Assembly: GCA_011391075.1 (NCBI GenBank)
Contig: JAABRF010000016.1
Location: 1 to 40,722 of the forward strand
DNA from: Flavobacteriia bacterium
Lineage (GTDB): Bacteria > Bacteroidota > Bacteroidia > Flavobacteriales > Flavobacteriaceae
Direction of reading: 5' to 3'
DNA length: 40,722 nt
In this document: piece after piece, positions 1-40,722 of the stretch
Numbering within the stretch: the stretch's first letter is position 1
Layout: each line of letters starts with the position of its first letter
The notes under the pieces: generated by a model
What the model was told of the DNA's origin: nothing
The model's input: the letters and a program-made list of their open reading frames with translations, nothing else
The model's database searches: none
Position numbers and translations under genes: made by a program

Positions 1-53
1 TGCACAGTCAACGCTAGTAAGAGCGTTAAAATTCCATTAAACTTTGTTTTCAT
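1..53 (-). CDS. SusC-like TonB-dependent receptor, N-terminus only (cut by window edge)
   Basis: The reverse strand from 53 reads MKTKFNGILTLLLALTV, the same signal-peptide start as the two complete susC-like genes in this window; the rest lies beyond the left edge. The 5' leader and promoter (81-110) also match those of the other two copies. It is therefore almost certainly a third SusC/RagA outer-membrane transporter gene in a tandem series. The family forms TonB-dependent barrels that pair with a SusD lipoprotein to import glycans or peptides. Substrate cannot be judged from 17 codons. Confidence 0.85.
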   Translation of the reverse strand, partial: MKTKFNGILTLLLALTV

Positions 54-80
54 TTTAGAATTATTTGAATTAATTAAATG

Positions 81-110
81 CAAATATCTTAAATGTAAGT
101 TAAAAATCAA
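81..110 (-). promoter_or_regulatory. Promoter of the third (partial) susC
   Basis: On the minus strand TTG (110-108) is followed after exactly 19 nt by GATATTTGC (88-80). This is one mismatch from the Bacteroidota -33/-7 pattern (TTG, 17-23 nt, TAnnTTTG). The same TTG-N19-GATATTTGC arrangement precedes the other two susC genes here. Confidence 0.65.
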
Positions 111-594
111 AATATTTTCACAAAAAAAACAATAATAATATATTTTAATAAATTCATTAATGTTAATTAATTTCATCATAAATGTTATTTATGTATTAAA
201 TGCAAATGTTTTGTATATTTTGCTTTAAAAACGAGTGTTAAATTGCATAAATATTAATTTTAATATTTTTTAAAATGTTTCAAATACTCTTAATTTAAGC
301 AGAAATTAATGATAATTTGACGAAAATATGTGTATAAAATGCCAAAAGAGGTGAATGATTCATCTAAAAACAAGATAAGATCCAAAGAATCGCTTAAGCT
401 ATCGTGTCTATACCACCCGAATGTATTGGTATCATACTTATTGATAAATGAACTATCGAGACATCTTGTCTTTCATGCTTATGTAATTATACGCTATATA
501 CAATAAAAAAAATCGACTTTTGTGAGGGTTCATCATTTTGATTACTAATGATTTGTTTTGTTTGTAGTTTTTTGAGTAAATATAAGGTTGATGT

Positions 595-639
595 AAAAAA
601 AAAGAAGTTGTCGTATTTATACGACAACTTCTTTTTTTT
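595..639 (-). terminator. Terminator of the first susCD module
   Basis: A perfect inverted repeat: arm 601-615 (AGAAGTTGTCGTA core) pairs with 620-634 around a 4-nt loop, and is extended by an A-run (595-600) facing a T-run (635-639). It lies directly after the SusD stop codon at 656. The flanking A and T runs would give a U-tract on either strand, so it may be bidirectional. Confidence 0.85.
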
Positions 640-655
640 ATTTAAAAAGAAAAGT

Positions 656-2140
656 TTAAATGGGATTTTGAACCATTAAAGGATTTGCATCAATTTCAGC
701 TTGTGGAATTAAGAAAGTCCATCTTTTATCTCCTGCAGGAACTAGCATTACATTATTGGCAAAAGCACTGTTGTGATTGGCCCCATTTCTGTTTAATGGT
801 AAGTTTAACCTTTTTAAGTCATAAAAACGGAATCCTTCACCCCAAAGTTCAGTTCTTCTTTCCAACATGATTTCATCAATAAGTGCTTGTCCTGTATTGG
901 AAGAAAGAACATAATTTGGATTTCTTGTGATCAACAAATCATACAATGCTTGTTTTGCATTAGTATCATAACCTCCCCAACGTGCATAAGCTTCGGCTTC
1001 AATTAAATACATTTCAGCAGCTCTCATCATTACAATATCCATACGACTATCACCAGTAGAAACTGATAAGAATTTTTGACTGGTAAAAGGTTTTTTTGTG
1101 AAATTACTTGGTAAAGCCAAAGCGGTGTGTAATCCGGTTGGGTCAAATAATGTTTTTCTAACATCAGTAGCCGGAATAGCTGTATTGTATAAAACACTAT
1201 TGATTGCTCTTGGATTTGCTCTAATGGCAGAAGAGCTGTAGTTCCTTGATAAATAAGCTCCTAAATTACCAAAATAGTTGGTTTGATCTTCCACAATATG
1301 GCTGGCCCACATAAACTCAGAAATAGCATCTAAATTATCTTTAAAACCGGCTTTATAAGTGTCAAAAGTCATTAGGGTATGTCCTGCCCGCGCCAATTGA
1401 GCATTGGTAATAGCAGTTTCCCAATTTCCTTGTGTCAAATTAACGCGAGCTTTTAAACCGTAGGCTACTTTTTGATTGATGTGAGATTTATTTACGCGTG
1501 AATATCCATTAAGCAATACTATTGCATCATCCAAGTCTTTATTTATTTGTAAGTAAACATCTTGTACACTTGCTCTTGCAATAGGATCAACTGAAGTGTC
1601 AATTTTTATTGGGATTCCTAATTGTGTATTGTTTTGGCCAGGTACATATCTTTCTGCATAAGTTTGCACTAAATTAAAGTGAAAATAGGCTCTATATACG
1701 AGTGCTTCACCTTTAATGGCATTTTTTAAACTTTGAGAACCTTCAGCAGCATCTATCCCGTTGATGATAACGTTGGCATTGACATTCAGTTTGTAAAACA
1801 TAGTCCAAATCCCTTTGTTATAAACGCTATTAGCATCTACATTGGGTAACCATTGATAATATGCAGCCCAGTTGTTGGCTACCATTACATGATCTTCTCC
1901 CATTTCATCAACTGCTAAAAGCCAAGAACCTAAACCACCTAGTCTTTGATTAGATTCATATCTATTGTATAACGCTCTATGGATTCCATTTAAAGCAGCC
2001 ATAGCATTATCGGTATTGTTCACTACTACTTCAGAAGAAACAGCATCTGAAGGATAAGTCTCAAGAAAGTCTTTTTTACAAGCGGTAAAAAACACCCCTA
2101 TTGAGACTGTAATTATGCTTAAAATTAATATTTTTTTCAT
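656..2140 (-). CDS. SusD/RagB family surface lipoprotein
   Basis: This 494-residue protein starts with a lipoprotein signal (MKKILILSII...FFTAC, lipidated Cys at 21) followed by KKDFLETYP, a start typical of SusD/RagB proteins. The helical SusD fold is suggested by repeat-like segments and by the C-terminal block MRAAEMYLIEAEAYAR...LLITRN...IMLERRTELWGEGFRFYDLKR, a hallmark of the family. Such proteins sit on the outer-membrane surface as the lid of a SusC barrel and bind the substrate. The gene follows a susC-like gene by 49 bp on the same strand and is followed by a strong terminator, so the two form one transcription unit. No glycoside hydrolase or peptidase adjoins it, so the substrate is unknown. 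Confidence 0.93.
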   Translation of the reverse strand: MKKILILSIITVSIGVFFTACKKDFLETYPSDAVSSEVVVNNTDNAMAALNGIHRALYNRYESNQRLGGLGSWLLAVDEMGEDHVMVANNWAAYYQWLPNVDANSVYNKGIWTMFYKLNVNANVIINGIDAAEGSQSLKNAIKGEALVYRAYFHFNLVQTYAERYVPGQNNTQLGIPIKIDTSVDPIARASVQDVYLQINKDLDDAIVLLNGYSRVNKSHINQKVAYGLKARVNLTQGNWETAITNAQLARAGHTLMTFDTYKAGFKDNLDAISEFMWASHIVEDQTNYFGNLGAYLSRNYSSSAIRANPRAINSVLYNTAIPATDVRKTLFDPTGLHTALALPSNFTKKPFTSQKFLSVSTGDSRMDIVMMRAAEMYLIEAEAYARWGGYDTNAKQALYDLLITRNPNYVLSSNTGQALIDEIMLERRTELWGEGFRFYDLKRLNLPLNRNGANHNSAFANNVMLVPAGDKRWTFLIPQAEIDANPLMVQNPI

Positions 2141-2189
2141 TTTATACTATTATTTATTATTATTTTATTGTAAGTCAAAGGACTTGAAA

Positions 2190-5100
2190 TTAAAATTTAA
2201 CATTAATTCCCATAGTAAACAATCTAGAAGCTGTATAAACATTGGATACAGTTCCGTTAAATTCTTGTTGAATATTTAAACCTTGTTTGGCATTAAATGA
2301 AAACACGTTTTCTGCGGAAAAATAAACTTGGGCGGAATTAAGGAAAGTCACATCTGTGAAAGATGATGGTAAATTATAACTCAAAGAAATGTTTTTCACA
2401 TTTAGATAAGAAGCATCCAATAACCATCTACTGGAACCAGCCCCAAAATTTGCTATTTGTCCGGCATCCATTCTGGGTACATTTGTGATGTCTCCAGGTT
2501 GTTGCCAACGGTCTAATACATCCACATGTAAAGCTGTTCCATAGGTTCCGGAATGCATGATACTAGCATAGTTACCATCGTAAATTTTTCCACCCATTTG
2601 ATAAGTCAATAAAAATCCTAGACTTAAATTTTTGTATCTTAATGAGTTAGAAATAGAACCTATCAAATCAGGAATCGCAGTGCCAACATAATTATATTTT
2701 GCATTGGCTTGATTTTTGGTGAATTTTTCGTCATTTATGGTTACAATATCAGTACCATTAGCCGTAACAGCAGCTTCAGTAGGGATGTATAAAGCGGCTC
2801 CTGTTGCTGGATCAACGCCATACCATTCTCTTAACCAATAGTCATAGATGGAGCGCCCTACCATAAGTTTTTTGGTTCCGGTTATGATTTCAGGTTGAGA
2901 AAGTTCGGTAAATTCATTTTTTACAGTAGAAGCATTAAATCCAAGATTCCATTCTAAATTTTCCTTTTTGATAACATCGAAATTTAAACCTAATTCGATA
3001 CCACTGTTAAACATGGCTCCGATATTTTCAATTCTAGTTTCAACTCCACTACTCAAAGGTAAAGGTACGTTGAATAGCAAATTGTCAGAAATTCTATGGT
3101 AATACTCTATAGTACCATTGATTCTATTAAATAAACCAAATTCAAGAGCAACATCTTTATTTACAGAAGTTTCCCAAAATAAATTTGGAGAACTAAGTGA
3201 ATTTAACAATATTCCAGGTTCAGTTTGGTTATTTACACCGATATCATAAAGTCCTTGATAAGCATAATAATTAATACCCAAATTATTTCCTAACTCTCCA
3301 TAAGATGCTCTCAATTTTAATAAATCTAGGAACTTAACATCTTTAAGAAAACTTTCTTTTTCCAATCTATAAGCCAAACCTACAGACCAAAAGTCACCCC
3401 ATCTCTTATCTTCTGAGAATTTAGATGTTCCATCTGTTCTGTATGAACCACTTATATAATATTTATTGTCATAATCATATGACAAACGACTGAAATAGCT
3501 TTCACCTGTTTCTCTATCTTCAATTGTATAATTTTCAGTAGTATTTACAAAGTTGATAAGTTCATAGTTACCATCTGCAATTTGTTGTGTTTTATACTGG
3601 TAAGTTTCATTATATAAAAACTTATAAGACTCATGTCCCAACAATGCAGATAAATTGTGCTTATCAAATGATTTTGTATAATTCAATAATTGATTCAATC
3701 CTAAGGTACTTCGTTTGGTATTAAATCTGGAAGCAGCACCAAGTGGAGCACCATCACCAATTAATTTATTTCTATATTCAGAATTGACATAATCTCTTTG
3801 TTCTAAACTTGCATTTAAAGTTAAGTTGAGCCCTGTCAATAATCTGAAATCAACATAAGCTTTTGAATTCAATGCATTTATTTTATCTAAATCTTCATTC
3901 CAATCAATTTCAGCAAAAATATGACGTCCATTATTTCCTCCTTGAGGTCTGGCTGCATAGAGGTCGTATTGTTTCTCTCCGTTTGCATCTAATAAATAGC
4001 AACCATCTGCATTGTGCATATAAATGCTATAAATAGGAGCCATAGATCTTGAAAATCTAACAGGATTTACAAAAGAACTGGTTTGATCGGAAGTAGCTTG
4101 TGACTGATTTCCTTTGGAAGTACTTGCGCCGATGTTAAAACCGGTTTTGAACCATTCCTTTACTTGAAAATTTACATTTGCTCTTCCAGTAAATCTAGTA
4201 AAGTCAGATTTGAGTAAATAACCTGATTCATCCAAATAACCTACAGAAACATAATAATCTGATTTATCGGTTGCAGCCGAATAATTCATATCAATATTTT
4301 TTCTCATTCCAATTCTCTCTAAAGGACTTGTCCAATCGGTATCATCCACTTTTAAAACAGCACTTTGATTTATCTTACCATCAGTTCCTACGATAGCTGT
4401 ATTGGCAACATTAAATGGATTTCCCAAAAGGAGACTATATATAGAACTTGATGCTGTTGCATTGGCAGCCGTAACTTGAGCTTCTGTCGCAGTTCCAGGA
4501 ACCGCAAGAGAATTTCTTCTAGCTTCCCACATCAATTCATAATAATCTCTAGCATCAACTCTATCATATTCTTTGATAGATCTGTCAATAAAGCTATTTG
4601 AAATACTCAAGTTAAATTGACCTTCTCCTTTTTTTCCTTTTTTAGTAGTTATAACAACTACTCCATTGGCGGCTTTGTTACCATATAGAGAGGTAGCAGA
4701 AGCATCCTTCAAAATGGTTAAACTTTCAATATCATTAGGGTTAATACTGTTGAAACTTCCATTGAATGGAAATCCATCAACTATATATAATGGGTCATTT
4801 GATGCACTAACTGATCCAATACCGCGAATACGAATTTCTTGACTAGAACCTGGTTGTCCTCCAGCCATGCTAACTTGAACACCTGCAGTAGATCCTTCAA
4901 TCGCATTGGTAATGTTGGTTAGAGGTCTTACTTCTAATTCTTTTGCGCTAATTTGACTTGCAGAACCGGTATAATCACTTTTTTTGGCTGTTCCATAGGC
5001 AACAACAATGATTTCATCCAGTACATTTTCATCTTCTTGTAAGTTGATGTTGATTGTATTGCTATTTCCTACAGTCATTTTCATAGTTTTCATCCCAATG

Positions 5101-5318
5101 TAGGAGAAAACCAAGATGTCGCCTGATTTTGCGGCAATTTGATATTTTCCATCAAAATCAGTTTCAGTTCCTGTTGTGGTTCCTTCAATAAGAACACTAA
5201 CTCCGGGAATTGGTGCATTTCCGTCAGTGACAACACCTGATACTGTTTTTTGTGCAAAAACAAACTGCACTGTCAACGCTAATAGCAGCGTTAAAATTCC
5301 ATTAAACTTTGTATTCAT
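2190..5318 (-). CDS. SusC/RagA family TonB-linked outer-membrane transporter
   Basis: A 1042-residue TonB-dependent receptor of SusC type. The signal peptide ends near FVFAQ (residue 23). A carboxypeptidase-D regulatory-like domain follows (about 24-105: VSGVVTDGNAPIPGVSV...TETDFDGKY). The plug domain comes next (about 115-230), with IRGIGSVSASNDPLYIVDGF and the SusC signature LYGNKAANGVVVITTKKG. The rest is the 22-strand barrel region, rich in alternating aromatic strands and ending in GINVKF. It partners with the SusD protein encoded 49 bp downstream. Start ATG at 5318 is supported by the signal peptide and by a promoter 29-58 bp upstream. The signal peptide is nearly identical to the neighbouring susC genes, although the mature proteins differ widely. 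Confidence 0.95.
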   Translation of the reverse strand: MNTKFNGILTLLLALTVQFVFAQKTVSGVVTDGNAPIPGVSVLIEGTTTGTETDFDGKYQIAAKSGDILVFSYIGMKTMKMTVGNSNTININLQEDENVLDEIIVVAYGTAKKSDYTGSASQISAKELEVRPLTNITNAIEGSTAGVQVSMAGGQPGSSQEIRIRGIGSVSASNDPLYIVDGFPFNGSFNSINPNDIESLTILKDASATSLYGNKAANGVVVITTKKGKKGEGQFNLSISNSFIDRSIKEYDRVDARDYYELMWEARRNSLAVPGTATEAQVTAANATASSSIYSLLLGNPFNVANTAIVGTDGKINQSAVLKVDDTDWTSPLERIGMRKNIDMNYSAATDKSDYYVSVGYLDESGYLLKSDFTRFTGRANVNFQVKEWFKTGFNIGASTSKGNQSQATSDQTSSFVNPVRFSRSMAPIYSIYMHNADGCYLLDANGEKQYDLYAARPQGGNNGRHIFAEIDWNEDLDKINALNSKAYVDFRLLTGLNLTLNASLEQRDYVNSEYRNKLIGDGAPLGAASRFNTKRSTLGLNQLLNYTKSFDKHNLSALLGHESYKFLYNETYQYKTQQIADGNYELINFVNTTENYTIEDRETGESYFSRLSYDYDNKYYISGSYRTDGTSKFSEDKRWGDFWSVGLAYRLEKESFLKDVKFLDLLKLRASYGELGNNLGINYYAYQGLYDIGVNNQTEPGILLNSLSSPNLFWETSVNKDVALEFGLFNRINGTIEYYHRISDNLLFNVPLPLSSGVETRIENIGAMFNSGIELGLNFDVIKKENLEWNLGFNASTVKNEFTELSQPEIITGTKKLMVGRSIYDYWLREWYGVDPATGAALYIPTEAAVTANGTDIVTINDEKFTKNQANAKYNYVGTAIPDLIGSISNSLRYKNLSLGFLLTYQMGGKIYDGNYASIMHSGTYGTALHVDVLDRWQQPGDITNVPRMDAGQIANFGAGSSRWLLDASYLNVKNISLSYNLPSSFTDVTFLNSAQVYFSAENVFSFNAKQGLNIQQEFNGTVSNVYTASRLFTMGINVKF

Positions 5319-5346
5319 TTTTATAATTATTTGAATTAATTAATTG

Positions 5347-5376
5347 CAAATATCATAAATGAAAGTTAAAATACAA
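5347..5376 (-). promoter_or_regulatory. Promoter of susC at 2190-5318
   Basis: Minus-strand TTG (5376-5374), 19 nt, then GATATTTG (5354-5347), followed by the AT-rich leader shared with the other two susC genes. The distance from the -7 box to ATG is about 28 nt. Confidence 0.65.
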
Positions 5377-5407
5377 AATTTTATAATAAAATTCAAAAGC
5401 TTATAAG

Positions 5408-5433
5408 AAAAAAGGCCGCTTAAAAGCGGCCTT
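5408..5433 (-). terminator. Terminator of the second susCD module
   Basis: The GC-rich inverted repeat AAGGCCGCTT (5412-5421) and AAGCGGCCTT (5424-5433) lies 25 bp after the SusD stop. On the minus strand it is followed by TTTTTCTT. It separates this module from the next susC promoter. Confidence 0.88.
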
Positions 5434-5458
5434 AAAATTTATTTTGGATAAATATTTT

Positions 5459-6868
5459 TTAATTTATATCCCAAAAAACACGTGATTGTTGAAGATCACC
5501 ACCAATTGCAACAGATGCTGCTGTATAATTGGTAACATTTAAGGTTTGTTCATTTAAAGGATAAGTATATCTTTTAGGAACAGGTAATCCAGATTCAGCA
5601 GCGACATTCATAGTTGGAGCATCATATTTTCTATAAACACACCATCCTTCAAATCCTCTGTTGTACATGGCTAACCAAAATTGTTTTCCAATTTTTTGTT
5701 TCCAAGTTCCAGATGCAGTTGCATAAGCTACAGATGAATCGGCAAGGTAAGTTGCAATATCACTTGAATCCACACCCCAATCTTCCATAGAAGCTGTAAT
5801 AGCATCGGCATAGTGTGTAGCAGCTGTGCCACCTACACTATAACCTCTTTCAACAGCCTCTGCCAATAAAAATTTTAATTCGGCATAATCCATTAAAACA
5901 CCTCTAAAAGTAGGGTCATGCATTAATTCACCTACATGTGTGTAAGCTGAGAAAGAGTTGTTGTCACCGTAAGGACCACCCACATAGCCACTTGTAAGAT
6001 TATCATCAAAATAAAATTCTCTTCTTGGATCATTTAAAGTATTCATATAATCAACGATGGTATTAGCAGCAACGAAATCGCTTCTTCCACTTTGAACCAA
6101 ATCAACCCATAAAGGATTTGTGTTTGGAGTTGAACTCAAATAACCTAAAATGGCATTATCATTATTCGAAGTAAAAATACCGGCTGTAACCGCTTGTTGA
6201 ACAGCAGTAGATGCAGTAGCACTATTAGCATCAGCCATTCTCATGGCTAGTTTGAATTTAACAGAGTTAGCAAATTTTTTCCATTGGTTTAAATCACCTC
6301 CGTAAATCAAATCGGCACCTGTATAATCGTCAACATTTGCAGCAGTAAATTGAGCTATAGCTGCATTGATACGAATTAAAAGGTCAGCATAAATGGCAGC
6401 ATCATCATCATAAGCAGGAGTAGGGTCAGCTGATCCAATCAATGCTTCTGTATAAGGAATATCTCCAAATGTATCTACCAATTGTTGCCAAGTATAAACT
6501 TCCAATACAGAAATCATAGCTTTTTGATTTTCTGTAGTAGCTAATACTTTTGCATCTTTTAAGTCAAATAATACATCTCTGTACATTTCTGACCAATGAT
6601 TTAAAGGTATATTTCTAGTTACTAAATCATAATTACTTTCATCGATATAGGTAGTTTCAGTCCAATATTGTGAAAACAATCTGAAAATATTCGTATTTAC
6701 ATTGGTGCTTTCCATTTGGTCAAAAAGACTTTTTGTAGCAGATGTAAATAAAGAAGCAGAAGAAACCTGTGTAGGATTGTTTGGGTCTCTGTTCAAATCT
6801 TCATATTCTTCGTTGGTATCGCAACTAAAGATGAAGATACTTGTTAATAAAATTAATAATTTTTTCAT
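5459..6868 (-). CDS. SusD-like surface lipoprotein (SusD-like_2 type)
   Basis: A 469-residue protein with lipoprotein signal MKKLLILLTSIFIFSC (Cys 16), then DTNEEYEDLNRDPNNPTQV. This acidic start and the downstream YTWQQLVDTFGDIPYTEAL block are characteristic of the second SusD-like family (formerly SusD-like_2), as is the C-terminal KQFWLAMYNRGFEGWCVYRK segment. It would act as the outer-surface substrate-binding lid for the SusC encoded 14 bp upstream. The tight spacing and shared strand make a two-gene operon closed by a hairpin at 5412-5433. It is only distantly similar to the other SusD in the window, so the modules probably serve different ligands even though their susC leaders are alike. 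Confidence 0.93.
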   Translation of the reverse strand: MKKLLILLTSIFIFSCDTNEEYEDLNRDPNNPTQVSSASLFTSATKSLFDQMESTNVNTNIFRLFSQYWTETTYIDESNYDLVTRNIPLNHWSEMYRDVLFDLKDAKVLATTENQKAMISVLEVYTWQQLVDTFGDIPYTEALIGSADPTPAYDDDAAIYADLLIRINAAIAQFTAANVDDYTGADLIYGGDLNQWKKFANSVKFKLAMRMADANSATASTAVQQAVTAGIFTSNNDNAILGYLSSTPNTNPLWVDLVQSGRSDFVAANTIVDYMNTLNDPRREFYFDDNLTSGYVGGPYGDNNSFSAYTHVGELMHDPTFRGVLMDYAELKFLLAEAVERGYSVGGTAATHYADAITASMEDWGVDSSDIATYLADSSVAYATASGTWKQKIGKQFWLAMYNRGFEGWCVYRKYDAPTMNVAAESGLPVPKRYTYPLNEQTLNVTNYTAASVAIGGDLQQSRVFWDIN

Positions 6869-6882
6869 TGTGTTATTTGTTT

Positions 6883-9800
6883 TTAGAATTCAACTTTAAG
6901 ACTTGCTCCAAATTCTTTAACAGATGGATAAGCACCTGATTGGTATCCTTGGATATTACCGGCACCTAAACCTGCTTCAGGATCAGCATAAGGAACATTT
7001 TTATGAATAATCCATAAATTTCTTCCGATTAATGATAAAGAAAGATCTTGTAATTTTAATCTTTCTGTGATTTTGTCATTAAAATCGAAAGTAAAGTTTA
7101 CTTCTCTCAATTTTACGAAAGATGCATCATATACGAAAGCAGCTTGTGGGTTTCTAACATATCCCCAAGGATTTGCATATGTATTGGCAGCACCTCTAAC
7201 CGTATTAGGACTTGTATTGGAAACGGTGTATGAACCATCTGCATTAAATACAACTGTTCCTTGCACTCCATCAAGTAAAACACCACCACCATTGGCGTTG
7301 GAATTTCTTACAGGATTACCCAATTCGTTGTTTCCTGCAGTAAAGTCATATAAACCTGTAGCATAACCATAATAAGTATCCAATGAAAATACATCACCAC
7401 CTTTTTGGATGTCAATTAAGAATCCAAGGCTCATATTTTTGTATTTTAGTGTGTTTTTTACAGAACCAGTCCAATCAGGATTGATATCACCTATTACATT
7501 ATTACTTGTAGTAGTAGTGCGATAATATCCAGAAGTACTGATTACTTTATTACCATCACTATCGTATATGAAATCTTTACCTCTCAATACTCCAAAAGCT
7601 TCTCCTAATTGAGCTCCAATAGAAACACCACCTTGAACACTAGCTAATTGAATGTATTGAATACCTTCAGCTAAGCGCGTAATTTCACTTTCGTTTTTCG
7701 CATAGTTGAATTTCATATCCCAAGAAAATTTATCTGTTTTCAAAGGAGTGATATTCATCATCACTTCAAAACCTTTGTTATCCATATCTGCACCATTTAA
7801 CCATACTCTTGAAGCTCCAGTAGCTGTAGAAACGTCAATTGGAGTAATCAAATCAATGGTTGATCTTTTGTAATATGAAATATCAAATCCTAAACGATTT
7901 TTGAATAATTGTGTTTCAATCCCAACTTCAATATCTTTACTTTTTTCTGATTTTAAATCAGGATTGTTGAGTGTAGTAGGATTACTTGCAGTTGCATTTC
8001 CATCAAATGAAGATCCAATACCATAGGTATTAAAGATTTGATAAGGATCCGTATCGTTACCCACTTCTGCATAATTGGCTCTTAATTTTGCAAAGCTCAA
8101 CCAAGGTTGTTTGATTAAATTTGAAACAATTATACTAGTAGAAACAGATGGATAGTAATATACATTATTATCGGCTGGAAGTGAAGAAGAACGGTCTCTT
8201 CTTACTGTACCATCAAGATAGTAAGTACCTTTATAGGCGATACCTGCTTTTGCAAAAATACCATCAACTTTTTTAGTATAGTCAACTTTTGCAATATTAT
8301 CTGCAGTCAAAGCATTTACACTATTGGATAATGTAAATAAACCTGGAGTAATTAAACCACCATTGGTGTTTTGAGCCAATGAGTTAAATTTATTTAATCT
8401 ATAATTGAAACCAATTAAACCATCTAAGGTTAAATCATCAGATAAACTATGATTAAAATTACCCATTAAATCAAAGTTTGTTTCAGATAATTTTCTATTT
8501 CTCAATACGTAGCTAGAAACATTTGAAGAACCAACTTCAGTTCTTTCTTCTCTAATTTCTGAATAAGCATCAAAAGCATAACGTCCGGTGATATTAAACC
8601 ACTCAGTAACTTCTTGATTGAGGGTAAAGTTACCCATATAACGGTCGCGGCTATCTGTTTCAAAATTTTTGTAAAGTACCCAATAAACGTTATCGGTATA
8701 AATTGGAGCTAAATCTGTGTCAGAATTTACGTTCCATGTATAATTTTTTCTACCGTAATTAAAGAATGCATCTTTTTGTTCTTGAATATCAACGTTTGTT
8801 TGAAACCATTGTCTAAATGATTGCATTGGATTGTTGGAATCATAACCGGTTCCATTTCTTCCTTTTCCTTGTGTATTGGTATAAGAGAAGTCAACAGAAG
8901 CAGATGTTTTGGCTCCAAATTTTTGAGAACCTGCTAAAGATACTGTATTACGGTCTATTGAGCTATTTGGTAAAATACCTTCTTGAATTTTATTGGTATA
9001 ACCTAATCTGAAAGAAGTTTCTTCAGTGCTTTTGCCAAATGAAAGTGAATTGGTAGTAGTTAAAGCAGTTTCCCACATTGAGTTTGGATCGTTTTCTGCA
9101 CCTACCCATGGCGTTTTAATGTGATAGCCTGGTAATTCAGGGAAAATGGCAGTCCATTGGTAAACATTTAAATTGGGATCAAAAGCTGCACCATAAGATG
9201 CATCTTCAGTAAATGGTACAACTTGATCATCATAACTATCTCCATCTAAATCGTAAACCAAAAAGTATGGATCATCATAATAAGGACCATAACCTGCTCC
9301 ATATTTTTTTTGATAAACAGGAAGTGTTTCCATATCGGCTCTTCCAACTGTTACAGAGCTGTTAAAAGTTACACCCAATCCTTTTGAACCTTTTCCTTTC
9401 TTGGTAGTAATAATGATTGCACCATTACTTGCTCTAGAACCATAAAGAGCTGTAGCAGCTGCTCCTTTTAATACGTTAACATTGGCAATGTCGTCAGGAT
9501 TTAAGTCCATCGCAGCATTTCCATAGTCATACCCTCCACGTCCAGAAGTTACATTACCTGAATTTCCTGTTTCATTTAAAACAGGTGTACCATCAATTAC
9601 AATAAGTGCTTGATTACTAGAAGAAATAGAGTTGTAACCTCTCACAATGATATTCGCAGATCCACCAAATGAACCATATGTTTGAATATCCAAACCGGCA
9701 ACTTCACCGGCAAGAGCTTCTGCAAAGTTGGTTACTGGAGTATTTGAAATTTCATCTCCTTTTACTTCTTGGGTAGCATAACCTAATGCTTTCTTCTCTT

Positions 9801-10134
9801 TTTTAATACCCATTGCAGTAATAACCACCTCGTCCAACACATTGGCACCATCCTCTAAAGAAACATCAATAGAGTTAGCTGATCCAACAGTTCTTTCTTC
9901 GGTTTTTTTTCCTACATAACTAAACTGAAGTACATCTCCTTGTTTAGCTTGGATGGAATACTTCCCGTCAAAATCGGTTTCTGTCCCAGATTTACTCCCT
10001 TTAATAATGACGCTCACTCCTGGAAGTGGTCCACTATCATCAGAAACAGTACCTGAAACTGTTTTTTGTGCAAAAACAAATTGCACAGTCAACGCTAATA
10101 GAAGCGTTAAAATTCCATTAAACTTTGTTTTCAT
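6883..10134 (-). CDS. SusC/RagA family TonB-linked outer-membrane transporter
   Basis: A 1083-residue SusC-like receptor. The signal peptide MKTKFNGILTLLLALTVQ...VFAQ precedes a CarboxypepD_reg-like domain (VSGTVSDDSGPLPGVSV, about 25-105). The plug domain (about 115-255) includes IIVRGYNSISSSNQALIVID and LYGSRASNGAIIITTKKGKG. A long barrel region follows, ending in FGASLKVEF. It pairs with the SusD-like protein 14 bp downstream. The protein diverges strongly from the 1042-residue SusC outside the signal peptide and plug motifs, so the modules are not recent whole-gene duplicates. Start ATG 10134 is set by the signal peptide and the promoter at 10163-10192. Confidence 0.95.
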   Translation of the reverse strand: MKTKFNGILTLLLALTVQFVFAQKTVSGTVSDDSGPLPGVSVIIKGSKSGTETDFDGKYSIQAKQGDVLQFSYVGKKTEERTVGSANSIDVSLEDGANVLDEVVITAMGIKKEKKALGYATQEVKGDEISNTPVTNFAEALAGEVAGLDIQTYGSFGGSANIIVRGYNSISSSNQALIVIDGTPVLNETGNSGNVTSGRGGYDYGNAAMDLNPDDIANVNVLKGAAATALYGSRASNGAIIITTKKGKGSKGLGVTFNSSVTVGRADMETLPVYQKKYGAGYGPYYDDPYFLVYDLDGDSYDDQVVPFTEDASYGAAFDPNLNVYQWTAIFPELPGYHIKTPWVGAENDPNSMWETALTTTNSLSFGKSTEETSFRLGYTNKIQEGILPNSSIDRNTVSLAGSQKFGAKTSASVDFSYTNTQGKGRNGTGYDSNNPMQSFRQWFQTNVDIQEQKDAFFNYGRKNYTWNVNSDTDLAPIYTDNVYWVLYKNFETDSRDRYMGNFTLNQEVTEWFNITGRYAFDAYSEIREERTEVGSSNVSSYVLRNRKLSETNFDLMGNFNHSLSDDLTLDGLIGFNYRLNKFNSLAQNTNGGLITPGLFTLSNSVNALTADNIAKVDYTKKVDGIFAKAGIAYKGTYYLDGTVRRDRSSSLPADNNVYYYPSVSTSIIVSNLIKQPWLSFAKLRANYAEVGNDTDPYQIFNTYGIGSSFDGNATASNPTTLNNPDLKSEKSKDIEVGIETQLFKNRLGFDISYYKRSTIDLITPIDVSTATGASRVWLNGADMDNKGFEVMMNITPLKTDKFSWDMKFNYAKNESEITRLAEGIQYIQLASVQGGVSIGAQLGEAFGVLRGKDFIYDSDGNKVISTSGYYRTTTTSNNVIGDINPDWTGSVKNTLKYKNMSLGFLIDIQKGGDVFSLDTYYGYATGLYDFTAGNNELGNPVRNSNANGGGVLLDGVQGTVVFNADGSYTVSNTSPNTVRGAANTYANPWGYVRNPQAAFVYDASFVKLREVNFTFDFNDKITERLKLQDLSLSLIGRNLWIIHKNVPYADPEAGLGAGNIQGYQSGAYPSVKEFGASLKVEF

Positions 10135-10162
10135 TTTTATAATTATTTGAATTAATTAATTG

Positions 10163-10192
10163 CAAATATCTTAAAGTTAAGTTAATATTCAA
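10163..10192 (-). promoter_or_regulatory. Promoter of susC at 6883-10134
   Basis: Minus-strand TTG (10192-10190), 19 nt spacer, GATATTTG (10170-10163), about 28 nt before the ATG. This is the same layout as the other two susC promoters. Confidence 0.65.
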
Positions 10193-10764
10193 AATGTTTT
10201 GCGTAAAAAAACATCAAAAAGTTTAAAATAAAGTTAAGAATTGCTGTATTTATTCTTTTAAGATGATGTTTTTATTAATGGTTGCGTAGTTTTTATGGCT
10301 TTAATGAATTTATTACTATTAATTAAATTATTGTTTATTTTTAGCCATATTATTGGGGTTTAATGGGTGAATAATGTAATAAAAATGAATTTTTTTTCAT
10401 ATTTCATATTTTTTAGACTTTAAAATGATTTTTTTTTATAGCTTTTTACTTGAGTATAATCGAATTAACCCTAAAAAATCTGATTTAGTTTATGATGGTA
10501 GCAATACACTAAGATTTTCAAAAATATTATGAAAGATTGGGTTTTTTGGGGTAATTCCATTTGTAAATAATAACTTATGGAAACTATTCAGTATTACGAT
10601 TTATAATATTATAGCGCAGTTTTCGCAGATTTTCACAGATTATAATCTATCCTATATAGTTTATGTTGAAAAAAAGGGCATTTTTCTCAATATATACAAT
10701 ACTTTATAAAATAAGTATTATTAGTTACCAATTTTTAGGTTGGATACTTACAACTTTTTAGTTT
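10193..10764. other. AT-rich intergenic region without a gene
   Basis: No supported gene. At 10614-10650 there are three imperfect, roughly 10-bp units of GCAG/ACAG-ATTTTC type, resembling short intergenic repeats common in Bacteroidota. Around 10698-10719 lies an AT-only inverted repeat (AATACTT/AAGTATT) without a clear U-tract, too weak to call a terminator for the outer-membrane protein gene at 10765. Confidence 0.5.
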
Positions 10765-12429
10765 CTAAAAACGTTGAGTAAAATTAACATAGAGAAAGGA
10801 ATGATTGAGAGAAAAAGATGATTGGGGTGTTTTTCCTATAAAATATTGGATGTAAAAATCTCCAAAACCGGTTCCCATTTTATATCCCAAACCAAAATTA
10901 TAGATAAAATCTGTTTGTGTGTTTTGAAGAAAACCCCAATCAGACATCATTGAAATATAGGAAGATTCTGATGTGAGGTAATGATAACCAGTTTTCATAA
11001 GGCTGTATTTTTGAGCTGTCAAACTTTTTTCAGGAAAGCCTCTAAATGTTTGGTTGCCACCCAATCTAAAGAGTTCATTTTCAAGTAAGTTTTTTGAAAT
11101 CAGTAATGCAGTTTGATTTTCTAAACTGATGTAATGTCTTGTGCTTATTCCAAGGTTATAGGTAATTTGGGAATCAATTATAAATTGTTTTTCTTGCTCC
11201 CTTTTTCCGTTTAAAAATTTGTTGTTGTATGTTATTTTAAATGGAAATAATTTTGAATTTCCAGGTAAAGTATATGCATAAGTAGCGCCATAAAAAGAAA
11301 CTGAAAAATCAGAAAGGTTAGGATTTGTAGATGTCGTTATGGTACGGGAAGCATGATGATTCCATTCAAAACCCAGCCGATGGTTTTGTTTGATTAAATA
11401 GCCTAAGTTCAGCTGATTTTTGATGTTGAAAAAAGTAGAATCTCTTTTGTACATTTCCATTGAATAATTAAATAAAAATGGCGTATTAAAAATAAAAGGG
11501 AAATCGATTTCAGTTTGTAAAGATTGGGATTTTTGCCCGTCGGAAATCCATTTCAATTCCAGATTTTCTCCTTTGTTGAAGGCATTGTGTAAAATTAAAT
11601 CCAGGTGTCCATTGAGGCGCAAACCGTTTCCGGTTTCTGCATTTGAAAACCCAATGATGCCATCTATCGAATTGCTCTTTTCTTTTTCCAGATATAGATA
11701 TAAATAGGTGGTATCTTTTGTAAATAAAATTTCGGGTTTTCTGATTTCTGTGACAAAAGGCAGGCTTTGGAGTAGAGAAGATAAATTTTGAATTTGAGAT
11801 TTGTTAAAAACTTGATTTTCGGTTATTTGCAATTTGTATTTTAAAAAATTTTTGGGGAATTGTTCATAACCTTTTACAATAATTTGATCGATTTGTTGGA
11901 GCTTACCTTTGTCAATTTTCAATTGAGCAGTAATTTGATTCTCTTTTTTCAACAAATGAATCAATTTTATTTTCACAAAAGGATAACCCGTATTTTGGAA
12001 ATATTCGGTGAGTATATTTAAGTAGTCTTTTGATTTCTCAATGGGTAGTATCAATAGATCAATATCTTTACGTGTAGCGTATGTAGGAACTGAATAATTT
12101 TGAATTTCAGGATGTTGAATGTAAATAGTTTCAATTTTTGAATTGAGTTTGACAGTTGTTGTATAGCTAGATCCTTTTTTTTGATGCGTCAATAGTGCAT
12201 CAAAATAACCCAATTCGGCAAGATTTTCTTTTAATTTTTCACATTTGGATTGAAAAACCGTATCATTTTTCAATTGAATGGTATCAGATTGAAATTTTTG
12301 AAATAATCTTTCTACGAGTAAATCAGCATGCTGGGTTTCGGATAGAATGTTCCATTGGACCATATTTTGAGCCCAAAAATGCTGGTTGTAAAACAACCCG
12401 ATAACTGATATGAAAAAGATGTATTTCAA
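10765..12429 (-). CDS. Omp85/BamA-TamA superfamily outer-membrane protein
   Basis: A 554-residue exported protein (signal MKYIFFISVIG...FWAQ). A periplasmic part contains POTRA-like sequence (about 165-260: KGKLQQIDQIIVKGYEQFPK...FNKSQIQNLSSLLQSLPFV). A 16-strand-type barrel follows, with the superfamily RGF motif at 463-465 in LGGNQTFRGFPEKS and a C-terminal Phe (NFTQRF) used as an outer-membrane insertion signal. Omp85 proteins insert or secrete proteins across the outer membrane. This one is shorter than BamA (roughly 800 residues or more) and nearer TamA or accessory Omp85 proteins. It stands alone on its strand, divergent from the DHH phosphoesterase gene. The exact role cannot be read from sequence. 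Confidence 0.82.
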   Translation of the reverse strand: MKYIFFISVIGLFYNQHFWAQNMVQWNILSETQHADLLVERLFQKFQSDTIQLKNDTVFQSKCEKLKENLAELGYFDALLTHQKKGSSYTTTVKLNSKIETIYIQHPEIQNYSVPTYATRKDIDLLILPIEKSKDYLNILTEYFQNTGYPFVKIKLIHLLKKENQITAQLKIDKGKLQQIDQIIVKGYEQFPKNFLKYKLQITENQVFNKSQIQNLSSLLQSLPFVTEIRKPEILFTKDTTYLYLYLEKEKSNSIDGIIGFSNAETGNGLRLNGHLDLILHNAFNKGENLELKWISDGQKSQSLQTEIDFPFIFNTPFLFNYSMEMYKRDSTFFNIKNQLNLGYLIKQNHRLGFEWNHHASRTITTSTNPNLSDFSVSFYGATYAYTLPGNSKLFPFKITYNNKFLNGKREQEKQFIIDSQITYNLGISTRHYISLENQTALLISKNLLENELFRLGGNQTFRGFPEKSLTAQKYSLMKTGYHYLTSESSYISMMSDWGFLQNTQTDFIYNFGLGYKMGTGFGDFYIQYFIGKTPQSSFSLNHSFLYVNFTQRF

Positions 12430-12612
12430 AAAATAGAATTGTATATTTTAACGTTATAAAAGTAAACAAATTGCCTGATGTTATAAGGAGTTTATATAAT
12501 TTTTGAATTTGATAGATATAATCAATATGTGCAAAAGATTGCAACTATTAAATTTAACAATTACATCTCAGGATTAAATGGCATTTCAAAAAATTATGTA
12601 GATTTGCTCCTT

Positions 12613-13650
12613 ATGACAAAAAACGACTTTACCGATTTGAAACAATTTCTGGCTATTCCAAGAAATATAGCTGTTATTCCTCATAAAAATGCGGATGGAG
12701 ATGCTATAGGATCGGTATTGGCATGTTATCATTATCTCAAAAATCAAGGCCATTATGTACGTGTGGTCAGTCCCAATGATTACCCCGAATTTTTAAAATG
12801 GCTTCCAGGATCGCAAGATGTTTTGAGGTTTGATTTACAGAATAAGCAGTCCAAAAGAGTACTCAATAGTGCAGAACTCATTTTTTTGATGGATTTTAAT
12901 GAAATGGGTAGAGTAGGAGATGATATGCAGCATACGATGGAAACATTGGATACTACTTATGTTATGATTGATCACCATCAACAACCCTCAGCAGTTGCTA
13001 AATATCTCTATTCAGATACCTCTATATGTGCTACAGCTCAGATGTTTTATCACTTTTTGGAACAAATAGGTGATGTAAATGCCATTTCTAAAGAAATAGC
13101 CACTTGTATGTACACAGGTATTCTCACGGATACCGGTTCTTTTCGATTTCCTAATACATCACCTACTACGCATCGAATCGTAGCCGAATTGATTGAAAAA
13201 GGTGCCGATAATGCTCGGATTTACGACAGTGTTTTTGATCAAAATACCTATGGTAGATTACAGTTGTTGGGACAAGCACTCCAAAACTTGGTTGTAATTG
13301 AAGAATTTCATACAGCCTATATCACCATTAGTAAGGCAGAAAAATTAAAATTTTATTTTCAAAAAGGTGATACAGAAGGGATTGTCAACTATGCATTGTC
13401 TATTAAAGGAATTATATTTGGAGTCATATTTATTGAGGATGAAGAGCAAGAAATGATTAAAATTTCATTTAGATCCAAAGGTAGTTTTTCGGTGAATCAA
13501 TTTTCGAGAAATCATTTTGAAGGTGGAGGACATGATAATGCGGCAGGTGGTCGATCAAGAGAAAATATGGATCAAACGCTGAAGAGGTTTAAAAGTATTT
13601 TACCCGAGTATAAAGAAAAATTAAATGAGTCCTATGTTACAATTTCATAG
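12613..13650 (+). CDS. nrnA: DHH/DHHA1 phosphoesterase (NrnA-like nanoRNase / pAp phosphatase)
   Basis: With start ATG 12613 the protein has 345 residues. The DHH domain shows HKNADGD (24-30), DFN (94-96) and DHH (120-122). The DHHA1 domain ends with GGGHDNAAGG (304-313), a nucleotide-binding motif. The family hydrolyses 2-5-mer RNAs, pAp or cyclic dinucleotide products in the cytosol. An in-frame ATG at 12529 would add 28 residues with no family match and would run into the spacer shared with the divergent gene, so I prefer 12613. It is followed by gldI and a peptidyl-prolyl isomerase gene on the same strand, an arrangement I recall from other Flavobacteriia. The choice between NrnA and a c-di-AMP phosphodiesterase is not settled by sequence. 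Confidence 0.85.
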   Translation: MTKNDFTDLKQFLAIPRNIAVIPHKNADGDAIGSVLACYHYLKNQGHYVRVVSPNDYPEFLKWLPGSQDVLRFDLQNKQSKRVLNSAELIFLMDFNEMGRVGDDMQHTMETLDTTYVMIDHHQQPSAVAKYLYSDTSICATAQMFYHFLEQIGDVNAISKEIATCMYTGILTDTGSFRFPNTSPTTHRIVAELIEKGADNARIYDSVFDQNTYGRLQLLGQALQNLVVIEEFHTAYITISKAEKLKFYFQKGDTEGIVNYALSIKGIIFGVIFIEDEEQEMIKISFRSKGSFSVNQFSRNHFEGGGHDNAAGGRSRENMDQTLKRFKSILPEYKEKLNESYVTIS

Positions 13651-13711
13651 TTTTTTAAAGTCAGTATTCCAACATACTGCTGTTTGCCTATTTCCTAAGA
13701 AGAGAATCAAC

Positions 13712-14254
13712 ATGGGAATAAATATTACTCGTTTATCTATTTTCATTTTTGGTTTAATCCTGTTGTTTTCTTGTTCGGAGCCCAAACCACGTAAGCCGAT
13801 CAATCACACTACAGGAATGGACCAATCTTCCTCTATTGCCTTTAATAAAAGATTATATGAAAGTGAAGCAAGCATGATTCAAAATTTTATGAAAAATGAC
13901 AGTTTGCACCAATTTATTGATTCACAACATGGTTTTTGGTATGCTTATATCAATAAAGTGAAAAGTGATGTAATACCGGTTAAGGGGAATAGTGTTTCAT
14001 TACAGTACGATATTTGGGATTTTAATGGTAATGAAATTTATTCAAAAGACGAAATTGGTAATGTTTTATACAAAGTTGATCAAGAAGAAATAATTAAAGG
14101 GCTTCAAGAAGGTGTCAAATGGATGCATATAGGGGAAAAAATTATATTTTTGTTGCCTTCACATAAAGCATATGCTTATCATGGTGATGAGAACAAAATT
14201 GGGCCAAATATGCCTATTGTTGTAACTGTTGAATTGTTGAATATCCAAAATTAA
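13712..14254 (+). CDS. gldI: Gliding-motility lipoprotein GldI, FKBP-type prolyl isomerase
   Basis: A 180-residue lipoprotein: MGINITRLSIFIFGLILLFSC places the lipidated Cys at 21, which is why ATG 13712 is preferred over the in-frame ATG at 13625 that overlaps the previous gene. A single FKBP-type domain follows (about 65-178: NSVSLQYDIWDFNGNEIYS...EEIIKGLQEGVKWMHIGEKIIFLLPSHKAYAYHG...PNMPIVVTVELLNI). In Flavobacterium, GldI is a lipoprotein isomerase needed for gliding, probably by folding envelope proteins of the type IX secretion/gliding machinery. Its neighbours (DHH phosphoesterase upstream, cyclophilin-FKBP protein downstream) support the assignment. No other gld genes lie in the window. 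Confidence 0.85.
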   Translation: MGINITRLSIFIFGLILLFSCSEPKPRKPINHTTGMDQSSSIAFNKRLYESEASMIQNFMKNDSLHQFIDSQHGFWYAYINKVKSDVIPVKGNSVSLQYDIWDFNGNEIYSKDEIGNVLYKVDQEEIIKGLQEGVKWMHIGEKIIFLLPSHKAYAYHGDENKIGPNMPIVVTVELLNIQN

Positions 14255-14275
14255 ATTAATATTAATCAACCAATT

Positions 14276-15403
14276 ATGAAAGTAATTCGAGTATTTTTAG
14301 TCGTTATAGCTGTGATGGCTTTTCAATCTTGTAAAAGTGCCAAATATCCCAATTTGGAAGATGGGATTTATGCAGAAATTCAAACCAGTAAAGGTAATAT
14401 CCTCATTCTTTTGGAATACAAAAAAGCACCCTATACAGTTGCTAATTTTGTTTCCTTAACTGAAGGAACCAATCGCAATGTGGATTTAAAATTTAAAGGC
14501 AAACGTTTTTATGACGGATTGACCTTCCATCGTATGGTTCCCAATTTTGTCATTCAAGGTGGCGATCCACAAGGCAATGGTAGTGGTGGACCTGGCTATA
14601 GATTTGAGGACGAATTTACTAAAGATGAAACAGGAAAATTGGCTTTAACGCACAGTGGAGCTGGAATTTTATCCATGGCCAATTCAGGCAAAGACACCAA
14701 TGGTAGCCAATTTTTCATCACCCATAACGCGACACCTCATCTCGATGGACGTCATAGTGTTTTTGGAAGAGTTGTAGAAGGTCAAGATGTTGTCAATAAA
14801 ATTGCGCAAGGTGATGTGATGACCAAAGTAGAAATTATCAGAGTAGGAGAGGAAGCTCAAAAATTTGATGCTGCTGATGTTTTCGAACAACACATCAAGA
14901 GTTTCAATGATAAAATGCATAAAATGGAAGAAGAAAAAGAAAAAGCATTAGAAGCCGTAAAAAAGATTGCCGCTGATAAAGCTGCTTATTTTACTGCCAA
15001 TAAAGCTAAAGCAAAAACATTACCTTCTGGATTGAAAATGTTGATTGTTCAAAGTGGAACTGGTGTAAAGCCAGCTTTAAATTCTGAAGTATGGATGAGT
15101 TATGCAGGTTATTTTGAAAATGGAAACTTATTTGATTCCAATTATGAAGAAGTTGCAAAACAATATGCTCAATTTGACCCTAATAGAGCAGAAGCCAATG
15201 GATATAGCCCGTTTCCAATGATTTGTAACAATGAAGCCACTCTCATTCCAGGTTTTAAAGAAGGAATGCTCAACCTTAAATATGGTGAAAAAGCTATTCT
15301 TTACATCCCTGCCCATTTGGCTTATGGTGAGTCAGGTGCAGGTTCTGTCATACCACCAAATTCCAATTTGATTTTTGAAATAGAATTGGTTGATAAAAAG
15401 TAG
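14276..15403 (+). CDS. Cyclophilin-FKBP fusion peptidyl-prolyl isomerase lipoprotein
   Basis: A 375-residue protein with lipoprotein signal (AFQSC, Cys 19). It carries two unrelated prolyl-isomerase folds. The first is a cyclophilin domain (about 30-200: FYDGLTFHRMVPNFVIQGGDPQGNGSGGPGY, LSMANSGKDTNGSQFFIT). A Lys/Glu-rich, probably coiled-coil linker follows (about 210-245), then a C-terminal FKBP domain (about 250-375: SGLKMLIVQSGTG...EVWMSYAGYFENGNLFDSN...LIPGFKEGMLNLKYGEKAILYIPAHLAYGESGAGSVIPPNSNLIFEIEL). It presumably folds envelope proteins in the periplasm. It lies 21 bp after gldI and is likely co-transcribed, giving two lipidated isomerases side by side. A terminator-like hairpin 112 bp downstream lies inside the convergent meaB gene. 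Confidence 0.9.
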   Translation: MKVIRVFLVVIAVMAFQSCKSAKYPNLEDGIYAEIQTSKGNILILLEYKKAPYTVANFVSLTEGTNRNVDLKFKGKRFYDGLTFHRMVPNFVIQGGDPQGNGSGGPGYRFEDEFTKDETGKLALTHSGAGILSMANSGKDTNGSQFFITHNATPHLDGRHSVFGRVVEGQDVVNKIAQGDVMTKVEIIRVGEEAQKFDAADVFEQHIKSFNDKMHKMEEEKEKALEAVKKIAADKAAYFTANKAKAKTLPSGLKMLIVQSGTGVKPALNSEVWMSYAGYFENGNLFDSNYEEVAKQYAQFDPNRAEANGYSPFPMICNNEATLIPGFKEGMLNLKYGEKAILYIPAHLAYGESGAGSVIPPNSNLIFEIELVDKK

Positions 15404-15479
15404 ATTTGTGAATAGGTAATCAGTAGTCTAACTTTATTCTTTGGACTTTGATTATTAGTATATCATCAAATGTTATACA

Positions 15480-16466
15480 TTAAGGTTCAAAAGCCTTTGA
15501 CCATAATAGAGAAGCCACTTCGTAAGGAGTGGTTTTTTTTTCTCTGAGTAATTGGAGTTGTTTTTTAAGTTCGATTTGAACTTTTTCATTTTGATAAAAA
15601 CGATCTTTCAAAGCTTGGTTTAAGGTCTCAAACATCCAATATTCTTCTTGATTGTTGCGTTTATCATCAAAAGATTGATTGGATTGGGTCAACAGCACAT
15701 AACTTTGAATCATATTCCAAATATTTTCAATCCCAGTTTTCTCAATAGCGCTGCAAGTGAGTACTTTGGGTTGCCAGTTGTTTATTTTTTCGGCGTAAAG
15801 ATGTAAGGCATTTTCATAGTTTTGCTTTGCCAATTGAGCCCATTTTACGTTATCACCATCGGCTTTGTTGATGATGATGGCATCGCACATTTCCATAATA
15901 CCTCGTTTGATGCCTTGCAATTCATCTCCGGCGCCAGCCAATTGCAGCAAAAGAAAAAAATCTACCATGGAATGAACCGCTGTTTCGCTTTGTCCAACAC
16001 CTACCGTTTCCACTAGGATAACGTCAAATCCGGCCGCTTCACACAGCAAAATACTCTCTCTTGTTTTTTTGGCAACTCCACCCAAATTGTCACCCGATGC
16101 AGAAGGACGAATAAACACATTTGGATTTTGAACCAAAGTTTCCATACGGGTTTTATCTCCCAAAATACTTCCTTTATTGACACTACTGCTGGGATCTACA
16201 GCCAACACAGCAACCTTTTTTCCTTCCTGTGTCAAAATATTTCCAAATGCTTCAATAAAAGTACTTTTACCAACTCCGGGAACACCGGTAATGCCGATGC
16301 GGATGCTATTTCCGGAATATGGCAAACAAACTTTCACCAATTCCTCTGCCATTTCCTGATGTTTGGGCAAATTGCTTTCTACCAAGGTAATGGCTTTGCT
16401 CAAGGTAGGCATATTTCCTGCTGTGATTTTGGAGAAATATTCTTGAATTATGGGGTTTTTTGTCAT
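15480..16466 (-). CDS. meaB: MeaB/ArgK-type G3E GTPase (methylmalonyl-CoA mutase chaperone)
   Basis: A 328-residue SIMIBI-class GTPase. Walker A GVPGVGKST lies at 61-69. DPSSSVNKGSILGDKTRM, FIRPSASGDNLGG, VETVGVGQSE and the specificity motif NKADGDN follow in the order seen in MeaB. MeaB gates cofactor loading and protects B12-dependent methylmalonyl-CoA mutase in the cytosol. No mutase gene is in the window. It is the last gene of the hox-hypB minus-strand group, 9 bp after the nickel-permease-like gene, so it is probably transcribed with hydrogenase maturation genes. Its C-terminal coding region contains a plus-strand terminator-like hairpin. Confidence 0.92.
   Translation of the reverse strand: MTKNPIIQEYFSKITAGNMPTLSKAITLVESNLPKHQEMAEELVKVCLPYSGNSIRIGITGVPGVGKSTFIEAFGNILTQEGKKVAVLAVDPSSSVNKGSILGDKTRMETLVQNPNVFIRPSASGDNLGGVAKKTRESILLCEAAGFDVILVETVGVGQSETAVHSMVDFFLLLQLAGAGDELQGIKRGIMEMCDAIIINKADGDNVKWAQLAKQNYENALHLYAEKINNWQPKVLTCSAIEKTGIENIWNMIQSYVLLTQSNQSFDDKRNNQEEYWMFETLNQALKDRFYQNEKVQIELKKQLQLLREKKTTPYEVASLLWSKAFEP
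15515..15541 (+). terminator. Plus-strand terminator-like hairpin inside meaB
   Basis: CCACTTC (15515-15521), loop GTAA, GGAGTGG (15526-15532), then about nine T. It is oriented to stop transcription arriving from the cyclophilin-FKBP gene (stop at 15403) and is embedded in the antisense strand of the meaB coding sequence. Confidence 0.65.
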
Positions 16467-16475
16467 TTTGTTTAG

Positions 16476-17210
16476 TTACATAAAATTCTTTGCAATCCAA
16501 AAGATTCCTACTCCAATAGCTACCACACCACCCCAAAATCTAAGGTTTTTAAAGACATTGTGGTTGTGCTGATTTGGGTTTAATTTATGAAAATTTCCAA
16601 TAATTAAAGAAAAAAGAACCATAGCCGACACTGTTCCAATAGCGAAACCTATCAAATATTGACCGGTTTGCCATTTACTCTGAAAAGCAAGAGCAGGAAG
16701 CATTAAAAGAAAATGTGAAATTCCGGCAAAACCATGAACAATTCCAACACTGGTTGCGGTCCATAAGTTTTGATCTTTTTTCAAAGGTTGATGATGCGTA
16801 TGGTTGTGATTTTCGTCTTGATGGGTATGTATATGCACAAAATCTTGAGGTCCGCTGGTATGAATATGTGGGTGAATATGATGTTTATCGTGATCGGATT
16901 TCATGCGGTAAAAAGCCCAAATCCCTAGCCCAATTAAAATAACGCCTACGATTTGCTCACTATATTTGGAAATGGAATCAACAGGTATATAATCTTTGAA
17001 AAGAAAGAACAAAAATCCAATGAGTAACATACCTACCAAATGTCCTATTCCCCATACTGCCCCAATTTGCCAGTGATTCTTTTTACTGTCAAAGACTAAT
17101 GGTGTTACTGCGGCCAAATGGTCGGGACCTGTCCACACATGTAGCATGGATGCTATAATTCCCATGATGATGGGTATGTTTACTCCGGTAAATTCGTGTA
17201 GCGAAAGCAT
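16476..17210 (-). CDS. Nickel/cobalt permease-like membrane protein with His-rich loop
   Basis: A 244-residue polytopic protein with about six hydrophobic helices. The first helix region carries HVWTGPDH (24-31), a His...Asp-His motif resembling the NiCoT metal signature but one residue longer, as in UreH/HupE-related permeases. A second motif, HGFAGISH, lies near 158. Between them is a cytosolic or periplasmic loop dense in His (about 108-141: HDKHHIHPHIHTSG, HIHTHQDENHNHTHHQ). The gene lies between hypB and meaB, 44 bp after hypB, so nickel supply for the [NiFe] hydrogenases is the likely job. Transport direction and Ni versus Co specificity cannot be seen. Confidence 0.78.
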   Translation of the reverse strand: MLSLHEFTGVNIPIIMGIIASMLHVWTGPDHLAAVTPLVFDSKKNHWQIGAVWGIGHLVGMLLIGFLFFLFKDYIPVDSISKYSEQIVGVILIGLGIWAFYRMKSDHDKHHIHPHIHTSGPQDFVHIHTHQDENHNHTHHQPLKKDQNLWTATSVGIVHGFAGISHFLLMLPALAFQSKWQTGQYLIGFAIGTVSAMVLFSLIIGNFHKLNPNQHNHNVFKNLRFWGGVVAIGVGIFWIAKNFM

Positions 17211-17227
17211 ATTCGTTCTTAGTTCAG

Positions 17228-17246
17228 ATTTCTAATTTCTAATTTC
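17228..17246. repeat. 7-bp tandem repeat tract (TTTCTAA family)
   Basis: ATTTCTAATTTCTAATTTC, 2.7 units of a 7-bp repeat, fills most of the gap between hypB and the permease gene. The same unit recurs in at least four other spacers of the hydrogenase island. Confidence 0.8.
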
Positions 17247-17254
17247 AAAACTAT

Positions 17255-18235
17255 CTATCGAGATTGTGCCTTTTTCAACCACTCATACCAATCTGTCATA
17301 CCAGCTCCGGTTGTAGCCGAGACTTCAAAGAAAATCAGATTGGGATTGACTCTACTGGCGTATTCTTTGGCTTTTTCAACTTTGAAGTTGACATAAGGCA
17401 ATAAATCAATCTTGTTGATGATGCAAACCTGAGATCCTGCAAACATGTCGGGATATTTGATTGGTTTGTCATCTCCTTCGGTTGTGCTGATTACTACAAC
17501 TCGGGTATTTTCTCCTAAATCAAATAAGGCGGGACAAACCAGATTTCCTACATTTTCAATGATTAAAACCGAGTCATTTTTGACATCCAGTTTTTTTACA
17601 GCATCATATATCATATCACTTTCTAGATGACAACCGGTGCCGGTATTGATTTGGATGACCGGTATTTGAACTGCATTTATTCTATCTGCATCGTTAAAAG
17701 TTTGTTGATCTCCTTCTATGACAAAGAAGTCTAGCTGCGATTTCATATCGGTTAAAGTGCGTTCTAGGAAAGTGGTTTTTCCGGATCCCGGCGAACTCAC
17801 CAAGTTGAGGGTAAAGATATTTTTAGCTTCAAAATAACCTCTGTTTCTAGCGGCACCTACGTCGTTGAATTGTAGAATGTTTTTTTCTACATCAATGGTG
17901 TGTTGTTGGTCATGCGAATGTCCATGTGAATGATCATGTGAATGCCCGTGATCATGGTGATGAATGTGGACAAAATCATGATGCGTATGTTCATGTGGAT
18001 GGGCGTGATCCTGAAAATCATGTGTATGCGCATGTCCGTGTTCATGCGTATGGGGAAAATCATGTTCGTGTGCATGTGTATGCCGATGTACATGTTCTAC
18101 GCCATCATGCGTATGAGGATGCTCATGATCATGTTCATGCGGATGCGCATGATGATTGGATTGATTGTGGGCATGTTCGCCCGGTTTTTGAATGGAGACG
18201 GTATTGCCCGTTCCGCAGCCACAGGTTCCACACAT
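17255..18235 (-). CDS. hypB: Hydrogenase nickel-incorporation GTPase HypB with large His-rich domain
   Basis: A 326-residue protein. The N-terminus MCGTCGCG carries the high-affinity nickel motif CxxCGC (Cys 2, 5, 7). Residues 21-112 form a His-rich segment with about 41 His, mostly in X-H dipeptides (DH, EH, TH, GH), able to store nickel. The GTPase follows: Walker A SSPGSGKTT (147-155), EGDQQTFNDADRI, the metal-site CH at 202-203 in NTGTGCHLE, and NKIDLLPY. HypB delivers nickel with HypA to the [NiFe] large subunit. It lies downstream of hoxH and its protease, upstream of a nickel-permease-like gene; hypA and hypF are elsewhere in the island. The His segment is long for HypB. Confidence 0.96.
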   Translation of the reverse strand: MCGTCGCGTGNTVSIQKPGEHAHNQSNHHAHPHEHDHEHPHTHDGVEHVHRHTHAHEHDFPHTHEHGHAHTHDFQDHAHPHEHTHHDFVHIHHHDHGHSHDHSHGHSHDQQHTIDVEKNILQFNDVGAARNRGYFEAKNIFTLNLVSSPGSGKTTFLERTLTDMKSQLDFFVIEGDQQTFNDADRINAVQIPVIQINTGTGCHLESDMIYDAVKKLDVKNDSVLIIENVGNLVCPALFDLGENTRVVVISTTEGDDKPIKYPDMFAGSQVCIINKIDLLPYVNFKVEKAKEYASRVNPNLIFFEVSATTGAGMTDWYEWLKKAQSR

Positions 18236-18260
18236 AGTAAAATTAAAAATTAAAAATTAG

Positions 18261-18360
18261 AAATTAGTGCTTCGACAAGCTCAGCAACCTCATTGTAAAT
18301 TAGAAATTAGAAATTAGTGCTTCGACAAGCTCAGCAACCTCATTGTAAATTAGAAATTAG
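18261..18360. repeat. 50-bp perfect tandem repeat, two copies
   Basis: 18261-18310 and 18311-18360 are identical 50-bp units. Each contains CTTCGACAAGCTCAG and CAACCTCATTGTAAAT and ends in the TAGAAAT 7-mer. They lie upstream of hypB, downstream of the protease gene. Confidence 0.92.
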
Positions 18361-18460
18361 ATTCTGACAGCTATCGGAATTAAAATTAGTGCTTTGACAC
18401 TTCGACTAACTCACTTCGACAGGCTCAGTGCATCGCAGTGCAGACAAGCTCAGCAACCTA
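18361..18460. repeat. Cluster of degenerate CTTCGACAAGCTCAG-type elements
   Basis: After the tandem repeat come a degenerate copy of the GATAGCTATCGGGA palindrome (18362-18379), CTTCGACAGGCTCAG (18414-18428) and ACAAGCTCAGCAACC (18444-18458). With the tandem repeat they occupy most of the 348-bp gap 18236-18583, which contains no gene. Confidence 0.75.
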
Positions 18461-18583
18461 TATAGTGCTTTTCAGCGTTCTAAATCTCTTTTTTGGAAAC
18501 AAAGCATGCTCTATCTCTATTTTGAAATTGATTTCAAAAATAAAAATAAAAAAATGAATTTGTGTAATAAATGTTATGTTTCT

Positions 18584-19039
18584 TTAAAAAGTTGTTACAA
18601 TGTTGTAAAAGTCTTGTTTGAAATAACGAAAAGCATTGTCTAAATTTTTCTGAGCAACTTGGGTTAGTCCTATGTTTAAGTCAAAAGCAATTCCAGATAT
18701 ACCTATCATATAGCATTCAGGATTTACATCATAAATAGTTTTTGCTAAATGTAATACTGATGCAGGGTTTAATTCGTGAGAGGTATAAGAATTTACATCT
18801 TTAGGATACAGTTTTTCAAAATTAAATCCATTGGGATGTTGGACCATATCGGCATCGACAAATAATATGGTATTGTAACGAGCAATCAATTCGGCATCTT
18901 CCACTTGTAATTGGTAACGGTATTCCAAATCGATATTTTCTAATAGTAATGATTCAATAGCATCCAAAAATGCCCATCCCAACCCATCATCTTGACGACC
19001 GGAATTGCCTATCCCAATAATTAAAGTTTCATGGTTCAT
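18584..19039 (-). CDS. hoxW: [NiFe] hydrogenase maturation endopeptidase (HoxW-like)
   Basis: A 151-residue protein of the HupD/HyaD/FrhD protease family. The N-terminal motif GIGNSGRQDDGLG contains metal ligand Asp 18; FVDAD (61-65) and His 88 in YTSHELNP give the other expected nickel-sensing ligands. These enzymes cut the C-terminal peptide from the large subunit after nickel insertion, the last maturation step. It lies 73 bp after hoxH on the same strand, so HoxH is the likely substrate. A second, quite different protease gene (39301) accompanies the membrane-bound enzyme, so each large subunit appears to have its own protease. Confidence 0.9.
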   Translation of the reverse strand: MNHETLIIGIGNSGRQDDGLGWAFLDAIESLLLENIDLEYRYQLQVEDAELIARYNTILFVDADMVQHPNGFNFEKLYPKDVNSYTSHELNPASVLHLAKTIYDVNPECYMIGISGIAFDLNIGLTQVAQKNLDNAFRYFKQDFYNIVTTF

Positions 19040-19065
19040 GTTTCTAGTTCATTAGTGAATTAGCA

Positions 19066-19083
19066 TCCCGATAGCTATCGGGA
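19066..19083. repeat. 18-bp perfect palindrome TCCCGATAGCTATCGGGA
   Basis: A perfect palindrome between hoxH and the protease gene, flanked by ATTAGCACAT-type repeats (19086-19105). An identical copy lies at 33351-33368. Confidence 0.9.
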
Positions 19084-19112
19084 CACATTAGCACATCAGC
19101 ACATCACTTAAT

Positions 19113-20564
19113 TTATTTTACTTTATAATCCAAAATTTCACCCTTTGAATCATACAAAGTCATTTCCATTGGCATTTGACCCATGGCGTGTGTAGCGCAA
19201 CTCAAGCAAGGATCGTACGCTCTGATGGCTACTTCTACTTGATTGAGCATGCCTTCGGTAATTTCAGGTCTGCCATCCATGACATTGTTGGCAACCCAAC
19301 GTACCGCTTGATTCATAGGTTCGTTGTTGTGGGTTGTGGAAACGATCAAATTGCAATGAGTAATTCGATCTTTGTCGTCCACTTCATATTCGTGAATCAA
19401 AGTACCTCGTGGCGCTTCAATAATACCTACACCTCTGTTTCTTCGGGTTCCTTTTCGGATCAAATCATTACTCATTAAATCGTGGTCATGTAATAAATTG
19501 CGCATCATTTCGGCACAATACAAAACTTCGATCAAACGTGCCCAATGGGTGTACATCGTCATATTATTTGTTTTGCCTTGCGTTGCAGCTTTAAAATCCT
19601 GACGTTCTTTTTCTGCCAAAGGTGTTTCTATGCCATCGCAAACATTAAGTCGAGCCAATGGACCTACTCGATTCCAACCTTTTTCTCTACCCAAATGTTT
19701 TAAGTATGGAAATTTGAGATAAGACCAACGTTCGACGCTTTCATAGAAATAATCGGCGTAATCATCGTTGTTGATGTCGTCTAATGTGATATTGCCTTCT
19801 GCATCGGTAGCTCTTAAAAATCCATCATAAAGTTCCAAAAATCCGGTTTTCTTATTGACCAAACCCAAATGTCCTGATGGGTAAGCAGCAAAAGAATCCA
19901 TGAAAACTTTGTTGTTTTCGTGATATGCTTTCATAAATTGAATGATTTCCAAAGACCATTCTATCATGGTATTGATATCGGGAATGTCTTTACCATCCAA
20001 AAAATAGGAAATCTCCTTGGCACTGATGTGTTTGTGAACTCCACCAGGAGAAGCCGAGATTCCGTGAATTTTCTTACCGGTAATCAATTTGATGATTTCC
20101 TGACCAAATTTACGCATCAAAATCCCTTTTTTGGCAATTTCGGGATATTCCATAGCTACCCCAACCACATTGCGTTTCAATGGATCGGCGTCGTATCCAA
20201 ATAATAAATCGGGTGCTGCCAAATAGAAAAAGTGCAAAGCATGGGATTGAAATACTTGTCCGAAATGTAAAAGTTTTCTGATTTTTTGTGCAGGAACCGA
20301 TAAATCTTCCGGGTTTAAACCAACGATTTGATCAATGGCTTTGGCAGCAGCCAAATGGTGACTCACCGGGCAAATGCCGCAAAGGCGCTGAACCATAACA
20401 GGTGCTTCCCAATAGGGGTGACCTTGTATAAAGCGTTCAAAACCTCTGAATTCCACAATATGGAAAAAAGCGTCTTTTACTTTATTATTGTCGTCTAAAT
20501 GGATGGTAACTTTGCCGTGTCCTTCCACGCGGGTTACAGGATCTATGACTATTTTTTGTGACAT
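19113..20564 (-). CDS. hoxH: NAD-linked [NiFe] hydrogenase large subunit HoxH
   Basis: A 483-residue group 3d-type large subunit. The N-terminal nickel motif RLCGICPVSHH gives Cys 62 and Cys 65, and the C-terminal motif DPCLSCATH gives Cys 453 and Cys 456. It is followed by a 24-residue extension (AMGQMPMEM...) that the protease should remove after His 459. The start MSQKIVIDPVTRVEGHGKV is the standard N-terminus. HoxH carries the Ni-Fe(CN)2CO site of the cytoplasmic bidirectional hydrogenase and pairs with the HoxY part of the fused upstream protein. It sits in order hoxF-hoxUY-hoxH-hoxW. A 112-bp spacer with an inverted repeat precedes it. Confidence 0.96.
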   Translation of the reverse strand: MSQKIVIDPVTRVEGHGKVTIHLDDNNKVKDAFFHIVEFRGFERFIQGHPYWEAPVMVQRLCGICPVSHHLAAAKAIDQIVGLNPEDLSVPAQKIRKLLHFGQVFQSHALHFFYLAAPDLLFGYDADPLKRNVVGVAMEYPEIAKKGILMRKFGQEIIKLITGKKIHGISASPGGVHKHISAKEISYFLDGKDIPDINTMIEWSLEIIQFMKAYHENNKVFMDSFAAYPSGHLGLVNKKTGFLELYDGFLRATDAEGNITLDDINNDDYADYFYESVERWSYLKFPYLKHLGREKGWNRVGPLARLNVCDGIETPLAEKERQDFKAATQGKTNNMTMYTHWARLIEVLYCAEMMRNLLHDHDLMSNDLIRKGTRRNRGVGIIEAPRGTLIHEYEVDDKDRITHCNLIVSTTHNNEPMNQAVRWVANNVMDGRPEITEGMLNQVEVAIRAYDPCLSCATHAMGQMPMEMTLYDSKGEILDYKVK

Positions 20565-20604
20565 CTTAATAATTTTTTAGGAAAATTATAAATTCCAATT
20601 TTTC

Positions 20605-20675
20605 AAAATTCCAAATTCCAAACATTTTCTTTGAAATTAAATTTTTGGGATTTGGAAATTGTTTTTTGGAATTTT
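20605..20675. repeat. Inverted AAATTCCAAA repeat between hoxUY and hoxH
   Basis: AAAATTCCAAA (20605-20615) pairs perfectly with TTTGGAATTTT (20665-20675), and TTCCAAA (20616-20622) with TTTGGAA (20651-20657). The element begins right after the HoxUY stop codon. It could act as an RNA hairpin (partial terminator or processing/stability element) inside the operon. A related element lies at 39210-39277. Confidence 0.7.
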
Positions 20676-20676
20676 T

Positions 20677-21951
20677 TTAATCGTATTTAAATTCATCATG
20701 TGCAATGGAAAATTCTTCTCCTAATAAGATACTCTTTACTACTTTCCAAATGTGTTGCGCATTGGGCGGACAACCCGGAATGTAATAATCAATTTTCACG
20801 ATTTCATTACACGGATATACATTGTTCAATAATTTGGGAATGTCTGGATGACCCGGAATGATATTGGCTCCCAATTCGCTGGTTGTACTGTTGAGATATG
20901 CTTCTTCCAAACATTCTTCCAAGGGTACAAAATTTCGCATGGCGGGAATTCCACCCATAATGGCACATTCTCCAAAGCTGATCAATATGTCACATTTTTT
21001 ACGGAATTCTTTCAATACGTGAATGTTTTCTGAATTGGCGCAACCGCCTTCTATCAAACCTACGTGACATTGTTTGCTAAAATTCTTAATATCTGTCAAT
21101 GGTGATTTGTTAAACTCTACTACTTCCAACATGTCTAGTATTTCCAAATCGATATCGAGTAAAGACATATGGCATCCGAAACATCCTGCTAAAGAAGTCG
21201 TTGCCACGATAAATTTTTCATTAGGTTCTTTAAATACTCCGGGACCTTGAATCACTGGTGATTTTTGTTTGCCGAATATGTCGTATTTTCTCTCTCCAAA
21301 AGGCTCTTCTTGAATCATACCTTTGATGAGGATTGCGCCAACCGGACACAAGTTCATGGCTTTCATGGCTTCGCTTTCGGTCAATTTTTCCTCTTGCTCG
21401 TAATCAATTTGTACATGGGTTTTGACACCTCTGTTGACAAATGAAAAGACACTTTGACCATCTTTTGTTTTGACTTGTTCGACGCAACGTTTGCACAAAA
21501 TACATCTGTTGGATTCCATAATCATCCTTTTGGGATTGAAATCCACTAGTTTATTGCTAAACACATGTGAATAACGGGTAACGGTTATACCCATATCATA
21601 ACCCAAATTTTGCATGTCGCATTTACCACTTTTCTCACATGAAGGGCAAAAGTGATTGCCTTCTGCATACAGCATTTCGATGATGGCTTTGCGGTTATCC
21701 AACAATTCGGGTGTATTGATTTCGATTTCCATTCCGTCGGTTACTTTGGTTGTACAACCCGTAGTTTGTCGGCCATTGAGATTGACTGTACAAATACGGC
21801 AAGTAGCCAATGGGTGCATATCTCTAAAGTAACACAAGGTTGGAATAAATATTCCATTTTCTTTGGCAACATCAACGAGATTTCTCCCTTCAAATGTTTT
21901 GATGTTTTTGCCATCTATGTTGATGGTGATGGGCTTATTCATAATTGGCAT
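20677..21951 (-). CDS. hoxUY: Fused HoxU (diaphorase Fe-S subunit) - HoxY (hydrogenase small subunit)
   Basis: A 424-residue protein joining two normally separate subunits. Residues 1-212 match HoxU/NuoG N-terminus: [2Fe-2S] ligands Cys 40, 51, 54, 66; His 100 with Cys 102, 105, 111; and a [4Fe-4S] set at Cys 150, 153, 156, 202. Residues 245-424 match HoxY: SLAGCFGCHMSLLD (Cys 257, 260), FGECAIMGG (Cys 329) and PGCPP (Cys 394), the proximal [4Fe-4S] ligands. The linker is about 30 residues with no internal stop or frameshift sign. The fusion would tie the diaphorase electron wire to the hydrogenase half of the complex. Its 5' end overlaps hoxF by 17 bp from ATG 21951; Met 4 (21942) is an alternative start. 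Confidence 0.92.
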   Translation of the reverse strand: MPIMNKPITINIDGKNIKTFEGRNLVDVAKENGIFIPTLCYFRDMHPLATCRICTVNLNGRQTTGCTTKVTDGMEIEINTPELLDNRKAIIEMLYAEGNHFCPSCEKSGKCDMQNLGYDMGITVTRYSHVFSNKLVDFNPKRMIMESNRCILCKRCVEQVKTKDGQSVFSFVNRGVKTHVQIDYEQEEKLTESEAMKAMNLCPVGAILIKGMIQEEPFGERKYDIFGKQKSPVIQGPGVFKEPNEKFIVATTSLAGCFGCHMSLLDIDLEILDMLEVVEFNKSPLTDIKNFSKQCHVGLIEGGCANSENIHVLKEFRKKCDILISFGECAIMGGIPAMRNFVPLEECLEEAYLNSTTSELGANIIPGHPDIPKLLNNVYPCNEIVKIDYYIPGCPPNAQHIWKVVKSILLGEEFSIAHDEFKYD

Positions 21952-23746
21952 TTATTTCTTTGATGATACGGTCGTATTCGGCAGTGGCATTTGCCATATT
22001 GAAAGCCGGATTGTAATCGGAGTTTTCCTCCAAAGCTTTGTCAAAAACATCGGGGAATTTGGCAATGGCTTGCAATAGTGAGTTGTTGGACATTTGTCCT
22101 AAGCCACATCTGCTCGAAGTACGAATGATGTTACTCCATGATTTGATATCTTCCAAATCATACTTTTCTCCATGACCGTTGATGATTTTTTGAAGTTTTT
22201 TGTTGAGTAAAAAATTACCGGTACGGCAAGGTACACATATACCGCAAGATTCGGCAACAAAAAAGTCGGAGAATGATTTGATGATATGTAAAATGTCGCG
22301 GGTTTCATTGAAAATCATCACCGATCCACCACAAGTAATGTCTTCACCACTGATGACTCGGTCGTATTCGTTATCGGCTAAGAAGTCTCTAGATTTTCTT
22401 GGACTGGAACGCAAAGTTTTGCTTTCATTGGGCGAAATAGACAAACAATCTCCAGATGGACCACTGAATTGAACAATTTTAGGTTTTTCAACACCGGTTA
22501 ATTTTAAGAATTCGCTGAATTTCATGCCCCATTCTATTTCATAAATACCTTTGTTGGGACAATCTCCGGATACACTCAATATTTTGGTTCCGGGAGTTTT
22601 GGTTGTCCCCAGTTTCAACCAATTTTCCACACCCATTTCAAAAATGCGTGGCACAGTAGCCAAAGTCTCTACATTATTTACAACGGTTGGTTTGCCTTTG
22701 TAGCCTTTTTGAACAGGAAAATATTCTTTAGTTCCGGGTTCGCCGCGTTTGCCTTCCATAGAATTTAACATGGCAGTTTCTTCTCCACATACATAAGCTC
22801 CGGCCCCAAGATGAACATAAATATCAAAATCAAACGGCTGCATAGCAGGAATGTTTTTTCCTAAATAACCCTGAGCGCGATATTTATCTAATAAGTTTTC
22901 TAAATCTTCTTTGAGATACATGTATTCGGCTCTCAAATAAATGGCACCTTGACTAGCTCCTACGGCATAGGCTGCAAAAATCATCCCTTCGATAACGAGT
23001 TCAGGATGCTCTTGTAAGAGCACGCGATCCTTAAATGTTCCGGGTTCACCTTCATCGGCATTACAAACGATGTATTTGATATCGGATTCGTATTGACGAC
23101 AAAACTGCCACTTTAATCCTGTAGGAAAGAATGCACCTCCACGTCCGGCTAATTTGGATTGTTTGACCATGTCAATAATCTGGTCGGGTGGGTATTCTTC
23201 CAATTTTTTTAAAGCTGTAAACCGGGAATAAGGCTTGAAAAATACAGTTCGTTCAGCTGAAGGTGTATATTGAATCTTGCTTTTGGGAATGTCACAAATT
23301 TCAGAAGGATTCTTTCCTGATTTGATTTGATTGATGATGTCAAACACTTTTTGGCGGTTGAGATGCGTAAAAGGTTTGAAATTAATCAAACAAGACGGCT
23401 CTTGATCACTGAGTCCTATACAAGGAGTATCAAATAAACCAAACATTTTATCAGGCGTAACTTTCCCCATGCCGACCCCTATGGCGTCTTCAAAAGCTTG
23501 CCTGATTTCATCCCTTCCTGAATATTCGGAAACAATGGAACTGTTGAGATAAATGGTGTATTTCCCTACATCCTTGAAATGATAGAAATGATAAAAACTG
23601 ATCACACCTTCCAATTCTGTTTTGGAGATATCAAAAACTTGTGAAATTTTTGTAATATCCTCAGGTTCAATACATCTTTTTTTTCTTTGAATGTCCCATA
23701 GTACAGACATCAAATGACTTCGATCGGGAATCTTAGATTGCAACAT
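21935..23746 (-). CDS. hoxF: NAD(P)-reducing hydrogenase diaphorase subunit HoxF (NuoE-NuoF fusion)
   Basis: A 603-residue protein. Residues about 1-150 form a NuoE-like thioredoxin-fold domain. The NuoF part follows with GRGGAFFPTGLKW (201-213) for FMN, CNADEGEPGTFKDR (228-241), GAGAYVCGEETA (314-325), and [4Fe-4S] ligands Cys 501, 504, 507 (ESCGICVPCRTG) and 547. It binds FMN and NAD(H) and passes electrons to HoxU. In the NuoE domain the first Cys pair is absent (NSSIVSEYSG, 68-77) and the second pair retains only Cys 109 (CIGLS), so that [2Fe-2S] cluster is probably missing. It is the first gene of the minus-strand operon, with an operator-promoter at 23772-23816. Confidence 0.95.
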   Translation of the reverse strand: MLQSKIPDRSHLMSVLWDIQRKKRCIEPEDITKISQVFDISKTELEGVISFYHFYHFKDVGKYTIYLNSSIVSEYSGRDEIRQAFEDAIGVGMGKVTPDKMFGLFDTPCIGLSDQEPSCLINFKPFTHLNRQKVFDIINQIKSGKNPSEICDIPKSKIQYTPSAERTVFFKPYSRFTALKKLEEYPPDQIIDMVKQSKLAGRGGAFFPTGLKWQFCRQYESDIKYIVCNADEGEPGTFKDRVLLQEHPELVIEGMIFAAYAVGASQGAIYLRAEYMYLKEDLENLLDKYRAQGYLGKNIPAMQPFDFDIYVHLGAGAYVCGEETAMLNSMEGKRGEPGTKEYFPVQKGYKGKPTVVNNVETLATVPRIFEMGVENWLKLGTTKTPGTKILSVSGDCPNKGIYEIEWGMKFSEFLKLTGVEKPKIVQFSGPSGDCLSISPNESKTLRSSPRKSRDFLADNEYDRVISGEDITCGGSVMIFNETRDILHIIKSFSDFFVAESCGICVPCRTGNFLLNKKLQKIINGHGEKYDLEDIKSWSNIIRTSSRCGLGQMSNNSLLQAIAKFPDVFDKALEENSDYNPAFNMANATAEYDRIIKEINANYE

Positions 23747-23771
23747 AATACAGTCTATTTGAATTATGTAA

Positions 23772-23816
23772 CAAATGTAGCAATTAATAAATCTAGATTG
23801 AGATGATTTATATCAT
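23772..23816 (-). promoter_or_regulatory. hoxF promoter with CRP/FNR-like operator
   Basis: The near-palindrome ATGATTTATATCAT (23803-23816; TGAT-N4-ATCA core) is centred at 23809.5. On the minus strand a -7 box TACATTTG (23779-23772) matches TAnnTTTG, 37.5 nt from the palindrome centre to its last base. No TTG at the usual -33 distance was found, as expected where an activator replaces it. The layout matches the hydG and hyaA promoters. Confidence 0.72.
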
Positions 23817-24230
23817 GTTTTAAATTATTTATTCAATATTTTTTCAGCTTATACGGGGTTAATATTTGTATAATGTGTAAGAATAAATAATATTCAATGT
23901 TTTTAATTAAAAATATTAACAAAATTATTTTAGAGCTTTCTGCTATATTAGCTATATGTAATTGGAAAATGAAAATTCAAATAGCAGCGTATTTTTTATG
24001 AATTTTAACCAGTTTTCAACAGTTTTTATAAATAAATGAAAATATTTTAAAATAATTGGCTCTTTTTCATCCTATTTGCCCCCATTTTTTTAACAGAAAT
24101 AAAGCAATAATTGTTTCTTTTCAAGGCTCCTTTTTGAAAATATATTAAAACTATTTCGATTTCTTTTTTAAGATACTTTAATTTTCCTCTTTTTTATTAA
24201 AATGAAGGATCAAAAAAACTTCTTATACCT
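23817..24230. other. Intergenic DNA between the divergent hox and hyd operons
   Basis: A very AT-rich stretch separates the two operator-promoters in the 737-bp gap. I see no ORF, RNA gene or clear repeat in it. Confidence 0.5.
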
Positions 24231-24274
24231 ATGATTTTTGTCATAAATTGTTTCAATAAAACGTGATACTTTTG
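24231..24274 (+). promoter_or_regulatory. hydG operon promoter with CRP/FNR-like operator
   Basis: ATGATTTTTGTCAT (24231-24244) is centred at 24237.5. TACTTTTG (24267-24274) matches the TAnnTTTG -7 box, 36.5 nt from the centre to its last base. A TTG lies at 24248-24250, 16 nt before the -7 box. Transcription would start near 24280, leaving a leader of about 200 nt before hydG. Confidence 0.72.
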
Positions 24275-24289
24275 TTACATATTTAGAGC

Positions 24290-24366
24290 GAGATTTGATA
24301 AAGTCGCAAAATAATCTTCCAAAAGGTTTTGTTTTTTATCAATTGTTTAAAAAATACTCAAATCTC
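24290..24366 (+). promoter_or_regulatory. Possible structured leader of the hydG mRNA
   Basis: GAGATTTGA (24290-24298) and TCAAATCTC (24358-24366) are perfectly complementary over 9 bp across 59 nt. This could fold the start of the hydG leader just upstream of a short ORF. No known riboswitch class was recognised. Confidence 0.3.
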
Positions 24367-24377
24367 AACCTGTAGAA

Positions 24378-24452
24378 ATGATGGAATGTAGAAGAGCTTT
24401 GCTTCCGCAAATATTCAAAATGAACGAGCATTTCTGCCAGTACAAACTTTAG
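24378..24452 (+). CDS. Possible 24-residue leader peptide upstream of hydG
   Basis: ATG ATG GAA... opens a 24-codon ORF (begins MMECRRALLPQ, two Cys) that ends in TAG 31 bp before the hydG ATG. It lies in the predicted 200-nt leader. Its distance from hydG and its position in a leader make a translated uORF possible, but there is no homology evidence. It may be chance. Confidence 0.25.
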   Translation: MMECRRALLPQIFKMNEHFCQYKL

Positions 24453-24483
24453 AATCTAGATCAAAACTATAAACTACAAATAC

Positions 24484-25911
24484 ATGAAATTCAATCCCGA
24501 AAACTATAGAATTCCCGATATCCCGATGCAACCCTTTATTGATGCATCCGAGATTTGGGACATCATTGAAAAAACTGACTCTACTCCTGAAAAAGTATCC
24601 GAAATCATTCAAAAATCGCTTTCCAAACAAAGATTGAGTATGGACGAAGTGGCTATTTTGGTCAATGCCACAGATGAAGTTTCCATTCAAGCGATTAAAG
24701 AAGGAGCTAAAACACTTAAAAATCAAGTGTATGGCAATAGAATCGTATTGTTTGCACCTCTTTATATTGGCAATAAGTGTCAAAACAACTGTTCTTATTG
24801 CGGTTTTAGAGTAACCAATAAAGATGCCGAACGCAAAACCCTAGATGATGCTGAAATCATCAAAGAAATTGAGGCTTTGGAAGAAAATGGACAAAAAAGA
24901 TTGGTGTTGGTCTATGGCGAACACAACGATTACAGTCCTGAATACATCGCACATACTGTCAAGATAGCCTACAGTGTCAAAAAAGATAAAGGCGAAATTA
25001 GACGGGTCAATATCAATGCTGCTCCTATGGACATTGAAGGTTTCAAAGTGGTCAAAGAGGCCGGTATTGGAACCTATCAGATTTTTCAAGAGACTTATCA
25101 TCCGGAAGCTTATAAATTGTATCATTTGGGAGGTAAAAAAGCCAATTTTGAAAACCGATTGACATCATTGGATCGGGCGCAAGAAGCCGGATTGGACGAT
25201 GTGGGTATTGGCGTTTTATTTGGTTTGTACGATTGGCGTTATGAAGTCTTGGCTTTGATACGCCACACCAACCATTTGGAAGCATGTTACAACGTAGGAC
25301 CTCACACCATTTCATTTCCCAGAATCAAAGATGCTTCTAGTTTGAGTGTAGGTTCCAAATACTTTGTATCGGATGCTGATTTTACCAAGTTGGTAGCCAT
25401 TTTGAGATTGGCTGTTCCTTATACGGGTATGATTTTAACCGCTCGCGAACCTGCCGAATTGAGAGATGAAATCATTCAATATGGCGTTTCCCAAATCGAT
25501 GGCGGTACCAAAATCGAAATCGGGTCTTATGCCAAAACGTTAAACGAAGCGCAAAACCTCAACCGTGGACAGTTTAAAATCAACGACGAACGTTCTTTGA
25601 ATGAAATCATCAACGAGTTGCTGGACAAAGACATGATTCCTTCGTTTTGTACAGCTTGTTACCGATTGGGTCGTACCGGCGAACATTTCATGGAGTTTTC
25701 AGTTCCCGGATTCATTAAAAAGTACTGTACACCCAATGCTACATTGACATTGGCAGAATATTTAACCGATTATGCAGATGCTGAAACAGCTGTCAAAGGT
25801 TGGAAGTTAATCGATAAAACCATTGGTGAAATGGACAACGAAAATCTAAAAAAATCCCTCATCGATAGAGTAGAACGCGTAAAAGCAGGCGAACGGGATT
25901 TGAATTATTGA
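24484..25911 (+). CDS. hydG: [FeFe] hydrogenase maturase HydG (radical SAM tyrosine lyase)
   Basis: A 475-residue radical-SAM enzyme. The SAM cluster motif CxxxCxxC is Cys 99, 103, 106 (NKCQNNCSYCGF). The second, dangler-iron cluster site has Cys 389, 392 and 415, the exact C-x2-C-x22-C spacing of HydG. The enzyme cleaves tyrosine to p-cresol, CO and cyanide and builds the Fe(CO)2CN synthon for the H-cluster. It is the first gene of the plus-strand hydG-hydF-hydE-hndBCDA unit. That order puts all three maturases ahead of the structural genes. It differs from ThiH by the C-terminal cluster spacing and by its neighbours. Confidence 0.97.
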   Translation: MKFNPENYRIPDIPMQPFIDASEIWDIIEKTDSTPEKVSEIIQKSLSKQRLSMDEVAILVNATDEVSIQAIKEGAKTLKNQVYGNRIVLFAPLYIGNKCQNNCSYCGFRVTNKDAERKTLDDAEIIKEIEALEENGQKRLVLVYGEHNDYSPEYIAHTVKIAYSVKKDKGEIRRVNINAAPMDIEGFKVVKEAGIGTYQIFQETYHPEAYKLYHLGGKKANFENRLTSLDRAQEAGLDDVGIGVLFGLYDWRYEVLALIRHTNHLEACYNVGPHTISFPRIKDASSLSVGSKYFVSDADFTKLVAILRLAVPYTGMILTAREPAELRDEIIQYGVSQIDGGTKIEIGSYAKTLNEAQNLNRGQFKINDERSLNEIINELLDKDMIPSFCTACYRLGRTGEHFMEFSVPGFIKKYCTPNATLTLAEYLTDYADAETAVKGWKLIDKTIGEMDNENLKKSLIDRVERVKAGERDLNY

Positions 25912-25921
25912 GTTTAATTTT

Positions 25922-25973
25922 AATTTCTAATCACCCTGAGCGCAGTCGAAGGGCTAATTTCTAACTTCTAATG
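25922..25973. repeat. Composite intergenic repeat ending in the hydF start codon
   Basis: TTCTAAT 7-mers flank a CTGAGCGCAGTCGAAG element (25936-25951), the reverse of CTTCGACTGCGCTCAG. The final TTCTAA unit supplies the A and TG context of the hydF ATG (25971). Confidence 0.7.
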
Positions 25974-27179
25974 AGTAAAGGTAAAGACAACAAACCGCAC
26001 CTAGGAATATTTGGCAGACGAAACGTAGGCAAGAGTTCGTTTATCAATGCCTTAACCGGAATGAACCTAGCCATTGTGTCAGATATTCCCGGTACCACTA
26101 CCGATCCGGTCAGGAAATCAATGGAGATTTTTGGAATAGGTCCGGCTATTTTAGTCGATACTGCCGGTATTGATGACATAGGCGAATTAGGTGAAAAAAG
26201 AGTAGAAAAATCCCTTCAAGTCATTACCCATATCGATGCCGCTATTTTATTGATTACGGAAAATACCTTCGGACTTTTTGAACAAATGCTCCTCAAAGAG
26301 TTTAAAGCCTATGATGTCCCTTTTTGCATCATCCACAACAAAGAAGATCTCGAAAGTTTAACCGATTTCACCCAAAATCAAATCCTACAACTCACCGGTG
26401 TGACTACCGAAACTTGTAGTGTCAAAACTTCATTTCACATAGCCGAAGTCATCGAACTTCTGAAACGTACCATTCCCGAAACTTCTTATCAAAAAACGAC
26501 TTTACTAGGCGACCTCATTAAAAAAGACGATATCGTCATGCTCATCACTCCGGTAGATTCGGAAGCACCCGATGGCAGAATGATTTTGCCGCAAGCCATG
26601 GCCATCAGAGATGTATTGGACAATGATGCAGTCAACATCGTATTGAAGGAAACCGAAGTGGAAGCTTTCTTTGCCAAAACCAATTTGAAACCTCAATTGG
26701 TCGTAACCGACAGTCAGGCTTTTGAATTTGTCAGTAGAATCATTCCCGCATCCATTCCCTTGACAGGTTTTAGTGTGTTGTATGCACACATGCGCGGACC
26801 TTTTGAAGACTATATTAAAGGAGCCCAAAAATTATCTCATTTAGAAGATGGAGATAGAATCCTCATCTTGGAATCATGCGTACACCAAGTGAGTTGCGAA
26901 GACATCGGAAGGTTTAAAATCCCCAATTGGGTACGAAAATTCAGTGGTAAAAACTTGGAATTTGACGTAGCACCCGGTTTGACCGAAATCCAAAGACCCA
27001 TCACAGATTACCAATTGGTCATTCAATGTGGTGGCTGTATGATTACTCGAAAACAAGTATTCAGTCGTTTAAAACCTGCCTTGGATGCCGGTATTCCCGT
27101 AACCAATTACGGAATCGCCATCGCTTATATGAACGGGATTTTGGATAGAGCCGTTCAACCCTTTTTAAAGAATTTCTAA
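25971..27179 (+). CDS. hydF: [FeFe] hydrogenase maturation GTPase/scaffold HydF
   Basis: A 402-residue protein. The N-terminal GTPase domain has GRRNVGKSS (15-23), the switch sequence PGTTTDPV, DTAG (63-66) and the HNKED specificity motif (122-126). A dimerisation domain follows. The C-terminal Fe-S domain has Cys 303 and His 305 (CVH) and Cys 353/356 (QCGGC), the CxH...CxxC cluster motif; the His that often precedes the CxxC is Gln 352 here. HydF is the scaffold on which HydE and HydG assemble the 2Fe subcluster before transfer to the hydrogenase. It starts 59 bp after hydG. Both its start and stop codons overlap the 7-bp repeat sequence of the spacers. Confidence 0.96.
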   Translation: MSKGKDNKPHLGIFGRRNVGKSSFINALTGMNLAIVSDIPGTTTDPVRKSMEIFGIGPAILVDTAGIDDIGELGEKRVEKSLQVITHIDAAILLITENTFGLFEQMLLKEFKAYDVPFCIIHNKEDLESLTDFTQNQILQLTGVTTETCSVKTSFHIAEVIELLKRTIPETSYQKTTLLGDLIKKDDIVMLITPVDSEAPDGRMILPQAMAIRDVLDNDAVNIVLKETEVEAFFAKTNLKPQLVVTDSQAFEFVSRIIPASIPLTGFSVLYAHMRGPFEDYIKGAQKLSHLEDGDRILILESCVHQVSCEDIGRFKIPNWVRKFSGKNLEFDVAPGLTEIQRPITDYQLVIQCGGCMITRKQVFSRLKPALDAGIPVTNYGIAIAYMNGILDRAVQPFLKNF

Positions 27180-27198
27180 TTTCTAATTTCTAATTTCC
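27171..27198. repeat. 7-bp tandem repeat AATTTCT, four units
   Basis: Three perfect AATTTCT units plus AATTTCC. The first unit includes the hydF stop codon TAA (27177-27179). The tract ends five bases before the TTG start of hydE. Confidence 0.88.
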
Positions 27199-27202
27199 AA
27201 CC

Positions 27203-28312
27203 TTGACAACTCTAACCGAAATACTGAAAAAATCATTTTTAGACAAACAAGACATCTTGACCCTTTTGCAAACAACTGGTGAAGATCAATTGGCTTTGTT
27301 TAGAAAGTCTAGAGAAATTACTGATTTTCAAATTGGTAATAAAGTATATTTAAGGGGTTTGATTGAATATTCTAATGTATGTGCCAAAGATTGTCTGTAT
27401 TGCGGAATTAGAAAATCAAATCGCAAGCAAGCGCGTTACGTATTGTCTGATGAGGAAGTAATCGCTTGTGCCCAACACGCTTTGGACAACCATTACGGAA
27501 GTATCGTGATTCAAGCCGGAGAAAGAAGTGATGCAATTTTTACTTCCAAGATTACGGCTATCCTCAAAGAAATCAAAAAGATGAGCAATGGCACCCTAGG
27601 TGTTACTCTTTCCTTAGGCGAACAAAAATTGGAAACCTATCAAGAATGGTTTGAAGCCGGAGCGCATCGCTATTTGTTGCGCATTGAATCTTCCAATCCC
27701 AAGATGTTTGCTAAAATTCATCCCCACAACGAACTCCATAGTTTTGAACGTCGTCTGAAAGCTTTACATGATTTGAGAAAAGCAGGTTTTCAATTGGGAA
27801 CCGGTGTGATGATTGGGCTTCCTTTTCAAACGTTGGATCAAATGGCTGATGACTTGCTTTTTTTAAGAAACCTGAAGGTAGATATGGTAGGTATGGGACC
27901 TTATATCGAACATCAAGATACACCTCTCTACGAAGCCAGTGATTTTTTACTGCCTCGAAGTGAAAGATTGGACTTGGCTTTCAAAATGATTGCCATCTTA
28001 CGCTTGATGATGCCCGAAATCAACATTGCAGCAGCTACCGCTTTACAAGCCATAGACCCCATGGGCAGAGAAAAAGCCATCAAATACGGCGCAAACATCA
28101 TCATGCCCAATATCACGCCTACTGTTTTCAGAAATCAGTACAAGCTGTATGAAGACAAACCCTGTACAGATGAAAGTCCTGTGGAATGTACCTCTTGTTT
28201 GGAAGCCCGCATCAGCATGATCGGGAGTGAAATAGGGTATGACGAATGGGGCGATTCCAAATATTTTTTAAAACAAAATCAAATGAAGCAACCCACCGCT
28301 TCAACATTATAA
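27203..28312 (+). CDS. hydE: [FeFe] hydrogenase maturase HydE (radical SAM), apparent TTG start
   Basis: A 369-residue radical-SAM protein. The SAM cluster is Cys 60, 64, 67 (NVCAKDCLYCGI). A second cluster motif C-x7-C-x2-C is present at Cys 321, 329, 332, as in well-studied HydE proteins. HydE helps make the azadithiolate-bridged 2Fe subcluster from the HydG product. The frame is closed by TAA at 27191-27193, and the first in-frame Met (residue 127) lies beyond the SAM cluster, so translation must begin at a non-ATG codon. TTG at 27203 gives the expected N-terminal length. It is 23 bp after hydF and 20 bp before hndB. Confidence 0.95.
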   Translation: MTTLTEILKKSFLDKQDILTLLQTTGEDQLALFRKSREITDFQIGNKVYLRGLIEYSNVCAKDCLYCGIRKSNRKQARYVLSDEEVIACAQHALDNHYGSIVIQAGERSDAIFTSKITAILKEIKKMSNGTLGVTLSLGEQKLETYQEWFEAGAHRYLLRIESSNPKMFAKIHPHNELHSFERRLKALHDLRKAGFQLGTGVMIGLPFQTLDQMADDLLFLRNLKVDMVGMGPYIEHQDTPLYEASDFLLPRSERLDLAFKMIAILRLMMPEINIAAATALQAIDPMGREKAIKYGANIIMPNITPTVFRNQYKLYEDKPCTDESPVECTSCLEARISMIGSEIGYDEWGDSKYFLKQNQMKQPTASTL

Positions 28313-28332
28313 TAAACTTAATCCAACTCAAA

Positions 28333-28725
28333 ATGGCAAAAATTAAATCAGTAGAAGATTTGAAAAAAATCAAAGAGCGTATTGAACAAGCCAATCAAAA
28401 ATTGATTGAGAACAATAACCATCAAAAATTAGTCGAGATTAAAGTGGCTATGGCTACCTGTGGCATTGCATCGGGAGCGAGACCGGTGATGGATTTTTTG
28501 ATTGCTGAATTACCCAAACGCAATATCGTAGCCAGAGTAAAACAAACCGGCTGTATGGGATATTGTTATGCCGAACCTACATTAGAAATTACCATGCCTG
28601 ATGAAAAACCGGTTGTTTTTGGTTATGTTGACCTCAAAAAAGCCGACGAAATCATCGAGAGATTTATCAAAAGAGGGGAATTGGTCGATGGTATTATTCC
28701 TATTAATTATGAATTGGCAACCTAA
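28333..28725 (+). CDS. hndB: HndB-like [2Fe-2S] thioredoxin-fold ferredoxin subunit
   Basis: With ATG 28333, a 130-residue protein; an in-frame ATG at 28246 would overlap hydE and add unrelated sequence. Residues about 34-112 form the thioredoxin-like ferredoxin fold with MATCGIASGA (Cys 43) and QTGCMGYCYAEP (Cys 74, 78), the pattern I associate with HndB of NADP-reducing hydrogenases. Only three cluster-type Cys are visible. HndB is an electron-transfer subunit of the HndABCD complex and also resembles the N-terminal domain of HndC encoded next door. Its presence marks this enzyme as a four-subunit Hnd type rather than a three-subunit HydABC type. Confidence 0.87.
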   Translation: MAKIKSVEDLKKIKERIEQANQKLIENNNHQKLVEIKVAMATCGIASGARPVMDFLIAELPKRNIVARVKQTGCMGYCYAEPTLEITMPDEKPVVFGYVDLKKADEIIERFIKRGELVDGIIPINYELAT

Positions 28726-28773
28726 ACAGTTGACATTGAAAAGCATTCTATTATAACTCAAAATATTTCCAAA

Positions 28774-30546
28774 ATGAGTCCTAAATTTAAAAAAAGTATA
28801 TTGGTTTGCAACGGAAGTTCTTGTTTGCAAGCTTCTAAAGTGAATTTAATTGCAGAATTTCAAGCCAAATTGAAAGAATACAATCTTGATAATGAGATTC
28901 AAGTGGTTCAATCGGTTTGCTTCAATAAATGCACACTCGGTCCCAATATCATCATCCAACCGGAAAACGTTGAATACTCCACCGTTACCAAAGAGGATAT
29001 CGATGACATCATCATCATCCATTTGTTGAATAACAAAATTGTGGAACGTTTGGTTTACAACCAAGTGTATGAAAACAGCGGTTCTACTAAAAAACAATAC
29101 CGTATTGCACTGCGCAATTGCGGATTCATCAATCCTGAAGTTATTGATGATTACATCGAAAAAGATGGTTATGCGGCTTTGGCAAAATGTCTTACCGAAT
29201 TTACCCCACAAGAAGTAACCCAACAAATTATCAAAAGTGGTTTGCGCGGTAGAGGTGGAGGTGGTTTCCCAACCGGTGTAAAATGGGATATTACCAGCAA
29301 AAGTGTAGCCGATCAAAAGTACGTGGTTTGTAATGCCGACGAAGGTGACCCGGGAGCTTTTATGGATCGTTCGGTTTTGGAAGGTGATCCACATTCCATT
29401 ATAGAAGCTATGGCTATATGCGGCTATTGCATCGGTGCCGATAAAGGTATCGTATACATCAGGGCTGAATATCCATTGGCCATCAAGCGTTTGAAAATTG
29501 CACTCGATCAAGCCAAAGAATATGGTTTGTTGGGCGAAAAACTATTTGGAACCAATTTCAATTTTGAAATTGATATCAAATATGGAGCAGGTGCCTTTGT
29601 CTGCGGAGAAGAAACCGCTTTGATTCATTCGATGGAAGGATTGCGTGGCGAACCCACTTTGAAACCTCCATTTCCCAGTGTATCCGGATATTTGGAAAAA
29701 CCAACCAACGTCAACAACGTGGAAACTTTTGCCAATATTCCTGCCATCATCAACAAAGGAGCCGATTGGTTTGCCAGCATCGGAACGGAAAAATCCAAAG
29801 GAACGAAAGTATTTGCTTTGGCAGGAAAAATCAACAATGTAGGTTTGATTGAAGTTCCAATGGGAACAACTTTAAGAGAAGTCATCTACGATATAGGCGG
29901 TGGCATCAGAGATGGTAAAAAATTCAAAGCAGTTCAAACAGGTGGTCCTTCGGGAGGTTGTTTGACTGAAAAACATTTGGATTTACCGATTGATTTTGAT
30001 TCCTTATCGGCAGCCGGTTCTATGATGGGATCTGGAGGTATGATCGTGATGGATGAAGACGATTGTATGGTATCTATGGCTCGATTCTATTTGGAATTTA
30101 CCGTAGAAGAATCTTGTGGTAAATGTGCTCCTTGTAGAATAGGCAACAAGCGTTTGCATGAAATGTTGACCAAATTATGCGATGATAAAGGTACTTTGGA
30201 AGATTTGGATTTGTTGCGCAATTTGAGTAATGTAGTCAAAGACACTTCTTTGTGCGGTTTGGGTCAAACGTCTCCCAATCCAATTTTATCTACCATGCAA
30301 AACTTTTACGATGAATACCATGCCCACGTGGTAGATCACAAATGTCCTAGTGGCCAATGTAAATCCTTTATGCGTTATTACATCAGTGAGCAAAATTGCA
30401 TCGGCTGTGTGGTATGTGCTCGTAATTGTCCCGTTAATGCCATTTCGGGTGAGAAAAAACAATTGCACGTCATTGACCAAGAGATTTGCATCAAATGCGG
30501 CATTTGCATGGACAAATGTAAGTTTGACGCCATTACCTTAAATTAA
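28774..30546 (+). CDS. hndC: HndC/HydB: NuoF-like flavin subunit of bifurcating [FeFe] hydrogenase
   Basis: A 590-residue protein with three parts. The N-terminal thioredoxin-like [2Fe-2S] domain has Cys 12, 17, 49, 53. The NuoF core binds FMN and NAD(P) (GLRGRGGGGFPTGVKW, CNADEGDPGAFMDR, GAGAFVCGEETALIHS), with [4Fe-4S] ligands Cys 448, 451, 454 and 494. The C-terminal 2[4Fe-4S] ferredoxin domain has CIGCVVCARNC (542-552) and CIKCGICMDKC (572-582). This domain set is that of the HydB/HndC subunit, where flavin-based electron bifurcation between NAD(P)H and ferredoxin is thought to occur. It lies 48 bp after hndB and 20 bp before hndD. It is distinct from HoxF, which lacks the C-terminal ferredoxin domain. 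Confidence 0.96.
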   Translation: MSPKFKKSILVCNGSSCLQASKVNLIAEFQAKLKEYNLDNEIQVVQSVCFNKCTLGPNIIIQPENVEYSTVTKEDIDDIIIIHLLNNKIVERLVYNQVYENSGSTKKQYRIALRNCGFINPEVIDDYIEKDGYAALAKCLTEFTPQEVTQQIIKSGLRGRGGGGFPTGVKWDITSKSVADQKYVVCNADEGDPGAFMDRSVLEGDPHSIIEAMAICGYCIGADKGIVYIRAEYPLAIKRLKIALDQAKEYGLLGEKLFGTNFNFEIDIKYGAGAFVCGEETALIHSMEGLRGEPTLKPPFPSVSGYLEKPTNVNNVETFANIPAIINKGADWFASIGTEKSKGTKVFALAGKINNVGLIEVPMGTTLREVIYDIGGGIRDGKKFKAVQTGGPSGGCLTEKHLDLPIDFDSLSAAGSMMGSGGMIVMDEDDCMVSMARFYLEFTVEESCGKCAPCRIGNKRLHEMLTKLCDDKGTLEDLDLLRNLSNVVKDTSLCGLGQTSPNPILSTMQNFYDEYHAHVVDHKCPSGQCKSFMRYYISEQNCIGCVVCARNCPVNAISGEKKQLHVIDQEICIKCGICMDKCKFDAITLN

Positions 30547-30566
30547 TTTCTAAAAAAATCAGGATT

Positions 30567-32342
30567 ATGGATACCATAAATATAACGATAGACAATAAAA
30601 ATTTCCAAGTTCCCAAAGGCTCCAGTATCTTGGATGCAGCCAAAAGTGTGGGAATCAATATACCTACCTTGTGCTACATGCACTTGCACGATTTGAATAC
30701 CACCCACAAACCTACAGGTTGTCGCATCTGCGTGGTAGAAGTGGAAGGTCGCAAAAATTTGGTTCCGGCTTGTGCCACCGAATGTTTGCCAGGTATGGTT
30801 ATTAAAAACCAAACGGTTAGAGTGCTCAACAGTAGAAAAACTGTATTGGAATTGATCTTAAGTGATCACCCTGCCGACTGTCTGACTTGTCCCAAAAATG
30901 GAGATTGCGATTTGCAAAGCATGGCTCAAAAAATGGGAATCAGACATTTACATTACCAAGGAGAACAATCTACCTATATCAAAGACCGTTCACCTGCCAT
31001 TAAACGCGATATGGACAAATGTATAGGATGCAGAAGATGTTTGACCATGTGTAACGAAGTCCAAACTGTAGGCGCTTTATCGGCTATTAACCGAGGATTT
31101 ATGTCGGTAATGGCTCCGCCATTCCAAATGAACTTGGAAGACAGTGTATGTACCTATTGCGGTCAATGTGTGGCCGTATGTCCTACTGCTGCTTTAACTG
31201 AAATCGACCATACAGCCAAAGTTATCAGATTGCTGGCAGACCCAACCAAAACCGTAGTCGTTCAAACCGCTCCGGCTGTGAGAGCTGCCTTGGGTGAAGA
31301 GTTTGGATATGCACCGGGAACATTGGTCACCGGAAAAATGACCGCTGCTTTAAAAGATTTGGGATTTGATTACGTATTTGATACCGATTTTGCAGCCGAT
31401 TTGACCATCATGGAAGAAGGAACCGAATTGTTGGATCGTTTGACCCGACATTTGAATGGAGACCCAACGGTCAAATTACCTTTGTTGACATCTTGTTGTC
31501 CGGGTTGGGTGAATTTCTTCGAACATCAATTTCCCGACATGAAGGACATACCATCAACGGCACGTTCTCCCCAACAAATGTTTGGAGCAATAGCCAAAAC
31601 CTATTTTGCCGAAAAAATCAACGTCAAAAGAGAAGACATGATCGTCGTATCGGTGATGCCTTGCTTGGCGAAAAAATACGAATGCAACCGCGACGAGTTT
31701 AAGACCGACGGCAATCCCGATGTAGATTACGTATTATCAACTAGAGAATTGGCGCGTTTGATCAAACAAGCCAGTATAGATTTTGACAGTTTGGATCCCG
31801 CCGAATTTGATCATCCAATGGGAGAATCTTCGGGAGCCAGTGTAATCTTTGGAACAACCGGTGGCGTCATCGAAGCGGCAGTGCGAACCGCTTATGAGGT
31901 ATTTACTAAAAAGAAATTGCACAAAGTTGATTTTGAGCAATTGCGCGGTATGGAATGGATCAGAGAATCTACAGTGGATTTTGATGGAACGCCTATTAAA
32001 ATAGGTATTGCACATGGATTGGGCAATGCCCGCAAATTGTTGCAAGACATTCGCGATGGCAAATCGCATTATCACGCCATAGAAATCATGGCTTGTCCGG
32101 GAGGCTGTATTGGTGGAGGCGGACAACCCTTGCACCATGGAGATTCCAATATTTTATTGGCAAGACAAAAAGCGTTGTATTCGGAAGACAAATCCAAAGT
32201 CATTCGCAAGTCGCATGAAAATCCATCGATTATCAAATTGTACGATGAATTTTTGGGCAAACCAATGAGTGTTAAAGCGCATCATTTGTTGCACACCCAT
32301 TATTTTGACAAGAGCAATCACGTAGAAATAACCAAAGAATAA
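30567..32342 (+). CDS. hndD: [FeFe] hydrogenase catalytic subunit HndD/HydA
   Basis: A 591-residue catalytic subunit. N-terminal [2Fe-2S] domain: Cys 36, 52, 55, 69. His-Cys [4Fe-4S]: His 101, Cys 105, 108, 114. Two ferredoxin clusters: Cys 152/155/158/162 and 195/198/201/205. The H-cluster domain has all three signatures: TSCCPGW (Cys 310 as proton-relay, Cys 311 as ligand), MPCLAKKYE (Cys 366) and MACPGGCIGGGGQP (Cys 510, 514). A small-subunit-like tail (about 535-591) ends the protein. Every ligand expected for an active prototypical enzyme is present, and hydE, hydF and hydG are in the same operon. With HndA, HndB and HndC it fits group A3, NAD(P)- and ferredoxin-coupled. Confidence 0.97.
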   Translation: MDTINITIDNKNFQVPKGSSILDAAKSVGINIPTLCYMHLHDLNTTHKPTGCRICVVEVEGRKNLVPACATECLPGMVIKNQTVRVLNSRKTVLELILSDHPADCLTCPKNGDCDLQSMAQKMGIRHLHYQGEQSTYIKDRSPAIKRDMDKCIGCRRCLTMCNEVQTVGALSAINRGFMSVMAPPFQMNLEDSVCTYCGQCVAVCPTAALTEIDHTAKVIRLLADPTKTVVVQTAPAVRAALGEEFGYAPGTLVTGKMTAALKDLGFDYVFDTDFAADLTIMEEGTELLDRLTRHLNGDPTVKLPLLTSCCPGWVNFFEHQFPDMKDIPSTARSPQQMFGAIAKTYFAEKINVKREDMIVVSVMPCLAKKYECNRDEFKTDGNPDVDYVLSTRELARLIKQASIDFDSLDPAEFDHPMGESSGASVIFGTTGGVIEAAVRTAYEVFTKKKLHKVDFEQLRGMEWIRESTVDFDGTPIKIGIAHGLGNARKLLQDIRDGKSHYHAIEIMACPGGCIGGGGQPLHHGDSNILLARQKALYSEDKSKVIRKSHENPSIIKLYDEFLGKPMSVKAHHLLHTHYFDKSNHVEITKE

Positions 32343-32373
32343 ACCAATTGTTGAATCATTAAATAGTATAGAA

Positions 32374-32847
32374 ATGTTGACTATATGCGAAAATAACGTA
32401 GCAAAAATTGAAGCGATATGCCGAGAATTTAACAATGATAAAGGTGAATTGATCAACGTGTTGCACCAAGCCCAACACACTTTTGGTTATTTGCCCGAAG
32501 AAGTACAGGAAATCATTGCCTTGAACTTAAATACTTCGCTGGCACATGTGTATGGCGTCGTATCTTTTTATTCCTTTTTCACGATGATTCCCAAAGGCGA
32601 TCATCCCATCAACATCTGTATGGGTACAGCGTGTTATGTGCGTGGTGCTGAAAAGGTATTGGACGAGTTTAAAAAACTCTTAAACATCCAAGTAGGTCAA
32701 ACCACTGCCGACGAAAAATTCTCCTTGAGCAGCCTGCGTTGTGTAGGTGCTTGCGGACTAGCGCCGGTGGTGTTGGTAGGAGACAAAGTTTACGGACGAG
32801 TCACCTTGGATGGCGTGCAGGAAATTCTAGATGAATATAAAAGTTAG
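32374..32847 (+). CDS. hndA: HndA/HydC: NuoE-like [2Fe-2S] subunit
   Basis: A 157-residue NuoE-family protein with intact cluster ligands Cys 82 and 87 (CMGTACYVRG) and Cys 123 and 127 (CVGACGLAP). N-terminal helices carry HTFGYLPEEVQEIIA and VYGVVSFYSFF, typical of NuoE. It completes the HndABCD complex by wiring the flavin subunit to its partner. It lies 31 bp after hndD and is the last gene before a strong terminator. The gene order hndB-C-D-A differs from the A-B-C-D order for which the complex is named. All four NuoE ligands are kept, unlike the NuoE domain of HoxF in the same island. Confidence 0.95.
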   Translation: MLTICENNVAKIEAICREFNNDKGELINVLHQAQHTFGYLPEEVQEIIALNLNTSLAHVYGVVSFYSFFTMIPKGDHPINICMGTACYVRGAEKVLDEFKKLLNIQVGQTTADEKFSLSSLRCVGACGLAPVVLVGDKVYGRVTLDGVQEILDEYKS

Positions 32848-32888
32848 GTTTTAAATTCCTTTCATGGGAGCCGAAAGGTTCCAACTCG

Positions 32889-32932
32889 CCTCCTTTCTCT
32901 TGAATTAATTTGAGAGAAGGGAGGTTTTTTTT
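32889..32932 (+). terminator. Terminator of the hyd-hnd operon
   Basis: CCTCCTTTCTCTT (32889-32901) pairs over 13 bp (two G-U) with GAGAGAAGGGAGG (32912-32924), followed by eight T. It lies 42 bp after the hndA stop. Confidence 0.93.
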
Positions 32933-32949
32933 GGTTTTTTTTTCTTCTA

Positions 32950-33053
32950 ACACATGAGGTTAATGTGCTAATTTGTCTCGATAGCTATAGGGATGTTAAT
33001 GTGTTCCGATAACTAACGGGATTGCTAATCTGCCAATGTGTTAATGTGCTAAT
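32950..33053. repeat. Composite repeat: GTTAATGTGCTAAT units and degenerate GATAGCTATCGGG palindromes
   Basis: TTAATGTGCTAAT occurs twice with partial copies between, interleaved with TCTCGATAGCTATAGGGA (32976-32993) and TTCCGATAACTAACGGGA (33004-33021). The same pairing of palindrome and ATTAGCACAT sequence occurs at 19061-19105. This and the perfect palindrome at 33351 occupy the gene-free gap 32933-33426; the remainder holds nothing recognisable. Confidence 0.75.
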
Positions 33054-33350
33054 AAATAAAAATAATCATAGTAATCATTAAATCATGAAAATCATAGTTT
33101 AGACATTAAAATACAACTTAGTTCTGCACTATACTTCATGCTTATTGTAGTTGTTCCTCGCCAATTACATCATCACTTTTATCTAAAAGTAGCTTGTATA
33201 TAAAGCCTTTTTACTTTCATTTGGAATTTTACTATTTTATTGCGTAATTTGAAATATGAAATGTCATAAGAATTCTTTTGCCTCAACAGTAACGTGAATA
33301 GTATACAGAAATCGGGACATAATAATATAATAACCCAATAACCCATCCCG

Positions 33351-33368
33351 TCCCGATAGCTATCGGGA
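33351..33368. repeat. 18-bp perfect palindrome TCCCGATAGCTATCGGGA
   Basis: Identical to 19066-19083, located 59 bp upstream of nhaA and followed by a partial copy (ATCGGGACCC). Confidence 0.9.
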
Positions 33369-33426
33369 ATCGGGACCCAATACCTAAACTCAATCATTTG
33401 AATAGCATAAAAAAGTATAAAAACAC

Positions 33427-34581
33427 ATGAAAATATCACAACTCTACAAAGAATTTTTTGAAAGTGAAAAAGCAGGAGGCTTGATGCTCATTGCATTTAC
33501 TCTTATATCGCTTTCAATTGCCAATTCCAGTCTTGGAGTAGGCTATCATGATTTTTTTCAAATTAAATTTGTGGGTTTGACCATTGAACATTGGATCAAT
33601 GATGGGCTTATGGCTATTTTCTTTTTGCTCATTGGTTTGGAATTGGAGCGGGAAGTGTACGTAGGAGAACTTTCCAATTTCAAAGACGCATTATTGCCCA
33701 TTTTTGCGGCATTAGGCGGTATTATAGTGCCTGCAGGCCTTTATATGTGGTTTAATTATGGAACAGTTACCCAATCAGGTGCCGGAATTCCAATGGCGAC
33801 AGATATTGCTTTTGCATTGGGAATTTTATCCTTGTTGGGCAATAGAGTGCCAACCTCATTGAAGATATTTTTGACAGCATTGGCAGTAATTGATGACTTG
33901 GGCGCCATCATCATCATTGCAATTTTTTATACCAAAAACTTACTTTGGACCAACTTATTTATTGCATTAGGCATTTTTGCTTTGCTATTGTTTTTGAATC
34001 GAATGAAAATCAAAAATCTAATTCCATATTTGATAGGTGGAGTATTCATGTGGTATTTTATGTTACATTCGGGTGTACACGCTACCATAACAGGAGTTTT
34101 ATTGGCATTTGCAATTCCATTTGGCAATGGTAATGCAAAATCTACTTCCTATGTATTGCAACATTTTTTACACAAACCGGTTGCGTTTGTCATATTACCA
34201 ATTTTTGCTTTGGCAAATACAGCCATCGTTTTTAGTGGTGACATTTCACAAACATTGTCAGAACCTTATAGTATAGGTATTGCACTTGGACTCATCGTAG
34301 GAAAACCATTAGGCATCTTTCTGATGTCCTTTTTGGCAGTAACATTTGGTATTACCCAACTTCCGTCAGACTTAGGTTGGAAATCTATTTTTGGAGTGGG
34401 ACTATTGGGAGGAATCGGTTTTACCATGTCCATTTTTATAACCCTTCTGGCTTTTGATAATGAAACCATCATCAACAATTCAAAATTAATAATCTTAATT
34501 TCCTCCCTCACAGCCGGACTTTTAGGATTTCTAACTTTGAAATGGGTTTTGAAAACAGCAATAAATGAAGAAGACGCATAG
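33427..34581 (+). CDS. nhaA: Na+/H+ antiporter NhaA
   Basis: A 384-residue polytopic membrane protein with about 11-12 hydrophobic segments. Diagnostic motifs are MATDIAFALGILSLLG (Thr 125, Asp 126 in the crossed unwound helix) and LAVIDDLGAIIIIA with the ion-binding Asp 156-Asp 157 pair, plus GLELEREVYVGEL near the N-terminus. NhaA exchanges cytoplasmic Na+ for external H+ to control pH and sodium. It stands alone between the hyd-hnd terminator and hypA, with repeats but no recognisable promoter immediately upstream. Co-location with hydrogenases may be accidental, although a sodium or proton gradient link is conceivable. Confidence 0.95.
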   Translation: MKISQLYKEFFESEKAGGLMLIAFTLISLSIANSSLGVGYHDFFQIKFVGLTIEHWINDGLMAIFFLLIGLELEREVYVGELSNFKDALLPIFAALGGIIVPAGLYMWFNYGTVTQSGAGIPMATDIAFALGILSLLGNRVPTSLKIFLTALAVIDDLGAIIIIAIFYTKNLLWTNLFIALGIFALLLFLNRMKIKNLIPYLIGGVFMWYFMLHSGVHATITGVLLAFAIPFGNGNAKSTSYVLQHFLHKPVAFVILPIFALANTAIVFSGDISQTLSEPYSIGIALGLIVGKPLGIFLMSFLAVTFGITQLPSDLGWKSIFGVGLLGGIGFTMSIFITLLAFDNETIINNSKLIILISSLTAGLLGFLTLKWVLKTAINEEDA

Positions 34582-34837
34582 ACGGTAGCAGCTGATGTTA
34601 AATATTGGCAAATGACCGTATGTCATAATCTAAACTAAAGCGACAAACAATATGAAATTTTTTAATACAGATTGGGATATGATATTTTGAATGGTTGGTT
34701 GGATAAATGCATTTAAACTAATCTATGTAAACCAGTGCGCTTTTCAACTTTTACTGACAGCTGATAAAGCCATTGCTTTCATTATTTTGTTAATAAAAGA
34801 TTTATGCTTTTCCAAGTGTCTTTAAGAAAATAAAATC

Positions 34838-35179
34838 TTAAAACGTATCCAAACTCTTCACCCGCAATTCTTTTCCCTGCAAAATACTCTTTAAAAAACT
34901 ACCGCATTTCGGGCAGTTGTCGTGAATGAAATGGATGTCATAGAGATGATCACAATCAGAACAGCGGGCTTTTGCCTGTATATTGTGAATTTTCCTTTCA
35001 GCCTTTTCCAAAACACTTCCTGCAACAGCCGCTTGCCAAGCAAAATCCAAAGCTTCCCATTCCACTCCTGACAGATTTCCTATTTCCAAATCAATAGCAG
35101 CAAAAGCATCCACGCCGGCTTTCACAGCTTCTGTTTCCGCAATCTTAACAATTCCCAAGACGATAGACATTTCGTGCAT
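34838..35179 (-). CDS. hypA: Hydrogenase nickel metallochaperone HypA
   Basis: A 113-residue protein starting MHEMSIV, whose His 2 is the conserved nickel ligand; this fixes the start at 35179. The C-terminal zinc site is formed by CSDC (about 73-76) and CPKC (about 89-92). HypA receives nickel from HypB and delivers it to the [NiFe] large subunit. It is a single gene divergent from the membrane-bound hydrogenase operon, separate from hypB (17255) and hypF (40012). It probably serves both HoxH and the membrane-bound enzyme. Confidence 0.95.
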   Translation of the reverse strand: MHEMSIVLGIVKIAETEAVKAGVDAFAAIDLEIGNLSGVEWEALDFAWQAAVAGSVLEKAERKIHNIQAKARCSDCDHLYDIHFIHDNCPKCGSFLKSILQGKELRVKSLDTF

Positions 35180-35367
35180 AAAACCTGCTTTTTATAGTTT
35201 ACAAAATTGCATTTTTTTTTACAATTATAGCCAAAATCCCAAATTGAATATTAATTGAAGCAATTCATCAGTATGTAACAAATATTACATATAATTAAAT
35301 ATTTCAGAAAAAACATTGTATTAAATTTAATAAATTATTATTTTTAATAAATATAAATAAATATAAA

Positions 35368-35411
35368 ATGATTTTTATCATAGTTTTATTAAATGCTAAA
35401 AATTAAATTTG
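35368..35411 (+). promoter_or_regulatory. Membrane-bound hydrogenase promoter with CRP/FNR-like operator
   Basis: ATGATTTTTATCAT (35368-35381; TGAT-N4-ATCA) is centred at 35374.5. The -7 box TAAATTTG (35404-35411) ends 36.5 nt downstream of the centre, as at hydG. Because the box lies downstream of the in-frame ATG at 35393, that ATG cannot be the small-subunit start; 35471 is used instead. Confidence 0.72.
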
Positions 35412-35470
35412 TGATGTTTAATATTTACTTATTGATAATCAATATTTTATATCAACTAAATTACACAAAA

Positions 35471-36601
35471 ATGGGAACTTTACTCAAAACCAAAGATGAA
35501 ACGTACTACGAAAGTATCAAAGCACAAGGGTATTCTCGTAGGGATTTCGTGAAATTTGCCACTTTTATGACAGCTTTCATGGGATTGGAACACAGTATGG
35601 TGGGTCAGGTAATGAAAGCAATGGAAACCAAAAAACGCATTCCTGTAATATGGGTTCATTTTCAAGAATGCACGGGTTGTTCAGAATCTTTCATTCGTTC
35701 AGACCATCCGCTTGTAGCAGATGTTATCTTGGATAACATTTCGTTGGACTATTCAGAAACGTTGATGGCCGCTGCCGGTCATAATGCTGAAGAAGCCAAA
35801 GCAAAATCGATGAAAGAGAACTATGGCAACTACATTTTGGTAGTGGAAGGCGCTATTCCAACCAAGGATGGTGGCGTCTATTGCACAATCGGTGGAAGAA
35901 CAGCTGTTGACATTCTCAAAGAGGATGCCGCAGGTGCCGCTGCTATTTTGACTTTTGGTAGTTGTTCCTCATATGGTGGTGTGCAAGCAGCACATCCCAA
36001 TCCAACAGGATCTGTTCCTGTAAGTGAAATTATCAAAGACAAACCTATTATTCATATTCCGGGATGTCCTCCAATTGCTGAGGTCATGACAGGAGTTGTA
36101 TTACATATTCTTACTTTTGGAGTAGATAGTGTTGAAGTGGATGGTTTAGGAAGACCAAAACAATTCTATGGAAAACGCATCCACGATTCTTGCTACCGTC
36201 GTCCTTATTTTGATGCCGGATTATATGCCGAAACTTTCGATAGTGAAGAAGCCAAAGAAGGACATTGCTTGTACAAATTGGGCTGTAGAGGTCCGGTTAC
36301 TTACAATGCATGTAGCACTACAGGATGGAACAATGGGGTTAGTTTCCCTATCAAGTCTGGATATCCTTGCATAGGATGTAGCGAACCTAGTTTCTGGGAC
36401 AATGGACCATTTATGGAAAGATTGACCAACGTAAACGGAGTAGGCATTGAAGCTACCGCCGATAAAATTGGTAAAATCGTTCTTGGAACAGCCGTTGCCG
36501 GTGCTGCAGTTCACGCAATTGCCACCAATTTTGCAAAACGCAAAGAAATGAAAGAAGCCAACGATTGTGGTGAAGATAATCTAAAACATATTAAATATTA
36601 A
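35471..36601 (+). CDS. hyaA: Membrane-bound group 1 [NiFe] hydrogenase small subunit
   Basis: From ATG 35471 the protein has 376 residues. A twin-arginine signal (YSRRDFVKFATFMTAFMG, 21-38) sends the folded dimer across the inner membrane. Proximal cluster ligands are Cys 67, 70, 165, 199; distal His 238, Cys 241, 266, 272; medial [3Fe-4S] Cys 281, 300, 303. A hydrophobic C-terminal helix (about 333-354) can anchor it. The two extra Cys of oxygen-tolerant enzymes are Gly here (Gly 69, Gly 170), so a standard [4Fe-4S] proximal cluster is expected. It passes electrons from H2 to the cytochrome b encoded downstream. Confidence 0.95.
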   Translation: MGTLLKTKDETYYESIKAQGYSRRDFVKFATFMTAFMGLEHSMVGQVMKAMETKKRIPVIWVHFQECTGCSESFIRSDHPLVADVILDNISLDYSETLMAAAGHNAEEAKAKSMKENYGNYILVVEGAIPTKDGGVYCTIGGRTAVDILKEDAAGAAAILTFGSCSSYGGVQAAHPNPTGSVPVSEIIKDKPIIHIPGCPPIAEVMTGVVLHILTFGVDSVEVDGLGRPKQFYGKRIHDSCYRRPYFDAGLYAETFDSEEAKEGHCLYKLGCRGPVTYNACSTTGWNNGVSFPIKSGYPCIGCSEPSFWDNGPFMERLTNVNGVGIEATADKIGKIVLGTAVAGAAVHAIATNFAKRKEMKEANDCGEDNLKHIKY

Positions 36602-36606
36602 GTATC

Positions 36607-38343
36607 ATGGCAAATAGAATAGTTATAGATCCTATAACAAGAATTGAAGGTCATTTACGCATTGAAGCCGAAATCAAAGACGGCAAAGTGGTAAATGCAT
36701 ATAGTTCCTCTACAATGGTGAGAGGTTTGGAAAAAATCGTGGAAGGAAGAGATCCACGTGACGTTTGGGCATTTGTTCAACGTGCTTGCGGTGTATGTAC
36801 TACCGTTCATGCCATTGCATCTATTCGTTCGGTTGAAAGCGCTTTAGACATTACCATTCCTAGAAACGCCGAGATCATTCGTAATATTATTACCATTTCT
36901 CAATCTATGCAGGATCACGTAGTCCATTTCTACCACTTGCATGCTTTGGATTGGGTAGATGTAACCCAAGTACTCAATGCTGATCCAGCCAAAACTTCTG
37001 CTTTGGCCCAAAGTATTTCCAGTTGGCCCAAAAGTTCCGTAGGCTATTTTACTGATGTTAAAAACAGAATTAAAAAGTTTGTGGAAAGTGGTCAATTAGG
37101 CATTTTTGCCAATGGATACTGGGGACATCCTGCTATGAAATTACCAGCTGAAGTCAATTTATTGGCAGTAGCACACTATTTGGAAGCATTAGAATGGCAA
37201 AAAGAAATCATTAAAATTCACACTATTTTAGGTGGTAAAAACCCTCATCCACACTTCTTGGTAGGTGGTTCGGCTGCTGCTGTGAATTTAGATGATGCCG
37301 GTAGCTTAAATATGGAACGTTTGGCTTATGTAGGTCAATTGTTAAAACAAGCCCATACTTTTGTCAATCAAGTGTATCTTCCTGATTTATTGGCTATCGC
37401 TTCCTTCTACAAAGATTGGGGCGCAATTGGAGATTCCAAATTTGGAAACTACATGGTGTATGGAGATTTACCTACTACCAATATCAATGATCCAAAATCA
37501 TTCAAATGGCCTCGCGGTATCATCTTAAATGGTGACATCAGCAAAGTACATCCGGTGGATTTGGAAAAAACCAATGAAATTCAAGAGTTTGTCAATAAGT
37601 CTTGGTACAATTATCAAGGTGGAAAAGGAAAAGGAAAACATCCATACGAAGGAGAAACCGATATCAATTATACCGGTCCAACGCCACCGTATGAATTCCT
37701 AGATGTAGAAAAAGAATACAGTTTTGTAAAAACTCCAAGATGGCAAGGCAAACCTATGGAAGTAGGTCCATTGGCTCGTATGTTGGTAGGATATGCATCC
37801 GGTATTCAAGAATATAAAGATGTAGTAGATTACACATTGAAAACATTGGATGTACCTGTTACAGCCTTGTTCTCTACTTTGGGTCGTACAGCAGCTCGTG
37901 GTTTGGAAACCAAATTGGTAGCCGAATGGGGATTGGAATTCTACAACGAATTGTTGGCCAATTTCAAAAAAGGCGATACCAAAATGGCCAATATGGACAA
38001 ACACAGTCCCGAAACTTGGCCAAAAGAAGCCAAAGGAGTTGGATTTATGGAAGCACCTCGTGGCGGTTTAGCCCATTGGATCGTTATAGAAGATAAAAAA
38101 ACCAAGAACTATCAAATGGTAGTGCCTTCCACATGGAATGCCTCTCCACGTGATCCCAATAATCAATTATCGGCTTATGAATCTGCCTTGATTGGAACAC
38201 CTATCGCAGATCCTAATAATCCGGTTGAGATTTTGAGAACCATTCACTCATTTGACCCATGTTTGGCTTGTGCCGTGCATTTGTACGATGAACATGGAAA
38301 AAATGTGAGCCACATAGAAGTAGGTTCGGTATGCTCGATATAA
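36607..38343 (+). CDS. hyaB: Membrane-bound group 1 [NiFe] hydrogenase large subunit
   Basis: A 578-residue catalytic subunit. The nickel ligands are Cys 61 and 64 (RACGVCTTVH) and Cys 552 and 555 (DPCLACAVH). A 20-residue C-terminal peptide after His 558 (LYDEHGKNV...) should be removed by the protease encoded at 39301; it is somewhat longer than the roughly 15 residues usual for group 1 and ends near a Cys. The N-terminus NRIVIDPITRIEGHLRIE is standard. It starts 5 bp after the small-subunit stop and acts with it in the periplasm to oxidise H2. It differs clearly from HoxH in length and motif context. Confidence 0.96.
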   Translation: MANRIVIDPITRIEGHLRIEAEIKDGKVVNAYSSSTMVRGLEKIVEGRDPRDVWAFVQRACGVCTTVHAIASIRSVESALDITIPRNAEIIRNIITISQSMQDHVVHFYHLHALDWVDVTQVLNADPAKTSALAQSISSWPKSSVGYFTDVKNRIKKFVESGQLGIFANGYWGHPAMKLPAEVNLLAVAHYLEALEWQKEIIKIHTILGGKNPHPHFLVGGSAAAVNLDDAGSLNMERLAYVGQLLKQAHTFVNQVYLPDLLAIASFYKDWGAIGDSKFGNYMVYGDLPTTNINDPKSFKWPRGIILNGDISKVHPVDLEKTNEIQEFVNKSWYNYQGGKGKGKHPYEGETDINYTGPTPPYEFLDVEKEYSFVKTPRWQGKPMEVGPLARMLVGYASGIQEYKDVVDYTLKTLDVPVTALFSTLGRTAARGLETKLVAEWGLEFYNELLANFKKGDTKMANMDKHSPETWPKEAKGVGFMEAPRGGLAHWIVIEDKKTKNYQMVVPSTWNASPRDPNNQLSAYESALIGTPIADPNNPVEILRTIHSFDPCLACAVHLYDEHGKNVSHIEVGSVCSI

Positions 38344-38364
38344 ACTAGAAAAAAGAAGATAGCT

Positions 38365-38446
38365 CTCGACTTCGCTCGAGATGACAAATGAAAAGAGATT
38401 CAAAATCTTTCATTTGGCTTCTAATTTCTAACTTCTAATTTCTAAT
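38365..38446. repeat. Composite intergenic repeat with four TTCTAAT units
   Basis: CTCGACTTCGCTCGAG (38365-38380, palindromic ends) is followed by a hairpin of CAAATGAAA/TTTCATTTG (about 38385-38416) and then four 7-bp TTCTAAT units (38419-38446) just before the cytochrome b gene. Confidence 0.78.
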
Positions 38447-38457
38447 TTTTTTAAATT

Positions 38458-39189
38458 ATGGCAAAAACATTTAATTTTAAAAGAGTCTATTTGTGGCAAC
38501 TACCAGTGCGTATATTTCATTGGACTACTGTATTTTCAATGTTTGCATTGATTATAACGGGATTTCTCATCGCCTATCCGCCGGCTATAAATAGTAACGT
38601 TGAAGCATCCAATTCCTATTGGATGGGATATATAAGATTGATTCATTTCATAGCCGCTTTCTTAGCAGTAGCTGTGGCAGTGTTTCGATTGTATTGGGCT
38701 TTTGCAGGAAATAAATTTGCCGATTGGCGCAATTTTGTTCCCTATTCCAAAAAAGGATGGAAGAATATCTGGCATGTATTAAAAGTTGATATTCTCTTGT
38801 TTCCTGATAAAGAACATAAGCTTTCCAATATCAGTATTGGACACAATCACTTGGCAGCAACCAGTTATTTGATCATGGCTGTTTTGTTCATCATGCAAGC
38901 CGCAACCGGTTTTGCGTTGATGTCGGAAACTGCAACATGGTGGTTCCCTAAAATGTTTGGATGGGTAATCGGTTTCTGTGGAGGTGATATCAGTGTGAGA
39001 TACTACCATCATTTGTTTACTTATTTGTTTATGGCATTCATCGTTATACATGTGTATTTGGTTCTCTTCCACGATTATATCGAAGCTCGTGGGGAAACTT
39101 CAGCCATGTTGAGCGGTTACAAATTTGTTCGATCTGAAAGAATCGATCAAGATGATGACGAGTTTACACCATCAGCCATGCGTGACTAA
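38458..39189 (+). CDS. hyaC: Hydrogenase b-type cytochrome subunit
   Basis: A 243-residue integral membrane protein with four main hydrophobic helices. WQLPVRIFHWTTVFSMFALIITGF opens the first helix with a heme-ligand-type His; others lie in RLIHFIAAF, NHLAATSYLIM and YHHLFTYLFMAFIVIHVYLVLFHD. The order fits the Ni/Fe-hydrogenase cytochrome b family, which passes electrons from the periplasmic small subunit into the quinone pool. It is third in the operon, after a 114-bp spacer full of repeats. Confidence 0.93.
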   Translation: MAKTFNFKRVYLWQLPVRIFHWTTVFSMFALIITGFLIAYPPAINSNVEASNSYWMGYIRLIHFIAAFLAVAVAVFRLYWAFAGNKFADWRNFVPYSKKGWKNIWHVLKVDILLFPDKEHKLSNISIGHNHLAATSYLIMAVLFIMQAATGFALMSETATWWFPKMFGWVIGFCGGDISVRYYHHLFTYLFMAFIVIHVYLVLFHDYIEARGETSAMLSGYKFVRSERIDQDDDEFTPSAMRD

Positions 39190-39209
39190 ATAAACATTAA
39201 ACAAATATC

Positions 39210-39277
39210 AAATTCCAAATTTCATTGTATCTCAATTAAATTTATAATTTTACATTGAGAAATGAAATTTGGAATTT
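39210..39277. repeat. Large inverted repeat between cytochrome b and protease genes
   Basis: The 17-nt arm at 39210-39226 (AAATTCCAAATTTCATT) is perfectly complementary to 39261-39277, and CTCAAT (39231-39236) to ATTGAG (39254-39259). A T-run ends the right arm (39275-39280). It could act as a terminator, attenuator or RNA-stability hairpin inside the operon. Confidence 0.85.
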
Positions 39278-39300
39278 TTTATGATTGAATTTTAACTATT

Positions 39301-39840
39301 ATGATTTCAGACGAGGTTATTGAATTACAAAAACTTTTTTATCAAACCCATGATTATGTAGATTCCGATTATCAAAAACGCATTTTGGTACTTGGGATTG
39401 GAAACTATTTGATGGGTGACGAAGGCGTTGGTGTTCATGGGGTACAAGCTTTGAGCAAAGTCAAATTACCTGAAAATGTTGATCTTATTGATGGTGGCAC
39501 GGGTAGTTTCAACCTCATGCCTATACTCTCCAAATATCCATTGGTGATTTTTATTGATGCTACAATGGATGGCAAACCCTTAGGCTCTATCAACGTGCTC
39601 TATCCTCGATATGCGCAGGATTTTCCCAAAGTTTTGAGTGCCCATGACGTGGGTTTGAAAGACATGATTGAAGCCTTGGAAATATCAGGTGAGTTACCCA
39701 AAATCATCCTCATCACGGTAACCATCGAAGAAATGCGCCCTATGACTATTGTCTTGAGTGACAAAGTTCAAAAAAGTATTCCATCAGTGGTCGATAAAGT
39801 TGTGGAAATATTGGATGCCATCCAAATGACTCCTCAATAA
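39301..39840 (+). CDS. hyaD: [NiFe] hydrogenase maturation endopeptidase (HyaD/HupD type)
   Basis: A 179-residue protease. GIGNYLMGDEGVGVHGVQAL (33-52) contains the metal-sensing Glu 41, IDAT gives Asp 86, and SAHDVGLKD gives His 115, the three ligands that recognise the nickel-loaded large subunit. It has an extension of about 25 residues before the usual start of the fold. It trims the C-terminal peptide of the large subunit encoded upstream. It follows cytochrome b after a spacer with a strong inverted repeat, and a terminator lies 45 bp downstream. Confidence 0.93.
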   Translation: MISDEVIELQKLFYQTHDYVDSDYQKRILVLGIGNYLMGDEGVGVHGVQALSKVKLPENVDLIDGGTGSFNLMPILSKYPLVIFIDATMDGKPLGSINVLYPRYAQDFPKVLSAHDVGLKDMIEALEISGELPKIILITVTIEEMRPMTIVLSDKVQKSIPSVVDKVVEILDAIQMTPQ

Positions 39841-39884
39841 ATGATCTTTAATAACAAGACATTTGCATAAATAAAGAAATAACT

Positions 39885-39920
39885 AACTTTGTCTGAATCC
39901 AATTTAGACAAAGTTTTTTT
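39885..39920 (+). terminator. Terminator after the membrane-bound hydrogenase operon
   Basis: AACTTTGTCT (39885-39894) and AGACAAAGTT (39906-39915) form a perfect 10-bp stem with an 11-nt loop, followed by further T residues. hypF downstream would then need another promoter or read-through. Confidence 0.88.
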
Positions 39921-39979
39921 ATCTAACATAACAACAAACCTTTCCAAATTCCAATAACCAAATTTCAAATCCCAATAAC

Positions 39980-40008
39980 TAATTTCTAATTTCTAATCTC
40001 TAATTTCA
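39980..40008. repeat. 7-bp tandem repeat CTAATTT, four units
   Basis: Three CTAATTT units and one CTAATCT unit, ending three bases before the TTG start of hypF. The in-frame TAA that closes the hypF frame lies inside this tract. AATTCCAATAAC-type repeats precede it (39946-39979). Confidence 0.82.
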
Positions 40009-40011
40009 GAC

Positions 40012-40722
40012 TTGCAAACCTTCCACATCCACATACAAGGCATCGTACAAGGCGTAGGTTTTAGACCTTTTGTCTATCAAATTGCCTTGCAACAAGGTTT
40101 GAAAGGTTGGGTCAACAATACCAATGATGGCGTACACATCCAAATCACCGAAACGGAAGAACGCGCCCAATTTTTCTTGGATTATTTACTTGCGCATTTG
40201 CCTACATTGGCTGTAGTGACACATTGTCAAATGGAAATAACAACTTTTCAAGAATATACCGCTTTTGATATTGTGGAAAGTACAGAAGCAACCAAACCCA
40301 AACTACTAGTCACTCCCGATGTGGCTCTCTGCAAAGACTGCAAAGCCGAATTACACGATACGCACAACAGAAGATATCATTATCCTTTTATCACTTGTAC
40401 CAACTGTGGACCCAGGTATTCCATCATTCAAAAATTACCCTACGACCGACCGCATACTACCATGTATCCTTTCCACATGTGTCCTACTTGCCAAAAGGAA
40501 TACAACAATCCTATGGAAAGGCGACATTTTTCTCAAACCAATTCTTGTCCAGAATGTAAAGTGGAAATGCAATTGTGTATCGATGGAAGCATAGTAGAGA
40601 ATTTTGAAGATTTGAATTTTATCATCAACCAATGGCAAGCTGGTAAAATTATTGCCATCAAAGGAATTGGCGGCTATCTTTTGACTTGCGATGCTACCCA
40701 ATTCCAAGCAGTGGAAACTCTG
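40012..40722 (+). CDS. hypF: Carbamoyltransferase HypF, N-terminal 237 codons, apparent TTG start (cut by window edge)
   Basis: Reading from TTG 40012 gives LQTFHIHIQGIVQGVGFRPF, the conserved acylphosphatase-domain start of HypF. An open frame then runs to the window end. Zinc-finger pairs follow: CKDC (about 107-110), CTNCGP (about 129-134), CPTC and CPEC. The start of the YrdC/Sua5-like domain comes next (IIAIKGIGGYLLTCDA, about 215-230). HypF makes the cyanide precursor for the Ni-Fe site from carbamoyl phosphate. No ATG lies between the in-frame stop in the upstream repeat and the conserved domain, so a non-ATG start is required. The remaining hyp genes are probably beyond the edge. Confidence 0.94.
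   Translation, partial: MQTFHIHIQGIVQGVGFRPFVYQIALQQGLKGWVNNTNDGVHIQITETEERAQFFLDYLLAHLPTLAVVTHCQMEITTFQEYTAFDIVESTEATKPKLLVTPDVALCKDCKAELHDTHNRRYHYPFITCTNCGPRYSIIQKLPYDRPHTTMYPFHMCPTCQKEYNNPMERRHFSQTNSCPECKVEMQLCIDGSIVENFEDLNFIINQWQAGKIIAIKGIGGYLLTCDATQFQAVETL

Follow-up and report, generated by a model that had tools for sequence, protein, structure and literature searches.

In the established picture of soluble NAD-linked hydrogenases, which draws on complex I as well, electrons run between NADH and FMN in HoxF, the HoxU clusters, the HoxY cluster, and the [NiFe] site of HoxH. The locus described here raises the question of whether HoxU and HoxY have become a single protein, how that came about, and what it does for the enzyme. 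It lies in a stretch of flavobacterial DNA of 40,722 nucleotides, which was analyzed as a whole and is called the window. The gene very probably encodes a fused subunit of a soluble NAD(H)-linked [NiFe] hydrogenase that descends from a single ancestral fusion and in which a tether holds the modules together.

On the plus strand, positions 20677-21951 are full of stops; the open frame is on the minus strand and runs from 21951 to 20677. The initial annotation proposed an uninterrupted frame of 424 residues with the full ligand sets of HoxU and HoxY, and the frame, the Pfam domains, and the ligand columns all confirm this. Four Pfam domains, each over its cut-off, follow one another along the protein: Fer2_4 (residues 6-80), NADH-G_4Fe-4S_3 (87-125), Fer4_Nqo3 (145-207), and Oxidored_q6 (257-406). 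The NCBI HoxU model matches residues 8-216 at 9e-52, with 175.8 bits, which is under the model cut-off of 333. Among PDB sequences, residues 9-224 match chain 5xf9_B (2.8e-36), and the best match of the HoxY half (residues 243-424) is the HoxY chain 5xf9_C (4.5e-49). Many relatives align from residue 3 or 4 onward, and either of two methionines may be the translation start (Table 1).

All 15 cysteine ligands are present, completing the sets of both halves. An alignment of fused and split rows places C40/51/54/66, C102/105/111, and C150/153/156/202 in the HoxU half and C257/260/329/394, four cysteines for one [4Fe-4S] cluster, in the HoxY half. None of these columns varies, either in the 45 aligned fused rows or in the 17 split rows of the soluble hydrogenase type, and H100 is invariant in a 41-row alignment. 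Their assignment as cluster ligands follows what is established for HoxU/NuoG and HoxY.

The setting proposed for the gene, a HoxFUYH-type [NiFe] hydrogenase, was found as well: the operon reads hoxF-hoxUY-hoxH-protease-hypB, followed by a membrane protein gene. HoxF has the FMN/NAD domain (Complex1_51K, 3.4e-44) and the C-terminal [4Fe-4S] domain (NADH_4Fe-4S, 6.2e-22), with C501/504/507/547 kept in 45/45 fused rows. Its residues 8-142 match 2Fe-2S_thioredx, so a HoxE-like domain is fused onto HoxF and there is no separate HoxE. This domain holds at most three cysteines in all 45 fused rows, C109 being the sole one common to all, too few for a four-cysteine [2Fe-2S] cluster. The Pfam search found no Fer4-family domain in HoxF (21935-23746). 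In HoxH, C62/C65 are present in 43/43 rows and C453/C456 in 41/43, with gaps there in the other two. The His-rich stretch of HypB is about 100 residues long and likely binds nickel; the adjoining membrane protein is possibly a nickel transporter. The gene for hypA directly precedes hoxF in 20 of 38 fused loci.

Table 1. Features of the hox locus in the window (positions are those of the window).
Feature	Position	Strand	Remarks
hoxUY (fused HoxU-HoxY)	20677..21951	minus	424 aa, start may be M1 or M4
HoxU half	21280..21951	minus	approximately residues 1-224; [2Fe-2S] + His/Cys3 [4Fe-4S] + [4Fe-4S]; from Pfam, ligand columns, structure match
Tether	21217..21279	minus	residues 225-245; sequence variable, length near-constant, model confidence low at 227-232
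HoxY half	20680..21216	minus	residues 246-424; proximal [4Fe-4S]; from Oxidored_q6, 5xf9_C match, ligands
hoxF (HoxE-like + NuoF-like)	21935..23746	minus	603 aa; 17-base overlap with hoxUY
hoxH, [NiFe] large subunit	19113..20564	minus	two Cys-x2-Cys motifs, C62/C65 and C453/C456
Hydrogenase maturation protease (HoxW-like)	18584..19039	minus	TIGR00072 over cut-off; no Pfam match
hypB	17255..18235	minus	N-terminus very His-rich
Membrane protein adjoining hypB	16476..17210	minus	DsbD_2 sole match; same order in L024/L118
hypA	34838..35179	minus	in the window, [FeFe] cluster stands between hypA and hoxF

The operon is part of an island (16476-40722) with three hydrogenases: the soluble [NiFe] Hox enzyme, an NADH-linked [FeFe] HydABC with the maturases HydG/F/E, and a group 1 type [NiFe] enzyme with a cytochrome b. 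HypA, HypB, and HypF are also encoded there. Group 1 genes were seen in the fetched stretch of 16 fused loci besides the window, and among the 38 fused loci, only the window and L024/L118, which belong to its genus, have [FeFe] maturase genes beside hoxF.

The window enzyme has the HoxH motifs, the four HoxY cysteines, the NuoG-type clusters of HoxU, and the FMN/NAD and [4Fe-4S] domains of HoxF, all features of HoxFUYH; the one it lacks is HoxU and HoxY as separate subunits. With these in one frame, it is placed as a variant of HoxFUYH, the NAD(H)-linked soluble [NiFe] hydrogenase that we take to be group 3d. The initial annotation held that the two subunits are separate in described enzymes, and they do stand apart in Cupriavidus (Ralstonia) necator, Lichenicola, Acaryochloris, and 13/13 acidobacterial split-type loci (L146-L158).

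The closest described relative is the soluble hydrogenase of C. necator H16 (HoxFUYH + HoxI2; plasmid pHG1, locus L102), whose HoxU and HoxY are 47% identical to the window protein over 96% of its length. Both enzymes have HoxE fused to HoxF, the order hoxF-U-Y-H-protease, and too few cysteines in the HoxE-like part (two in C. necator), but the C. necator hoxU and hoxY are separate genes with a 4-base overlap. In the available part of PMC3189943, the C. necator HoxFU is stated to have no analogue of complex I cluster N1a, with which the cysteine counts of HoxF agree. The acidobacterial split operons share gene order and ligands with the window, and most of their rows share the HoxU tail P-x-G-x-R with the fused type; they differ in that HoxU and HoxY are unfused. 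Structure 5XF9, which we take to be the NAD-reducing hydrogenase of Hydrogenophilus thermoluteolus, matches both halves structurally, but with HoxU (chain B) and HoxY (chain C) as separate chains. The cyanobacterial-type HoxEFUYH has a separate HoxE, unlike the window enzyme. The C. necator hox operon also comes with a gene for a cNMP-binding protein, which we take to be HoxI; a search for it in eight fused genomes gave only weak matches in seven (best E 2e-8), to frames of 204-651 aa outside the hox locus.

An assembly or sequencing error that deleted a stop could produce such a frame, and the window does come from a metagenome-assembled genome (MAG) in 103 contigs that is 68% complete. This origin is ruled out, its probability being negligible, because the same frame recurs in unrelated assemblies and in isolates. 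All 30 loci from named genomes have a single frame through both halves, with carriers that include the isolates Winogradskyella alexanderae, W. vincentii, Lentiprolixibacter aurantiacus, and Aureitalea sp. That scan searched with patterns taken from the fused protein, including one from the tether, and so favors fused relatives; the family and phylum genome samples are free of this bias. In Flavobacteriaceae, 21 of 397 genomes match at E 1e-30 or better, and 23/23 matches are a single frame and none is split, with one ending at a contig end. A frameshift or stop in the joint had been looked for, and none appears: the frame is intact across relatives.

Across Bacteroidota, 33 of 395 sampled genomes match and seven are fused: two from the window's family, two from another family of its class, and three from two families outside the class, so the fusion is present in three Bacteroidota families besides the window's. 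In the other matching genomes HoxU and HoxY are apart or the HoxU-like part lies within longer proteins. The fusion is also found in one MAG of Acidobacteriota (G795, locus L026). This genome was the chosen center of the acidobacterial sample, so its fused copy is no independent find there, and none of the 246 others is fused. Phyla beyond Bacteroidota and Acidobacteriota were sampled via plasmids: 341 records match, four of them covering at least 80%, and all four have separate genes by annotation. The fusion is real, old, and conserved, and belongs to a Bacteroidota branch made up mostly of Flavobacteriaceae.

The hox operon is patchy within this branch, given that G002, an 84% complete genome of the window's genus, lacks any match to hoxUY. 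A search of the window's own genome with the hoxUY protein matches only hoxUY itself and HydA. Two genomes that are 100% complete, G169 (one contig) and G391, have the fused gene as their sole Oxidored_q6 match, and the fused protein must therefore do the work of HoxY there. Four of eight fused genomes checked hold further Oxidored_q6 frames of 207-223 aa with a short match of 333-336 bases, which are probably NuoB rather than HoxY.

Some carriers have more than one hox set. Tandem operons are found in L046 (5991-10518), L053 (5994-10535), L044 (5997-13267), and L112 (2711-9228). Both Winogradskyella isolates have hoxF-hoxUY without hoxH and, after it, another hoxF-hoxUY-hoxH set that is more distant; two hox sets are present in Seonamhaeicola, and G294 has two consecutive hoxF genes.

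The origin of the fusion was followed on a concatenated alignment of HoxF, HoxU, HoxY, and HoxH that excluded the tether columns. In a 65-row tree, all 45 fused rows form one clade (support 100) with one change of state and no return to the split state. A mixture-model tree of 31 rows chosen from these 65 places 20/20 fused rows in one clade (100/100), which is present in 100% of 200 bootstrap trees. Left out were loci whose place was already taken by a retained one (L024, L118, L054, L055, and L105 among others), partial operons (L028, L034, L045_b, L112_a, and L117), and, to save rows, the fused loci L056 and L058; also absent are 20 of the 34 matching acidobacterial genomes and, apart from G530, G543, and G647, the split matches of the phylum sample. 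Cyanobacterial-type HoxEFUYH operons (L104, L113, and L116) are the outgroup. On both trees the sister of the fused clade is the split C. necator hydrogenase, which sits on a long branch, making the exact sister position less sure. Most simply, a single ancestral gene fusion would suffice for all fused rows. Repeated fusions are needed by neither tree, but since all neighbors are fused, several early ones would also be compatible.

How such a fusion could arise is illustrated in Acidobacteriota, where 34 of 247 genomes match and in six of these a single stop separates hoxU from hoxY within one frame (L146-L151). From the stop to the next ATG there are 9-12 bases, and reading through would give a joint of 22 codons in five loci and 27 in L151, next to 23-26 in the fused clade. 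These in-frame neighbors show that the loss of one stop is enough for fusion. They are not ancestors of the fused clade. The same arrangement is found in G530, at 34% identity and in an operon type with separate HoxE.

The fused operon of G795 (L026, 4166-9497), in a MAG of 59% G+C, is the nearest neighbor of the window version on both trees. Its contig has a G+C of 0.57-0.59, three other contigs of the MAG have 0.59-0.60, and hoxUY GC3 is 0.86 against 0.38 in the window's hoxUY. Contamination was considered as the source and rejected on these G+C and GC3 values, with Nuo-like proteins, recognized by eye, standing near the operon. It is because of composition alone that transfer is preferred over contamination. 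The simplest reading is a probable transfer out of Bacteroidota, with the composition having since adapted.

The joint between the halves is held in length and free in sequence. The tether is 23-26 residues long in 45/45 fused rows and 24 in 30 of them. Over 131 pairs of more than 80% identity, the tether has a pN/pS of 0.48, against 0.12 for the HoxU half and 0.08 for the HoxY half; because synonymous sites are saturated in this comparison, only this ratio is given. Frame and spacing are thus kept while residues are loose, as expected of a flexible tether. An AlphaFold2 model from 103 rows (mean pLDDT 81.7, pTM 0.74) has stretches under pLDDT 50 only at 227-232, in the tether, and at 422-424; the first model, from 41 fused rows, was poor (pLDDT 64.1, pTM 0.42). 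VIA-align matches the HoxU half to 5xf9_F (Z 19.5, 214 residues, 2.8 Å), and the HoxY half matches the fold of 7t2r_E (Z 18.7, 176 residues, 3.0 Å). Among the 50 matches listed in the per-chain fold search, alignments of more than 360 columns have an rmsd of 17-23, and among the 50 listed in a second search each covers one half only; such per-chain searches speak to the halves, the relative placing of these against HoxU and HoxY in 5XF9 being outside their scope.

In the proposed working of the enzyme, NADH/NAD+ would react at the FMN in HoxF, and electrons would pass from the HoxF [4Fe-4S] through the clusters of the HoxU half, cross the junction to reach the HoxY cluster, and arrive at the [NiFe] site of HoxH, a path that the fusion would leave unchanged. 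About 24 flexible residues would tether the diaphorase module to the hydrogenase module, which would fix a 1:1 stoichiometry, keep the two from separating, and in this way may stabilize the enzyme. HoxUY would remain uncleaved in the cell and the mature enzyme would have three chains. The enzyme would be expected to turn over H2 in the ordinary NAD(H)-linked way, probably in the direction of fermentative H2 production or H2 recycling.

Two readings would make the enzyme something other than this. The chain could be cleaved at the tether, or an additional HoxY could be started internally, giving an ordinary four-subunit enzyme. The variable tether and its low model confidence suit such a reading, as do GTG/TTG codons in or after the tether in several rows, among them a GTG 8 codons ahead of the first HoxY cysteine in 8/45 rows, window included. 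It is nonetheless unlikely: no start codon is conserved in position ahead of that cysteine in the 45 fused rows, an ATG lies within 30 codons upstream in one row and at 32-33 codons in four more, and the next ATG in all rows stands after the first two HoxY cysteines. The held tether length is also not expected of a mere cleavage site. The good match of the halves to 7T2R, in which the HoxU-like part is in chain A and the HoxY-like part is chain E, raises the prospect of an electron-bifurcating [NiFe] hydrogenase of the HydABCSL type. In HydABCSL these are separate chains and chain A has 692 aa, and the NuoF-like subunit bears a C-terminal ferredoxin domain. In the HydB-like protein of the window's own [FeFe] cluster a Fer4 follows NADH_4Fe-4S; HoxF here has none in that place, the HoxU half does not extend into any further HydA-like part, and the sister on the trees is C. 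necator. A bifurcating enzyme is thus very improbable and is rejected for want of the ferredoxin domain in HoxF.

A closer contest concerns the benefit alone. The fusion may be real and neutral, a stop having been lost between neighbors already joined in a complex, with the same anatomy and no functional gain; this is a serious contender, if somewhat short of an even chance. The acidobacterial genes one stop apart, with their read-through joints of nearly the right length, speak for it. So does the statement in the available part of PMC3189943 that the C. necator enzyme stays together unfused, by which stabilization is not obviously needed. Against it stand the lack of reversion in 45 fused rows, across several families and a probable transfer between phyla, and the held length of the tether, but neither shows a benefit by itself. 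The same part of PMC3189943 describes the Rhodococcus opacus enzyme as readily dissociating into two moieties and that of R. eutropha as staying together. The junction that separates in R. opacus, HoxFU/HoxYH, is the one that the fusion bridges. A further-reaching proposal, on balance doubtful, is that the three-chain enzyme was selected for a permanent bond between the NAD and H2 modules, surviving the swings of salt, oxygen, and metals in coastal sediment that split others.

What is described here is a HoxU-HoxY fusion across a whole clade, in an enzyme type that is otherwise well known. No description of it was found among the matches listed in the open-access literature (titles and abstracts), nor is it mentioned in the available parts of PMC12809855 and PMC2974642. 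The fused gene is nonetheless common in the sequence collections of the clade, where it can be overlooked or misnamed if hoxU and hoxY are sought separately. Soluble hydrogenases find use in producing NADH from H2, and the dissociation of the modules is known in one of them, that of R. opacus (PMC3189943, available part). A junction that nature has fused, and that a whole clade has kept, shows at which site a tether can sit and the length it requires. If selection for a permanent bond is true, the fused enzyme would be a natural template for a sturdier H2-driven NADH catalyst. According to the available part of PMC8857189, Flavobacteriaceae that carry group 3 [NiFe] hydrogenases are facultative fermenters of coastal sediments, and the fused form may be the enzyme at work in such bacteria.
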